NCBI GenBank assembly: GCA_030447805.1
Contig: JAUJOE010000003.1
Span: forward strand, 280,727-344,726
DNA from: Nocardioidaceae bacterium
GTDB lineage: Bacteria; Actinomycetota; Actinomycetes; Propionibacteriales; Nocardioidaceae
Direction: 5' to 3'
Length of the DNA stretch: 64,000 bases
Position 1 is the stretch's first letter. Each line of letters opens with the position of its first letter. Position numbers and translations under genes: made by a program. The notes beneath the pieces were generated by a model. That model was given only the letters and a program-made list of their open reading frames with translations, did no database searches and was not told where the DNA came from. Positions 1 through 64,000 of the stretch are shown piece after piece.

Positions 1-572
1 GGGGTCTCGATGCGGGAGAACTCCCACAGCGCTCTGGCGTCGGTGATCCACTGCCGGATGCAGCCAGCGGACTGCGGCGTACCGAGCTGGCTGCGGGACT
101 GTGCCAGCGTGCCGTCGTGGAACGCGGGGATGTCGTGGAAGCCGATGGCTGAGCGCTCGCCGGTGGCAAACCGCACCATGTAGTTCATCGTCTCTTCTAG
201 GTTGAAACTGACGGCGTGGCGCGACTTCGAGTAGACGGCGTAGCGGCCGGGGTCGAGCAGATCCGGGTCAGTGCCGCCCGACACGAGGTAGGTCCGGGCC
301 ACCGCGTCCTTGCGAGTCACGAGCCAGACCCGTTGCTCGCTGATGTCGTAGACGATCCGTTTGCCCTGGCCGGACCGCGGTGGCACCCTCGGCTCAGCCG
401 CCGGCTCGGCACCTCTGTCAACGGAACCGTCAGGATCGCCGACGGTCGCGGCTGAGTCTTCGACCGTCAGCCAGCGTCGGACATGTGCGTCGGCGCGAAC
501 CCGGCCCGCTGGCTGCCTGCCCGGGTCGAACGGTTGCCGGTGCGAGTCGCTGCTGGCAGGCGTCTCGCCCAT
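1..572 (-). CDS. L,D-transpeptidase (YkuD family), partial: runs off the left window edge, N-terminus probably frameshifted
   Basis: Own translation of the minus strand (frame absent from the ORF track because it is open at the edge): ...RIVYDISEQRVWLVTRKDAVARTYLVSGGTDP...SFNLEETMNYMVRFATGERSAIGFHDIPAFHDGTLAQSRSQLGTPQSAGCIRQWITDARALWEFSRIETP, with the catalytic-type SAGCIR motif. A lipoprotein-like signal (SSAVGAVAVTVLTLAGTFGC) lies just upstream in another frame. Confidence 0.85.
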   Translation of the reverse strand, partial: MGETPASSDSHRQPFDPGRQPAGRVRADAHVRRWLTVEDSAATVGDPDGSVDRGAEPAAEPRVPPRSGQGKRIVYDISEQRVWLVTRKDAVARTYLVSGGTDPDLLDPGRYAVYSKSRHAVSFNLEETMNYMVRFATGERSAIGFHDIPAFHDGTLAQSRSQLGTPQSAGCIRQWITDARALWEFSRIET

Positions 573-801
573 CGCCGCGCCCGGACCAACAACCGAAAGT
601 TCCAGCCAACGTGAGGACCGTCACCGCGACCGCCCCGACGGCCGACGAGAGCCGTTTGGAGCTGGAGACCCGAGGGCGCTGGGGAAGATGGCACCATCTG
701 GCCGATTCTAGACAGCACCCCCACGTGAATTCGGCTGACACTGTAAGGCTGGCGCCTTGTGTCGCCTTGCATTGCGCCGAATCCGAAGGGATGCTGACGC
801 G

Positions 802-1551
802 GTGCCTACCGCCCTGATCACCGGACCCACCGCCGGAATCGGCTATGCCTTTGCCGCCGCCTTAGCCGCCGAAGGGTTCGACCTCGCCTTGGTCTCCCGT
901 GACAAGGCCCGTTTGGAGCAAGTCGCCGAAGAGCTCGCCAGCCGCCACCACGTCACCTGCACAGTGCTGCCAGCGGATCTCGCGGACGCTGATGCGACTC
1001 TCGCCGTAGAGGAGCGGTTGCGCGACCAGCCGGTCGACGTACTGGTCAACAATGCCGGTTTCGGGCTGTGGCGACCGTTCGAGCACAACGACATCGAGGC
1101 CGAGCAACGGGGCCTTGACGTGCTGGTGCGAGCAGTGTTGCGGCTCACCCATGCCGCTCTCCCGGCAATGCTGCGGCGCGGCAGCGGCGACATCGTCAAC
1201 GTGTCGAGCGTGGCGGGGTTCTTGCCGCGCGGCACGTACGGCGCGCACAAGGCGTGGGTGACGAGCTTCAGCACCTGGGCTCACCTGCACTACCAGCCTG
1301 CCGGGGTGCGCGTGCTGGCGCTGTGCCCCGGCTTCGTCCGCACCGAGTTCCACTCCCGGATGGGCGCAGGCGTGGACGGCATCCCCGGATGGATGTGGCT
1401 GAACGCTGACGCGGTCGTCGCCGAAGCGCTGAGCGACCTGCGCGCCGGTAAGGCGGTCAGCGTGCCGAGCGCCCGCTACAAGGCGCTGGTTACTGCGACC
1501 CGGTTGGCTCCCCGAGGAGTCGTGGAGAAGCTCGCCAGGCGGGGCCGGTGA
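802..1551 (+). CDS. SDR-family NAD(P)-dependent oxidoreductase
   Basis: TALITGPTAGIGYAFAAALA (TGxxxGIG), NNAG, SxxxYGAHKAW; GTG start chosen at 802. Confidence 0.85.
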   Translation: MPTALITGPTAGIGYAFAAALAAEGFDLALVSRDKARLEQVAEELASRHHVTCTVLPADLADADATLAVEERLRDQPVDVLVNNAGFGLWRPFEHNDIEAEQRGLDVLVRAVLRLTHAALPAMLRRGSGDIVNVSSVAGFLPRGTYGAHKAWVTSFSTWAHLHYQPAGVRVLALCPGFVRTEFHSRMGAGVDGIPGWMWLNADAVVAEALSDLRAGKAVSVPSARYKALVTATRLAPRGVVEKLARRGR

Positions 1552-2404
1552 GCAGACCCCGGACACTCGTGCTCGCTGACGGCGTAGCCCGAACTGACGT
1601 CGAGACCGCCCGGGGTACCTTCGCCACCCTCAGCTGTCTGCCCCATGACTCGTCTCTCCCGCGCGGTCAGGTCCTGCTCATCCCCGGCTTCACCGGCTCC
1701 AAGGAGGACTTCGCGGCGCTGCTCCCGCTGCTGGCCCAGGCTGGCTGGAGCGCCGCGACGTACGACCAGCGCGGCCAGTACGAGTCGCCGGCGCCGAGCC
1801 TGGCGACGACTTCTCCCTCGCCGGTCTGGCAGCCGACGCGCGGGCGGTGTCCGCATCAGTCTTCGGTACGGCGGAGCGCGTGCACCTCGTCGGGCACTCC
1901 TTCGGCGGCCTGGTCGCCGCCAGCGCAGCGTTGGCGTGGCCGACGTGCTGGGCGAGCCTCACGCTGCTGTGCTCGGGACCCGGCGGCCTGAATGGCGGAC
2001 TTCGCGACGAGGTCCTGGCCGCCGCAGCGGCGGTCGAGCGGCGCGGGGTGGAGTGGCTCTACCAGGAGATCGGTCGCCGCGACCGCCAGCGCGGGTGGCG
2101 GCCGGAGAGTCCGGAGATCGAGGAGTTCCTGCACCGGCGATTCGTGGCCAACTCAGCCGAATCGCTGGCCGCCATCGCCCGCCACCTCGGTCAGGCACCT
2201 GATCACACGGCGGAGCTCGCTGCGCTGGGCCTACCTGTCAACGTGCTGCGGGGGGAACACGACACCTGGCCACACGACGTACAGGACCGGTTGGCGGCGG
2301 CGCTCGGCACACAGGTGGTCGTCATCGCGGATGCGGCCCACTCCCCTGCCTGGGAGCAGCCCGAGGAGACGCGCGACGCCCTGGTGCGGCTGTGGATGAG
2401 CTAG
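1548..2404 (+). CDS. alpha/beta hydrolase, split by a frameshift near 1800
   Basis: LLIPGFTGSKEDFAALLPLLAQAGWSAATYDQRGQYES in one frame continues as VHLVGHSFGGLVAASAAL in another; C-terminal AAHSPAWEQPEE. Confidence 0.8.
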
Positions 2405-2428
2405 CTCGTCGCACCCACATGTGCGGGG

Positions 2429-3046
2429 TCACCCCTCGCCTGCGATGAAGGCCCGCACGGCGTCGGCGATGAGTTGTACGGCGATCGCTGACAGCAGCAG
2501 ACCGGCGATCCGGGTCACCAGCGTGATGCCGCTCTCGCGGATGATGCGCAAGATCACCGTCGAGTAGCGCAGCGTCACCCACATCACGACATGGACGAGG
2601 ATGACGCCGAGGGCGACGGCGACGAGGTCTGGCACGGCGTCAACCCGTTCAGCAAACACCATGGTGGCGACAATCGCGCCGGGCCCGGCCAGCAGGGGCG
2701 TGCCCAGCGGGACCAGCGCCACGTTGACGTCGCGCGTCGCGGCCGGCTCCTGCTCCCTGCCGGTGAGCAGCTCCAAGGCGACGAGCAGCAGGAGCAAGCC
2801 GCCGGCGGCCTGCAGGGCCGGCAGCGAGATGTGCAGGTAGCTCAGGATCTGCCGACCGAACAGCGCAAACGTCACGATCACGCAGAACGCGACGGTGACC
2901 GCCTGCCACGCCGCTCGACCGCGGCTGCGCGGGGCCAGGTTGCGGGTCAGCGACAAGAACAGGGGAATGGCGCCGGGCGGGTCCATGATCACGAACAAGG
3001 TGATGAACACCTCGGCCAGCAGAGTGGCGTTGACGACGGCACTCAT
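2429..3046 (-). CDS. MarC-family integral membrane protein
   Basis: EVFITLFVIMDPPGAIPLFLSLT, multiple TM segments, LLAGPGAI motif. Confidence 0.85.
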   Translation of the reverse strand: MSAVVNATLLAEVFITLFVIMDPPGAIPLFLSLTRNLAPRSRGRAAWQAVTVAFCVIVTFALFGRQILSYLHISLPALQAAGGLLLLLVALELLTGREQEPAATRDVNVALVPLGTPLLAGPGAIVATMVFAERVDAVPDLVAVALGVILVHVVMWVTLRYSTVILRIIRESGITLVTRIAGLLLSAIAVQLIADAVRAFIAGEG

Positions 3047-3930
3047 CGACGTACGACTTCGGGGACACGCCGGTGAGCTGCCGCGGCGGTGTCGGCGGCG
3101 GCTGCCAGCAGCCGCTCGAGCCCGTCCGGCGCGGTGAGGTTGCAGCCGAGGTCGTGGTCGACCTTGCCGTCGCCGTGGTAGTCGCTGGCGCCGGTGACCA
3201 CCAGGCCGAGCTCGCCGGCCAGCCCGCGCAGCTGCTGCCGGTCGGCGCCGCTGTGGTCCTGGTGGTCGACCTCGACACCGACCAGCCCGGCACGCGCGAA
3301 ACCAGCCAGTGCCTCGGCGTCGAGCACCCCACGGCTGGCGCGCCCCCAGGGATGGGCGATGACGCTGACGCCGCCGGCGGCTGCGACCAGGGCGATCATG
3401 TCGGCGGTGGGCGTGGCGTAGCGGACGACGTACCCCGGCCGACCGGTGTTGAGCCAGCGGTCGAACGCCTCGGCGCGGTCGCGCACCCACCCCTTCGCCA
3501 CCATGACATCGGCAATGTGCGGTCTGCCGATGGCTGGTGACCGCCCGACCTGCTGCAACACCTCGGCCTCGGTGATGTCGAGCCCAGCCAGCCGGAGCTG
3601 GGCGATGATCGACGTCAGCCGGCCCTCTCGACCGGCCAGGATGAGGTCGAGCTCGGCGGTGAGCGGCGGGTAGCTGACATCGGGCAGGTAGGCCAGCAGG
3701 TGCACCCCCGCACCGTTGTGCTTGGTGGAGATCTCGATGCCCGGAACGAGCGCGACGTCGACCCGGCGGGCCGCTTCGGTCGCTTCCGCCCAACCGTCGG
3801 CCGAGTCGTGATCGGTCAGCGCGAGTACGTCGATCCCTGCGGCCGCGGCATGCTCGACCACCGCTGCGGGGGCCTTGGTGCCGTCGGAGGCGGTCGAGTG
3901 GCTGTGGAGGTCGATGCGCACGGGTCTCAC
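3043..3930 (-). CDS. PHP-domain metal-dependent phosphoesterase
   Basis: IDLHSHSTASDGTKAP, LALTDHDSADG, GIEIST, TGASDYHG motifs. Confidence 0.9.
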   Translation of the reverse strand: MRPVRIDLHSHSTASDGTKAPAAVVEHAAAAGIDVLALTDHDSADGWAEATEAARRVDVALVPGIEISTKHNGAGVHLLAYLPDVSYPPLTAELDLILAGREGRLTSIIAQLRLAGLDITEAEVLQQVGRSPAIGRPHIADVMVAKGWVRDRAEAFDRWLNTGRPGYVVRYATPTADMIALVAAAGGVSVIAHPWGRASRGVLDAEALAGFARAGLVGVEVDHQDHSGADRQQLRGLAGELGLVVTGASDYHGDGKVDHDLGCNLTAPDGLERLLAAAADTAAAAHRRVPEVVRR

Positions 3931-4007
3931 CCTAGAGGCGTGCGCCGACCTGACAGCCGACGTGGACAGCTGGCGACCCGAGAGCCCGCGAGATGCGCGG
4001 CGGAGCG

Positions 4008-4592
4008 TCAGTCGACGACGAGCCGGGGTGAGAGCTCACCCAGCGGCAGCACGCTCAGCTCGGCCCCGAGCTGGCGGGCGTCGACCAGCTGCATCGGCTC
4101 GACGACCAAGGCGCCGGCCCCGGCCGGGTGCACCACGACCCACAACCAGCGGCCGGCAGCCTCCCCCGCGTACACCGCCCGGTCCGGTACGACGCCGTCG
4201 ACCGCCCACAGCGGCACCGGTCGGTCCTCCACGGTGAACCGCGCGTGCGGCGGGCCTTCGCCCACCTCCGGGCCGGGATAGCTGACGGGCAGGCCAGCAA
4301 AATGTCCGCCGACGCCTGCGCCGGCCTCCTCGCAGATCAACAACAACTCGGCCCGGTCACCGAACTGGTCGAGACCGTTCCAGCTCGTCACTGCGCAGCC
4401 GCCGTCCGCGGGGGAACCGGTGTAGGCAAGTCCCCCGAACACCCAGTGCTCGGGCAGTGGCCACGGCGTCCATACCGGCGCGGGCACAGCACTGACCTGG
4501 CCGCCGAAGACGGCGGCGAAGGGCTCAACGACCGTGAGACGCGACTGCACGGAACAACGGTGATGGTCAAGCAGCATCGCGGTCAAGCCCAC
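4008..4592 (-). CDS. DUF6758-like hypothetical protein
   Basis: Proline/tryptophan-rich start (PVWTPWPLPEHWVFGGLAYTG) and position beside the PHP gene; N-terminus possibly truncated. Confidence 0.5.
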   Translation of the reverse strand: MGLTAMLLDHHRCSVQSRLTVVEPFAAVFGGQVSAVPAPVWTPWPLPEHWVFGGLAYTGSPADGGCAVTSWNGLDQFGDRAELLLICEEAGAGVGGHFAGLPVSYPGPEVGEGPPHARFTVEDRPVPLWAVDGVVPDRAVYAGEAAGRWLWVVVHPAGAGALVVEPMQLVDARQLGAELSVLPLGELSPRLVVD

Positions 4593-4629
4593 GACCTGCG
4601 TCTTTGCCGCGTGCGGTTAGCGTCGAGGG

Positions 4630-5049
4630 GTGAAAGTGCCGTGCGTGGGCGCCGTCGTCCTCGACGATCAGGGCCGCCTCCTCGTCGTACGCCGCCGGCA
4701 CCCGCCCGCCCAGGACTTGTGGTCGTTGCCGGGTGGTCGCGTGGAGCCTGATGAGTCGCTCACCGCCGCAGTGAAGCGAGAGGTGTTCGAGGAGACCGGA
4801 CTGGTGGTCGCGGTCGGCGACGCCGTCGGTGCGGTCGAGATACCGGCCGGCGGCGACGTCGTCTACGACGTCACGGACTTCGCGGCGACCGTGGTCGGTG
4901 ACCCGGCGGCTCTGCTCGCCGGTGATGACGCCGCGGACGTCGCCTGGGTCACCCGTGCGGAGCTCGGCTCGCTGACGTGCTCGCCTGGCCTGGCCGAGAC
5001 GCTCACCCGATGGAATATCTGGCCACGGGCGCATCGCGCGGACAGTTAG
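4630..5049 (+). CDS. NUDIX hydrolase
   Basis: Nudix box GGRVEPDESLTAAVKREVFEETGL. Confidence 0.9.
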   Translation: MKVPCVGAVVLDDQGRLLVVRRRHPPAQDLWSLPGGRVEPDESLTAAVKREVFEETGLVVAVGDAVGAVEIPAGGDVVYDVTDFAATVVGDPAALLAGDDAADVAWVTRAELGSLTCSPGLAETLTRWNIWPRAHRADS

Positions 5050-5400
5050 CCCGAAGCAGGACGTTGCGTCCCTAGTCGAGCTCGACCCGGCCAGCGTGGT
5101 GACGTACCGGCTCATCGGGTACGACAACCGGTCCTCTGCCGCCAGGTGTCGGAAGACGTACGCCGAACACGTGCCCAAGGGGTACCTCTGCCGCCGCGCG
5201 TCGGAAGACGTACGCCGCGCGGCGCTGTCAGCGGCTGACGTGGCAGTTCCGCCGTCGAGGGTAGGCTTGCCGCAACAACCGACTCGGTGCTGTCGCCCTC
5301 GCCGCCGCGCTTGTTACGGGCCTGGCAGTCGCACGGTCTGCCCACTTTTGACACCTCACGCAACCGGCTGAGCAGGACCTGTCGTACGCCGCGGGTGTTG

Positions 5401-5988
5401 TCACGGCGTCGGGTCGCAGTTCCAGCGGTCCAGGGTGGGAGTGCCGCGGTCGTAACCCAACACGCTGACCCTGGCAGTGTCGAGCGGCAGGTGCTCCCCG
5501 AGCGTGACGGGCTGCTCGATCCAGCGAGCCGCGAGTGCCCGCAAGATGTGGCCGTGGGCGAACAGGGCGATCCGTCCGTCGAGGGCGCGGTACTTCTCGA
5601 TCATCCGGTCGACCCGCGCGCTCACCTGCTCGGGTGACTCGCCGCCCGCGGCGCCCCCGGTCCAGACGGTCCAGTCCGGCCGAGTTTCCCGCACTTCCAC
5701 CCGCGTCATGCCCTCGTAGTCGCCGTAGTCCCACTCCAGCAGGTCATCATCAATCCGTACGTCGTGGGCACCGGCGAGCTCTGCGGTGCGCCGGGCCCGC
5801 TGGAGCGGGCTCGACAAGACGAGATCGAACGACGTACGGGCTAGCACTGGTCGCAACGAGCGCGCTGCCTGTTCGCCGGCCTCCGTGAGCGGAATGTCGG
5901 AGACGCCGGTGTGCTGACCGGACAGGCTCCACTCCGTCTGCCCGTGCCGGATCAGCCAGATCTCGTTCGCGACGTCCTCGGTGCTCAC
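5401..5988 (-). CDS. histidine phosphatase family protein
   Basis: IWLIRHGQTEWSLSGQHTG, SSPLQRARRTAEL, FAHGHILRAL. Confidence 0.92.
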   Translation of the reverse strand: MSTEDVANEIWLIRHGQTEWSLSGQHTGVSDIPLTEAGEQAARSLRPVLARTSFDLVLSSPLQRARRTAELAGAHDVRIDDDLLEWDYGDYEGMTRVEVRETRPDWTVWTGGAAGGESPEQVSARVDRMIEKYRALDGRIALFAHGHILRALAARWIEQPVTLGEHLPLDTARVSVLGYDRGTPTLDRWNCDPTP

Positions 5989-6046
5989 CTGCGGACTTTA
6001 GCGGCCCTAGCGTGCCCATCCCGCATGGACGGGCACGCGCACCTCG

Positions 6047-6894
6047 TCAGCCGGGTAGGAAGTCCAGGATCAGCCGTCGAACGGTTTCCGGTTCCTCTAC
6101 CCAGGGTTGGTGACCGGCGTCGTCGATGACCGCGAGCGTCGCCTTGGGTAGTGCCCGGGCGAGTGAAGCGACACCGTCGATCGGTCGCGGATCGTGACTG
6201 CCGTGGATGAGGAGCACGGGCGCGGTGACGCGGGCACACTCAGCCCGCTCGCTCCGTTTGCTGCGCGTGTTCGTCTCCGCGTTGAGCGCGCGGTTGCACT
6301 CCAGATTGAGGTCTAACCGCGTCTGCGCCTCTCGGCGCGCCAGGTCCTCGGCAGCGACCGCGTCGGCATAGTCAGGAGCCAGCACAGTGTCCGCCACTCC
6401 ACTTCCTCACTCCAGGACCGGTCGAGTCGTCGCAACTCCTCTCGCCGAGACCGCTGCTCGTGGGTGAGCCGAGCGTCAGCGCGGCGCTGGTAATCGCCCC
6501 GGTGCTGCTGCCAGTTGAGGCCAACGCCGCCGCAGTAGATGAGTCCGGCGACACGATCGGGGTGGGCCACTGCGTATGCAAGCCCGAGAGTCGCCCCGAA
6601 GGAGTGTCCGAACACGAACCACTGCCGGTGCCCGAAGTGTGCACGCAACTCATCGAGGTCGGCCACGAACCGGGCCAGACGATAGTCGATGTTGGCACCC
6701 GACCGCCCGCATCCTCGCTGGTCATAGCGGTAAGTGCTGGCCTTGTCGGCAACCAGGTCAGCGACCGGAGCTAGGTAGTCCCACATCCCGGGGCCACCAT
6801 GAATGCAGACGATGCCCGCAGCGCCCGGCCGGATCTCCGCCTGCGCCCACAGCGCTGCGCCGTCGCTCAGGACGAGCGTCTCCTCCACGCCCAC
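6047..6894 (-). CDS. alpha/beta hydrolase (proline iminopeptidase-like), frameshift near 6380
   Basis: HGGPGMWDYL, YDQRGCGRSG, FGHSFGATLGLAYA; C-terminal half in another frame (VLLIHGSHDPRP, DDAGHQPWVEEPE). Confidence 0.85.
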
Positions 6895-7007
6895 AACCTA
6901 GCCTCCGGGCGCTTCTAGCGCGGTGGTCTCGACCGGCACCAGCCGGAGGGTTCTCGCCGTAGCTGGCGTTGAAGTTCAGTTGCGACCGAACTGCACGAGG
7001 TCCGCAG

Positions 7008-7478
7008 CTACCCGTCTCGCAACGCGAGCCGACCCAACAGGTTGCGGGCATCCTCGGCCACCGCCGGTTGGCAGACCAGCTCGTACGACGTCGCGACAAC
7101 GCCGGTGTTCGAGGTGAAGTCCCGCTTCCCGCCCGTCGCGGCGTACGCAAGAAGTCCCGACACGGCGCCGACGCCAGCCCCGATCGCGGCCGCGACGATG
7201 GGGACCAGCAGTGTGACACCCTCGCCGAACAACATCACGAAAGTGCCGATGAACAGTCCCCATAGCGCGCCGCTTCCGGCGCCGGCGGTGGCCACGCGGC
7301 CGCGGGTCAGCCGGCCGGTGACGTTCTCGACCAGCCGCAGGTTGCTGCCCACGATGGTGACGTTCTCCACGGGGAACTGGTTGTCGGACAAGTAGTCCAC
7401 CGCTTCTTGGGCTTTGGCGTATGTGGGGTACGTGCCGATCGGCAGGCCAGTTGGCAGCTCGCGCAGTGGTGATGTCAT
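7008..7478 (-). CDS. general stress protein 17M-like / glycine-zipper membrane protein
   Basis: N-terminal LPIGTYPTYAKAQEAVDYLSDNQFPVENVTIVGSNLRLVENVTGRLT followed by Gly/Ala TM segment. Confidence 0.75.
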   Translation of the reverse strand: MTSPLRELPTGLPIGTYPTYAKAQEAVDYLSDNQFPVENVTIVGSNLRLVENVTGRLTRGRVATAGAGSGALWGLFIGTFVMLFGEGVTLLVPIVAAAIGAGVGAVSGLLAYAATGGKRDFTSNTGVVATSYELVCQPAVAEDARNLLGRLALRDG

Positions 7479-7573
7479 GCCCCTATCGTGACACGGAGCC
7501 GCCCCGCAGCCGTACCTTCCGACATGGTGAGCCGGCGCGGCGCAGAGCGCCGAGCGGAAGGCTCCGTAGCGGG

Positions 7574-8490
7574 TCAGTCGACTGGTGCCTCGATGAGAGA
7601 GTCCAGCCGAGAGCGGGCGTTGACCACCAGGGCCAGGCCGGCGAGGATCAGCAGCAGTCCCAGGTAGACCGTGAGTGGGGGGTCTGGCCGAGGAAGACGC
7701 CGGCCAACAGGGCGGCGCCCGGCACCTCCAGCAGGATCGTCATCGACACGACGGTCGGGCTGATCGTGGCCAAAAGGTAGTTGAACACGGAGTGGCCGAG
7801 GATCTGCGACGCCACCGTCACGGCGGCGATGAGCAGCCAGCTCCGCGTCGAGAACCCGGCAATCTGCACCCCTCCCAGCACGCACGCGACCAGCAGCACC
7901 GCCGCACTCGTGGCATAACACAACAGCCCGTACGTCGTCGTGCTGGCCTGCTCGCGCACCCGCCCGCCGACGGTGACATAGACCGCGGCAAAGACACCTC
8001 CGACGAGCGCCAGCAGGTCCCCGGCCAGCGCGCGGGTGGAGATCGACAGGTCGACACCGGATACCACGAGGACTCCGGCCAGTGCGAGACCGAGGCCCCG
8101 CCATACTTGGCCGCTGGCGCGTACCCCGGATAGCCGGGCGATCACGACCACCCACGCCACCTGCGTGCATACCAAAGCTGTCGCTGACGCCACCGACGTG
8201 TACTTCAACGAAGCGGTCCAGGTCGCGAAGTGGCAGGCCAACATGACGCCGGCGAAGCAGCTGCGCACGACCTGCCGCCGGGGCAGCGTGCGGAGCTCGT
8301 GCCGTGAGGCCGTGAGACCGCTCGGGAGAAGAGAGAGCGCGCCGAGCCCGCTGCGCCACAGCGACATCGCCAGCGCCGGCACCGCCGTCGCCGCCGCCAT
8401 CAACGGCCCCGACAGCGACACCCCGATGACGCCAACGACGAGCAGCAGGACGGAGGTGGCGTGCAGATCGGAGGTTTGACGCCCGGGCAC
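7574..8490 (-). CDS. DMT-superfamily (EamA) transporter, frameshift near 7680
   Basis: About ten hydrophobic segments; duplicated EamA pattern; C-terminal LTVYLGLLLILAGLALVV continues in a second frame. Confidence 0.8.
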
Positions 8491-8517
8491 CCCGCCATCC
8501 TTCCCTCCCCCTCCGGA

Positions 8518-8637
8518 GTTGTCAGAACGTAGTGCCGCTATGGCGGCAATAGCGACTGACAAGTGGTGCAAGGGTCCCGGAGTTGTCAGAACGTAGTCGA
8601 CCTATAGGCCGCAATGGCGGCGATACGGACTGACAAG
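8518..8637. repeat. Two adjacent copies of a palindromic repeat (GTTGTCAG...CTGACAAG)
   Basis: gttgtcagaacgtagt..(c)ctat.g(g)c.gcaat..cgactgacaag at 8518-8563 and 8582-8637; third copy at 30371-30418. Confidence 0.75.
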
Positions 8638-8655
8638 TCGCGGGCGTTCTTGGGG

Positions 8656-9646
8656 TTAGAGCAGGGGTACGGCGATGGTGCCGGTCGCCACGGGCACCAC
8701 CTGACCCGCCACCCGGCACGCCACCGGTCGGCCGCCGACCGCCTCGACGCGGCCGTGCAACACCGACGGCCGGCCCATGTCGACGCCTTGGCTGATCCGG
8801 TACGGCGTTTCGCCGTCCGCTGCCGCGAGGCCGAGGGCACACAGCGCGATACCGAGACCGGCGGCGGCTGAACCGGTCGCCGGGTCCTCTGGCACCGAGA
8901 GCCCCGGCACGAACACTCGCGCCGGGAGTTGATCGTGAGCACAGCATCCCCGACAACGCCTTCCGCCCCATCACCGTCGACGGCGAAGACGTTGACGCCC
9001 TCCAGCGGGTCGAGCAGCGCCAGGTGGCCCAACGCCGCAGCTCGCCCAACGGCACAGCGCCGGGGCGCGCTCGGCCCAGCGCCGCCGGTGACACGGGCAG
9101 ATGCACGAAGGTGAGCCCGCACCCGGCGGCGTACACCGGTCCAACCACGTCATCGGGCCGCAGGCCCACGGCCTCGACAACGGCCCCAACCGCGCCAGCG
9201 GACAGTTCGGTCGCCTGGTCACGTGGCGGGGCGCACAGCTCGACTGGCGCGTCGGGGTCGGCCGGCAGCTGCACGTCGATCAGCCCCGCGCCACAGGCCT
9301 GCTTCCGGTTCCCGGCCGCAAGCGAACCCCGCCGGCACAGCGACCAGGCGGTCCCGAGCGTCGGATGCCCAGCGAAGGGGATCTCCCCGCCTGGGGTGAA
9401 GATCCGCAGAGCGTAGTCTGCAGCCCCCTCGCCATAGACGTCGGTGCGGAAGCTGGGAAAGCTCGTCTCCGACAGGTTGAACTCACCGGTGATGGCCTGC
9501 AGTGCAGCGGTGGAGAGCAGGTCCGCGCCGTACACGACGGCCAGCGGGTTGCCAGCAAACGCCCGGTCGGTGAAGACGTCGACAACGTCGTACCGCAGAC
9601 GGGAAGGGAGCTCGACCGCAGTTGAATCGGCGGCTGGAGCAGGCAC
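8656..9646 (-). CDS. PhzF-family isomerase, split over three frames
   Basis: YDVVDVFTDRAFAGNPLAVVYGAD, GEIPFAGHPTLGTAW, then EGVNVFAVDGDG and VPGLSVPEDPATGSAAAGLG in other frames. Confidence 0.88.
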
Positions 9647-9690
9647 GGTGTGCAGCCTAGACAGCCGCTCCCACCGGTAACCTCAGGGGC

Positions 9691-10959
9691 GTGAGTGTCG
9701 CGCCTGCTCGGGTCTTCATCGCTCGGCTCGCGGGCCTGCTCGTCTATGACCCCAACGGTGACCAGGTGGGCAAGATCCGCGACGTCGTGGCTGCCCTGCG
9801 CGTCGACACGAAGCCGCCGCGGGTGCTGGGGCTCGTCGTCGAAGTGCTGGGCCGTCGGCGCATCTTCTTGCCGATGACCCGGGTTACCCGGGTCGACGTC
9901 GGACAGGTCGTCACCACCGGCCTTGTCAACATGCGCCGATTCGAGCAGCGCAACACCGAGACCCTCGTGCTCGGCGAGCTACTCGACCGCACCATCACCC
10001 TCGTCGACACCGGCGAGCAAGGTGTCGTCTACGACATCGCGATGGAACAGGCGCGCACCCGGGAGTGGGTGCTGTCGCGGGTCGCGGTGCAGCACGGCTC
10101 GAAGCGCTTCGGTCGCAAAGGGCAGACCCGAGTCGTCGAGTGGTCGGAGGTCTCCGGTCTCACCGACGCCCACGCCCGGCAGGGGGCGACTCACCTGCTC
10201 GCAGCTCTCGACACCATGCGACCTGCCGACCTCGCCAACGTCATCCACGACCTGTCACCGAAGCGCCGCGGCGAGATCGCTGCAGCGCTCGACGACGAGC
10301 GGCTGGCCGACGTACTCGAAGAACTGCCCGAGGACGTCCAGGTGCAGATCTTGGGCCAGCTGGAGTCCGAGCGCGCCGCCGACATCTTGGAGGAGATGTC
10401 ACCGGACGACGCCGCCGACCTCATCGCCGAGCTGCCCCCCGAGACCGCGGAGCTGCTGCTGCAGTTGATGCAGCCCGACGAGGCCGAGGACGTCCGGCGG
10501 CTGATGTCGTACGAGGAGCACACCGCCGGTGGTCTGATGACGACCGACCCGGTGATCCTGCCGCCCGACGCGACGGTGGCGGAGGCGTTGGCCCGCATTC
10601 GCGACGCGGACCTCTCACCGTCACTCGCCGCGATGGTGTACGTCTGCCGACCGCCGCTCGAGACACCGACCGGGCGCTTCATCGGCGTGGGTCACTTCCA
10701 GCGCCTGTTGCGAGAGCCGCCCTCGAGCCTGGTCTCCGGAGTCACCGACAACGACCTGGAGGCGCTGCGGGCTGACGCCCCGCTGGAAGACGTGACGCGC
10801 CTGCTGGCGCAGTACAACCTGGTGGCCAGCCCCGTGGTCGACGATGCTGGGCACCTGCTGGGCGTGGTCACGGTCGACGACGTGATCGACCACCTGCTGC
10901 CGGAGGACTGGCGTGGGCGTCCGACCGCATCTCGGGTGGCGGTGCCCGGTGGTGCGTGA
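9691..10959 (+). CDS. PRC-barrel / MgtE N-terminal / CBS-domain protein
   Basis: MgtE_N repeats (LEELPEDVQVQILGQLESERAADILEEMSPDDAADLIAELP) followed by paired CBS domains. Confidence 0.9.
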   Translation: MSVAPARVFIARLAGLLVYDPNGDQVGKIRDVVAALRVDTKPPRVLGLVVEVLGRRRIFLPMTRVTRVDVGQVVTTGLVNMRRFEQRNTETLVLGELLDRTITLVDTGEQGVVYDIAMEQARTREWVLSRVAVQHGSKRFGRKGQTRVVEWSEVSGLTDAHARQGATHLLAALDTMRPADLANVIHDLSPKRRGEIAAALDDERLADVLEELPEDVQVQILGQLESERAADILEEMSPDDAADLIAELPPETAELLLQLMQPDEAEDVRRLMSYEEHTAGGLMTTDPVILPPDATVAEALARIRDADLSPSLAAMVYVCRPPLETPTGRFIGVGHFQRLLREPPSSLVSGVTDNDLEALRADAPLEDVTRLLAQYNLVASPVVDDAGHLLGVVTVDDVIDHLLPEDWRGRPTASRVAVPGGA

Positions 10960-11527
10960 GGAGTCGCGCGAGGACGACCGCCGCGACACCGGACGCCGAC
11001 AGCGGGCCCGCGCCCCGCGACTCGACGTACCACGAGACACCACCCGGACCTTCGTGCGCCGCCCCGACTACGACCCGGAGATGTTCGGCCGGTTCGCCGA
11101 GACGTTCGCCAGGTTCTTGGGGACCGCCAGGTTCCTCGCCTACATGACGGTCTTCGTGATCATCTGGATCGCCATCAACGTGATCGGGCTGTTCGGCTTG
11201 CGCTGGGACCCGTACCCGTTCATCTTGCTCAACCTGATCTTCTCCACCCAGGCGTCGTACGCCGCCCCGCTGATCCTGCTGGCCCAGAACCGGCAGGAGG
11301 CACGTGACCGGGTCATCTCGGAACGCGACCGGGACGCCAACGTGCGCGCCCATGCCGACATGGAGTTCCTGGCCCGCGAGGTGGCGTCGCTGCGGATGGC
11401 GGTGGGCGAGGTGGCCACGCGCGACTTCGTCCGCGCCGAGCTGCGCTCACTGCTCGCCGACCTCGACGATCTGGACCGGTCGCGGCGGGACCACGCTACT
11501 GACGGTCAGGGCAGCTCCACCCCGTAA
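10952..11527 (+). CDS. DUF1003 family membrane protein
   Basis: FMTVFVIIWIAINV-type segment: YMTVFVIIWIAINVIGLFGLRWDPYPFILLNLIFSTQASYAAPLILLAQNRQEARDR. Confidence 0.9.
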   Translation: MREESREDDRRDTGRRQRARAPRLDVPRDTTRTFVRRPDYDPEMFGRFAETFARFLGTARFLAYMTVFVIIWIAINVIGLFGLRWDPYPFILLNLIFSTQASYAAPLILLAQNRQEARDRVISERDRDANVRAHADMEFLAREVASLRMAVGEVATRDFVRAELRSLLADLDDLDRSRRDHATDGQGSSTP

Positions 11528-11536
11528 CCTGGCTGC

Positions 11537-12708
11537 ATGGCCTCCTCCCAGTCCGAGCGCATCCACGCCGCGCTGGCGACCGTCAACGACCCCGAGATCC
11601 GGCGCCCCATCACCGACCTCGGCATGGTTCGCGACGTCGAGGTCGACGCCGACGGCGCCGTCACCGTCACCGTGCTGTTGACGGTCTCCGGCTGCCCGTT
11701 GAAGGACACGATCACCCGGGACGTCACCGCGGCCGTCAGCGCCGTGAGCGGCGTGTCGTCGGTCGCCGTACACCTTGACGTGATGACACCCAGAGCAGCG
11801 CCAGGAGCTGCAGCAGACCCTGCGCGGTGGGCGGCCGGTCAAGGAGATCCCCTTCGCCCGGCCCGACTCGCTCACCAAGGTCATCGCCGTTGCGTCGGGC
11901 AAGGGCGGTGTCGGCAAGTCGTCGGTCACGGTCAACCTCGCGTTGGCGATGGCTGGGCAGGGCCGCAAGGTCGGGATCGTCGACGCCGACATCTACGGTC
12001 ACTCGGTGCCCGCGATGCTCGGTGTCGCCGACGAGCGCCCGACGCAGGTCGAGCAGATGATCATGCCGGTCCCGGCGCGTGGGGTGAGCGTCATCAGCAT
12101 CGGCATGCTGAAGCCTCGCCGCGATCAGGTGGTCGCCTGGCGCGGACCGATGCTCGACCGGGCGCTGGTGCAGATGCTCACCGACGTCTACTGGGGTGAC
12201 CTCGACGTCCTGCTGCTCGACCTGCCGCCCGGCACCGGCGACATGGCCATCTCGGTGGGGCAGCATCTGCCCAACGCCGAGGTGCTCGTCGTCACGACAC
12301 CGCAGCTTGGCGGCCTCCGAGGTCGCCGAACGGGCCGGCACGATGGCGTCGATGATGAAACAGCGCGTCGTCGGCGTGATCGAGAACATGAGCTACCTCG
12401 TGTGCCCGCACTGCGGCGACGACCACCACATCGACGTGTTCGGCGCCGGTGGCGGCGCGACGGTCGCGGCGACGTTGTCGAACCGGTTCGGGTACGACGT
12501 CCCGGTGCTGGGGCAGGTGCCGATCGACGTACGGCTGCGTGCGGGCGGTGACACCGGCCGGCCGATAGTGCTCGCTGAGCCCGACGCTCCAGCCGCTGCC
12601 GCACTGACCTCGATCGCCCAGCAGCTGACCGCGAAGGGCCGCGGGTTGGCTGGTCTACAGCTCGGCCTGACCCCAGCCGGACACCGGCCGGCCGCTGAGG
12701 TCGTGTGA
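11537..12708 (+). CDS. mrp: Mrp/NBP35 P-loop ATPase (Fe-S carrier), two frameshifts
   Basis: DUF59-like N-terminus; SGKGGVGKSSVTVNLALAMA; DVLLLDLPPGTGDMAIS; MSYLVCPHCGDDHHIDVFG. Frame breaks near 11790 and 12305. Confidence 0.92.
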
Positions 12709-12720
12709 CACGCTGAGCGC

Positions 12721-13041
12721 ATGTTCGACATCGGCCCTGCGGAGTTCATGGTGCTCGCCATTGTGGCGATCTTCGTGTTCGGGCCCGACAAGCTGCCCGA
12801 CATCGCGCGGCAGGCCGGGCAGTTGCTGCGCTCTGCTCGTCGGGCGCTGACCAACGCCCGGTCGCAGCTGTCTGAGGAGCTCGGGCCGGAGTTCAAGGAC
12901 CTCGACCTACGCGACCTCAACCCGCGCGCCCTGGTGCAAAAGCACCTGATCGACGACCTCGAGGACGAGACCCCGGTGAGAGCCGGCCATCGGCCGCTGG
13001 AGAAGGACGAGGCGCCGCCGTTCGACGTCGACGCGACCTAG
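12721..13041 (+). CDS. tatB: Sec-independent translocase protein TatB
   Basis: MFDIGPAEFMVLAIVAIFVFGPDKLPDIARQAGQLLRSAR. Confidence 0.88.
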   Translation: MFDIGPAEFMVLAIVAIFVFGPDKLPDIARQAGQLLRSARRALTNARSQLSEELGPEFKDLDLRDLNPRALVQKHLIDDLEDETPVRAGHRPLEKDEAPPFDVDAT

Positions 13042-13084
13042 CGCCAGCCAAGGCGTGGGCCGGACCTTGAGTCTCTGTCCGCCG

Positions 13085-13156
13085 CCGAAAGCCTGACCGA
13101 AGTCAGTGCTGACGGCCCGTAAACCGACTGGGACGGCACTTCGGTCAGGGTTTCGG
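13085..13156. terminator. Long inverted repeat between convergent genes, candidate bidirectional terminator
   Basis: ccgaaagcctgaccgaagt / acttcggtcagggtttcgg: 19-bp arms, one mismatch, 34-nt loop, between tatB and htrA stops. Confidence 0.6.
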
Positions 13157-13206
13157 TCGATGAGGCGGGCACCGGTACGTCGATCCTTGGCTGGCGTGCG
13201 GCCAGC

Positions 13207-14553
13207 TCAGCCGATCTGCTTCCCGAGCACGACGTCGACGCTCGACGGCGCCTCCCCTCCGTCTCGCTCGATGCTCAACGTGATCGTCTCGCCCGGCTCG
13301 AACGACCGGATCATCACGATCAGCGCAACGCCGTCGTCGACCTCCTCGCCGTTGACCTCCTTGATCAGGTCCCCCTCCTCGATGCCGGCCTGCTCAGCGG
13401 GGCTGTCTGCCGTCACCTCGGCGACCACCGCCCCATCTGTCCCGCGGGCGACGCTCACCTTTGCGCCGATGATCGGGTACTCCGCGTGGCCGGTCTCGAT
13501 GATCTGCTCAACGGTCGTCTTGACCTGGTCGATGGGGATCGAAAAGCCGACGCCGATGTTTCCGGACTCCTTTTGCGACCTGCCGCCGCCGACCGTGGCG
13601 ATCGCCGAGTTGACGCCGATCACCGAGCCGTTGACGTCGACCAGTGGGCCGCCGGAGTTGCCAGGGTTGATCGCCGCGTCGGTCTGCAGAGCGTTGATGT
13701 ACGACGTCTCACCTTCCCCGCCCGCGATCACCGGCCGTTGCGTCGCGCTGATGATGCCCGCGGTGACGGTGGCGTTGAGTCCGAGCGGTGACCCGATGGC
13801 CACGACGTTCTGGCCGACCAGCACGTCCTCCGACGTGCCCAGGGCCGCCGGCGTCAGCCGCACGGACTCGTCAACGGCGAGCACGGCCACGTCGTACGAC
13901 GCGCTGCGTCCGACGATCGTCGCGGGGACCTCTCGGCCATTAGGCAGCGATACCTCGATCTCACCGCCATCGACGGCCGGGTCGATGACGTGGTTGTTGG
14001 TGACGATGTGACCAGCGTTGTCGTAGACAAAGCCCGAGCCGGTGACACCGAGGCTTGACCCCCTTGTACGTCGATCGACACCACACTCGGCAGCACCCGG
14101 TCGGCGACCTGGACCACCGGGCTGCCGCCCCCGCCGCTGATGGTTGCGGTCACGGTCGGAACGTCAGGCGTCGGACTCGTGGGCACTGTCGGGGTGGGGC
14201 GGGCGACGCTCACGTCGCGGTCGACCAGCGTCGCGCCGAGAGCCCCGCCACCCACGCCGAGCAGCAGCGACAGCAGGGCCAGCAGCAACCATGGCGTCTT
14301 CGCTCGAGGAGCCTGCGGCTGGGGTTGGGGTGATGGCTGAGGAGGCGGCGCGTGCTGCCAGTTCGTAGGCGACACCTGACCGGCGGGGCCAGTCCACGGA
14401 TGGCCGTGGGCCGTAGCCGGCATCGGGCGGCGGCGGGCCGTACGCGGGGATCGGGGGTTGGCCGTACGCCGCACCGGGCGGCTGCCACTGCCCCGGCGAG
14501 GGCTGGTCCGGGCCCGGCGAAGGCTGGTCCTGCCCCGGCGAAGACTCTGCCAA
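13207..14553 (-). CDS. HtrA-like trypsin-family serine protease with PDZ domain, frameshifted twice
   Basis: Pro-rich N-terminus, TM TPWLLLALLSLLLGVGGGALGAT, IVTNNHVI, DAAINPGNSGGPLVD, C-terminal PDZ. Confidence 0.9.
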
Positions 14554-14741
14554 GTTCCTGCTCCTGTCATGTCCCCCTACCCAAGCATGCCGCACTGTGG
14601 AAGCCGCCGCACCAGGGCGCAGGGCAGCTGCCACGGCTGCCGCGCCTGGTGTGACCGAGGGTTGGCACCGGATAGGCTCAGCCGGGTCGTGCACATCCCC
14701 AAGATGGGGGCCGTACCGAGGAGGCCAGCATCGCCACCGGG

Positions 14742-15364
14742 TTGAAGCCAGCGTCGTGGACTTATGCGGAGGACTTCGTCCCAGAGGACGAGGTACTGAA
14801 AGCAGCGCGAGCGCGCGCGCGGAGGTCGACGCCACACCCATTGGAGCTGGAGGCGGGGCGGCCCTGCGGTTCGTGGCGGCCCTGCTGGACGCCAGGAACG
14901 TCGTTGAGATCGGCACCGGGTGCGGTATCTCCGGGGTGTGGATGATGCGGGGGATGCGGTCGGACGGCGTACTCACCAGCGTCGACATCGAGGCCGATCA
15001 CCAGCGACTCGCCAAGCAGGCCTTCACCGACGCCGGCATCGCACCGCAGCGGGTCCGGCTCATCTCCGGGGCGGCGCTGGAGGTGCTGCCCCGGCTGACG
15101 GCGGGGCACTACGACCTGGTGTTCTGCGACGGCGACAAGCAGGAGTACCCGCAGTACCTGGAGCAGGCCCGGCGGCTGCTGCGCCCAGGCGGCGTGGTGG
15201 CGATCGACAACTCCCTGTGGCACGACCGGGTGGCCGACTCTGGGGTGCGTGACGCCGACACGCTGGCTATCCGCGAAACCCTGTCAGCTGTCGCCGACGA
15301 CGAGAACTTCATCTCGGTCCTGGTCCCCGTCGGAGACGGCCTCCTCCTCGCGCAGAAGCGCTGA
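14742..15364 (+). CDS. class I SAM-dependent O-methyltransferase, frameshift near 14815
   Basis: ARNVVEIGTGCGISGVWM, DLVFCDGDKQEYPQYLEQARRLLRPGGVVAIDN. Confidence 0.9.
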
Positions 15365-15376
15365 CCCCGCCGGCGA

Positions 15377-15935
15377 TCACGACGTCGCGATCCAGTAGCG
15401 AAGCTTTTCTCCTCGCTGGTCCTCGAAGACACCACCGTTGGTTTCGATGACCCGCCGAGACGCCACGTTCGTGTCGTCACACGTCACCAGGACCGGGTCG
15501 ATGCCCAGGCGGTTGGCGACGGGCAGGGCGGCGGCCAGCATCGCCGTCGCGTGACCGCGTCGCCGGGCGGACGGTCGGACGCTGTAACCGATGTGCCCGC
15601 CGAACTCCAACAGCCACGGTGTCAGCGAGTGCCGGATGGAAAGCCGACCGAGGTACTCCTCCCCGTCGACCCACCACAGCTGCGTCGCCGTAACGATGCC
15701 AGCCGGCAGCGGCGTCGCCGGGTCGGCGAGTGACTTCAGCCGGGCGGTGTACGTCGAGAACCGGCTGGGGTCGGCGAGTTCCTCGAGCGTGAACGGACTC
15801 CCCCGCTGACTCTCCGATGGCGGGGATCGTCGAGAGCCCGGTCCACCGCTCCGCGTCTCCGGCGGCCAACGTCTCCTCGACGGACTCCAGGAACGATCGC
15901 TGATACCGCGGGTCCGGGTCGACGAGCTCAGGCAT
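15377..15935 (-). CDS. GNAT-family N-acetyltransferase, frameshift near 15800
   Basis: GGHIGYSVRPSARRRGHATAMLAAALPVANRLGIDPVLVTCDDTNVASRRVIETNGG. Confidence 0.85.
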
Positions 15936-17471
15936 CGGCGAGGGCCGACAGCCAGCGCAGCAAGAGGCGGGCGCCGAACCCGGTGGCACCTTGGGTGTAC
16001 TCGTGGGCGTCCTTGCTCGAGTCTCCGACGCTGGCGATGTCGAGGTGCGCCCACGGCCGGGAGCCGGCGAAGTGCTGCAGGAACAGCGCTGCGGTGATGG
16101 CGCCGGGACCACCGGCTGCGTTGGTCGCGTCGGCGACGGGGTTGTCCAGCAGTTGCTCGTACTCCTTGCTCAGCGGCAGCCTCCAGACGGGCTCGCCGGC
16201 CGCGGCCCCTGCGGTGGCGAGCGCATCGGCGAGCGCGTCGTCGTTGGCGAAGAGCGCACCGAGCGACGTACCCAGCGCCACCTTTCCTGCGCCGGTGAGC
16301 GTGGCGATGTCGACCACCACCGCCGGCTCGATCTCGGCGTCGGCGTACGCGAGTGCGTCAGCGAGCACCAGCCGACCCTCGGCGTCGGTGTTGCCCACCT
16401 CGCTGGTGCGGCCGCCGTAGTGGGTGATGACGTCACCGGGCCGCATGGCCGCACCGCCGAACGCGTTCTCCGCAGCCGCAACCAGGCCGGTCACCTTGAC
16501 CGGCACGGCCAGCTCCCGCAGCGCGCCCATCACCGCGATGACGACGCCGCGCCGGTCATGTCGCGCTTCATCGTCATCATGCCCTCGAGCGGCTTGATCG
16601 AGATGCCGCCGCTGTCGAACGTGATCCCCTTGCCCACCAGCACCACATGCGGGGTACGGCGGCCGGCCCGCTTGGGCGCGTAGTCAAGCCGCACGAACCT
16701 CGACTCGTACGCCGACTCAGCGCCGACAGCCAAGATGCCCCCGAAGCCTTCCTTTGCCAGCCGCCGCTCGTCCCAGACGTCGATCTTCAAGTCGGCCTGC
16801 GACGCGGCTTCCCGCGCCCACTGTTCGAGCTGCACCGGGCCCTTCTCGTTCGACGGGGTCAGCGCGAAGGTGCGCGCGCGCCACGACGCGCGCGCGAGGG
16901 CGCCGGCGCGGTGGATCACCTCGGTCCGTGGCGGTGAGCCCAGGTCGGTCAACACCAGCAGCGGGGCCTTGGGCGGCTTCACCTGACCGGACTTGCGGTG
17001 GAAGCCGAACGCGCCGAGGACCAGCCCCTCGCAGTAGGCACCGAGCTGGTCGTCGTCAGCCCCGCTGCCGATGGCGGAGGCGGCTGCGTCCTTCCCCTTG
17101 GCGAGCCGGGCGAGCGCGGCTCCGGCTCGACGGTAGTCCGTCAGCGTCTCCTCGCCCAGCCCGATCAGGGCGACCTGCTCGATACCGTTCTGCTGTGCGC
17201 CGGTCTTGGACCGCCTCGCAGCAGACCGCCTCGCAGCCGGGAACAGCTGGTGCACGACCGTCTCTCCGGCAGCACCTGTCGCCTCAGCGCGGTCGAGCAG
17301 CGCGAAGCTGTCGAGCCCGAGGGCTCCCAGCGTCTCCTCAGCGCCTCGCTGCACGGTGTAGTCGTCGTCGCGTCGGGTGAACCCCACTGCGACCAGGGTG
17401 GCGTCGGTCGAGGCCGCACTCGACGTACTGACGTCAATGACGGGCGGCAGCGGCTGGGCGTCAACGAGCAC
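15928..17471 (-). CDS. pepA: leucyl aminopeptidase (M17), frameshift near 16540
   Basis: LVGKGITFDSGGISIKPLEGMMTMKRDMTGAA, NTDAEGRLVLADALAYA. Confidence 0.93.
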
Positions 17472-17539
17472 GCGAGAAACAGTAAGACCCCGGAGAGCGG
17501 ACTGCGCCTTCCGGGGTCTCACTCGGTGAACAACGTCTG

Positions 17540-17707
17540 TCAGGTGGTCACCAGGCTCAGCGCGTCCTCAAGCGCCTTGGCTTCCTCAGCGTTCAGCTCG
17601 ACAACCAGGCGCCCACCGCCCTCGAGCGGGACCCGCATCACCAGACCGCGTCCCTCTTTCGTGACTTCCAGCGGACCGTCGCCTGTCCGCGGCTTCATCG
17701 CCGCCAT
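17540..17707 (-). CDS. DUF3117 domain protein
   Basis: MAAMKPRTGDGPLEVTKEGRGLVMRVPLEGGGRLVVELNAEEAKALEDAL. Confidence 0.93.
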   Translation of the reverse strand: MAAMKPRTGDGPLEVTKEGRGLVMRVPLEGGGRLVVELNAEEAKALEDALSLVTT

Positions 17708-17830
17708 GCGCGAACCTACCCTTCGTCGTTGAGCGCCTGACTCCACCCGCCTGGGGCCGAGAAGGCAGCGCGTCGATAACTGCTCTCATTATCGCACCGG
17801 TTGGGGACAGGTGCGGCAGACTGCTCCCTT

Positions 17831-18625
17831 GTGAACGCTCGATCGGCCCTGTTCGACGTGTACGGCGACCACCTCCGCACGCGCGGCGGCGCTGCACCGG
17901 TCGCCGCGCTCGTTCGCATGATGGCCCCGCTCGGTATCGCCGCTCCCGCCGTACGCACAGCGATCTCCCGGATGGTGCGCCAACACTGGCTCGTACCGGT
18001 GAAGCTGGAGCAGGGTGCGGGCTACCGGCTGACCCCGCGCGCCGAGCGCCGCCTCAGCGACGCGGCGACCCGCATCTACCGAAGCGAGCTGACCCCGTGG
18101 GATTCGCGCTGGCACCTGCTGGTCCTCGACCACATCACCGACCGAGCCGCTCGCGATCGCGTCCGCTCCGGCCTCGGGTACCTCGGCTACGCGATGGTGC
18201 GCGACAACACGTGGATCAGCCCTCGTGAGTCGGGAGAGGTCGACGCGCTGCTGGAGAACGAGAAGGTACGGGCCGAGCGGTTCCTGGCGGAGTACGACGG
18301 AGACGTCGCCACGCTGACCGCCACGGCCTGGGACCTGCAGGGGCTCGGTCGCGCGTACGCGCGTTGGCTCGACGAGGCAAAGGCCCTGGTCGGGGAGACC
18401 AGCGGTGAGTGCTCGGACCAGGAAGCCTTTGTCACCCGCAGCCGGCTCGTGCACGAGTGGCGCAAGTTCCTGTTCCGTGACCCCGGTCTGCCGGCCGAGC
18501 TGCTGCCGGCTGACTGGGACGGCGACTCCGCCGCGAGGTTCTTCGACGCCGAGGCGGCCCGGCTGCTTCCCGGTGCCAGCCGCTACGTTGACGCCTGCCT
18601 ACGACTACAGGGAGAGTCGCCATGA
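17831..18625 (+). CDS. PaaX-family transcriptional regulator
   Basis: SALFDVYGDHLRTRGG...LGIAAPAVRTAISRMVRQHWLVPVKLEQGAGYRLTPRAERRL. Confidence 0.88.
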   Translation: MNARSALFDVYGDHLRTRGGAAPVAALVRMMAPLGIAAPAVRTAISRMVRQHWLVPVKLEQGAGYRLTPRAERRLSDAATRIYRSELTPWDSRWHLLVLDHITDRAARDRVRSGLGYLGYAMVRDNTWISPRESGEVDALLENEKVRAERFLAEYDGDVATLTATAWDLQGLGRAYARWLDEAKALVGETSGECSDQEAFVTRSRLVHEWRKFLFRDPGLPAELLPADWDGDSAARFFDAEAARLLPGASRYVDACLRLQGESP

Positions 18626-19494
18626 CCGAGAGCGCGCCAGGACCTGTCGAGCCGGATGACAACACTTCCTCGTCGGCGGTCACGTACGACGTGCAGGCGG
18701 GCGTCGCGACGCTCACCTTCACCCGTCCCGAGGCGATGAACAGCCTCGACACAGCCACTAAGGAACAGTTGCTTTCAGCGGTGCGGCGGGCAGCGGCGGA
18801 CGCCGAGGCGCGGTGCGTGGTGATCACCGGTACCGGCCGCGCCTTCTGCGTGGGGCAGGACCTGCGCGAGCACGTCGACAACCTGGCCGGCATGGCCTTG
18901 GAGGAGGTCTGGGCCACCGTCGATGAGCACTACACTCCCATCGCACGCGCCATCGCGACGATGCCCAAGCCCGTCGTGGCGGCAGTCAACGGCGTCGCGG
19001 CCGGCGCCGGCATGGCGATCGCCTTGGCCTGCGACTGGCGGGTGGCCGCCGACAGCGCCAGCTTCACCACGGCCTTCACCGGTGTCGGGCTCTCCTGCGA
19101 CACCGGTACGTCGTGGACGTTGCCGCGGCTGATCGGACGAGGCAAGGCGATGGAGCTGCTGCTCTGGCCGCGCAGCGTCACCGCCGCCGAGGCGCTCGAG
19201 ATCGGCTTGGTGAACTGGGTGTTCCCCGCCGACCGGCTCGCCGACGAGGTGGCTGACATCACTGGTCGGCTGGCGGCCGGCCCGACCCTTGCCTTCGCCG
19301 CGGTGAAGGAGGCGGTGCAGTACGCCGCTACGCATTCATTGGAGGAAGCATTGGCCTTCGAGAGCAAGCTGATGGCACGCACAGGGGGTTCGGCCGACCA
19401 CCGGAACGCCGTACAGTCGTTCGTCGCCAAGGAGAAGCCCACCTTCAGTGGTCACTCCGGCGGCACCGTTCGTGGTACGTCTTCCGACACGTGA
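18622..19494 (+). CDS. enoyl-CoA hydratase/isomerase
   Basis: VATLTFTRPEAMNSLD, GRAFCVGQDLREH, VNGVAAGAGMAIALACDWRVA; 4-bp overlap with paaX-like gene. Confidence 0.92.
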   Translation: MTESAPGPVEPDDNTSSSAVTYDVQAGVATLTFTRPEAMNSLDTATKEQLLSAVRRAAADAEARCVVITGTGRAFCVGQDLREHVDNLAGMALEEVWATVDEHYTPIARAIATMPKPVVAAVNGVAAGAGMAIALACDWRVAADSASFTTAFTGVGLSCDTGTSWTLPRLIGRGKAMELLLWPRSVTAAEALEIGLVNWVFPADRLADEVADITGRLAAGPTLAFAAVKEAVQYAATHSLEEALAFESKLMARTGGSADHRNAVQSFVAKEKPTFSGHSGGTVRGTSSDT

Positions 19495-19570
19495 CGGCTA
19501 ACGGTCGCTCAAACCGCTGAACCACCCCGGGTTTGATGCACACCTTCTGTTTGGAAGGGATGATGCAGCC

Positions 19571-20843
<1,273 letters not shown>

Positions 20844-20942
20844 CCGGTGCGCATAAAACCCGGGGAGATTCACGCCGCCAGGTCGTACGTCTGCCGACAC
20901 GCGACGGGAAACGTACGCCGTGCGCGGTGGGGTCCCGGCAGA

Positions 20943-21758
20943 TTAGAAGTGACCGCCGATGGCGCGGACGAGCCCGCGGGGCGCGCGCACGTGTAGGTAC
21001 CGCTGCGTCGGTGAGCTGCTGAACTCCACCGTCACGCAGGCACCGGCGTGGTTGGCGTTGAACCACTGGGTCAAGGTGCCATGGCATACGCCAGCGCAGT
21101 CGAACTCCTTGATCGGCAGCTGCAGCTCCTTGGCCAGCCGCCGGGCGAAGGGGCGGTCCTTTGCGCCGTACACGTCGACGCCGTACAGCGGCGAATGGAA
21201 GGTGACGACGTAGTCGGGGTCGATCTCGTTCAGGAACGCCTTGAGGGCACGCGTCTCGGGCTCCGACGACGGTTTCGGCCCGGAGTAATACCAGCCGGTC
21301 AGCGGCTTCCAGTTGGTCGGGAAGTTGCGGTTGAGGTCGACGCCGTTGGCGTTGTGGCGCTGGTCGCGAAACACCCCGTCGGGGTTGTCTCGCGGGATCA
21401 CCCACAGGTGCACCCCCTTGACCGGGTTGCCGTCGCGCAGGTCGCCGAGCACCACCTGGCCGCCCGTCTCGTTGCCGTGCATCGAACCCAACGCGACGAC
21501 GGTGACCGCAGCGTTGGGGTCCCCGAGCTCGTAGGCTCGGATCGGGTTGTCCTTCACCGACCGACCGATGATGCGCGCCGAGACCACTGCCGGTCGGCCC
21601 TCCCCGACCACAGCGGCCCCAGCCGAAGCAACGTTGCCGCCTTGGGCTTGCTGGGTGGACGGCTGGGTGGCGCCAGCGGAGGCTGCGCCGTGGATGGCCA
21701 GTAGCGTCGCGGCTGAACTCAGCGCAAGTCCCGCGATCATCGGTCGGCTGCGGCTCAT
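20943..21758 (-). CDS. M14-family zinc carboxypeptidase (murein peptide amidase-like), secreted
   Basis: Signal peptide; GSMHGNETGG; NANGVDLNRNFPTNW; VTVEFSSS. Confidence 0.88.
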   Translation of the reverse strand: MSRSRPMIAGLALSSAATLLAIHGAASAGATQPSTQQAQGGNVASAGAAVVGEGRPAVVSARIIGRSVKDNPIRAYELGDPNAAVTVVALGSMHGNETGGQVVLGDLRDGNPVKGVHLWVIPRDNPDGVFRDQRHNANGVDLNRNFPTNWKPLTGWYYSGPKPSSEPETRALKAFLNEIDPDYVVTFHSPLYGVDVYGAKDRPFARRLAKELQLPIKEFDCAGVCHGTLTQWFNANHAGACVTVEFSSSPTQRYLHVRAPRGLVRAIGGHF

Positions 21759-22351
21759 GTCATTGCTCTCTCTTCTTCACATGCTGTGCGGACGCCGCAG
21801 CCGGCCAAGTGGTCGTTCACCAGGCCAGCCGCTTGCATCAGGGCGTACGTCGTCACCGGTCCAACGAAGACGAAACCTGCAGACTTCAACTCCGCAGCCA
21901 GCGCCCTCGACTCCACAGTCTGCGCTGGTACGTCGCTGAGCGCCACTGGTGCTGGTTGGAACAGCGGTGCGAACCGCCACACCAGCGCGGCCAACCCACC
22001 GTCAAGGTCCCGCGCTACCCGCGCATTCGTGATCGCCGCATCGATCTTCGCGCGGTTGCGCACGATGCCCGGGTCGGCCAGCAACCGGGTCCTATCGGCG
22101 GAGCCGAACTCCGCGACGCGGCGAATCTCGAATCCGGCGAACGCCGCCCTGAAGTTGTCCCGCTTACGCAAGATGGTCAGCCAGGAAAGGCCGGACTGGA
22201 ACGCCTCGAGAGTGAGCCGCTCGAAGAGTCCCTGGTCATCCCGGATGGCCCGACCCCACTCCGCGTCGTGGTAGCGCAGGTAGTCGGGAGCGGACAGCGC
22301 CCACGGGCACCGGGGCCGACCATCGGGGCCCGCAGGCAGCCCGCCGATCAC
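21755..22351 (-). CDS. tag: DNA-3-methyladenine glycosylase I
   Basis: CPWALSAPDYLRYHDAEWGRAIRDDQGLFERLTLEAFQSGLSWLTILRKRDNFR. Confidence 0.95.
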   Translation of the reverse strand: MIGGLPAGPDGRPRCPWALSAPDYLRYHDAEWGRAIRDDQGLFERLTLEAFQSGLSWLTILRKRDNFRAAFAGFEIRRVAEFGSADRTRLLADPGIVRNRAKIDAAITNARVARDLDGGLAALVWRFAPLFQPAPVALSDVPAQTVESRALAAELKSAGFVFVGPVTTYALMQAAGLVNDHLAGCGVRTACEEERAMT

Positions 22352-22821
22352 GACGGCGGCTGGCTTGCCGCCCTGGTCCCGGCGGCGGCTTCAGTTGGTG
22401 TCGGCGCGGTGGCGTCGGCGGGCGGCGCAGCCGAGGTGCCGACGGTCGCCCCCGCGGGCGTCTCGGTGGGGACGTCAGCGGGTTCCCCGGAGGCGGTCTC
22501 AGCGGGCGTCTCAGCGGCGGGATCGGCCGGAATCTCAGCGGCGGTTCCGGCGGTCGTCGCGGCAGTGTGGTTGGTCTCGCGCGCCAACAGATCGGCCTGG
22601 ATCCGGTCCAGCAGGGCATCCACCTCGTCCATGCGATACCCCCGTACGCCGGTCGAGAGCCGCACCGCCGCGATGTCCTCAGCCGTCAACGGACGTCCGG
22701 TGGGAAGCGTCGCGTCCGGGCGGTCGTCGTACACCTCTGCCATGGCGTCGTCGCGACCCGCCACGACGACGGCGATCGCGCCGATGACCAGCACCAAGGC
22801 GACGACCCACACCCAGATCAC
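22348..22821 (-). CDS. DivIVA-domain membrane protein with low-complexity tail
   Basis: N-terminal TM; LTAEDIAAVRLSTGVRGYRMDEVDALLDRIQADL; Pro/Ala/Thr-rich C-terminus. Confidence 0.8.
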   Translation of the reverse strand: MIWVWVVALVLVIGAIAVVVAGRDDAMAEVYDDRPDATLPTGRPLTAEDIAAVRLSTGVRGYRMDEVDALLDRIQADLLARETNHTAATTAGTAAEIPADPAAETPAETASGEPADVPTETPAGATVGTSAAPPADATAPTPTEAAAGTRAASQPPS

Positions 22822-22902
22822 GAGGTCGATCGTGCCACGCTGGGCAGCGGTCAGCGAAGCGGGTGAGCAGCGACGTGTCGCCGTCGTGGGGTGACGCAGG
22901 CG

Positions 22903-23712
22903 CTACTCCGACGGATGCGGCCGGATCGGCGCCTGACCGGACCCGACGCCTCCTCCGCTCGCGGCTCGCTCTTCCCGCGCTTGGACCATGATCGCCACCG
23001 CTTCGTCGAGGTCGTCGGTGACTCGGAGCAGATCGACGTCCTCTGAGCCGATCTTGCCGCCAGCCAAGACTGTGTCACGCAACCAGTCCCGCAGTCCTCC
23101 CCAGTACGCCGATCCGACCAAGACGATGGGGAACGACGTCACCTTGTGCGTCTGCACCAGCGTGACCGCTTCGAAGATCTCGTCGAACGTGCCGAACCCA
23201 CCCGGTAGCGCAATGAAGCCCTGCGCGTACTTCACGAACATTGTCTTTCGCGCGAAGAAGTAGCGGAAGTTGATGCCGATGTCGACCCACTCGTTGATCC
23301 CCTGCTCAAAGGGCAGCTCGATGCCCAGGCCGACCGACGTACCCCCCGCCTCAGCGGCGCCGCGGTTTGCCGCCTCCATGACTCCCGGCCCGCCGCCGGT
23401 GATCACCGCGAACCCCGATTGAGCCAGCCCGGCTCCGAGCTTGACGCCTTGGGCGTACTCCGGGTGGTCCGGTGGCGTCCGAGCCGAACCGAAGACCGAG
23501 ATCGCCGGACCGAGCTCCGCCAACGAGCCGAACCCCTCGACGAACTCCGCCTGGATGCGCAACACCCGCCACGGGTCGGTGTGCACCCACTCGCCCCGCC
23601 CGCCGTCGTCGAGCAACCGCTGGTCGGTGGTCGACTCCTCTACCTGTTGGCGACGCAAGATCAACGGTCCGCGTCGCCGCTCGGCTGGCTGGGAAGGCAT
23701 CGCTTCAGTCAT
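22903..23712 (-). CDS. LOG-family / TIGR00730 Rossmann-fold protein
   Basis: ISVFGSART, VITGGGPGVMEAANRGA, ALPGGFGTFDEIFEAVTLVQT. Confidence 0.93.
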   Translation of the reverse strand: MTEAMPSQPAERRRGPLILRRQQVEESTTDQRLLDDGGRGEWVHTDPWRVLRIQAEFVEGFGSLAELGPAISVFGSARTPPDHPEYAQGVKLGAGLAQSGFAVITGGGPGVMEAANRGAAEAGGTSVGLGIELPFEQGINEWVDIGINFRYFFARKTMFVKYAQGFIALPGGFGTFDEIFEAVTLVQTHKVTSFPIVLVGSAYWGGLRDWLRDTVLAGGKIGSEDVDLLRVTDDLDEAVAIMVQAREERAASGGGVGSGQAPIRPHPSE

Positions 23713-23780
23713 GGGCACAACCTAGACCGTGGCGTTGGTGAAACGGCATCCCCGCCTCTCGAGACGGACGCCTCAGCGGG

Positions 23781-24866
23781 TCAGCTCAACCAGGCAGTGA
23801 GCTGGGCCAGGCAGGAGTGCAGCTGCTCCACTGGCACGCGCTCGTGCTGGGTGTGCGCCAGCTCGGGATCTCCCGGGCCGAAGTTGACGGCGGGTACGCC
23901 GAGCGCGCTGAACAGCGAAACGTCCGTCCAACCGAACTTCGGCTTGATCGGCCTTGCGTCGTGGTCCGCGCCTCCGCTGACCGCTTCGACGAAGGCTGCC
24001 GCCGCCGGCCGGTCGAGGCCGGGCAGCGCGCCAGGAGCGGCGTCGCGGACCGCGACGTCGAAGCCGTCGAACACCTCACGCAGATGGGCTGCTGCCTCGT
24101 GAACCGTCCGGTCCGGCGCGAACCGGTAGTTCACCGTGACCGTGCACGTGTCGGGGATGACGTTGCCGGCGACCCCGCCGCTGATGCCGACAGCGTTCAG
24201 GCCCTCGTGAAACCGCAGGCCATCAATGACGGGGCGGCGAGGTTCGTACGCCGTCAACCGGCCAAGGATGCCGGTCGCGCCGTGGATCGCGTTGACGCCG
24301 TTCCACGCCCGCGCGCTGTGCGCCCGCACGCCGTACGTCGACACGTCAACCCGCATCGTCCCCTGGCAACCCGCCTCCACCACGGCGTTCGACGGCTCCA
24401 TCAGCACGGCGAAGTCAGCGGTCAGCACCTCAGGGCGCACCGCCGAGATCAGCCCCAGCCCGTTGCGCTCCGCCTCCACCTCCTCGGCCTCGTAAAACAC
24501 GTAGGTGACGTCCCGGACCGGTGCAGCCACCGACGCCGCCAGCTTGAGGCCGACCGCCACCCCGCCCTTCATGTCGCACGAGCCGAGCCCGTGCAGGTAT
24601 CCGTCATCGACCCTCGACGGCAGGTTGGCGTTGACTGGGACCGTGTCGACATGACCCGCGATCACCACCCGGTCGGGCCGGCCGAGCGCCGTACGGGCGA
24701 CGAGGGAGTTGCTGTGCCGCCACAACTGCAGCCACGGTACGTCGACCAGTGCCGCCTCGATCGCGCCGCAGATGGCTTCCTCGTTGCCGCTGACCGACTC
24801 GATGTCGACAAGCGCAGCGGTGAGGTCGACGACGTCGCTGTCGAGATCGAGCGCAACGGAGGCCAC
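23781..24866 (-). CDS. dapE: succinyl-diaminopimelate desuccinylase
   Basis: VIAGHVDTVPVNANLPSRVDDGYLHGLGSCDMKGGVAVGL; near dapD. Confidence 0.9.
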   Translation of the reverse strand: MASVALDLDSDVVDLTAALVDIESVSGNEEAICGAIEAALVDVPWLQLWRHSNSLVARTALGRPDRVVIAGHVDTVPVNANLPSRVDDGYLHGLGSCDMKGGVAVGLKLAASVAAPVRDVTYVFYEAEEVEAERNGLGLISAVRPEVLTADFAVLMEPSNAVVEAGCQGTMRVDVSTYGVRAHSARAWNGVNAIHGATGILGRLTAYEPRRPVIDGLRFHEGLNAVGISGGVAGNVIPDTCTVTVNYRFAPDRTVHEAAAHLREVFDGFDVAVRDAAPGALPGLDRPAAAAFVEAVSGGADHDARPIKPKFGWTDVSLFSALGVPAVNFGPGDPELAHTQHERVPVEQLHSCLAQLTAWLS

Positions 24867-25134
24867 GGCGCCATTGTGCCGAACGGCGCCTGCTCCCAAC
24901 GCGCCCGCGGCGTCGATGCGGCCGGGGCCTGTCGGTGCTCGGTCCAGCCCACCAGCAACCTTGACTAGGTGGATGGTCGTGCTCTGCGACCGTTTTCGGC
25001 CGATATCGGCAAGCCCTCACATAGTCAACATGCCGTCAGGTAGTGAAGGCGGCGGGAAAGGGTCGGCCGGTGAAACGGCGGCGGTGAAACGGTCGGCAAA
25101 GGCGGCGGCGGTGAAACGGCGGTGCAGGGGCCAG

Positions 25135-25884
25135 CTACTCCGCGGCGGTGGCTTCGGTCCCGGCCTCGGGCTCGGCTGCTGCGTCGGCTGCTGCGTCGGC
25201 TGCCGGCGTGAAGGCGCAGAACTCGTTGCCTTCCGGGTCAGCGAAGACGTGCCAGGAGATCTCGTCGTCCGGCTCCCTGAGCAGGCGAGCGCCCGCGTTG
25301 ACGAGGTCGTCGGCGAGCGCCACCGTGACGTCCCAGTGGATGCGGTTCTTCACCGTCTTCGGCTCGGGCACGGAGACGAAAGTCATCCCCTCGAAGGGGG
25401 CGCCGGGGATGTTCTCGAGCCACCACCAGCCCTTCTCTTCGTCACCGCCGAGCTCGGCACCGAAGACGTCCGCCCACCACTGGGCGATCTCCCTCGGCTC
25501 GGCCGAGTCGACACCAAGCTCATACAGCCGGTACGCCGGCAACGTGTCGGGCTCGCGCACGAACGCGCAGAACTCACCGCCTTCGGGGTCGACGAGCACA
25601 GTCCACGGCCGCTCGTATTCAGCTGCTGGCTCACGGACCTGCGCCCCGAGCTCCACGAGCTCGTCGACCGAACCAGCGTGCACGTCGATGTGCACGCGGT
25701 GCTTCACGGTCTTGGCCTCGGGTACGACGTTCATCCAGACCTTCTGCTCCGGCGTCTCGCCGACGAGGCGGCCGGCCGCACCGTCCGGCTCGAATGACAG
25801 ACCAAGCGCGCCCGCCCAGAAGCGACCCAGGGCTTCGCCCCCGGTCGTGTCGATGCACAGGTCCTTGTAGCGCGCGATGGCCAT
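25135..25884 (-). CDS. VOC-family protein with two glyoxalase-like domains
   Basis: Two repeats of ...HRVHIDV...VLVDPEGGEFCAF / NRIHWDV...VFADPEGNEFCAF. Confidence 0.88.
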   Translation of the reverse strand: MAIARYKDLCIDTTGGEALGRFWAGALGLSFEPDGAAGRLVGETPEQKVWMNVVPEAKTVKHRVHIDVHAGSVDELVELGAQVREPAAEYERPWTVLVDPEGGEFCAFVREPDTLPAYRLYELGVDSAEPREIAQWWADVFGAELGGDEEKGWWWLENIPGAPFEGMTFVSVPEPKTVKNRIHWDVTVALADDLVNAGARLLREPDDEISWHVFADPEGNEFCAFTPAADAAADAAAEPEAGTEATAAE

Positions 25885-25921
25885 ACGAGACACCCTAGGG
25901 CGGCTCGGTAGCGTGGGCTAG

Positions 25922-26875
25922 GTGACCGACGACGCCGCCCCGACCAGTGCCGGGGCGTGGGCGTGGGGGCTCGCGACGTACGACGACGCCGGAGCGTTGC
26001 TCGACGTGTGGTTTCCCGAGCCGACGCTGGGTCCACCGCCGCCGGGCTCGACGCCGCCGGACGCACTGCACTGGCTGGAGGGTCCGGACGACGTACGCCG
26101 GGTCGACCGCAGCGTCGTGCAGGTGAGCACCGACGAGGTCAGCGCCCCACCGAGCGACGTCGCCGACGTATGGCTGCGGCTGCACCTGCTGAGCTGGCGC
26201 CTCGTCAGGCCACACGAGGCCAACCTCGACGGCGTGTTCGGCCTGCTCACCAACGTGGTGTGGACCACGCTCGGCGCCTGCGCCGTCGACGGCTTCGAGT
26301 CGACGCGGCTGCGGGCTCGCGCGGCCGGTCAGCAGATCCAGGTGTACGGCGTCGACAAGTTCCCGCGGATGACCGACTACGTCGTGCCGAGCGGCGTACG
26401 CATCGCTGACGCCGACCGGGTCCGCCTCGGCGCGCATCTGGCCGCGGGCACGACGGTCATGCACGAGGGCTTCGTGAACTTCAACGCCGGCACGCTCGGC
26501 GCCTCGATGGTGGAAGGCCGGATCAGCGCCGGCGTCGTCGTGGGTGACGGGTCCGACATCGGCGGGGGCGCGTCGATCATGGGGACGTTGTCAGGTGGCG
26601 GCACGGAGGTCATCTCGATCGGCCGGAGATGCCTGCTGGGCGCCAACGCCGGCGTGGGGATCTCCCTCGGTGACGACTGCGTGGTCGCGGCCGGCTGCTA
26701 CATCACCGCCGGCACCAAGCTGACCCTTCCCGACGGGTCGGTCGTGAAGGCGCGGGAGCTGTCCGGCCAGTCCGGCTGGCAGTTCTGGCAGAACAGCGTG
26801 ACGGGTGGGGTGGAGGCGCACCGCCGGGACAGCTCCGGCATCGAGCTCAACGCCAGCCTGCACAGCAATGACTAA
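25922..26875 (+). CDS. dapD: 2,3,4,5-tetrahydropyridine-2,6-dicarboxylate N-succinyltransferase
   Basis: Left-handed beta-helix region ([48 protein letters not shown]), [30 protein letters not shown]; beside dapE. Confidence 0.93.
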
Positions 26876-27845
26876 GGGTACGGCGATCGCTGCCGTGGCT
26901 GCGCTGGCGGTGACGGGACTGGTCGTCGGCGGGATCTACTTCGCCCTGGACACTGGCCTGGGGCCGCTCCCCGACCCCGAGTCGTGCACCGCCACCGTCG
27001 ACGCGCACGCCGTTGCCATGTCGACCGAGCAGGCGGAGAACGCCTCGATCATCGCCGCCGTCGCCGAACGGCGAGGACTGCCGGCGCGCGCCGTCTCGAT
27101 CGCGATCGCGACGGCGTACCAGGAGTCGAAGCTGCAGAACCTCGACTTCGGCGACCGGGACTCCCTCGGCCTGTTCCAGCAACGGCCGAGCCAGGGCTGG
27201 GGCACCCGCGAGCAGATCCTCGACCCCTACTACGCCGCGAACGCCTTCTACGACGCCCTGGTTCAGGTCGACGGCTACCGCGACATGCCGATCACCGAGG
27301 CCGCGCAGGCGGTGCAGCGCTCCGCCTTCCCCGACGCGTACGCCGACCACGAGCTCGACGGGCGCACCATCGCCAGCGCGATGGCGGGCTACAGCAGGGC
27401 AGCCTTCTCGTGCGTGGTCTTCCGCGACGACGTGAGCGCGCAGGATCCACGCGCCGACGGGCTCACGCCTCGCGCGGCCGCCGTACGCCAAGACATGGCG
27501 AAGTCCTTCGGTGACCTGCCCCTCGGTGGCTTCCAGCCAGGAGGCGTGACGAGCGGGCACATGGCTGGCTCGAGCCACTACGACGGCCGGGCGCTCGACG
27601 TGTTCTTTCGGCCGATCAACGCCGAGAACCGCAGGCGCGGCTGGGTCCTGGCCCACTACCTCGTCGCGAACGCCGACCGGCTGTCGCTTGCCCACGTGAT
27701 CTTCGACGGCAAGATCTGGACCGCTGGTACGCCGTCGGAGGAAGGCTGGCGGCCATTCAACCCGTCGGGGCTCACCGGCGACGAGAGCCCGGAGACGCTG
27801 GCGATCCTCGAGCACCGCGACCACGTGCACGTCGACGTCGACTGA
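26868..27845 (+). CDS. secreted/membrane hypothetical protein, lytic transglycosylase-like plus M15-like C-terminus
   Basis: [55 protein letters not shown]...[10 protein letters not shown]. Confidence 0.75.
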
Positions 27846-28003
27846 CCCGACGTGTGACAGCCGGCCTAGCGTCACCCAGTCGGGGACAGGCAGGCCTTTT
27901 TAGCGCAATGGACGCCAACTCCTCGCGTTCCTCAGCCTCGTTCTGGCTGTAGTTGTCGAGCACTTGGAGTCCCAGTTTGAGGCCGCCAAGCGCACAGACG
28001 TTC

Positions 28004-29164
28004 TCAGCCGTGCTCTGCGAACGCCCAGTCGTCGAGGGCGTTCACACCGCCCAGTTCCAACACCGGTGCGCAATCCCCGGTGGGTTCGCAGCGCATCAGC
28101 TCATGACGATTCCTGGTCCAGGTGACGAGCAGCGCATTCCCATCGGGCTCGAAGGCGACGAAGTGTGAGTACTTTCGAGCGCCGAGATTAAGGGGCACGC
28201 CGGCTTGCCCGTCCTCAACCGTGTCGATTACTGGAGCGGTCTTACCTCGGTACGCCGCGAAGTCTCCAGTGGGCGACCACCTGATCGTCTCGGTCGGCTC
28301 GGCGGCCGGAATGGTCATTCGCTCGCGGAAGACGCCGGACTCGTCAACGTCGCCGAGTACACGTTCCGTCACCTCGCCGTACTGCCCGGGAACCGTCACC
28401 GCACCTGCAAGATCGACTTGGATGACAGGACCGGGCGCCCCCCGGACCGGCACGGGCGCTGACCCCTCGGTCAACACGTCCCAAACGAAGGGCTCGTCGA
28501 GCCAATCCACGTTGTAGAACAACCGGTCGTCCCCGTCCCATCCGAGGAACCCGACGGCCCCGGGATGGCAGCAGGAGCCCGGGATCTGCAGATCGATATG
28601 GCGTTCATGGTCGGTCTCCGGGAAGCGGTAGACCGAGATTCTCGTCGAGTCTGGTGTCGGATGAGAAAGCGCGGCGACGAGGTTCCCGCCTTGGCTGAGG
28701 CTGACGACGGCATCTTCGAGTATCGGCAGCGGCGTCAGCTCGCCGCCCAAAAGGGCATGAGACCGCGAACTTTCGCCCTTGGACTGTGAGTAGTAGTGGT
28801 CGGTCACCAGGACAGAGCCTGCTTCGGCCAGCACCTGGTCGGCCTGGGTCGGGATCTCGTCAGAACCCACCCGCAACAGGCCTTGGTGGATGTACGGCAC
28901 CTGCGGCCGGGCAGGTTGTTCGGACCGTGGTGAATCAGTCGGCGTGTTCTTCGACGACGGTGAGACGAGGCTCGTGACGGCCGTTAGCCCGAGCACCAGG
29001 ATCCCTGCGGCAGCGGCCGCAGCGAGGACGGGCCGCCTGCGCGACCTGTCCCTCGCGGCCTGGCCTTCACGCCGCAGCATCCCCAGTGGGACAGGGGGCG
29101 GCTGGGCCGCATCGGCCCGCTCCTGCAGCAGCTGGGTCAATTCACCCTCGAGAGGTTCGGTCAT
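28004..29164 (-). CDS. single-TM protein with beta-propeller-like ectodomain, sigma-linked
   Basis: Cytosolic N-terminus, TM VLAAAAAAGILVLGLTAV, long extracytoplasmic domain; overlaps sigma gene stop by 4 nt. Confidence 0.7.
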   Translation of the reverse strand: MTEPLEGELTQLLQERADAAQPPPVPLGMLRREGQAARDRSRRRPVLAAAAAAGILVLGLTAVTSLVSPSSKNTPTDSPRSEQPARPQVPYIHQGLLRVGSDEIPTQADQVLAEAGSVLVTDHYYSQSKGESSRSHALLGGELTPLPILEDAVVSLSQGGNLVAALSHPTPDSTRISVYRFPETDHERHIDLQIPGSCCHPGAVGFLGWDGDDRLFYNVDWLDEPFVWDVLTEGSAPVPVRGAPGPVIQVDLAGAVTVPGQYGEVTERVLGDVDESGVFRERMTIPAAEPTETIRWSPTGDFAAYRGKTAPVIDTVEDGQAGVPLNLGARKYSHFVAFEPDGNALLVTWTRNRHELMRCEPTGDCAPVLELGGVNALDDWAFAEHG

Positions 29165-29703
29165 CGGGGTTCCTCTCGGACTTGTTCGGCCGTGGCGCTC
29201 GCCTGGCGCGCACGCAGGCTCCGCAGCGCGGTGGACGCATAGGACTTGACGGTTCCTCGGGAGAGGGACAGGACGGTCGCGATCTGGTCCTCGGTGAGGT
29301 CCTCGTAATAGCGGAGGACCAGTACGGCTCGCTCGCGAGGCGCCAGGGTCGCCAGAAGCACCCACAGATCGAGTCGATCTGTGGGGTCAGGAACGATCGT
29401 GGGTTCCTCGCGGACGCTTAGAAGACGATCCTTAAGGGCGCGTCGGCCACGGCGTCGTTGATCGTCGAGGTACTCGTTAAGCATCATCTTGCGCACGTAG
29501 GCCTCCGGGACGCCGGATCGTGTCACTTGGTCCCAGCGCTTGAATGCCTTGATCAGAGTGTCTTGAACCAGGTCTTGCCCTGCATCGCGGTCGCCCGTGA
29601 GGAGGTAGGCGGTCCGGTAGAGAACCGACCAGCGTGCTTGGGCGAACTCGTCAAAGCTGGGAACCGGCTGGCGCGGTCTCTTCTTCGTCCGATCCGTGGT
29701 CAT
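29161..29703 (-). CDS. SigE-family RNA polymerase sigma factor
   Basis: LYRTAYLLTGDRDAGQDLVQDTLIKAFKRWDQV; LAPRERAVLVLRYYEDLTEDQIATVLSLSRGTVKSYASTALRSLR. Confidence 0.93.
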   Translation of the reverse strand: MTTDRTKKRPRQPVPSFDEFAQARWSVLYRTAYLLTGDRDAGQDLVQDTLIKAFKRWDQVTRSGVPEAYVRKMMLNEYLDDQRRRGRRALKDRLLSVREEPTIVPDPTDRLDLWVLLATLAPRERAVLVLRYYEDLTEDQIATVLSLSRGTVKSYASTALRSLRARQASATAEQVREEPR

Positions 29704-30058
29704 TGGCTCACCCTCTCAAGACAATAGACGTCACGACCCGCCAAAAAGGTGGGGGTGGATGTGTCACCTCTGCCTCGCCTGTAACGGGTCGGGTGACCCC
29801 GGCCGTCGCTTCCCGTTGCGGCAGTCGACCGCGACCACAGGCTCGGCCGTCTTGGCTTCCAGCGTTGTTCCCCGTCCTGAAACCACCGTGATGATCGACG
29901 CTGCGACTTGGAGAGGACACCTTCGGCAACGATCGCCCTGCACAACCGCTGGGTTCACCGAAGACATCCAGCGGACGTCGTGCCTCTACTAGAGCCCCGC
30001 GCTTCGGAATGATGAAACCCGGCCTTCGGAAGCAATACGGCGTTGCGAGAGGAAAGAG

Positions 30059-30385
30059 ATGGCTGCTGAGACACTCCTCGCGCATCTCACAGGAAGGTTT
30101 GTCACGCAGGCCGAGAATCTGGCGACAGAGTCCCTTGCTTTCTTGTTTGCCCGCTACCCGCTGGCCACCGGTGCCTTTGAGCGGTTCGTTGGGGCGTTCC
30201 ACGCAGACCTACCTGGCTCACTGAAGTATTGGCCTCAGAACTGGAGTGCCGATGACCAGTCCATCCCTGACCTGGTGGGAGTGGCTGTCGGCGGCGCGCA
30301 ACCACTGGTGGTGGAGGCAAAGTTCTGGGCTGGATTGACCGAGAATCAGCCGGTCACCCATTTCTGTCGAGTTGTCAGGCTGTAG
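30059..30385 (+). pseudogene. Truncated PD-(D/E)XK-nuclease-like protein (N-terminal part only)
   Basis: LLAHLTGRFVTQAENLATESLAFLFARYP...IPDLVGVAVGGAQPLVVEAKFWAGLTENQPVTH then abrupt end; PD...EAK arrangement. Confidence 0.55.
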
Positions 30386-30418
30386 AGGACATGTCTAGGC
30401 GTGCGACGGCCTGACAAG
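30371..30418. repeat. Third copy of the GTTGTCAG...CTGACAAG palindromic repeat
   Basis: gttgtcaggctgtagaggacatgtctaggcgtgcgacggcctgacaag. Confidence 0.65.
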
Positions 30419-31561
30419 TCGGGGGAGACGGTCGGCGGCGGCGGCGACGCGCTCGTCGGTCGCCGTCAGCGCCACCCGCACGTGCTCGGCACCCGCGCTG
30501 CCATAGAAGTCGCCGGGCGCGACCAGAATCCCATGGTCAGCCAGCCACGAAACGGTCTGCATCGCCGGCTCACCTCGAGTGGCCCACAGATAGAGCGAGC
30601 CCTCGGACAGGTCGATGCGGAACCCCGCCCGTTCCAACGCCTCGCGGAGCAGCAGCCGCCGCCTGCCGTACCGCTCCCGCTGCTCCTCAACGTGTACGTC
30701 GTCGCCGAGCGCTGCCAGCATCGCCGCCTGCACCGGTGCCGAAACCATCAGCCCGGCGTGGCGGCGTACCTCTCGCAGCTCGCCCACCAACCGGGGATCC
30801 CCCGCCACAAAAGCGGCCCGGTAGCCCGCGATGTTCGACCGCTTCGACAACGAGTGCACTGCCAGCACCGACTCGAGCGACCCCCCGTTCACGGCTGGGT
30901 CGAGCACCGACACAGCCTCAGCGGCGTCCCAGGTGTACTCGAGGTAGCACTCGTCCGAGGCCACCACGGCCCCCCGCTCCCGCGCCCACGTGATGACCTT
31001 CCGCAGGTGCGCGGCCGGCAGCACCCGGCCGGTGGGGTTGGCCGGTGAGTTCACCCAGACGAGCGGTACGTCGAGCGGCCCGGCAGCCAGCGTCGAGTCC
31101 GTCGCCAGGTAGTCGGCGCCGGCGAGCAAGGCGCCGACCACATACGTCGGGTAGGCGATCTCTGGCACCAGCACGGTCTGGCCGGCCGCGACGCCCAGCT
31201 GGGCAGGCAGCGCCGCAACGAGCTCCTTCGAGCCCACCGTGGGCAGCACGCAGTCCTCGCCCAGCCCGACCGCGCCACACCGGCGCTGCAGGTAACCGAT
31301 GATCGCGGCCCGCAGCTCGGGCGTGCCCCAGACGGTGGGGTAGCCGGGGGCATCGGCCGCCGCGCTCAGCGCCGCCTGCACCGCCGCGGGCGTGGGGTCG
31401 ACGGGGGTTCCGATGGACAGGTCGACCAGCCCGTCAGGATGGGCAGCCGCCCGCTCCTTGTGGCCGGCGATCCGGTCCCAGGGGAAGTCGGGCAGGCGCC
31501 GCGAAACCGACTGCGCCGCCAACCCGGTCCGGGGAGGCGGCGCAGCGGAACGGCCGGGCAC
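30395..31561 (-). CDS. dapC: succinyldiaminopimelate transaminase
   Basis: PLP aminotransferase: DLSIGTPVDPTP, NSPANPTGRVLP, SDECYLEYTW, VHSLSKRSNIAGYRAAFVAGD; adjacent to ferredoxin. Confidence 0.9.
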   Translation of the reverse strand: MPGRSAAPPPRTGLAAQSVSRRLPDFPWDRIAGHKERAAAHPDGLVDLSIGTPVDPTPAAVQAALSAAADAPGYPTVWGTPELRAAIIGYLQRRCGAVGLGEDCVLPTVGSKELVAALPAQLGVAAGQTVLVPEIAYPTYVVGALLAGADYLATDSTLAAGPLDVPLVWVNSPANPTGRVLPAAHLRKVITWARERGAVVASDECYLEYTWDAAEAVSVLDPAVNGGSLESVLAVHSLSKRSNIAGYRAAFVAGDPRLVGELREVRRHAGLMVSAPVQAAMLAALGDDVHVEEQRERYGRRRLLLREALERAGFRIDLSEGSLYLWATRGEPAMQTVSWLADHGILVAPGDFYGSAGAEHVRVALTATDERVAAAADRLPRLVRPSHA

Positions 31562-31887
31562 TATTCGTCGTGGGCTTGTGGGGGCAGCGCGGCGATGGTC
31601 GGGTGGTCCTTGTCGATGAGGCCCATCTTGGCGGCCCCACCCGGGGAGCCGAGGTCGTCGAAGAACTCCACGTTGGCGGCGTAGTACTGCTTCCACTGCT
31701 CCGGGGTGTCGTCCTCGTAGAAGATCGCCTCCACGGGGCAGACGGGCTCGCAGGCACCGCAGTCGACGCACTCGTCGGGATGGATGTAGAGCATCCGCTG
31801 ACCCTCATAGATGCAGTCGACGGGGCACTCGTCGACACAGCCCCGGTCCTTCAAGTCGACACACGGCTGCGCGATGACGTACGTCAC
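31561..31887 (-). CDS. fdxA: ferredoxin
   Basis: MTYVIAQPCVDLKDRGCVDECPVDCIYEGQRMLYIHPDECVDCGACEPVCPVEAI. Confidence 0.95.
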   Translation of the reverse strand: MTYVIAQPCVDLKDRGCVDECPVDCIYEGQRMLYIHPDECVDCGACEPVCPVEAIFYEDDTPEQWKQYYAANVEFFDDLGSPGGAAKMGLIDKDHPTIAALPPQAHDE

Positions 31888-32030
31888 CTTGGTCCTCCTC
31901 GATGTCTGCGGTCTGCCGTCAGCGGTCTGCCGTCAGCGGCGGCGCTGCAACGTCACTAGTATCGTGCACCACCCCTAGTATCTATGCCCCTGCGGCGCCC
32001 ACCGCACGCAGGTCATGTGTCGGAGGGTCG

Positions 32031-32288
32031 ATGACGCTCCATCCCGGTCTCGTCGGCCAGCGCGTCGTCGTACGCCGAGTGGTCCGCGGCGAGGTCGGGC
32101 CGAGCGGCGGGCCGGCCCTGACCGACGTACTCGGGATCTTGGAGGCATGGGACGACCAAACGCTCTCGGTACGTCGAGAAGGCGGCCAGCTGGTGACCGT
32201 GCCGGTCGCGGACGTGGTGGCTGGTAAGCAGATCCCCGCTCGGGCGAAGCGGCGAGGTGCGGGTGGGCCGCGCTCGACCACCGGCTAG
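32031..32288 (+). CDS. small hypothetical protein, SH3-like N-terminal domain of actinobacterial acetyltransferases
   Basis: GQRVVVRRVVRGEVGPSGGPALTDVLGILEAWDDQTLSVRREGGQLVTVPVADVVAGKQIP. Confidence 0.5.
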   Translation: MTLHPGLVGQRVVVRRVVRGEVGPSGGPALTDVLGILEAWDDQTLSVRREGGQLVTVPVADVVAGKQIPARAKRRGAGGPRSTTG

Positions 32289-33929
32289 CGGCAGACAACC
32301 CGGTCTTGCCGCGTGTACTCCGAGTGGGTGACGTCGGAGTCGACGCGCTCACCGCGCCGGAGGAACACCCGGGTCACGTCGACCTCGAAACCGGGGCTCC
32401 CCGGCTGCGGCCAAGCAGCGCGGCGACCTGACCACGTTTACCCTCGGTTTGTCCAGCTGGTAGCGGTTCGACGTTCGCACCTTGATCTGCCAGTACCGGG
32501 TGCTCCACAGGTCGACGTGCACGATCGCGCCGCCGCCTCGCGACCGCTCGACCGTCGCGCGGAAGAACACGCCGTACGGGCTGTCGTTGCGGAGCAGCAG
32601 GTCGCGGTTTGGCGGACGCACGCGAGCGTCGCGGCCTAGCGGGTATTGGCCCGTGTAGAAGACCGTCGGAGAGTGCTTGAGGACGGCCAGGCCGGCTTTG
32701 AATGCGGCGTCGAAGGTGGTGGCCGCCAAGAGGGTCGCTGGCTGCACATCGCGGCGAGCATCGACCTGGTCAAGGAAGCTCAGCGTCTCACCGGGCTTCA
32801 GCAGTACGCCGTCGAGCTGCCGAGCGGCCGGCGCAAGCTCGGAGACGGCCACGGTGGAGTACCGCGTGCTGGCAGTTGCCACCGGCGTACGGACCCCCAG
32901 CTCCCGGGCGTCTCTCGTGGTGAACGTCGACTCTATCCGCTTGGTACTGACCGCCGCCGTGCGTTCGTCGCCCTCTCGGCTGACCGCGCGGAGCACGGCG
33001 GCCGCCCACTCCTCCGCACCGACGGAGATGCCGGTGCGGCTCGGAATCACCACCGGACGCGACTTCCCAAAGACGATCTTGGCCTTGACCGGTGCGTTGG
33101 GCAGCGTCCCGATCACCCCCTGGGAGCGTTGGTACAGACGGCTGGCGTCGACCGTCAGCCGAAGGTCGGAGTCCACCACCTCGGTGCCCAGCACAGGCGC
33201 GAAGATCTTCGGTTCCAAGGTGAGCTTCGTGTCGGCCACCCGCAGCGTCGCCGGCTCGCTGACGGCTCGGGTAGCGACGGTGCCGGCGAACGTTCGGGCC
33301 TCGGTGTTGGTGATCGCCGGCTCCACCGGCGCCACGGGTAGCCGAACCGTACGCTCCCCCGCCCGCACGGCGGCGGCCAGGCGTTGCTTGGACTCCTCGA
33401 CGGCAAGGGCCTGGCCGGTGCGTCCGAACACCACCTGCGGGCGCCCGGATGCGAACGACACCGTAGCGTCGCGCGGCTCGCGCCTGACGTCGGCGGCCAC
33501 CCGGGCCAGCGCGGCGTCGAGCTTGGCCTCATCGATGACGAGCTCCGGGTCGATCTCCGCACCGCCGAGCAACACCCGAACCATGTGCCGAGGGTCCCAG
33601 CTCTCCCCACCGAGCGCGGTGTGAATGCTGGCGTCGATGTCGAAATCCATCCCCGCCCGCTGCGGCTTGAGGCGGTATCGATCACCGGCCGCCACCAGCG
33701 TCAGCGGCTTCTCGATCCGCGACCCGAGCCCTTCGTCTACGGCGACCCGAGCCTGGCTGGGTGTCATGCCGCCCACGTCTACCCCGCCGATCGCCGTACC
33801 CCACGGCAGCTTGTTGCCTGCGGCGAAGTAGCCGATGGCGTACAGCCCAACGAGGATGCCGATCACGCCGAAGAGGAACAAGAACCCGTAGCGCACGTCG
33901 TGGGTCTTCGGCAGGTCGTCGTCGTACAC
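32285..33929 (-). CDS. VanW-family protein, C-terminal frameshift near 32420
   Basis: N-terminal TM, G5/YkfI-like repeats, SYSTVAVSELAPAARQLDGVLLKPGETLSF; own reverse translation recovers the C-terminus FEVDVTRVFLRRGERVDSDVTHSEYTRQDRVVCR. Confidence 0.85.
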
Positions 33930-33947
33930 CCCGGCGCTCTCGACTCC

Positions 33948-34328
33948 TCACGTCGGGTCACCTGCTGCAACCCCCGGCCACATCGCGGTGACCAACACCG
34001 ACACGGTGGCCACGAGCAGGAACGCCTTTCCGAGCAGGTCGCCGGCGATGACGTAGTCGCCTTCTGGACGTCCGTTCAGCAACGCGGCAAGCCCGGCGAC
34101 CCAGCCGCCGGCGGCGGCGAAGCCCAGCGCCCTGGTGCCGCCCCGGGCCAGCACCACTGTCGCGACGGAGGCGCCGACGCCGAGCAGCAGACCCCACGGT
34201 ACGACGATGTCGCCCGGCCGCCAGGCCGCCCGCGACAACAACCCAGCCAGGACCGCCACGCCAACCGACAGCGCGGCGACGACGGCAGCCGTCACCAGGC
34301 CCATGACCGTGCGGCTCGCTGCGCGCAC
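33948..34328 (-). CDS. small integral membrane protein (DUF6113-like)
   Basis: Four hydrophobic segments; located between vanW-like and mshB-like genes. Confidence 0.6.
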   Translation of the reverse strand: MRAASRTVMGLVTAAVVAALSVGVAVLAGLLSRAAWRPGDIVVPWGLLLGVGASVATVVLARGGTRALGFAAAGGWVAGLAALLNGRPEGDYVIAGDLLGKAFLLVATVSVLVTAMWPGVAAGDPT

Positions 34329-34329
34329 C

Positions 34330-35246
34330 GGTCAGGCCACGCCTGCGAAGAGGTCGGTCGCTCGCCTGGGGCCGCGCCGGCGCGGCCCTTCACCAGCCGG
34401 TAGAACTCCTTGCTCCACACCTGGTTGCCGAGGTTGTTCGACATCGCGAAGAACGGACCGTCGACGCTGATCTGGGTGGCGTGCGCAGCCATCGCGGCCA
34501 GCTTCTGCTCGACGTAGGCGTCACCGTCGATCTCGGCGGTGAGGAACTCATCAGCGACCGCGAAGGGCGGCAGCGGCCCGTCGGGGTCCATCCCCTCGAA
34601 CGTCGTTGTGTCGCCCATCTCGCGCAGCCGGCGCATGCCCTCGCGAAACAGCGACTCCGACATTGCCGTCCAGTAGATCTTGGCGACGTCCCAGGCGGCG
34701 CCGAGGTCGGGGCGGTACGACGGCGCGGCGGCCAGCGCGGCGGCGTACATCGCGACCCGATGGGCCTGGACGTGGTCAGGGTGGCCGTAGCCGCCCGCCT
34801 CGTCGTACGTCACCAAGACCTGGGGGCGCACCTCGCGGATGATCTCGACGAGGTGGTTGGCGGCCTCGGTGAGGTCGGCTGCCCAGAAGGAGTCGGGGCG
34901 TACGTCGGGGGCGCCGTCGCGAGCCCGGCCGGGTTGTAGGCCATCCCGGTGTCGCGGTAGCGCCCCGGGCCGCCGAGGAAGCGGTAGTCGGTAACGCCGA
35001 GCGCCGCCATGGCCTTCTCCAGCTCGCCGATGCGGTACTGGCCCAGCTTGTCGTCGTTGTCCGGCGCGAGGTGCGCCAGCTCCTCGACCAGCACCTCGCC
35101 CTCCTCGCCGAGCGTGCAGGTGACCAACGTGACCTGAGCCCCTCGGCGACGTACCTGGCCATCGAGGCGCCGTTGTTGATCGACTCGTCGTCGGGGTGCG
35201 CGTGGACAAGGAGCATCCGGCGGTCGGGCGCGGAGCCAGCAGTCAT
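34330..35246 (-). CDS. mshB: PIG-L family deacetylase, probable mycothiol-pathway MshB, several frameshifts
   Basis: [109 protein letters not shown]. Confidence 0.88.
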
Positions 35247-35310
35247 AACGAAAGCCTACGACGCCGCGGGTGTCCGGTTTGACCCGATCGGTTTGGCCAC
35301 CGCCGCTAGC

Positions 35311-35350
35311 ATCCGACGCTGAGACCGCTATGACGTGCTCAGCGTCGGAT
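35311..35350 (-). terminator. Perfect 13-bp stem hairpin at the 3' end of the Nudix-APH gene
   Basis: atccgacgctgag (14-nt loop containing the stop) ctcagcgtcggat. Confidence 0.6.
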
Positions 35351-36497
35351 CCTCCGGCGCAGCAGCAGCGAGGGCTCGCTCGATGACTGGCAGTCGGGAG
35401 CGCAGGTCGGCAACGGCTCGGGCTGTGTGCTCGGGCTCACCGATCTTCCCCAGGTTGAGCATGCCGGTGTCGCCAGCGGCCTGGCCGTGTCTGATGAGCC
35501 GGACAGAGCGATCGATCCGTGGCCCGACGCCGGCGAGGATGTCGGTGGCCGACACGTCGCCGTACGTCTCTGCCATCACCGTCAGCCGGTACGCCGACTG
35601 GTGCGGTGGCAGGGCACGGTGCAGCGGCACCCAGTTCCAGGCAGCGAAGGCCAGGTCTTCCAGTCGCGTGCCCGGGCCGGCCACGTCCCAGTCGAACACT
35701 CCGACCACCCGCTCGCCGGTGGCACTGGAACTGACGGCGACGTTGTACGGCGCGAAGTCGTGGTGGCAGATCAGCTCTCCCGCCGCAAGCTGGCGGCTCC
35801 CCCATCGCCACGGGCCGTCGGAGGAGTAGCCCTCGACGGCGTCGTGGTAACGGCGCAGCCACCGCATCGCACTCACCAGCACGTCGAGCGCCGCCATTTC
35901 GCCGTCGACCGTGATGACCCGCCCGGGCAGGTAGGTCAGCGCCTCTCTGCCGCGTTCGTCGACGCCGAGCACCTCGGGCACACCGTCGAAGCCGACCGCG
36001 CGCAGGTGCCGCAGCAGCCCGTGCACGGCCGGAGTCCACGGACCGGTTGGCCGGCGTACCGTCGGCCCCACCCGTACCGCTCCGCCGACGTTTCCCCCCT
36101 CCAGCCGCTGACCGTCGAGCAGCCGGGCGCGCAGCTCGGCCAGGAAGGGGCGGTCCGAGGGCAACCAGTCCACCTCGTCGAGCTCCTCCGGACCGAGCCA
36201 CCTGACCGCGTCGTGCTCACGCGGAGTCGGCTCGCCCGATACGACCGCGGCGACGTGTGCCGTGAGCTCGTACCCCGGCTTGATCGGGACGCAGCCGGCC
36301 AGCGACGAGACCACCACCACCTCGCACCCGAGCTCCTCGCGCACCTCACGCACGACCGCGTCGTTGGCCGTCTCCCCGGCGTGGACCTTGCCGCCTGGCA
36401 GCTCCCAGCCGCCCGCCACGTCCGCCGGCCCGACGCGTCGAGCGGCGAGCACCCGGCCGTGCCGCACGATCGCCGCAGCGGCCACCTCGAGAGCCAT
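35328..36497 (-). CDS. Fusion of NUDIX hydrolase and aminoglycoside phosphotransferase-like kinase
   Basis: N-term [27 protein letters not shown]-term LTYLPGRV...[13 protein letters not shown]...[23 protein letters not shown], in one uninterrupted 389-aa frame. Confidence 0.88.
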
Positions 36498-36600
36498 CGC
36501 CGCACCCTATCGACGCGCGCCATACTCGGCCCGTAACTTTCCGGGAACTCCAACCCGGCTGCGGACATAAGCAGGTGTGAGGCCACTCGAGGGGACGTTC

Positions 36601-37209
36601 ATGAGCCAGCCCGACACCGAGCCGTCGGACCCGGTGCTGGTCGAGCAGCTCAACGCCGGCGGTGGCAGCGCGCTCGCGACCCTTTTCGACCGGCACGGCG
36701 ACGCGATCTACAACTACTGCTTCCGGCGTACGGCGTCCTGGCACGCCGCTGAGGACGCGACCGCCACCGTCTTCCTGGAGGCCTGGCGTGGCCGCGGCCG
36801 GGTTTCGGCGTACGACGACTCGGCGCTGCCGTGGCTGTACGGCATCGCCAACAACGTGTGCCGCAACCTGGCCCGCACGTCCCGGCGCCACCTGCACGCG
36901 GTCGGTCGGATGCCGACGGAGGGGACGGCACCCGACCCCGCCGACCTGGTGGCCGACCAGGTCGACAGCGAGCGCCGGATGGCTGCGGTTCTCGCGGCCA
37001 TCCGGCGGTTGCCGCGGCGCGAGCAGGACGTGCTTGCCCTGGTGGCCTGGACCGGACTCAGCTACGAACAAGCCGCAGCCGCGCTGGATGTGCCGGTCGG
37101 CACCGTGCGGTCGCGCTTGTCCCGGGCCCGCCAGCGCCTGGCCACCTCGCTGGCCTCGCTCGACAACTCGACGTCTACTCACCCACGAACTGGGGACGAC
37201 CATGCCTGA
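36601..37209 (+). CDS. sigma-70 family RNA polymerase sigma factor (ECF)
   Basis: LFDRHGDAIYNYCFRRTASWHAAEDATATVFLEAWRGRG; LPRREQDVLALVAWTGLSYEQAAAALDVPVGTVRSRLSRARQRL. Confidence 0.93.
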   Translation: MSQPDTEPSDPVLVEQLNAGGGSALATLFDRHGDAIYNYCFRRTASWHAAEDATATVFLEAWRGRGRVSAYDDSALPWLYGIANNVCRNLARTSRRHLHAVGRMPTEGTAPDPADLVADQVDSERRMAAVLAAIRRLPRREQDVLALVAWTGLSYEQAAAALDVPVGTVRSRLSRARQRLATSLASLDNSTSTHPRTGDDHA

Positions 37210-38326
37210 CACACCAGACCTCACTCCGCCACCCGAGCAGCCGATGCCCGACGAGGCGCGCGCCCACATCCGCCGTCAGCTTGCAGGAGCGGCGGCCGGC
37301 GACGACACGGGCCAGGGTGGCCGCGGCGCCGCGGTTCGTTGGGGGCGCTGGACCACCCCGGTGGTCGCCGCGGCCGCGGTTGTTGCCGTCGTACTCGGTG
37401 CGTTCGCGGTCAGGACAACCCAAGACAACAGCAGCGGACCTGGCCGCGGCTCCCTGCAGCCCGCCGACACATCAACCGGGTCACCGGACACCGCGAAGCC
37501 AACTGGCGCGCCTGGCACTGCCTCGGCTTCCGCATCCCCAGGGCCGGGGCTAAAGACACCTACACCGCCTCCTCCGACGGCTACCAACGGGCTTCCCGTG
37601 CCTCCACCGACGACAGTGCAGCCAACCGGCGCACCTGGCACTGCCTCGCCGTCCGCATCACCGGGGCCTGGGATGACCACAGTGCCGACACCGCCTGCAT
37701 TGCCGCCCAACCCTCCACCGCCTACTGCAGTTCTGCCCGGCGGCCCCGAGTTCCCTGACGAGGCGGTCAGCTGCGACGACGAGGTCAAGGAGTTCGCGCG
37801 CTTCGAGCCCAGCCTGCGTGACGCCGCGGTAACCGCGCAGCGAGAAACCGCTCTCGGCACCATCTACCTGTACGAGACGAACACCGCGTGGGTGGTCTGC
37901 GACGACTCCACCGCGGTCCCAGGCGGCCCCCATTCGGAGCGGGGATACACCCCAACACTCATCTCGTTCCACAAGAAGTCCCAGGATTACTCCCTCTACC
38001 TGGACACGTTGGCCGTCAGCCAGAACTACATCGCCAGCCCGGACGGCGCGTACAGCTACTTCTTTGCAGGCGGCCACGACTTCGACGGAGTCCAGGCCAT
38101 CTCCTACACCTTCCCCGACGGCCACACCGAAGACGCGGTTGTCGGCAAGAACGGATTCTGGTCGATGAGCTACCTGCCTACAGATGGCGTGCTGGCGGAC
38201 CCCAGGACGAATACCTCCCGGCTTGACCCGATAAAGGTGAAACTCCGCCACTCCTACGACAACTTCTGGGTCGCCTCCCTGGAGTGGGGTGAGGACACCT
38301 GCGCCCAGCTCAACCACGGCTGCTAG
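37202..38326 (+). CDS. single-TM protein with duplicated Pro/Ser/Thr linker and ectodomain, sigma-linked
   Basis: TM TTPVVAAAAVVAVVLGAFAV; duplicated PTGAPGTAS(A/P)SASPGPG linker; overlaps the sigma gene. Confidence 0.75.
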   Translation: MPDTPDLTPPPEQPMPDEARAHIRRQLAGAAAGDDTGQGGRGAAVRWGRWTTPVVAAAAVVAVVLGAFAVRTTQDNSSGPGRGSLQPADTSTGSPDTAKPTGAPGTASASASPGPGLKTPTPPPPTATNGLPVPPPTTVQPTGAPGTASPSASPGPGMTTVPTPPALPPNPPPPTAVLPGGPEFPDEAVSCDDEVKEFARFEPSLRDAAVTAQRETALGTIYLYETNTAWVVCDDSTAVPGGPHSERGYTPTLISFHKKSQDYSLYLDTLAVSQNYIASPDGAYSYFFAGGHDFDGVQAISYTFPDGHTEDAVVGKNGFWSMSYLPTDGVLADPRTNTSRLDPIKVKLRHSYDNFWVASLEWGEDTCAQLNHGC

Positions 38327-38600
38327 GCGGGGACACACCGGCGCTGGACAAAGGGAGAGACCGGCGAGGGACTCGAAGCGCCGTAAAGGAGCGAAGCGAA
38401 GGCGCGAGAGCCATCGCCGGGCTCGACCGGGCCAGGGCCACCGCGTACGAGCCGCAGCCTCGACGACGGCAAGGCCAGCTCCAACGTGACAGAACAGACA
38501 GCCCCTTACCCCCATCCTGGAGAGATTCCGTCCGCGCCGATGTGGTTGGATTTCGGGCAGGAATGGCACGGCCTGAGCCGAGCGCCGTAAAGGGGTTTGG

Positions 38601-39389
38601 ATGTCGAGTGGAGTGTTGGGGCCGCAGCGCGCTGAGGTTCCAGCTAAGACGCTGCGCCAGGACAACTGGTGGGTTGCGCCGGTCACTACCTTCCTCGTGT
38701 TCCTGGCGTTCATCATCTACTCGACCTGGCGCGCCTTCGACGGCGACAACTACTACTCCTCGCCGTACCTCTCGCCGTTCTACTCCCCGTGCCTGACCGA
38801 CTCCTGCGTCGAGGGCTCGTCTGACTTCGGCCAGCCGTTCTCGTGGTGGCAGCTGTCGCCTGCCCTGCTGATCTTGATCTTCCCGCTCGGCTTCCGGCTG
38901 ACCTGCTACTACTACCGCAAGGCCTACTACCGGGCGTTCTGGCTCTCCCCACCCGCCTGCGCGGTCGCCGAGCCGCACTCCAACTACACCGGCGAGACCC
39001 GGTTCCCGCTGATCTTTCAGAACATCCACCGCTACTTCTGGTACGCCGCGATGCTGGTCTCGCTGGTGCTGACCTTCGACGTGCTGCTCGCCTTCCGCGA
39101 CGCGGACCACGAGTGGGGCCACATGGGCCTCGGCACGCTGATCATGCTGGTCAACGTCGTGCTGATCTGGCTGTACACCCTGTCGTGCCACTCCTGCCGC
39201 CACATCGTCGGCGGGCGGCTGCGGCACTTCTCCAAGCACCCGATGCGCTACAAGCTGTGGACCTGGGTGTCGAAGCTGAACCGCGACCACGCGAAGTACG
39301 CCTGGGTGTCGCTGTTCTCCGTCGCGCTCACCGACTTCTACATCTACCTGCTGGCGACCGGCCAGTTCACCGACCCGAGGTTCTTCTGA
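38601..39389 (+). CDS. succinate dehydrogenase membrane-anchor subunit (cytochrome b-like)
   Basis: Five or so TM segments with His residues; immediately upstream of SdhA. Confidence 0.8.
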   Translation: MSSGVLGPQRAEVPAKTLRQDNWWVAPVTTFLVFLAFIIYSTWRAFDGDNYYSSPYLSPFYSPCLTDSCVEGSSDFGQPFSWWQLSPALLILIFPLGFRLTCYYYRKAYYRAFWLSPPACAVAEPHSNYTGETRFPLIFQNIHRYFWYAAMLVSLVLTFDVLLAFRDADHEWGHMGLGTLIMLVNVVLIWLYTLSCHSCRHIVGGRLRHFSKHPMRYKLWTWVSKLNRDHAKYAWVSLFSVALTDFYIYLLATGQFTDPRFF

Positions 39390-39394
39390 CGGCC

Positions 39395-41317
39395 ATGACC
39401 GACACCACCGGCAGCCCTGACACCACCGGCAGCACCGCGGCTGATGCACCGACTCGCCACCCGATGACCGGCAACCGCCTGACTGCTGAGGCTGCCGCGG
39501 AGGGGCACGGGTTCGAGGAGCACGCGTACGACGTCGTGGTGATCGGCGCTGGGGGCGCTGGGCTGCGCGCCGCGATCGCCGCGCACGACGCCGGCGCGCG
39601 CACCGCGATCGTGTGCAAGTCGCTGCTCGGCAAGGCCCACACCGTGATGGCCGAGGGTGGCATCGCCGCGGCCATGGGCAACGCCTACCCCGAGGACAAC
39701 TGGAAGGTGCACTTCCGCGACACGATGCGCGGCGGGAAGATGCTCAACCACTGGCGGATGGCCGAGCTGCACGCGCAGGAGGCTCCTGAGCGCGTCCTCG
39801 AGCTGGAGGAGTGGGGGGCGCTGTTCGACCGCACCAGCGACGGCCTCATCTCCCAGCGCGACTTCGGTGGCCATCGCTACGCCCGCCTCGCCCACGTCGG
39901 CGACCGCACCGGGCTGGAGATGATCCGCACCCTGCAGCAACGGGCCGTCGCGCTCGGCATCGACGTGTTCATGGAGTGCACGATCACCGAGATCTTCAAG
40001 ACTCCCTCGGACGAGGGTGAGCGCGTCTCCGGCGCGTTCGGCTACTGGCGCGAGACCGGCCGCTTCATCGTCTTCAAGACCCCCAGCGTGGTGCTCGCCA
40101 CCGGAGGCATCGGCAAGTCGTACCGGGTGACGAGCAACTCCTGGGAGTACACCGGCGACGGGCACGCGCTCGCGCTGCGCACCGGGGCGTCGCTGATCAA
40201 CATGGAGTTCGTGCAGTTCCACCCGACCGGGATGGTGTGGCCGCCCTCGGTGCGCGGCATCTTGGTGACGGAGTCGGTGCGCGGCGATGGCGGCGTACTC
40301 CGCAACTCCGAGGGCAAGCGGTTCATGTTCGACTACATCCCCGAGTACTTCAAAGGGGAGACCGCCGACAACGAAGAAGAGGCCGACCGGTGGTACGAGG
40401 ACAAGACGAACAACCGCCGGCCCCCTGAGCTGCTGCCGCGCGACGAGGTGGCGCGGGCGATCAACTCCGAGATCAAGGCCGACCGCGGCTCACCCCACGG
40501 CGGGGTGTTCCTCGACATCGCCTCGCGGCGCGACGCGGAGTTCATCCAGCGGCGGCTCCCGTCGATGTACCACCAGTTCAAGGAGCTCGCCGACGTCGAC
40601 ATCACGGCGGAGCCGATGGAGATCGGGCCGACCTGCCACTACGTGATGGGCGGTGTCGAGGTCGACCCCGACACCGGCGCGTCCAGCGTCGAGGGCCTGT
40701 ACGCCGCGGGCGAGGTGGCCGGCGGAATGCACGGCTCGAACCGGCTCGGCGGCAACTCCCTGTCTGACCTGCTCGTCTTCGGCAACCGGGCCGGCATCGA
40801 CGCGGCGCAGACCGCCTTGAAGTCCAGCAACCAGTCCCTGCAGGTGCGCGACGAGGAGGTCAGGGCGGCGGCCGAGCGTGCCCTCGCGCCGTTCTCGATC
40901 GCCGGCGGTGAGAACCCCTACACGATCCAGTACAACCTGCAGGATCTGATGCAGAACCTGGTCGGAATCATCCGCAAGTCCGACGAGCTGAGCACGTCAC
41001 TTCGCGAGATCGAGGCCCTGAAGGAACGGGCCAGTCGGCTCTCGGTCGAGGGCAACCGCCAGTACAACCCTGGCTGGCACCTGGCCCTCGACCTGTCGAA
41101 CATGCTGCTCGTGTCGGAGTGCATCGCCACCGCGGCGCTGGAGCGCCAGGAGTCCCGCGGTGGACACACCCGCGACGACTTCCCCGGCCCCGACCCGCAC
41201 TGGGGCGGGCGCAACCTCGTACTGACGTTGGGCGACGACGGTCGCGTCGAGCTCCGGCACCAGCCGCTGCCGGCGATGCCCGAGGAGCTGCAAGACCTGT
41301 TCGAGGCCCAGCCATGA
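39395..41317 (+). CDS. sdhA: succinate dehydrogenase/fumarate reductase flavoprotein subunit
   Basis: DVVVIGAGGAGLRAAIAAHDAG; HTVMAEGGIAAAMGN; HGSNRLGGNSLSDLLVFGNRAG. Confidence 0.95.
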   Translation: MTDTTGSPDTTGSTAADAPTRHPMTGNRLTAEAAAEGHGFEEHAYDVVVIGAGGAGLRAAIAAHDAGARTAIVCKSLLGKAHTVMAEGGIAAAMGNAYPEDNWKVHFRDTMRGGKMLNHWRMAELHAQEAPERVLELEEWGALFDRTSDGLISQRDFGGHRYARLAHVGDRTGLEMIRTLQQRAVALGIDVFMECTITEIFKTPSDEGERVSGAFGYWRETGRFIVFKTPSVVLATGGIGKSYRVTSNSWEYTGDGHALALRTGASLINMEFVQFHPTGMVWPPSVRGILVTESVRGDGGVLRNSEGKRFMFDYIPEYFKGETADNEEEADRWYEDKTNNRRPPELLPRDEVARAINSEIKADRGSPHGGVFLDIASRRDAEFIQRRLPSMYHQFKELADVDITAEPMEIGPTCHYVMGGVEVDPDTGASSVEGLYAAGEVAGGMHGSNRLGGNSLSDLLVFGNRAGIDAAQTALKSSNQSLQVRDEEVRAAAERALAPFSIAGGENPYTIQYNLQDLMQNLVGIIRKSDELSTSLREIEALKERASRLSVEGNRQYNPGWHLALDLSNMLLVSECIATAALERQESRGGHTRDDFPGPDPHWGGRNLVLTLGDDGRVELRHQPLPAMPEELQDLFEAQP

Positions 41318-41330
41318 CCGAGGTGAACTG

Positions 41331-42104
41331 ATGGGGTACGAGCTGAAGCTGCGGGTGTGGCGAGGCGACGCGTCCGGCGGCGGCCTGAACGAGTACGCCG
41401 TACAGGTCGAGGAGGGCGAGGTCGTGCTCGACGCGATCCACCGGCTACAGGCGACCCAAGCCGGTGACCTGGCCGTGCGGTGGAACTGCAAGGCCGGCAA
41501 GTGCGGCTCGTGCAGCGCCGAGATCAACGGCCGGCCGCGGCTGATGTGCATGACCCGGCTCGCCGACTTCGCCGAGGGCGACGTCATCACGGTGACCCCG
41601 ATGCGGTCGTTCCCGGTGATCCGCGACCTGGTGACCGATGTCTCGTACAACTACGAGAAGGCCCGCGAGGTGCCGTCGTTCGCCCCCACTCCCCGAGACC
41701 CCGACGGCAAACGGCGGATGATGCAGGTCGACGTCGAGCGGGGCCAGGAGTTCCGCAAGTGCATCGAGTGCTTCTTGTGCCAGAACACCTGCCACGTCGT
41801 GCGTGACCACGACCACAACAAGCCGGCGTTCGCGGGTCCGCGGTTCTTCCTCCGGTACGCCGAGCTCGACATGCACCCGCTCGACACCAACGACCGGCGC
41901 AAGCTGTCCCAAGACGCCGCTGGACTCGGCATGTGCAACATCACCAAGTGCTGCACGGAGGTCTGCCCCGAGGGCATCAAGATCACCGACAACGCGATCA
42001 TCCCGATGAAGGAGCGGGTCGCCGACCGCAAGTACGACCCGGTCGTGTGGCTCGGCTCGAAGATCTTCAAGCGCGGTGACCGGGCCAGCCGCGAAGAGGT
42101 GTGA
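41331..42104 (+). CDS. sdhB: succinate dehydrogenase/fumarate reductase iron-sulfur subunit
   Basis: CKAGKCGSCSAEINGRPRLMC; CIECFLCQNTCHV; CNITKCCTEVCPEGIKIT. Confidence 0.95.
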   Translation: MGYELKLRVWRGDASGGGLNEYAVQVEEGEVVLDAIHRLQATQAGDLAVRWNCKAGKCGSCSAEINGRPRLMCMTRLADFAEGDVITVTPMRSFPVIRDLVTDVSYNYEKAREVPSFAPTPRDPDGKRRMMQVDVERGQEFRKCIECFLCQNTCHVVRDHDHNKPAFAGPRFFLRYAELDMHPLDTNDRRKLSQDAAGLGMCNITKCCTEVCPEGIKITDNAIIPMKERVADRKYDPVVWLGSKIFKRGDRASREEV

Positions 42105-43190
42105 AACCGTCGATTCCCCGTCGGCTGCTGAGTTATGGCTGAGGTCTGGACCGGACTGCAGGGAACTTGTCGACGAGTTCGTTGCCTCACATGGCAAGCG
42201 AGTCGGCCTCGACGGCTTCCTGGGCGCCCAGCCTCGTTCGACGAGCTTGTCGAGACCTGGCCGGTTCAGGCGTGCCACCAGAGTGAGACCACCCGCACCT
42301 TTGGCGTCGTACGGCTTCCGCTGGAACCTGCTCGACTCCACCACTCTCCGCTGGTGGCCGCAGGGGATCACCACGTCGGCCGACGCCTCCGAGACGGGGC
42401 TCGTCGGCGGTCGGGAGTTCGTCGTCGTGTCGTGGTACGCGAAGAAGGTCCGCAGGCGCAGCCCCGGCGTGCGGCTGACCTTCGTCGATGTCACCGACCG
42501 CGAGCGGCCGACGTACCACCATGTGCTGCTGGTCGAACCGGTCCGCGACGTTCGCACCGGTGCTGTGCAGCCGCGGCTGGTGCACGTGCACGCCGGCGGT
42601 ATCGCTTGGCACGGGACGACGATCTGGGTGGTCGACACGTACGGCGGGTTCCGGCTGTTCGATGTCCGGGACCTGCTGCGACTCGAGGGGGCGACCATCG
42701 AGGGGTACCGGTACGTGCTGCCGCAGCGGTCGTCGTACTCAGCAGCGGCTGAGGAGGGGACGCAGCGGTTCGCTTCTCGTTCGTCTCGCTGGACCGAAGC
42801 GGCTCGGTGCCGTGCCTGGTCACCGGCGAGTACGGCGGCGCGGACGCGACGCGGCGGCTCGCCCGGTTCCGGATCGACCCTGTTTCCGGCGGGTTGGCGT
42901 TGGACGACGGCGTCGCCCGGCCGGTGGAGGTCAGCCACGACGGACCGCAGCGGATGCAGGGTGCTGTGTCGGTGGGCGGTCGGCAGTACCTGGCGACCAG
43001 CAACGGACGGTGGCACCGTGGGACCTTGTGGAGCAGGCAGGGCGATGAGGCGCTGCAGGAACGCGGGCCCGTGCTGGCGGTCGGCCCCGAGGACCTGGCC
43101 TACTGGCGGCAGCGGGACGAGCTGTGGAACGTCACCGAGCACCCCCTGCGCCGGTACGTCTACGCCGTGCCGCGGGCCAAGCTCGACTAA
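42076..43190 (+). CDS. hypothetical protein, frameshift near 42755; start uncertain
   Basis: YGFRWNLLDSTTLRWWPQGITTSADASETG...VVDTYGGFRLFDVRDLLRL then PCLVTGEYGGADATRRLARFRIDP...YAVPRAKLD. Confidence 0.55.
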
Positions 43191-43213
43191 CAAGCCGCGC
43201 CGCCCCGCAGCCG

Positions 43214-43280
43214 GCCGCAAACTGGAACGATCTTGCACTCAATAGCTGCCTCCAACTGCAACAATGTTCCAGTTTGCGGC
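43214..43280. repeat. 67-bp long inverted repeat immediately upstream of phhB-like gene
   Basis: gccgcaaactggaac / gttccagtttgcggc perfect 15-bp arms plus inner ttgca/tgcaa. Confidence 0.8.
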
Positions 43281-43295
43281 GGTGAAGGGAGCAGC

Positions 43296-43613
43296 ATGCG
43301 TGATCTGTTGAGCGCTGAGGAACTCGACGAGGCGCTGCGCTCGACCGTGCCGTCGTGGCGCGTCGAGGACGGCATGCTGGTGCGCTCGATCACGGCGCCC
43401 AGCTTCGCCGAGGGCATTCGCCTCGTCGACGAGGTGGCGGCCGTGGCGGACCAGATCGACCACCATCCCGACATCGATATCCGCTGGACCACGGTGACAA
43501 TCCGGCTGGCCACCCATTCCGCGGGCGGTCTCACCGAGATGGACGTGCAGCTAGCCGCCGCCATCGACCGCCTGGCAGCCGGCGTCTCCGAGGTCGGCGA
43601 CGAGGGCGGATAG
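43296..43613 (+). CDS. 4a-hydroxytetrahydrobiopterin dehydratase
   Basis: LLSAEELDEALRSTVPSWRVEDGMLVRSITAPSFAEGIRLVDEVAAVADQIDHHPDIDIRWTTVTIRLATHSAGGLTEMD. Confidence 0.93.
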   Translation: MRDLLSAEELDEALRSTVPSWRVEDGMLVRSITAPSFAEGIRLVDEVAAVADQIDHHPDIDIRWTTVTIRLATHSAGGLTEMDVQLAAAIDRLAAGVSEVGDEGG

Positions 43614-43646
43614 GCTCCGACGAGTACGCCGTCCAGGGGGCCCGCT

Positions 43647-44366
43647 TTGCGACTTCTCCTCACTGCCCTGAACTGCCCGAAGGGCGAGGTCACGACGAAC
43701 CTGGCCCGCCATCACGAACTGCTGGAGCAGGGCGCAGCTGCCGGCTGTGACCTCGTCCTGCTGCCGGAGATGTCGCTGACGGGATACCTGCACCAAGCGG
43801 CCATCACGCTCGCCGACCCGTCGGTGGCGGAGCTGGTGGAGGCCACCGAGGGCCGGCCTGCGCTGTGCTTCGGCCTGGTCGAGGAGAGCGCGCCAGGCCA
43901 GTCGCCGTACATCACCCAGGTGCTGGCCGCCGACGGTCAGGTCGCCGCCGTGCATCGCAAGGCGGGGCTGGGAGAAGGCGAACACGAGCACTTCGTGCCG
44001 GGTGACCCCAGTGACCGCCTGACGCTGGCGGGAGTGCCGGTGTCGCTGGCCGTGTGCGCCGAGATCGGCACCGAGCCGCCGTACCAGCTCGAGTCGACGC
44101 TGGTGCTGGCGCCGGCAGCCCAGGCCTGTACGGCAACCGGCGTCGCGCCGAAGCGGACTGGCGCAGCGGTTTTGACTGGTGGCGCGGCAGCGTCGTCGAC
44201 GACGCCAGCGGCTTGCTCGGCCCTGACCAATGGCTCGCGGTATCGACCCAGGCCGGTGCCACCGTCGATGAGGACTTCCCCGGCTGGGCGGCGCTCGTCG
44301 GGCCTGGAGGCGTAGTCGTGGCCGAGCTCCCCGACTGGCGCGAGGGCAGTCTGTCGTCGAGGTGCC
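43647..44366 (+). CDS. carbon-nitrogen hydrolase (nitrilase superfamily), frameshift near 44125; end approximate
   Basis: DLVLLPEMSLTGYL; VAAVHRKAGLGEGEHEHFVPGD; VSLAVCAEIG; continues as GLYGNRRRAEADWRSGFDWWRG. Confidence 0.8.
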
Positions 44367-44455
44367 GATGGCAGCCAGCCGGGTCATGGGGCCGAGGAAT
44401 TCACGCTGAGTGCCCTGCCCCTGGCCCGGGCACGTGCCTGTGACAGGGTTGGCCG

Positions 44456-45301
44456 GTGCAGCCCCCGATCCGTCTGCCGGCGACGGCGGTGCTGGCCCGA
44501 CACCCGGTGAGCTTCTCGTGGTGGCCCGCGAGGCAGCTGGGGTGGCGGCTGAGTTGGCCCTGTCCTGGCGGCAACGGGCCGACGACCTTGCGCATCGAAG
44601 AGAAGACGGGTCCGTGGGACTTGGTGAGTCAGGCGGACCGGCAGGTGGAGGACGCCGTACGCGCGGTGCTCGCGCAACACCGGCCCGACGACCGCGTGCT
44701 CGGCGAAGAGAGCGGCGAGGCCGCCGGCGTCAGCGAGATCCAGTGGATCGTGGACCCGATCGACGGGACCTTGAGCTACCTGTACGGCCTGCCGGACTGG
44801 ACCGTCAGCATCGCAGCGGCGCGCGTCGGCGATGGCCAGCTGCTCGCCGGGGTGGTATCAGCACCAGTGCTCGGCCGGGTGGTCGAGGCCTCTCGCGGCG
44901 GCGGCACCTGGATGAACGGCCGCCCTGTCAATGTCCGGAGCACCGCTGAGCTCAGCCACGCTCTCGTGGGGATCAACTTCGGACGAGGTGAGACGCGCGA
45001 CAAGGCCGGCCGGATGGTTGATGCACTGCTGCCCCGGGTGCGGCACGTTCGACGAGGAGGCAGTACGGCGGCCGCGCTTGCCGAGGTGGCCATCGGCGCA
45101 GCGGACGCCGCCTGGTCACCGGGTGGGCAGCCGTGGGACGTGGCAGCTGGCGTACTGCTGGTGCAGGAGGCCGGTGGAGTCGTCGGTGACCTCGGCGGGC
45201 GAACGCCCGGCACCTGGCCGGCGAGCGGCGACGTACTCGCCGCAACGCCGGGTCTGTGGGAGCCGCTGCACTCCCTACTGACAGAGGTGTACGCCGGCTG
45301 A
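44456..45301 (+). CDS. inositol monophosphatase family protein
   Basis: WDLVSQADRQVEDAVRAVL; VLGEESGE; WIVDPIDGTLSYLYGLPDWTVSIA; DAAWSPGGQPWDVAAGVLLVQEAGG. Confidence 0.92.
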   Translation: MQPPIRLPATAVLARHPVSFSWWPARQLGWRLSWPCPGGNGPTTLRIEEKTGPWDLVSQADRQVEDAVRAVLAQHRPDDRVLGEESGEAAGVSEIQWIVDPIDGTLSYLYGLPDWTVSIAAARVGDGQLLAGVVSAPVLGRVVEASRGGGTWMNGRPVNVRSTAELSHALVGINFGRGETRDKAGRMVDALLPRVRHVRRGGSTAAALAEVAIGAADAAWSPGGQPWDVAAGVLLVQEAGGVVGDLGGRTPGTWPASGDVLAATPGLWEPLHSLLTEVYAG

Positions 45302-45367
45302 CGGCCCGGGGGCCCCCGGTTCGTGGAGTTCCTCCGGCACCAGGTGCCGGGAGCACCACAAACCGCC

Positions 45368-45772
45368 TCAACCGAGCGAGTGCAGGGTGTCGAGGAGCCG
45401 TCGGACCCTGCCGTCGATGTCACCAACGATGCGGCGTACGTCGTCAAGGTCTTGACCGGCTGGGTCATCCACTGGCCAGTCCTCATAGCGTTTGCCAGGA
45501 AGGAACGGGCACGTCTCGCCACATCCCATCGTGATCACCACATCCGCCGCCTGCACGACGTCGGTGTGAAGGTGGGTCGGCACCTCGGCGTCGGTGGAAA
45601 GTCCCCGTTCAGCGAGCACCTCGCTGACGACTGGGTTGACGGCGGCTTTGGGCTCCGACCCAGCTGAGCGCGCCTCAACGGTGCCAGCGGCATGGTGCTC
45701 GAGCAACAACCGGGCCGCGACAGATCGGCCGGAGTTGTGGATGCAGGCGAACAGCACAACGGGTCTGGTCAC
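45368..45772 (-). CDS. arsC: arsenate reductase (low-molecular-weight phosphatase fold)
   Basis: VVLFACIHNSGRSVAARLLLEHHA; ITMGCGETCPFLPGKRYEDWPVDDPAGQ. Confidence 0.92.
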   Translation of the reverse strand: MTRPVVLFACIHNSGRSVAARLLLEHHAAGTVEARSAGSEPKAAVNPVVSEVLAERGLSTDAEVPTHLHTDVVQAADVVITMGCGETCPFLPGKRYEDWPVDDPAGQDLDDVRRIVGDIDGRVRRLLDTLHSLG

Positions 45773-45826
45773 GTGGGTCCTTCGTTACGACGAGCAATGG
45801 CCGATCGGGCCAGGGAAACGGCGTGG

Positions 45827-45877
45827 GTGCTGCCCCGAACCTGAACCCGCCCGGGGCAGCACGCCGGGGCGGTTCAG
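45827..45877 (-). promoter_or_regulatory. Two mutually exclusive hairpins between the Cys-rich leader ORF and arsC (candidate attenuator)
   Basis: gtgctgccccg/cggggcagcac (11-bp perfect) versus ctgaacccgcccgg/ccggggcggttcag (one bulge), sharing 45841-45862. Confidence 0.6.
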
Positions 45878-45924
45878 CAACAACCTTCGCAGCAGCAGTC
45901 ACTGCAGTCATCACAGCAGTCCAT
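45874..45924 (-). CDS. 16-aa Cys-rich leader peptide / microprotein MDCCDDCSDCCCEGCC
   Basis: ATG GAC TGC TGT GAT GAC TGC AGT GAC TGC TGC TGC GAA GGT TGT TGC TGA preceded by GGAAGGAGG, 6 nt spacing; too short for the supplied ORF track. Confidence 0.75.
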   Translation of the reverse strand: MDCCDDCSDCCCEGCC

Positions 45925-46003
45925 GGCACACCTCCTTCCATGCGGTCCGTCGAAGCTGCCAGGCAGCGGCGCGCTTCGACATACGTCTAATAGTGCTAGT
46001 TCT

Positions 46004-46017
46004 TTGACATATGTCAA
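46004..46017. promoter_or_regulatory. Candidate ArsR operator
   Basis: Perfect palindrome TTGACATATGTCAA between divergent arsR and leader-arsC. Confidence 0.7.
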
Positions 46018-46038
46018 GGAGATGGCACCATCGAAACC

Positions 46039-46398
46039 ATGCCAAAGGCTCTGCCTGTGCTCACCGACACGTCACCGATCTGCTGCGAGCGGCTGAACAC
46101 CGAACGGATGATGTCAACATCCGACGCGTTGGCGCTGGCTCACAGACTCAGGGCGCTCAGCGACCCGGCTCGCATCCAACTTGTGTCGCTGCTGCTGACT
46201 GAACCGAGGCAGGAATCCTGCACCTGCCTGCTCGCCCCAGCAGTTGGCCTGTCCGAGCCAACGGTCAGCCACCACCTCAAACAACTGTTGGACGCCGGCA
46301 TCGTGACGAAGGAGCGGCGCGGTATCAACGTCTACTACCGACTCGTGCCTGAGTCAGTGAAGGCCGTCGCTCGCGTCCTCGACCTCGACTGCTGCTGA
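46039..46398 (+). CDS. arsR: ArsR/SmtB-family metalloregulator
   Basis: HRLRALSDPARIQLVSLLL...ESCTCLLAPAVGLSEPTVSHHLKQLLDAGIVTKERRGINVYYRL. Confidence 0.93.
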   Translation: MPKALPVLTDTSPICCERLNTERMMSTSDALALAHRLRALSDPARIQLVSLLLTEPRQESCTCLLAPAVGLSEPTVSHHLKQLLDAGIVTKERRGINVYYRLVPESVKAVARVLDLDCC

Positions 46399-46428
46399 CG
46401 ACGCTTCCGGTCTCGGTCTCCGAATGGC

Positions 46429-47889
46429 TTAGCGTCGGCACTCGCCAAATGCGTCGACCGCCCACCCACCGTTGGGCCACCGGTTCAGCGTGAAAATGAC
46501 ACTTGGGGTTCCGTCCGACTCGAGGATGAGCGCATACGCCTCGTTGGCCGTCTTATCGGTGAGTACGTACCGCTGCCCGTCGCGTGAGTCGACCCATGAC
46601 CGGGCAGCCGTTCGTAGAGAAGTCCCTGGGGCCGGGCCAGACTGGCCAAGAATGACAGCGAGGTCATCACGCGTGCATGGGAGTCGTCGTGTAGCCCCCG
46701 GCGACGGAGGGGTGACTGGCGCCGGCGGCTTTAGCACCGCGCTGTAGGGGTGCGAGGCTGCGTACGCCAGCACGAGCGTCAATGAGATGGGCTGTCCGGT
46801 GTCGATGTCCGCAGGCAAAGTTACGATGCTGCGGTTAGGCCCGAGATCGGCGGTGCAGATGCGCCCGCCCTGTTGCGACAGGTGCACCGTGACCTGATTG
46901 TTTCCTGCCGAGTCGATGGAGTCGGGCCGATCCGGGCATGAGGAACTGCCGTAGACAGAGATTTCCAGTCGGCGCTCCGACAACAGCCTTGCGCTGGGCG
47001 AAAACTGACTGGGCGAGGACAACAGCTCGACCTCGGAGCCTCCGGGTACGACGCTGCCCTGCGGCACGTCTGAGCCGGTCACGTCTGAACACATCTCGAC
47101 CCACGGACCGCCGTCGGACTGCCGGCACACCACCTCGTCGGGTGCGCGGAGCCCGGCTTGCTCGAGGGTCTCCCTTGCTTTGCCTTCGGGCCGCCCGGCA
47201 ACGTCGGGGACCGCGGTGTAGCCGTCGGGAATGAGCTGCACCGACGCCAGCAAGTCCCGCACCAGCGACTCGTCGCGCGACTGCGCCCAGATGGCCACGT
47301 CCTTGCCGGCGACAACTACGGCACCAGCGGGTCCACCCGCGCACGCGAGCTTGATCTCAGCGCTACAGGAAACTGGTCGAACAGGCGCCACGCCCACCCG
47401 CATACCGTCGACCTCTTTGAAGTGGTCGACTTGGGCCTTCCAGTACTCCCCCGGCAACGAGGATGCCCTGGCCAGATGCACTGACGATGAGTCGGGTGGA
47501 GGGGAAATGGGGCAGGAGCGGTATGTGCCTTTGTCGAAGACCACGGTGTCCTTCACCGCCACGTCGCAACGGGTCTGGTTGGTCCCCCAGTCCTCGGGGA
47601 CGGCCACGGCGACACCGTTCATCCCCACGAGCCGCATACCGGGCGGCGCTAGCCGCTCTTCGGTCGCTGGCTCTGTTGATGGCTTCTGCGGGTCGCCGCC
47701 GCGCGGTATTAGGGCAATGCCCAAGGCGACAATCACAGCAACGGCAGTGGATACCGACAGCACCTGAACCAGGCGACGCGTGCGGGCCGACCGGCGGCTG
47801 GCTGCCAACAGCGAGTCAGCGTCGATCGGCTCCGCCGCGATGTCTTGCCCCGCGGTTTCCAGCAGTTCGCGGATTTGTGTCTCGTTCAT
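46429..47889 (-). CDS. single-TM protein with PASTA-like ectodomain, sigma-linked
   Basis: TM LVQVLSVSTAVAVIVALGIALI; VPDVAGRPEGKARETLEQAGLRAPDEVVCRQSDG (PASTA-like); overlaps sigma gene by 4 nt. Confidence 0.75.
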   Translation of the reverse strand: MNETQIRELLETAGQDIAAEPIDADSLLAASRRSARTRRLVQVLSVSTAVAVIVALGIALIPRGGDPQKPSTEPATEERLAPPGMRLVGMNGVAVAVPEDWGTNQTRCDVAVKDTVVFDKGTYRSCPISPPPDSSSVHLARASSLPGEYWKAQVDHFKEVDGMRVGVAPVRPVSCSAEIKLACAGGPAGAVVVAGKDVAIWAQSRDESLVRDLLASVQLIPDGYTAVPDVAGRPEGKARETLEQAGLRAPDEVVCRQSDGGPWVEMCSDVTGSDVPQGSVVPGGSEVELLSSPSQFSPSARLLSERRLEISVYGSSSCPDRPDSIDSAGNNQVTVHLSQQGGRICTADLGPNRSIVTLPADIDTGQPISLTLVLAYAASHPYSAVLKPPAPVTPPSPGATRRLPCTRDDLAVILGQSGPAPGTSLRTAARSWVDSRDGQRYVLTDKTANEAYALILESDGTPSVIFTLNRWPNGGWAVDAFGECRR

Positions 47890-48395
47890 GGCGTGCTCCG
47901 GTTACCTGGCAGGTCGGCAAGGTGATCGTCGTTGGACAGTTCAGTCAGGGCGCGGGACAACCGGCTCTTCACGGTGCCGACAGGTATGCCGAGTGCCGTA
48001 GCAGTCTGCCGCTCGGTCAGGTCGGCGAAGTACCTCAGCACCAAGACGGTTCGCTGTTGCTCCGGCAGCCGTTTCAGCGCTGCTCGCACAGCCGCTCCGA
48101 CGGCTACCTGGTCGGCGGCGTCGGCGACGGAGGTCTCCGGCAGGTCGGCAGTCGGCCGCTCCCCCCACCACTTGCGCCGTCGGCTTGTCGACAGCGCGTT
48201 GAGCAACACCCGGTACACGTACGCATCGATGTCTGCGGCCGCAGTCACCCTGTCCCAGTTGGAGTAACAGCGCATCAACGCCGTCTGGACGTGGTCCTCA
48301 GCCTCCGGCAGCGACCAACCCAAGAGCACAGCGCTGCGCACCAGGGTCTGCCCCCTGGCAGCGACGTACGCCGTGAAGTCGCCGTCGGTGTCCAC
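47886..48395 (-). CDS. SigE-family RNA polymerase sigma factor
   Basis: GQTLVRSAVLLGWSLPEAEDHVQTALMRCYSNWDRV; LPEQQRTVLVLRYFADLTERQTATALGIPVGTVKSRLSRAL; start codon approximate. Confidence 0.9.
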   Translation of the reverse strand: MDTDGDFTAYVAARGQTLVRSAVLLGWSLPEAEDHVQTALMRCYSNWDRVTAAADIDAYVYRVLLNALSTSRRRKWWGERPTADLPETSVADAADQVAVGAAVRAALKRLPEQQRTVLVLRYFADLTERQTATALGIPVGTVKSRLSRALTELSNDDHLADLPGNRSTP

Positions 48396-48487
48396 GCAGT
48401 CCTCTCTTGGCCCTACTGATGAGACAACATGGCACCGCTGAGAGGTTCCACGCACCGCATCCACAAGTTTCCTAGGGTGCGCATTGT

Positions 48488-48640
48488 CGAGTAGGTGGCG
48501 GTGCAGCCCCCGGAGGGTGCGGGAAGGACAAGCCACTTGTCGAGTGTGGCCGCGGTGCCTCCGGAGGGTGCCCGGGAAAGACAAGCCGCTTGTCGAGTGT
48601 GTGGCGACGGCACCCCGGAGGGTGCCCGGACAAGCCGCTT
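48488..48640. repeat. Three-copy tandem repeat, about 53-bp unit, with ACAAG-N3-CTTGT palindromes
   Basis: tgtcgagt..gtggc.gcggtgc.tccggagggtgcccgg(gaaag)acaagccgct repeated three times. Confidence 0.85.
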
Positions 48641-49085
48641 GGCCGCTATGCCGCCGGAGTGAGCGCCCCGAGGCAATACGGCGGTTAGCCCAACGGTACG
48701 AGCAGGAACCTCTTGCCCTCGACCGGGCGCTCTGCGGGCCAGCTCCGTACAGCGAGCGGCCACGTCGCGGCCGTCAGCGCAGGCTCAGGCATTCCGCCGA
48801 TGTCGTTCAGTGGCGAGCTCGACGCCCGTCCGCAATCAGCAACGGTGGGCAACGGTGATAGCGGCGATGACCAGGTCGTCGTCATTCAAAGATTACCTGA
48901 TCTCAGCAGCCTGGCCGTCTAAGCCTGCGCTTGCTGTGGAGGGACTGTGTCATCAACCCGTGGATAGACTCGACACAGAGTCGAACGATGGGCAACGCGG
49001 GAAGGTCACCAGAATGTTCCGCTCGTCCACGCGTCAAGCCAACTGATTGCGGCGCCGGGCCCGCCTGATTGACGGAAGGGCGATC

Positions 49086-50038
49086 GTGGGTCTCAAGCAG
49101 ATCATCGTGGGCGGGACAACCGGTGCGGTCCTCGTCGCGGGACTGGCGGGCCTGTCTAGCCTGCGCGACTCGAACGCGCTGGTCTGCCCCACCAAGTCCT
49201 CGCGGACCTCACCAGCCGGCTCGGACGACGCGCACGGCGAAGGCCACGCGGGCACGGGTCATGGCGGGACGGGACACCGGGGTATGGGACAAGGGGGTAT
49301 GGGCCACGGGGGCATGGGTGACGGCGGCAAAGGCGAGCCGGTTGTGATCGGCGCGACGTGCAACAAGGTGGAGATGGCGCAGCCGCACAACTCGACGTAC
49401 GTCCCCAACATCGCCGGTGCGTCGGCTGCAGACCGCGCCAAGGCGCAGAAGCTGCTCGACGGGGTCAACAACTTCTGCCGCACCCACTCGGCTGCGGCCG
49501 TGATGTCGACCTGGCGACCTGGGCTGTCCAACGCAACCGATCCGACGCACTTCTTCAACCCCGAGCGATCCAGAGGTCTAGACCCAGCGAACCCACGGGC
49601 CGCGCTCGTGTACGACGGCCAATTGGGTGGCGTCATGTTCACCGGCAGGCCCCTCCCGCCGCTCGGGTCGATCCCCGTGCGCACACCCACGACGTGTCCG
49701 CGTCGGTCGAGATGGTGCACGTGTACTGCACCCGCAACCTGAAGGCCGCCTTCACCCCCAACCGGTTGCTCGGCGTCAAGGCGGATCTGGTGGCGCTGCG
49801 GCTCAGGGTCCGCCCCGCGGTCATGGAGCTGACCGAGGCCCAGCTGCGCGCCGTACTCGCCATAGTGCGTCAAAGCGCCGGCAACGAACTGCCGGCGGTG
49901 GTTCCGGTCGGGACTGCGGGGGACGGCGGTCCCGACCCGGTTCTGCAGGCGATGCGGACGGAGATCCGCCGGTCGCTGATGGTGCTCAGCGAGGCGGAGC
50001 TTCGGCGCGTCTGGTCGCTGATGCGCTCTCCCGACTAG
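49086..50038 (+). CDS. membrane/secreted protein with Gly/His/Met-rich tract, frameshift near 49685
   Basis: TM IIVGGTTGAVLVAGLAGL; GHAGTGHGGTGHRGMGQGGMGHGGMGDGGKG; HVYCTRNLKAAFTPNRLLGV in second frame. Confidence 0.65.
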
Positions 50039-50171
50039 CCACCTACATCTTCACCCGACCGCTTCAAGGCGCGGGGAACTGCAGGCGATTCGGCCAGAGT
50101 TGTGCCGACCTGTTACGATTATACGATTACTTAAAGTAATGGATCAGTGACTTCAGGGTAAGGGGTACGTT

Positions 50172-51602
50172 GTGGCCGGAGTCGCTGATCGGTCCCATCT
50201 GCCGACGCCGACGGTAGCTCTCCTGGCCGCCTTCGTAGCGAGTGTCGTCCTGCCTATCGCAGTCACGAGCGCCGCCCCCGCTGGTGCTGGGCTGAAGCCA
50301 TTCCCACCTATCCCCGCCGCGGCACAGCCGTCCAGCCCTAGGGCCGCCGAGTCGGTGCCCGGTGAGGTTCTCGTCGGCTACGTATCCGGTGCCAGCGCGG
50401 CAGCCCGAGACCGGGCTCGCGGGCGGGCGGATGTGCGACTCGTCGAGCGGGTCGTGCCTGGCCAGGGCAACCGACCCCAGGTCGAGCTGGTGCGGCTGCC
50501 CCAGGGCGCAGGTCGGGCCAAGGCATCGCTCCAGCTTGCGAACGATCCCGCCGTCGCCTATGTCGAGCCGAACTGGATCTACACCAACCAAGTGACGAGC
50601 AACGACCCCTACTTCACCAACGGGTCGCTGTGGGGGATGTACGGCGCCAAGACCGACCCTGCCAACCGGTACGGAAGCAACGCGGCCGGTGCGTGGGCCG
50701 CGGGGCAGACCGGCTCAGCCGACGTCTACGTGGGTGTCATCGACGACGGCATCCAGGTGTCGCATCCCGACCTTTCGGGACGGGTACGCAACCCCGGCGA
50801 GACAGCCAACGGCGTCGACGACGACAAGAACGGCTACGTCGACGATGTTCGCGGCTGGGACTTCGCCGCTGGCGACAAAACCGTGTACGACGGCGGAAAG
50901 TCCGGGACGTCGGACTCCCACGGGACGCACGTAGCCGGGACGATCGGCGCCAAGGCCAACGCAGCCGGCGTCGTGGGTGTGAACTGGAACGTCCGCATGA
51001 TCAGCGCCAAGTTCCTCACCAATGACGGCGGTACGGCGAGCGACGCCATCAAGGCCGTCGACTACTTCACCGACCTCAAACTGAACCACGGGGTCAACGT
51101 CGTGGCCACCAACAACTCCTGGGGCGGCGGAGGCTACTCCCAGGCGCTTCAGGATGCTATCGAGCGCGCCAACCAGGCCGGCATACTCTTCGTCGCCGCG
51201 GCGGGGAACGGCGGCAGCGACGGCATCGGCGACGACACCGACACATCGCCCAACTACCCAGCGTCGTACACCAACAGCAACGTCATCTCGGTGGCCGCGA
51301 TCACCAGAAGAGGCGAACGGGCCGCGTTCTCGAACTACGGCGCGATCAGTGTCGACATCGGCGCCCCTGGCAGGGACATCGTCTCGACCACGCCGTACAA
51401 CGGCTACTCCTTCTACAGCGGCACGTCCATGGCGACCCCACACGTCACCGGTGCAGCCGCGCTCTATGCAGCGGCTCATCCCGGATCGTCGGCAGCAGCC
51501 ATCAAGAACGCTCTGCTCAGCAGCGCCGTGCCAACCGCCTCCCTGTCCGGCAGCACCGCCACCGGTGGCCGGCTCAACATCAAGGCGGCGTTGGCCAAGT
51601 GA
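50172..51602 (+). CDS. S8-family subtilisin-like serine protease, secreted
   Basis: YVGVIDDGIQVSHPDL; DSHGTHVAGTIGA; FYSGTSMATPHVTGAAAL. Confidence 0.95.
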   Translation: MAGVADRSHLPTPTVALLAAFVASVVLPIAVTSAAPAGAGLKPFPPIPAAAQPSSPRAAESVPGEVLVGYVSGASAAARDRARGRADVRLVERVVPGQGNRPQVELVRLPQGAGRAKASLQLANDPAVAYVEPNWIYTNQVTSNDPYFTNGSLWGMYGAKTDPANRYGSNAAGAWAAGQTGSADVYVGVIDDGIQVSHPDLSGRVRNPGETANGVDDDKNGYVDDVRGWDFAAGDKTVYDGGKSGTSDSHGTHVAGTIGAKANAAGVVGVNWNVRMISAKFLTNDGGTASDAIKAVDYFTDLKLNHGVNVVATNNSWGGGGYSQALQDAIERANQAGILFVAAAGNGGSDGIGDDTDTSPNYPASYTNSNVISVAAITRRGERAAFSNYGAISVDIGAPGRDIVSTTPYNGYSFYSGTSMATPHVTGAAALYAAAHPGSSAAAIKNALLSSAVPTASLSGSTATGGRLNIKAALAK

Positions 51603-51686
51603 CCTCACTCAGCAGGACCAGGTGCGATCGCAGCGCCGTACAACCCGTCAACCTGTCATCCCTCACATCTCGCTAGAGGAGAGCAC

Positions 51687-53180
51687 GTGTCGATCTCATC
51701 CCAGCTATGGGCGCCTCGCGCCGCGGCTGTACTGCTTGCTTCCGGAGTGGCTGCTGCCCTCCTCCAACCTGCGCCGGCAGCGGCATCCCTGCCGATCGAG
51801 TCAACCCGAGCCCCGGCGGCAGATCCGGTTCGCCCATCCGTTCGCGCGCTACCGGTTCCCGCTACCTCGTCCGTTCCTGATGGCAACCGCGGGATGGACG
51901 TCGTGGCGCAGCTGCGGGATCCGGTTACCCCCGACTTCCGGATGGTTGGCGTCACGTGGAGAGCAGGAACTGCTCCTGCCGGAGTGACGGTGGAGAGCCG
52001 CGTCCACCACGGCAACGCGTGGAGTGCGTGGAAGCAGCTCGATGTCGACCTGGACGAGGGCCCAAGCCCCAGCGAGGAGACCGACGCCAGGGACGGCACG
52101 TCGCCACTCTGGGTCAACCACGCCAGGGGTATCGAGATCCGGGTGTCGTCCCCGACCGGGGCTCCCGAGGCAGTCAAGGTGGAGTTGATCGACCCCGGCG
52201 CCTCAACCACCGACACCGAAGCCGCCCTATCCACCCTCGCGACCACCACGCCGAGTGCCACCTTGCTGGGGGCCCCTCCCATCATCTCCCGAGAGATGTG
52301 GGGTGCGGACCCATCGCTGCGAGGAGGGTGCTGGGACCCGCCGTGGGGCACAACCATCCAGGGCGTCTTCGTGCACCACACCGCCGGCAGCAACATCTAC
52401 ACCGCCGCTGACTCCCCCGCGATCGTGCGGGGCATCTACGCCTACCACGTCCAGAGCCGCGGCTGGTGCGACATCGGGTACAACTTCCTGGTCGACAGGT
52501 ACGGCCAGATCTTCGAGGGCAGGGACGGCGGGTGGCGGCTGCCGATTCGAGGAGCGCACTCCGGCGAGTACAACGAGAACACCTCCGGCATCTCGCTGAT
52601 GGGCAACTTCGATGCCGAAGCCCCTCCGCAGAGCATGAAGGACTCGTTGGTGCGCCTCGTGAGCTGGGTGTTGGGGTCGCACTACCGAGATGCGCTGGGA
52701 ACTACCACGCTGTACTCCTCCACCACCGGAGCACCCAAGACCTTCAACGTCATCGCTGGTCACCGCGACAGCATGAGTACAAGTTGCCCGGGTGAATTGG
52801 TGTACGCGTGGTTGCCCACCCTGCGGCAGCGAGTGGCCGACCGGATCGGGTCAACCCCAACCAAGATCAACGCCAAGTGGCAGTCGCTGGGCGGCGAGAC
52901 CGCCTGGGTGGGTTCACCCTTCGTTGGGGAGCGTTGGATCGCCGGAGGGCGGCGTACCGGCTTCACCAACGCCACCATCTACTGGCTGAAGGGGCTGGGG
53001 GCGCACGAGGTTCATGGGGAGATCCGAGAGGCGTACGCGCGGCGCGGCGGGGTGCGTTCCCCGCTCGGGTGGCCGACCTCCGACACAATCGTGCTGCCTG
53101 GGGCGAGTCGGGTCGACTTCCAGCACGGCTACATCACTCACAACACCCTGACGAACACCACGACCGTGACGTACAACTGA
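51687..53180 (+). CDS. N-acetylmuramoyl-L-alanine amidase / PGRP-type with C-terminal LGFP-like repeats
   Basis: REMWGADPS; GVFVHHTAGSN; WCDIGYNFLVDRYGQIFEGR; GHRDSMSTSCPG; GVRSPLGWPTSD. Confidence 0.93.
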   Translation: MSISSQLWAPRAAAVLLASGVAAALLQPAPAAASLPIESTRAPAADPVRPSVRALPVPATSSVPDGNRGMDVVAQLRDPVTPDFRMVGVTWRAGTAPAGVTVESRVHHGNAWSAWKQLDVDLDEGPSPSEETDARDGTSPLWVNHARGIEIRVSSPTGAPEAVKVELIDPGASTTDTEAALSTLATTTPSATLLGAPPIISREMWGADPSLRGGCWDPPWGTTIQGVFVHHTAGSNIYTAADSPAIVRGIYAYHVQSRGWCDIGYNFLVDRYGQIFEGRDGGWRLPIRGAHSGEYNENTSGISLMGNFDAEAPPQSMKDSLVRLVSWVLGSHYRDALGTTTLYSSTTGAPKTFNVIAGHRDSMSTSCPGELVYAWLPTLRQRVADRIGSTPTKINAKWQSLGGETAWVGSPFVGERWIAGGRRTGFTNATIYWLKGLGAHEVHGEIREAYARRGGVRSPLGWPTSDTIVLPGASRVDFQHGYITHNTLTNTTTVTYN

Positions 53181-53254
53181 CCACGACGAGGCGTCGGGCG
53201 GCGCTGGACGAGAAAGCAAGTCGGTTGTCCGTCGTACGTCGTAGCGTGGGTGCC

Positions 53255-53779
53255 ATGTTGGAAACCACCGACGAAATCGCCGCCCTGCAGCGCCTCTTGG
53301 ACGCCTCCCACGTGTCCGCGACCGAACACCTGCGCAGCATCATCAACGACGACCGCAGGCTTTCGGCGCGAGACCTCGTCGCACTGCTGACCGGCATGAA
53401 GGTGATCGCCGTCTCCACCGTCACCGCCCGCGGCGAGCCCCGGATCAGCGCGCTGGACGGTCACTTCCTGCATGGCACCTGGACGTTCGGTACCAGCGGA
53501 ACCGCTGCGAAAGCGCGACACATGCAGGCCCGGCCGGCCGTCAGCGTCGCCCACGTCGACAACGAGGAGCTCGCCGTGTTCAGCCACGGCCGAGTCGAGC
53601 GGATGCGTGAGTCTGACCCGGACTGGCAGGAGACGATCGGCCACTGGACCGCCCACTACGGCAGCTCACCGCTCGAGTGGAGCGACGAGCCACACATGTA
53701 CCGCTATCGCCCCCACTGGATGGTCGGCTACGCCTGGAAGCGGAGCGAACTGTTGGCGAAGCGAGGCATCGAGCCGTGA
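53255..53779 (+). CDS. pyridoxamine 5'-phosphate oxidase family protein
   Basis: VIAVSTVTARGEPRISALDGHFLHGTWTFGTSGTAAKARHMQARPAVSVAHVDNEELAVFSHGRVERM. Confidence 0.85.
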   Translation: MLETTDEIAALQRLLDASHVSATEHLRSIINDDRRLSARDLVALLTGMKVIAVSTVTARGEPRISALDGHFLHGTWTFGTSGTAAKARHMQARPAVSVAHVDNEELAVFSHGRVERMRESDPDWQETIGHWTAHYGSSPLEWSDEPHMYRYRPHWMVGYAWKRSELLAKRGIEP

Positions 53780-53911
53780 CGCCGTAAGGGGACGTCTAAG
53801 ACGTTCCGGCGGAGCGAGCCCAGTGTCGCAGGCGAGACATCAGCCCGACGGCACGCGCGCTGCTAGCCCTTGAACTGGTCCAGAGGAGTCCGGCCAGCTC
53901 CGCGCTGATCA

Positions 53912-54577
53912 TCACCGGACCGGATCGCCGACAAGCTCAGCGTGTGGGAGCGGCCTGCCGACGGTACGACGCCAGCGAGTGTGTCCGCGCGACTCGCCGA
54001 TGGAGCGAGTTCCACAGCGTCGTACACGCAGGTCGAACGAAACGTGACTCAGGCCCCTCGCGAAGCGATGAAGAACCTCATCCGGCCGGGACGGTCTGGC
54101 GCATCGCGGATCTGGGTGAGGGACGAAACCAGATTCCCGCCAAGCTTCGCGCGCCGGGTCCCGGGTTTCGAAAACCAGGCGGCCACCCGGCCGCAAGGCG
54201 TCCCGGATGCCGCGCAGAGCGCTGCGCCACTCGTCGTCAGCCAGGAAGACTTGGGCCACGTTGCCGGTCATGGTCGCGAGGTCGACCTGGAGCGGCGGCA
54301 GCGTCGTCGCATCGCCGTGCAGCCAGCGCACGCGATCGGCACCGGGCTTGCACCTGGCCACGTCGAGGCTGGCCCCGGCAGGGTCAACCCCGACCACCTC
54401 GACGCCCCGCTGCGCGCACATGCAGGCGAACGTGCCGGTGCCACAACCGATATCCAAGACGCTGGTCGCCTCGAACTCGTCAACCATCGCCGCATACACG
54501 TCGAGATCGCTGCGGTCGGGGTCCAGCGCGTCGTAGATGGCCGCCAGCCGCGGATCATCGAACAGCCGGTCAGGCAC
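53912..54577 (-). CDS. class I SAM-dependent methyltransferase, C-terminal frameshift likely
   Basis: SVLDIGCGTGTFACMCAQRGVEVVGVDPAGASLDVAR; LRPGGRLVFETRDP. Confidence 0.85.
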   Translation of the reverse strand: MPDRLFDDPRLAAIYDALDPDRSDLDVYAAMVDEFEATSVLDIGCGTGTFACMCAQRGVEVVGVDPAGASLDVARCKPGADRVRWLHGDATTLPPLQVDLATMTGNVAQVFLADDEWRSALRGIRDALRPGGRLVFETRDPAREAWRESGFVPHPDPRCARPSRPDEVLHRFARGLSHVSFDLRVRRCGTRSIGESRGHTRWRRTVGRPLPHAELVGDPVR

Positions 54578-54687
54578 CGCTCGACGCTAGAGCCTGTGCG
54601 CGGGGGCAGCAAATGAGTTACGGATAGCGGGCGAGACGCCTCAGTTGGTCCACGCATGCGCGGTGGCGGCCGCCGTACGGCCGTGGA

Positions 54688-55083
54688 CTAGGACAGCGCC
54701 TCGATGGGTGCGACCGTCACCAGGTCCGTCACGGCATCGGCCAGTTGCTCGTCGAGCGTGATCAAGGCGTCGGCCTGCAGCTGGGTCAGCGCGACGTACT
54801 CGGCGTTGAAAGTGTCCGACCATCCGAGCTGGGCGGCGATCTTCCATGCGACGTCCTGTAGGACGCGGTCACCGAGCAGTCGAATCCGCAGCCCGCGGAC
54901 GTAGCTGAGACATTGCTCGGCATCCTTCTTCGTCATCTCACCGCGATGCACCGCTTGGTAGAGGAGCGCCAGCAGCTGCGAGCGGAGCAGCGTCGGAGCG
55001 AGGATCTCGTGCTCGTCGCGAATCACAGCCTGGTTGTCGGCCAGCAAAAATGCCACGTCGGGAGTGATGACGTACTTCGTCAT
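54688..55083 (-). CDS. PIN-domain (VapC-like) protein
   Basis: YVITPDVAFLLADN...LAPTLLRSQLLALLYQAVHRGEM...WSDTFNAEYVALTQLQADALITLDEQLADAV. Confidence 0.75.
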   Translation of the reverse strand: MTKYVITPDVAFLLADNQAVIRDEHEILAPTLLRSQLLALLYQAVHRGEMTKKDAEQCLSYVRGLRIRLLGDRVLQDVAWKIAAQLGWSDTFNAEYVALTQLQADALITLDEQLADAVTDLVTVAPIEALS

Positions 55084-55188
55084 GAAAGACCAGATCCTCT
55101 CCGTCGCACGATGCCCACGCCGGCCATGCCATAGCGCTCGGCCGCCAGCTTCTCAGCTCGCCGGCCTCGGCGGTCCGGCCGTGAGTGT

Positions 55189-55599
55189 CTAGCGGATAAG
55201 GCAGAAGGGATGCCCGGCCGGATCCAGGTAGACGCGAAAACCACCATCCTCGGAGGGTTGGTGGTCGTGCCGCCGAGCACCCAGAGCCAGCACCGACGGC
55301 TCGGCTGCGTCGATGTCACCGACCGAGAAGTCGAGATGGAACTGCTGCGGATGGCTGCCGCCGGGCCAGGTGGGGGCCACCCAGTCGTCGATCCGCTGGA
55401 AGGCGAGAGTCGGACGCCCGTTGGGATTGTCCGGCGAAACGCCACCCTCTGGAGGTATCAGCGTCGCCCAGTCCCGGTCCGAGTTGTCCTCCATGGACCA
55501 CCCGAGCAGCTCGGCGTAGAACTGCCCGAGCTCCAGCGCATCAGGGCAGTCCAAGATGATGAGGTCGAGAACCGGCTTGCGAGCCGTTGGCTTGGTCAT
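55189..55599 (-). CDS. VOC-family protein
   Basis: LDLIILDCPDALELGQFYAELLGW...QFHLDFSVGDIDAAEPSVLALGARRHDHQ...VYLDPAGHPFCL. Confidence 0.9.
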   Translation of the reverse strand: MTKPTARKPVLDLIILDCPDALELGQFYAELLGWSMEDNSDRDWATLIPPEGGVSPDNPNGRPTLAFQRIDDWVAPTWPGGSHPQQFHLDFSVGDIDAAEPSVLALGARRHDHQPSEDGGFRVYLDPAGHPFCLIR

Positions 55600-55648
55600 G
55601 CCGGCAACATAACGAACGATCCGGACGACCGGCGTCCGGATCGCGCGA

Positions 55649-56062
55649 TCAGGCGACGAAGATGCAGAACGGATGGCCCGACGGGTCGGCAAGGACGTAG
55701 AGCGGCTCGTCGGCGTCATCGGCTCTGTCGAGGAGCAGCTGCGCTCCGAGCGACAGCGCCCGCTCCCGCTGCCGCTGTAGCTCGTCGAAGCTCGACACCG
55801 TGAAGTCGAGGTGCATCTGCATCGGGACGTCATGCGTGGGCCAGGTCGTGCGCTCCAGCCGGTCGACCTGCTGGAACGCCAGCTTGCGGGCACCGCCCGA
55901 GTCCACGAGGACAAGCCAGTCGGCATCGTCCGCAACACCCTCCGCAGGAGGCTCATCGCCCTGCCGGTACCGCAGTCCAAGGAGCTGCCGATAGAACTCG
56001 GCAAGTGCCCGGGCGTCGGTGGTATCGAGGGCGGTGTGCAGCAGTTGGGGATACTCAGCCAT
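55649..56062 (-). CDS. VOC-family protein, paralogous to the neighbouring gene
   Basis: TALDTTDARALAEFYRQLLGLRYR...MQMHLDFTVSSFDELQRQRERALSLGAQ...VLADPSGHPFCIF. Confidence 0.9.
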   Translation of the reverse strand: MAEYPQLLHTALDTTDARALAEFYRQLLGLRYRQGDEPPAEGVADDADWLVLVDSGGARKLAFQQVDRLERTTWPTHDVPMQMHLDFTVSSFDELQRQRERALSLGAQLLLDRADDADEPLYVLADPSGHPFCIFVA

Positions 56063-56195
56063 GATCGCCTCCATTCTGCATCCATTTCGCCGCAAGGTCA
56101 TCCCCATAGGACAACCTCCCAATAACCGCTTGACAGTCAGGGCAGCCTCGGCGTACAACTGTCCAAGGGACGTTTGACAGTCAGGAGCCGCAGCC

Positions 56196-56752
56196 ATGCA
56201 AGCCAACGCCGCGACGCGGGTCTCGGAGATGCGCGCCACCGCCCATCCCGTCCGGTTGCAGATGCTGTCGCTGCTGACGGGCACGCAGCTGAGCGCCGCG
56301 GAGATTGCCCGCGAGCTGGGCATCACCCACGCCAACGCCTCCTACCACCTTCGCTTGCTCGCTGCGGCGGGCCTGGTCGTGGAGGCCGGCGAGGAGAAGA
56401 TTCGCGGCGGCATCGCCAAGCGGTATCGGCACCCCTGGGATGCGGGCGGCGGGTCGACGGTCCGCCGTCCACGCGCCAGGAGAGCGAGGAGTACATCGCC
56501 GCCGTCGCCGCCGAACTGGTTCGCCGCTACGGGCTCAAAGAGCCGGGGACGCCTGCGTTCACGACCGACGCCGCGCTGTGGGTCGCGCCGGAGATCTGGG
56601 ATGAGGTCGTGGCGCTGGTCACCCAGGCGTCGCACCTCGTGCACCGCGAGGCGCAGCCACCTCGCACTCCCGGCGCCATCCACGTGAACCTGACCGCCGC
56701 GGCCTTCCGGATGACCGATCGCGACACTCGTACTACGCAGGCGGATACATGA
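56196..56752 (+). CDS. ArsR-like winged-helix regulator, frameshift near 56465
   Basis: MRATAHPVRLQMLSLLTGTQLSAAEIARELGITHANASYHLRLLAAAGLVVEAGEEKIRGGIAKRYR. Confidence 0.85.
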
Positions 56753-57899
56753 CCTGGGCGGACGGCTTCGCACCGCTGCGTAACCGCAACTTCGCGTGGT
56801 ACTTCGCCTCGCGGCTCACCGACACGCTCGGCATGATGATGGCCGGCGTGGCGCTCGCCTTCGCCGTGCTCGACACCACCGAATCAGCGACCGCCCTGGG
56901 CCAGGTGCTCGCGGCGCACACCATTCCACTGGTTGTGTTCATGCTGTTCGGCGGCGTGCTGGCCGACCGGTTCCCGCGCACGCTGGTGCTGCAATCGTCG
57001 AACCTGGTGGCCGCGGCGACACAGGGCATGCTCGCGTTTTTGGTGATCACCGGGCAGGCGGAGCTGTGGATGTTCATCGTGCTCGCCGCGGTCAATGGCC
57101 TCGCCGACGCCGCCGGGTTCCCGCGATGGCCGGCATGGTGCCCCAGCTGGTGCCACGCCACCAGCTTCAGCCGGCCAACGCGCTGTTGTCGCTTACCCGC
57201 GGTGGCCTGACGATCATCGGCCCGACCCTCAGCGCCCTGCTGGTCGTGACGGTCGGTCCCGGATGGGGGCTCGCGGTCAACGCGGCAGCCTGGCTTGTGT
57301 CGAGCGTGCTCCTGGTGCGGGTCAACATCCCGCCCAAGCCGCCCAAGGAGGAGCAGACCAGCACGCTGCAGGACCTACGGGAAGGGTGGGGCTTCTTCCT
57401 CGCCACCACCTGGCTGTGGGTCGTCGTGCTGGCCTTCGCCTTCTTCAACGCCATCCACACAGGCGCCTGGTTCACCCTGGGGCCGGCCCGGGCCAAGGAC
57501 ACGATCGGCGAGCAGGGCTGGGGCTTTGTGTTGTCGGCGCAGTCGGCCGGGCTGCTGGTGATGACGCTGGTACTGCTTCGGGTGCCGCTCCAACGCCCGC
57601 TGCTCCTCGGCATGCTCGGGTGCTCGTTCTACGGCCTTCCGATGATGGCTCTGGGTGTGCAGCCGGACCTATGGCTGCTCATCGTGCTGTCGTTCGTCGC
57701 TGGAGCCGGCATCGAGGTGTTCAACATGGGCTGGAACCTCGCCATGCAGGAGAACATCGACGACGACATGCTGTCGCGCGCCTACTCCTACGACGCGCTG
57801 GGATCCTTCGTCGCGATGCCGATCGGCCAGTTGTGCTTCGGGCCGCTGGGCGACACGTTCGGCTTCAAGCCCGTCCTGCTGGTGAGCGGCGCGGGCTGA
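56749..57899 (+). CDS. MFS transporter, frameshifts near 57125 and at the 3' end
   Basis: FAPLRNRNFAWYFASRLTDTLGMMMAGVALAFAVLD; GGVLADRFPRTLVLQ; many TM segments; overlaps the regulator by 4 nt. Confidence 0.88.
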
Positions 57900-58049
57900 T
57901 CGTCATTTCGCTCGTCACGCTAATGTCCCGCTCGGTGCGCACCCTGCCGCGCGCCGGTCGCCGCGGAGCCGAGTTCCAGCGCTGTGCCACGTCGTGACTA
58001 CCGGCGGACGTCCGGCGGAGAATCCGTCCTGGTCGGCAAGTTCCTGGTG

Positions 58050-59150
58050 CATCACCGGTCTTCGCAGCGCCCGTCGTGGCGACTTCCGCAGCGGATGAGG
58101 TCGATGGCAAAGCTCAGGGCCACACGACTGGCCTCGCTGCGCGTGACAATGCTCAAATCACCCGACTCTGAGTCCCGCCACCAGTCGTCCGTTGGCACTG
58201 TCGCCGGCTGCTGTCCACAGCAGGAGCGTGCCGTCCTCGGTAACGCGACTGTGCCGAGTGCCCAGTTGCTGTAGGCCTTCGTGGTCATGCACTGGCAGAA
58301 CCGCGCTCGGTCCGCGATCGCAACGGCGCCGGGGCCCTTCTCGACGATCAATCCTGCGACCGAGGATTGCGAGACGACCGGCCGCGCGGCGTCCCGCGGT
58401 CAACCGGCCACCGAAACTTCTCTGGGATCGCCGCTTCGCCAGTCCGTGAGGACCGCGGGTTCAGCGTAGTCAGCCCCCTCCACGAGCGCGCCGTCAGCGT
58501 CGAGCGTCCACCAGTAAGGGTGCTGGGTCGCTTGACGGAGGTCGTTTCGACATCGGAGCCAGCCCCGGCTAGGTCATCCAGGAGTAGCGTCCGCTCATCG
58601 CCATGTGTGAAGTCCCACGGCGTCCCGACGGAAACGCGAGCTGCCTTCGCTCCCCAGCGCTTCATCGCTGTTTGATGGCGATGGAGCCGGCGGGCAACGA
58701 GGCGGCGCCGGCTGATGTCCAGGGCCGGCACGCTGCGCCACGACCCATCTGGAGCCAGCAGCGATCGTGCCGCCGCGGTCGACACTGAGAACGGCGATCT
58801 TCATTGGCGAGTCCCCCAGGAAAGGCGCGGACTCCGGCGGTGTGACGACCTCAGGCAGTTGCGGCGCCGCTGCCGCTGCGTCGACTTCCCGCGGGTCCCA
58901 CTTCGGCTGCACGGTTCCTGGCGGGAGCTTTGTACCGAGGGGCTAGCGGGTGCGGTGGTTGGCGTTGCTGTGATCGACGGCGTGGAAGATGCTGATGACG
59001 TAGACGGTGCCGCCGGTGGGGCGCTATCGAGTCGCCGGTCCAACCGGACGCCGAGCCAACACGGCGATGGTGACCACGCCGACCACGATCGACGCCCAAC
59101 CGTATGGCGTCGGCGGGCGGCCACCACGGCGCGCTCCGCGAGGTGCGGGC
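58050..59150 (-). pseudogene. Hypothetical TM protein downstream of a sigma-like gene, in several frames
   Basis: TPYGWASIVVGVVTIAVLARRP, KIAVLSVDRGGT, SWRSVPALDISRRRLVARRLHRHQTAMKRWG, in different frames. Confidence 0.35.
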
Positions 59151-59722
59151 TCTCGACGCGATCGGACGGGCAGGTTGCCTAGGTTCCGCCATTCGTGTGG
59201 TTCGGTGTCCTCCCGATCAAGTCGAGCAGCTCGGGCGCGCCATCGCGCAGACGGGCGAGGGCCGCGGCGTTTTTCGCTGTCGACCCCAACGCGAAGAACT
59301 GCGGCGGCGTCCTCGACGGACAGATCTTCGACGGAGCACCACACGGCGCGCTGCTTAGGTGTCAGCCTCATCGCGGAGTGGACGACCATGGCCGTCTCCG
59401 GCTCGGTGGAGGTTGAGTCTTGAAGGGCCCCAATCGGTAGGTGGGCGTCGGCGCCACCGCGAGATGTTGTCGCGAACAATCACCGTTCGGGCGTATCCAG
59501 TCGGATTCTCGTGGGCGAGACTCGCAGCGCGACCTTGACCAATGCCTCCTGTAATCCGGGTGGAGGCTGAGCGCCGCTGCGTGCGCTCAGTGAACCCGGA
59601 CTCGTCCACCGCCTCCTCCCCTTCATAACGCCAGGGACCAGCAGTCGGTTGGCACGACTGCATCCGCAACGAGGGGAGGTTTCATGGGGCAGCGGACGCT
59701 GGAGCCGCCAACCGGGTGCCAC
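59150..59722 (-). pseudogene. SigE-family sigma factor broken into several frames
   Basis: EALVKVALRV, NPTGYARTVIVRDNISRWRRRP, LTPKQRAVWCSVEDLSVEDAAAVLRVGVDS, in three minus-strand frames. Confidence 0.5.
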
Positions 59723-59762
59723 GCGATTTTTGTCGAGGGACCGGGTACGCCGGAGATGGCCG

Positions 59763-59975
59763 TCAGTCAGGGCGGCGAACGTAGTACTCGGTGAACTCGC
59801 GGCAGCGTGATTCGCTGTCGAATCGCATCACGAAGCAGTTGTCGTACGTGCGGACGACAGGCCCGTCAGGCCGTTCGCGGTATCGCGAGGTGCCGGTACA
59901 CCACTGTGTCACCGTCGACCGCGACTGGGGAGTACTCGGCTTCGTAGGTGCCGGGTGCGTCGACTGTCACGCAGC
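59763..59975 (-). pseudogene. C-terminal fragment of a SnoaL/NTF2-like protein
   Basis: VTVDAPGTYEAEYSPVAVDGDTVVYR (frame break) YRERPDGPVVRTYDNCFVMRFDSESRCREFTEYYVRRPD. Confidence 0.4.
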
Positions 59976-60332
59976 ATGGGCAACGCCGAGTTCCAGCGCG
60001 GCCGCGTGCAGCCGCTTGTCTCGCGTCCACAGCGCGGCTCCTCCCGCCAGTCTGGTCGAGCCCAAAAGGTGTACGTCAACTGGGCTCAGGCCGCGCCCCC
60101 ACAGCCGGTTCGCAGCAACAAAGATGAGAAGCTCCGCGTGGGACAGGATCGGCAGGGCGGGGAGGTTGCCCAGGAGTTCGAGCGTTTCCTCCCGTCGCGC
60201 GAGCGACCCCAATGCCAGTTCCTCGACCACCATCGGGTGGGAGCAGGCCTCGTCTCGCCCCAGCAGCTCGACCAGGTGGGGCTCGGATGCGTGAAGGTGG
60301 TCGATCCAGATTGACGTGTCGACCAAAATCAC
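59967..60332 (-). CDS. vapC: VapC-type PIN-domain ribonuclease toxin
   Basis: MILVDTSIWIDHLHASEPHLVELLGRDEACSHPMVVEELALGSL...GLSPVDVHLLGSTRLAGGAALWTRDKRLHAAALELGV. Confidence 0.93.
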   Translation of the reverse strand: MILVDTSIWIDHLHASEPHLVELLGRDEACSHPMVVEELALGSLARREETLELLGNLPALPILSHAELLIFVAANRLWGRGLSPVDVHLLGSTRLAGGAALWTRDKRLHAAALELGVAHAA

Positions 60333-60526
60333 CCGGCCCCGCCCCTGCGCCTGGGCGCGGACGCGGCATCCGGGTCGGTGCCTCCCAATGCTGCCAGCCG
60401 GCGTGCGCTCTCCCTCCGAATCAGGGCTTCGAGTCCCTCACGAAGCAACCGGGACTTCTCCGTGACCCCGGTGAGCTCCTCAGCCTTGGCAACCAACGCG
60501 TCGTCCAGCGTGACGGTCGTCCGCAT
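60329..60526 (-). CDS. vapB: VapB-type antitoxin
   Basis: MRTTVTLDDALVAKAEELTGVTEKSRLLREGLEALIRRESARRLAALGG; 4-bp overlap with the toxin gene. Confidence 0.92.
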   Translation of the reverse strand: MRTTVTLDDALVAKAEELTGVTEKSRLLREGLEALIRRESARRLAALGGTDPDAASAPRRRGGAG

Positions 60527-60544
60527 GCCTCACCTCCACAATCA

Positions 60545-60560
60545 GCATCATTTGATGCTA
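60545..60560. promoter_or_regulatory. Candidate VapB(C) operator
   Basis: Palindrome AGCATCA-TT-TGATGCT 19 nt upstream of the vapB start. Confidence 0.6.
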
Positions 60561-60634
60561 TCAGTGATGCAGCCGCCTCAGTCCACCCTCGACAGAGCGG
60601 GCGTTGTCGGCGTGTGTGTCCCACGGTGGAAGGC

Positions 60635-62560
60635 TCAGCTGGTCCAGGCGCGCCACAGCGCGGCGTACTCGCCGTCTTGTGCAACGAGCTCGTCGTGGCT
60701 GCCGAACTCCACGATCCGCCCGTCGATGACCACCGCGACCCGGTCGGCGTCGTGGGCGGTGTGCAGGCGGTGCGCGATGGCGATGACCGTGCGGCCCACC
60801 AGCAGCGCGTGCACCGAGCCCTCGAGCGTCCGTGCCGTCCGCGGGTCGATCAGCGACGTCGCCTCGTCGAGCACCAGGGTGTGCGGGTCGGCGATGACCA
60901 GCCGCGCCATCGCGATCTGCTGCGCCTGCGCGGGCGTCAGCGCCAGGTTGCCCGACCCGACCTGGGTGTCCAGCCCGTCGGGCAGTCGGCGTACCCAGTC
61001 AGCGGAGCCGACCGCGTCGAGCGCCGCCCACACCGCCTCGTCGTCCGCGGTCTCGCGGCCGAGCACGATGTTGTCGCGCACCGAGCCGATGAACACGTGG
61101 TGCTCCTGCGTCACCAGCGCGACCTCCTCACGAAGGTGTTCCAGCGGCAGGGTGATCAGGTCGACACCTCCGATCCGGACCGAGCCGGTGCGCGGGCCGT
61201 TGATCCCCGCGAGCAGCCGGCCGAGTGTCGACTTGCCGGAACCGCTCGGGCCTACGACGGCGATCCGCTCGCCGACGACTGGCCGCAAGTCGACGCCGTG
61301 GAGTACGTCGTGGCTGGGACGGTACGCGAAGCGCAGGTTCTCGCCGACCAGCTCGGGGCTGACCGGCACCGCGGTGCCCGGCTCCCGGTCCGGCGGCACG
61401 GTGGCGATGCCGAGCAGCCGGGCGGTGGACGCTGCGCCGACCTGCAGGCGGTCGACCTGGGCGACGAGCCGGTCCAGCGGCCCGGAGACGGCCTCGACGT
61501 ACAGCACCGCAGCGGTGATCTGTCCGAGGGTGAGGTACCCGTTCCAGTAGCCCCAGGCGCCGACGACCACGGTGATCACCCTCGGCAGGTTGAAGGCGAC
61601 GTCGATCACCGCGAAGAGCAGGTTCCGCAGCGTCAATCCGTAGCGCTCGGCCTGCGCCGACACCTCGATGTCGTCCTCCTCGGCCCGCACCCGACGCTCC
61701 GCCATACCGAGCGCCTCGACGGTGCGCGCGCCTTCGACCGTCTCGGTGAGCGTGGTGTTGATCCGCGAGTACGTCGCCCCCTCCGCGATGTAGCAGACCG
61801 AGGCCCGCCGCAGGTAGCGGCGTACCTGCACGACCGACGCGGCGATGACGAGCAGCCCAGGCAGGGCCAAGAGGACGGAGTTGAGGAGCATCGCGGCCAC
61901 GGAGAGCACGACGGTGAGGAGGGTGATGACGGCCATCGGCAGGGCGTACTGGACCGCCCGGCTCATCGTGCCCACGTCGCGCGTCACCCGGGTGACGAGG
62001 TCGCCGGTGCTGGCCCCCTCGACGCGGCTCAGCGGCAGCCGCAGGATCGTCTCGACGACGTACTCACGCATCGAGGCCAGCAGGTTCTGGCCGAACAGCG
62101 TGGACGTCAGCTGGCCGGCGAAGGTGAACGCCGCCTGGGCCACGACGACCGCCACGATGACCACTGCCATCTGCCCGAGGCCCGCGGCGGGGCCGGGGGC
62201 GGTGACCCGGTCGATGAGCTCGCCGAGGAGCCGCGGTACGGCGAGCGCAGCCGCCGCCGCGAGAGCGTTGAGCACCACCAGCGCGGTGAACGACCAGCGC
62301 CGCTGGCCGATCATCGCGGCGACGAAGCGTACGACGGTCCGGTCGTCCGCGACCGGCCAGCCGCGCGCCGGGCTGCGCGAGTCGGCGTACACCCGCTCGG
62401 CTCGTTCCCGGCGCAGGCGGTGGCGGTCGCGCATCGCCCTGATCTGCTCGCTCGCGGGGGCGTCGCTCGGCGGCGTTTGTGCGAGCTTGGGCGGCAGGAG
62501 CGGCGGATCAAGCGCCGGGTCGCGCCAGGTTGCCGCTGAGGTCGCCAGGAGGTCAGACAC
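60635..62560 (-). CDS. ABC exporter half-transporter (TMD-NBD), canonical Walker A, degenerate signature
   Basis: VGPSGSGKSTLGRLLAG; LTPAQAQQIAMARLVIADPHTLVLDEATSLID; six TM segments. Confidence 0.93.
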   Translation of the reverse strand: MSDLLATSAATWRDPALDPPLLPPKLAQTPPSDAPASEQIRAMRDRHRLRRERAERVYADSRSPARGWPVADDRTVVRFVAAMIGQRRWSFTALVVLNALAAAAALAVPRLLGELIDRVTAPGPAAGLGQMAVVIVAVVVAQAAFTFAGQLTSTLFGQNLLASMREYVVETILRLPLSRVEGASTGDLVTRVTRDVGTMSRAVQYALPMAVITLLTVVLSVAAMLLNSVLLALPGLLVIAASVVQVRRYLRRASVCYIAEGATYSRINTTLTETVEGARTVEALGMAERRVRAEEDDIEVSAQAERYGLTLRNLLFAVIDVAFNLPRVITVVVGAWGYWNGYLTLGQITAAVLYVEAVSGPLDRLVAQVDRLQVGAASTARLLGIATVPPDREPGTAVPVSPELVGENLRFAYRPSHDVLHGVDLRPVVGERIAVVGPSGSGKSTLGRLLAGINGPRTGSVRIGGVDLITLPLEHLREEVALVTQEHHVFIGSVRDNIVLGRETADDEAVWAALDAVGSADWVRRLPDGLDTQVGSGNLALTPAQAQQIAMARLVIADPHTLVLDEATSLIDPRTARTLEGSVHALLVGRTVIAIAHRLHTAHDADRVAVVIDGRIVEFGSHDELVAQDGEYAALWRAWTS

Positions 62561-64000
62561 CGACGTCCTCCATCGTGCGGACCACGACGTCGCGGTAGTC
62601 GGGATCGTCGGTCAGCAGCTCCTCGTGTCTGCCCTCGGCCACGACGCGGCCGCCGGAGAGGAGCACGACATGGTCGGCGTGGTGCAGCCAGAGCGGGGAA
62701 ACGGTGGTGACCACCGTGGTCTTGCCTCGCCGGTGTTGCGCGAGCCGCTCGGCGATCCGGGCCTCGGTGTGCGCGTCCACTGCGGAGGTCGGCTCGACAA
62801 GCACCAGGACCCTCGGGTCGGCGGCGAGCGCGCGGGCCAGCACGACGCGCTGGCGCTGACCACCCGACAGGCCGCGCCCCCGCTCGTCGAGCTCGCCTGC
62901 CCAACCGCCGGGCAGCGCGTCGTAGACGTCCTCGGCGGCCGCCGTACGCAGCGCCTCCTCGGCCTGCTCACGCGTCAGCTGGTGGTGGGGGTCTACGGCG
63001 TCCTGCAGCGTGCCGGCGAAGAGCCGGCTGTTCGAGTCGCTCACGAGGATGGTGCGGCGTACCTCGTCGAGCGGCACCCGGCCGAGGTCGACGCCGCCGT
63101 ACGTGACGCCCCACGGCTCGGCGGCGCGAGCGGCGTCCCTTGCCGCCATCAGCTCACGCCGCTCGCGGCGTTGCGCCCGGGCATGACTCCCCCAGCGACG
63201 GCCGGTCGACTCCAGCAGCGGCGGCGGTTCTTCCTCGACCGTGAACCAGCGTCCGAGTCGGTCGGCGAGCGCCGCTGAGGACTCCGGTACGGCGCTCACG
63301 ACGACGGTGAGCTGTCCGGGGCGCGCGACGAAGCCGCTCGACTCGTCAACCAGGTCACCGTTGTCGGGCAGTTCGACGGGATCGGTCGGCTGGCGCCAGG
63401 GTGGGGTGAGCTCGAGCACCGCGACCGCCTTCTTGGCGGAGACCAGGGCGCGGGTCAGCTTCTGCGCGAACTCGAAGAACGTCCGGATCGGGCCGACCAT
63501 GAAGAGCCCGTAGCCGAGGAAGCTCACCAGCTCGCCGACGGTGAGCTCGCCGGAGTCGACGGCGCGGGTGCCGGCGTACATGAGCAGCACGAGGAAGCAG
63601 CCCGACAGCAGCACTCCGACCGCCTCGATCGCAGCCTGCCAGACGCCGGCGGACACGCCGGCCTGTCGGGTGAGCTGGGACTGGCGGGCGTAGTTGCGGC
63701 CGAAGGTGCTCTCGCCGCCGATGCCGCGGAGGATGCGCAGGCCGGCGACGATGTCGGTGGCCATCGACGTCAGCGTCGAGTTGCGGGTCCGCTCTGTCTG
63801 CTGGCGCGCGTGTAGGGGTCGCAGCAGTGGTAGCGCCACGCCGACGAGCACCGGTGCCGCAGCCAGCACCATCAGGCCGAGCGTCGGCGAGGTCAGCAGC
63901 ACGATCGCTGCGACGGTCAGATAGGCGACGAACTGGGACAAGGCCCGTGCCACGACCTCGGTCAGGCCGCCGAACTCGTCGGAGTCGCTGGATGCGACGC
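62553..64000 (-). CDS. ABC exporter half-transporter (TMD-NBD), degenerate Walker A/B, canonical signature; partial at the right edge
   Basis: VVVSAVPESSAALADRLGRW in place of Walker A; LSGGQRQRVVLARALAADPRVLVLVEPTSAVDAHTE; the frame stays open through position 64000 (VASSDSDEFGGLTEVVARALSQF). Confidence 0.92.
   Translation of the reverse strand, partial: VASSDSDEFGGLTEVVARALSQFVAYLTVAAIVLLTSPTLGLMVLAAAPVLVGVALPLLRPLHARQQTERTRNSTLTSMATDIVAGLRILRGIGGESTFGRNYARQSQLTRQAGVSAGVWQAAIEAVGVLLSGCFLVLLMYAGTRAVDSGELTVGELVSFLGYGLFMVGPIRTFFEFAQKLTRALVSAKKAVAVLELTPPWRQPTDPVELPDNGDLVDESSGFVARPGQLTVVVSAVPESSAALADRLGRWFTVEEEPPPLLESTGRRWGSHARAQRRERRELMAARDAARAAEPWGVTYGGVDLGRVPLDEVRRTILVSDSNSRLFAGTLQDAVDPHHQLTREQAEEALRTAAAEDVYDALPGGWAGELDERGRGLSGGQRQRVVLARALAADPRVLVLVEPTSAVDAHTEARIAERLAQHRRGKTTVVTTVSPLWLHHADHVVLLSGGRVVAEGRHEELLTDDPDYRDVVVRTMEDVGV

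Follow-up and report, generated by a model that had tools for sequence, protein, structure and literature searches.

An open reading frame of only 16 codons, half of them for cysteine, lies between an ArsR-type promoter and the arsenate reductase gene arsC, on the arsC strand, and raises the question of whether it makes a peptide with a function of its own, serves as a leader that controls arsC, or is a chance occurrence. We addressed this question in the stretch of 64,000 nucleotides presented above (hereafter the window) and in related loci of other actinobacteria.

The micro-ORF and its neighbours

The original prediction had placed a cysteine-rich micro-ORF with a Shine-Dalgarno (SD) sequence between an ArsR-type palindrome and arsC, and re-reading of the sequence bore this out for the coordinates, the cysteine count (8 of 16 residues, the rest largely acidic) and the SD. 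The elements are the following.

45874–45924, minus strand: micro-ORF MDCCDDCSDCCCEGCC, ATG to TGA, 16 codons plus stop; unchanged in the second species of the genus (genome G012, locus L002)
45931–45939, minus strand: Shine-Dalgarno sequence GGAAGGAGG, 6 nt 5' of the micro-ORF ATG; same in G012
45368–45772, minus strand: arsC, arsenate reductase of the LMW-PTPase fold with a GTG start (Pfam LMWPc, E = 4.5e-17)
46039–46398, plus strand: divergent ArsR repressor (HTH_5, E = 1.1e-13) with Cys15-Cys16 and Cys61/63

Within the 64 kb of the window, the micro-ORF is alone among ORFs of 30 codons or fewer in containing at least five cysteines making up at least 30% of residues, whether or not an SD is required. 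None of 120 shuffled versions (first-order Markov) yielded an SD-led ORF above these cysteine thresholds, which are our own. The extreme shortness of the ORF and its absence from most ars loci would suit a functionless chance ORF, but the peptide is identical in a second species and related copies occupy the same position in other lineages (see below); this reading, already contradicted by conservation, is extremely improbable. Gene finders overlook a micro-ORF of such size. A search with Rfam over the locus gave no matches above threshold.

The closest NCBIfam model for the ArsR is the Rv2640c family, with a score of 143 bits that lies slightly below the 155-bit cut-off. In the Corynebacterium repressor CgArsR, the As(III) site consists of Cys15-Cys16 with Cys55 as the third ligand (PMC11868830). 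The Cys15-Cys16 pair of the window ArsR carries identical residue numbers and is joined by Cys61/63, and this set resembles a CgArsR-type As(III) site as far as can be judged from sequence. Cys-Cys tails terminate many of the proteins encoded here and in loci L096, L097, L101, L119 and L120, among them ArsR (...DLDCC), CadI-like proteins (...ACC or ...SCC) and an ArsD-like protein (...SSGCC). An ACR3 exporter was found in neither of the two genomes of the genus. Each of them, however, encodes one ArsB-superfamily protein outside the ars locus, so efflux is still possible. The ars locus adjoins a gene pair consisting of a PASTA-domain protein (46429–47889, minus strand) immediately 3' of a sigma-70-family, ECF-like factor (47886–48584, minus strand), an arrangement retained in G012.

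Two candidate ArsR sites lie between the divergent genes.

45975–45990, minus strand: operator-like sequence TTAGACGTATGTCGAA, which fits TTAGAYN4RTCKAA
46004–46017, no strand assigned: TTGACATATGTCAA, a perfect palindrome that forms the second candidate site for ArsR and overlaps a TTGACA resembling a -35 element; same in G012

A strict sigma-70 scan of the locus found no promoter. The ATG is located about 50 nt from the operator-like site as read from the sequence (the transcript start is a prediction) and follows a perfect SD, which together indicate a normal leadered start, unlike that of the leaderless poly-cysteine ORFs of mycobacteria. When searched with one base per arm partly free, TTAGAYN4RTCKAA was found 5' of the micro-ORF in the window, in G012 and, among the relatives described below, in both copies of family f40 and in all tested copies of Jiangellaceae except L091; it is also missing from the locus of lineage f10 (L110). 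The background was one match per 92 kb in 28 other arsC loci. The motif is common to three lineages (the window genus, Jiangellaceae and f40), and we infer that ArsR binds it.

Conservation within the genus

The comparison with G012 gives the micro-ORF 0 of 51 nt changed, with identical peptide, SD and codons, and only 2 of 70 nt differ in the region 3' of the ORF. Divergence is considerably higher in the surroundings, reaching 10.6% in arsC (19% at third positions), 7.8% in arsR, 12.2% in the promoter stretch and 19% in the final 31 nt before arsC. The two changes in the 133-nt core, set against the local rate of 10.6%, correspond to p ~5e-5 in a simple binomial calculation. Without regard to gene boundaries, equal conservation is reached by some 16% of the segments into which the aligned region was divided for comparison, and the contrast with the immediate neighbours is the one that counts. 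As the genus is represented by two genomes with zero changes in the ORF, selection on the peptide and selection on the RNA are inseparable within it.

Of 150 genomes sampled from the family to which the window belongs, two have the pattern, both in the window's own genus, and BLASTN with the 137-nt element returned matches in this genus only, the remainder being short GC-rich stretches. No convincing cysteine-rich micro-ORF was found near arsC in 28 further loci from this family, indicating that the ORF tracks the type of ArsR and not arsC.

Relatives in other lineages

A pattern combining the SD with MDCC codons matched a second group in the class, and a scan of approximately 85,000 species genomes identified this group as Jiangella and Phytoactinopolyspora. 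The Jiangellaceae peptides are 17–18 residues long and follow MDCCDDxxxDCCDxGCC (MDCCDDQTTDCCDTGCC and variants); M1, D2, C3, C4 and the terminal CC are invariant, and the middle positions are variable. A profile search recovered homologues in 14 of 22 Jiangellaceae genomes, comprising all 12 of Jiangella (genus g64), one of them degenerate, and 2 of 5 of the sister genus g91, which takes in Phytoactinopolyspora. The profile (A1) represents mainly 17-aa copies and misses the 16-aa copy of the window, so that a profile-based absence elsewhere carries little weight. A single contig of J. anatolica carries two copies. In every mapped locus the micro-ORF stands opposite an ArsR that bears a Cys-Cys pair, and arsC-like genes are found near some copies (L068, L071). 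The degenerate Jiangella copy, VDCRDDLSTDCCDTGSC (genome G221, L092, ~1498–1551, plus strand), is seemingly decaying: it contains VDCRDD, has lost the ATG and two cysteines, and its SD is unclear. Further pattern matches (MDCCALP..., MECCPSCP, MDCCEEAGGCR[FV] and MDCCDERTL...) were unlike the family and were dropped, and the DNA pattern of the ORF had no match in viral contigs.

We also scanned 110 loci around the nearest relatives of the ArsR in the class, and found SD-led cysteine-rich ORFs in four of them, all four facing the ArsR; the reversed-sequence control, with thresholds again set by us, gave 1 match per 283 kb. In two genomes of lineage f40, a family, a micro-ORF encoding MTFCCEAEAVEALEVC(DPS/CST)ETSCC faces the ArsR, as does MDDCCDDTCTTEDCGTSCC in one genome of the family f10 (L110). 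The copies of the window, f40 and f10 are too short and too diverged to tell common descent from convergence. Across the lineages, the peptides span 16–24 residues with about 20–50% cysteine. The original prediction had proposed conservation of the cysteine codons or SD in related ars loci as its test; conservation was found beside related ArsRs, and the 28 other Nocardioidaceae arsC loci gave no convincing ORF of this kind.

A second small ORF of 64–72 codons (MDPYLPETIATERRRDLIAEAARRRLVAIATCC...RCCTTA; MDPYLPETIA...ATCC...CC..A) is located between the ArsR promoter and the Jiangellaceae micro-ORF wherever the region was read.

L068, 4302–4496, plus strand: companion ORF, uncharacterised; same position in other Jiangellaceae loci

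The 64-aa Jiangella version belongs to no Pfam or NCBIfam family, and plasmids gave no match. A similar 51-aa ORF (MIDPYLTYNGVRSHIDDLRDEACLSRLAALATCC..., L101, 2297–2452), located after a CadI-like gene, is a possible relative. ORFs of this type may represent another small protein of ars loci.

Product or leader

The surroundings of the related copies bear directly on whether the peptide or the act of its translation is selected. According to gene calls made with our own simple composition or length rule, the next gene lies on the opposite strand in L066, L068, L069, L071 and L073, five of the seven loci mapped in Jiangellaceae, so a leader would have nothing to regulate in these five. Gene calls of this kind also place a convergent gene some 95 nt past the beginning of the micro-ORF in both f40 genomes, where the micro-ORF is the sole gene facing ArsR.

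Codon changes point in the same direction. Of the changes between the two f40 copies, 11 are synonymous and 4 nonsynonymous (pN 0.07 versus pS 0.68). For the 13 Jiangellaceae copies, pN/pS is 0.42 in frame, whereas the two shifted frames give 1.12 and 0.78, a modest result because the middle positions vary while the ends are invariant. The synonymous excess in frame thus applies to the relatives; the window copy has zero changes to count. Retention of the ORF, mostly without a downstream operon gene, combined with mainly synonymous change, argues that the product is selected, and coding under purifying selection appears well supported for the micro-ORF family by these sequence comparisons. The original prediction had offered a leader peptide and a functional product as alternatives, leaning towards the second. 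The stand-alone or terminal position of most relatives and their largely synonymous change favour the product, and a leader-only role is disfavoured; a leader role may exist in the window genus alone.

Hairpins after the stop codon

In the window genus, the gap between the micro-ORF and arsC can fold in two ways.

45815–45868, minus strand: strong hairpin in the micro-ORF/arsC gap, core arms 45852–45862 and 45827–45837, extended, about -35 kcal/mol
45841–45877, minus strand: predicted alternative hairpin, arms 45864–45877 and 45841–45854, about -22 kcal/mol, with the 5' arm over the stop codon

The predicted folds are mutually exclusive, a layout that fits an attenuator. In such a mechanism, low levels of Cys-tRNA, or consumption of thiols by arsenic, would slow the ribosome at the cysteine codons, so that the region around the stop codon stays unoccupied; the weaker hairpin, which includes this region, would then form and block the strong, terminator-like one, and arsC would be read. 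The near identity of the hairpin region in the two species is in keeping with this proposal, and poly-cysteine short ORFs of mycobacteria work in this way, being leaderless and attenuating operon genes, according to the passages that cite Canestrari et al. 2020 (PMC9094748, PMC9031893). The window ORF shares with them its actinobacterial origin, its very small size and its consecutive cysteine codons 5' of an operon gene. It differs, however, in having a strong SD and a 5' leader, in its apparent control by ArsR, and in preceding arsC, which is no cysteine-supply gene, instead of sulfur genes. Most of its relatives moreover are stand-alone or terminal genes, often followed by a convergent gene. 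The U-run of the window hairpin is short at best (UUU, and UU in G012), and a terminator scan did not flag it. Folding of the whole leader RNA showed no extra stability relative to shuffles (z = -0.09), so the case for the hairpin is based on position and conservation and not on total folding energy. Strong hairpins of unrelated sequence also lie 3' of the micro-ORF in most Jiangellaceae loci, and 12 of 14 belong to the top 10% of their locus in strength. This ranking uses our own thresholds, and is somewhat flattering in that the test region was scanned more finely than the background. The simple reading of these hairpins is that of plain terminators, mostly without an operon gene downstream. 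Taken together, we regard a leader peptide or attenuator as unlikely to be the role of the micro-ORF. The window hairpin is most likely a partial terminator or a stabiliser of the RNA end, which would yield more peptide than ArsC.

An added attenuation of arsC in the window genus is nevertheless possible, and would give the micro-ORF a dual role: the peptide would be functional, and its translation would at the same time adjust read-through into arsC. Peptide-level conservation across lineages and the RNA-level conservation that extends beyond the stop codon within the genus would both be accommodated, but the regulatory half is a conjecture from two genomes of this genus, and we consider the combination quite unlikely.

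Proposed function

The micro-ORF is a real, conserved gene that probably makes an ArsR-induced, As(III)-binding microprotein of metallothionein-like character. In the mechanism that we infer, the micro-ORF would open a small transcription unit under ArsR control, with arsC as the next gene. Entry of As(III) into the cell would cause the Cys15-Cys16-type ArsR to leave its operator, upon which the micro-ORF would be transcribed first and translated strongly from its own SD. The acidic, cysteine-dense peptide of 16 residues may then use its vicinal thiols to bind As(III) or comparable thiophilic ions, and buffer As(III) in the manner of a metallothionein or phytochelatin, while ArsC would reduce arsenate. 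The hairpin after the stop codon, acting as proposed above, would keep the peptide in excess over ArsC. The bound metal could also be another soft ion. Rarity outside Jiangellaceae, evident from the 2 of 150 genomes in the window's family, counts against this main reading.

The CCEGCC of the peptide conforms to CCxxCC, the pattern of tetracysteine tags, to which biarsenical dyes bind; the chemistry of these dyes is unlike that of inorganic As(III), and the resemblance is only suggestive as a pointer to As(III) binding. The bacterial metallothioneins SmtA and MymT are proteins of about 50 residues. The micro-ORF peptides are likewise small and cysteine-dense, and their acidic residues, together with glycine beside cysteine, give them a composition like that of a ribosomally made phytochelatin. 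They differ from SmtA and MymT in their length of 16–24 residues and in their vicinal CC pairs, and the likeness is one of composition, with binding predicted.

Vicinal cysteine pairs are also a feature of ArsD, another product of ars operons, which is a folded metallochaperone of about 120 residues that works with ArsA. By analogy, the micro-ORF peptide might be a metallochaperone or a modulator of ArsR, lowering or handing on As(III), or might act on another soft metal, for instance Cd or Hg. A 20-aa peptide of Georgenia, described next, would be compatible with this, but neither the window nor f40 shows a gene for an ArsA-type pump next to the micro-ORF, and the type of ArsR indicates As(III)/Sb(III); we judge such a role to be very unlikely. 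The Georgenia peptide, MDCCEDLACELEECGCDCGC, is encoded by an SD-led cysteine-rich ORF in Georgenia sp. SYP-B2076 (L070, 1664–1726, minus strand), and its SD overlaps the stop codon of a gene for a MerR-type regulator whose metal loop is of the CPC kind, which represents the same idea with another class of metalloregulator.

Discussion

In well-known ars operons, arsenic is pumped, reduced or methylated. Sequestration has been proposed for QueF and QueE of Lysinibacillus, which are regulated by ArsR and bind As(III), presumably to sequester it within the cell; a sequestration gene inside an ars operon was stated as not found before (PMC12093948). The micro-ORF would share with QueF/QueE the control by ArsR and the proposed sequestration of As(III), whereas those are proteins of ordinary size, encoded outside the ars operon. 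We found no description of such ORFs in open-access papers, subscription papers lying largely beyond the scope of the search. We tentatively propose, at somewhat less than an even chance, that the peptides form an undescribed class of ribosomal, phytochelatin-like, As(III)-sequestering microproteins of 16–24 residues that are the direct output of As(III)-sensing ArsR switches in actinobacteria. As part of the same proposal, they would in some species be the sole local output of ArsR, which would place a sequestration gene within ars loci.

If this is true, an ArsR-controlled peptide of 16–24 residues would count among the smallest gene products that bind metal, and be invisible to gene callers. 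It is also suggested that the short poly-cysteine ORFs of actinobacteria are not all regulatory leaders.
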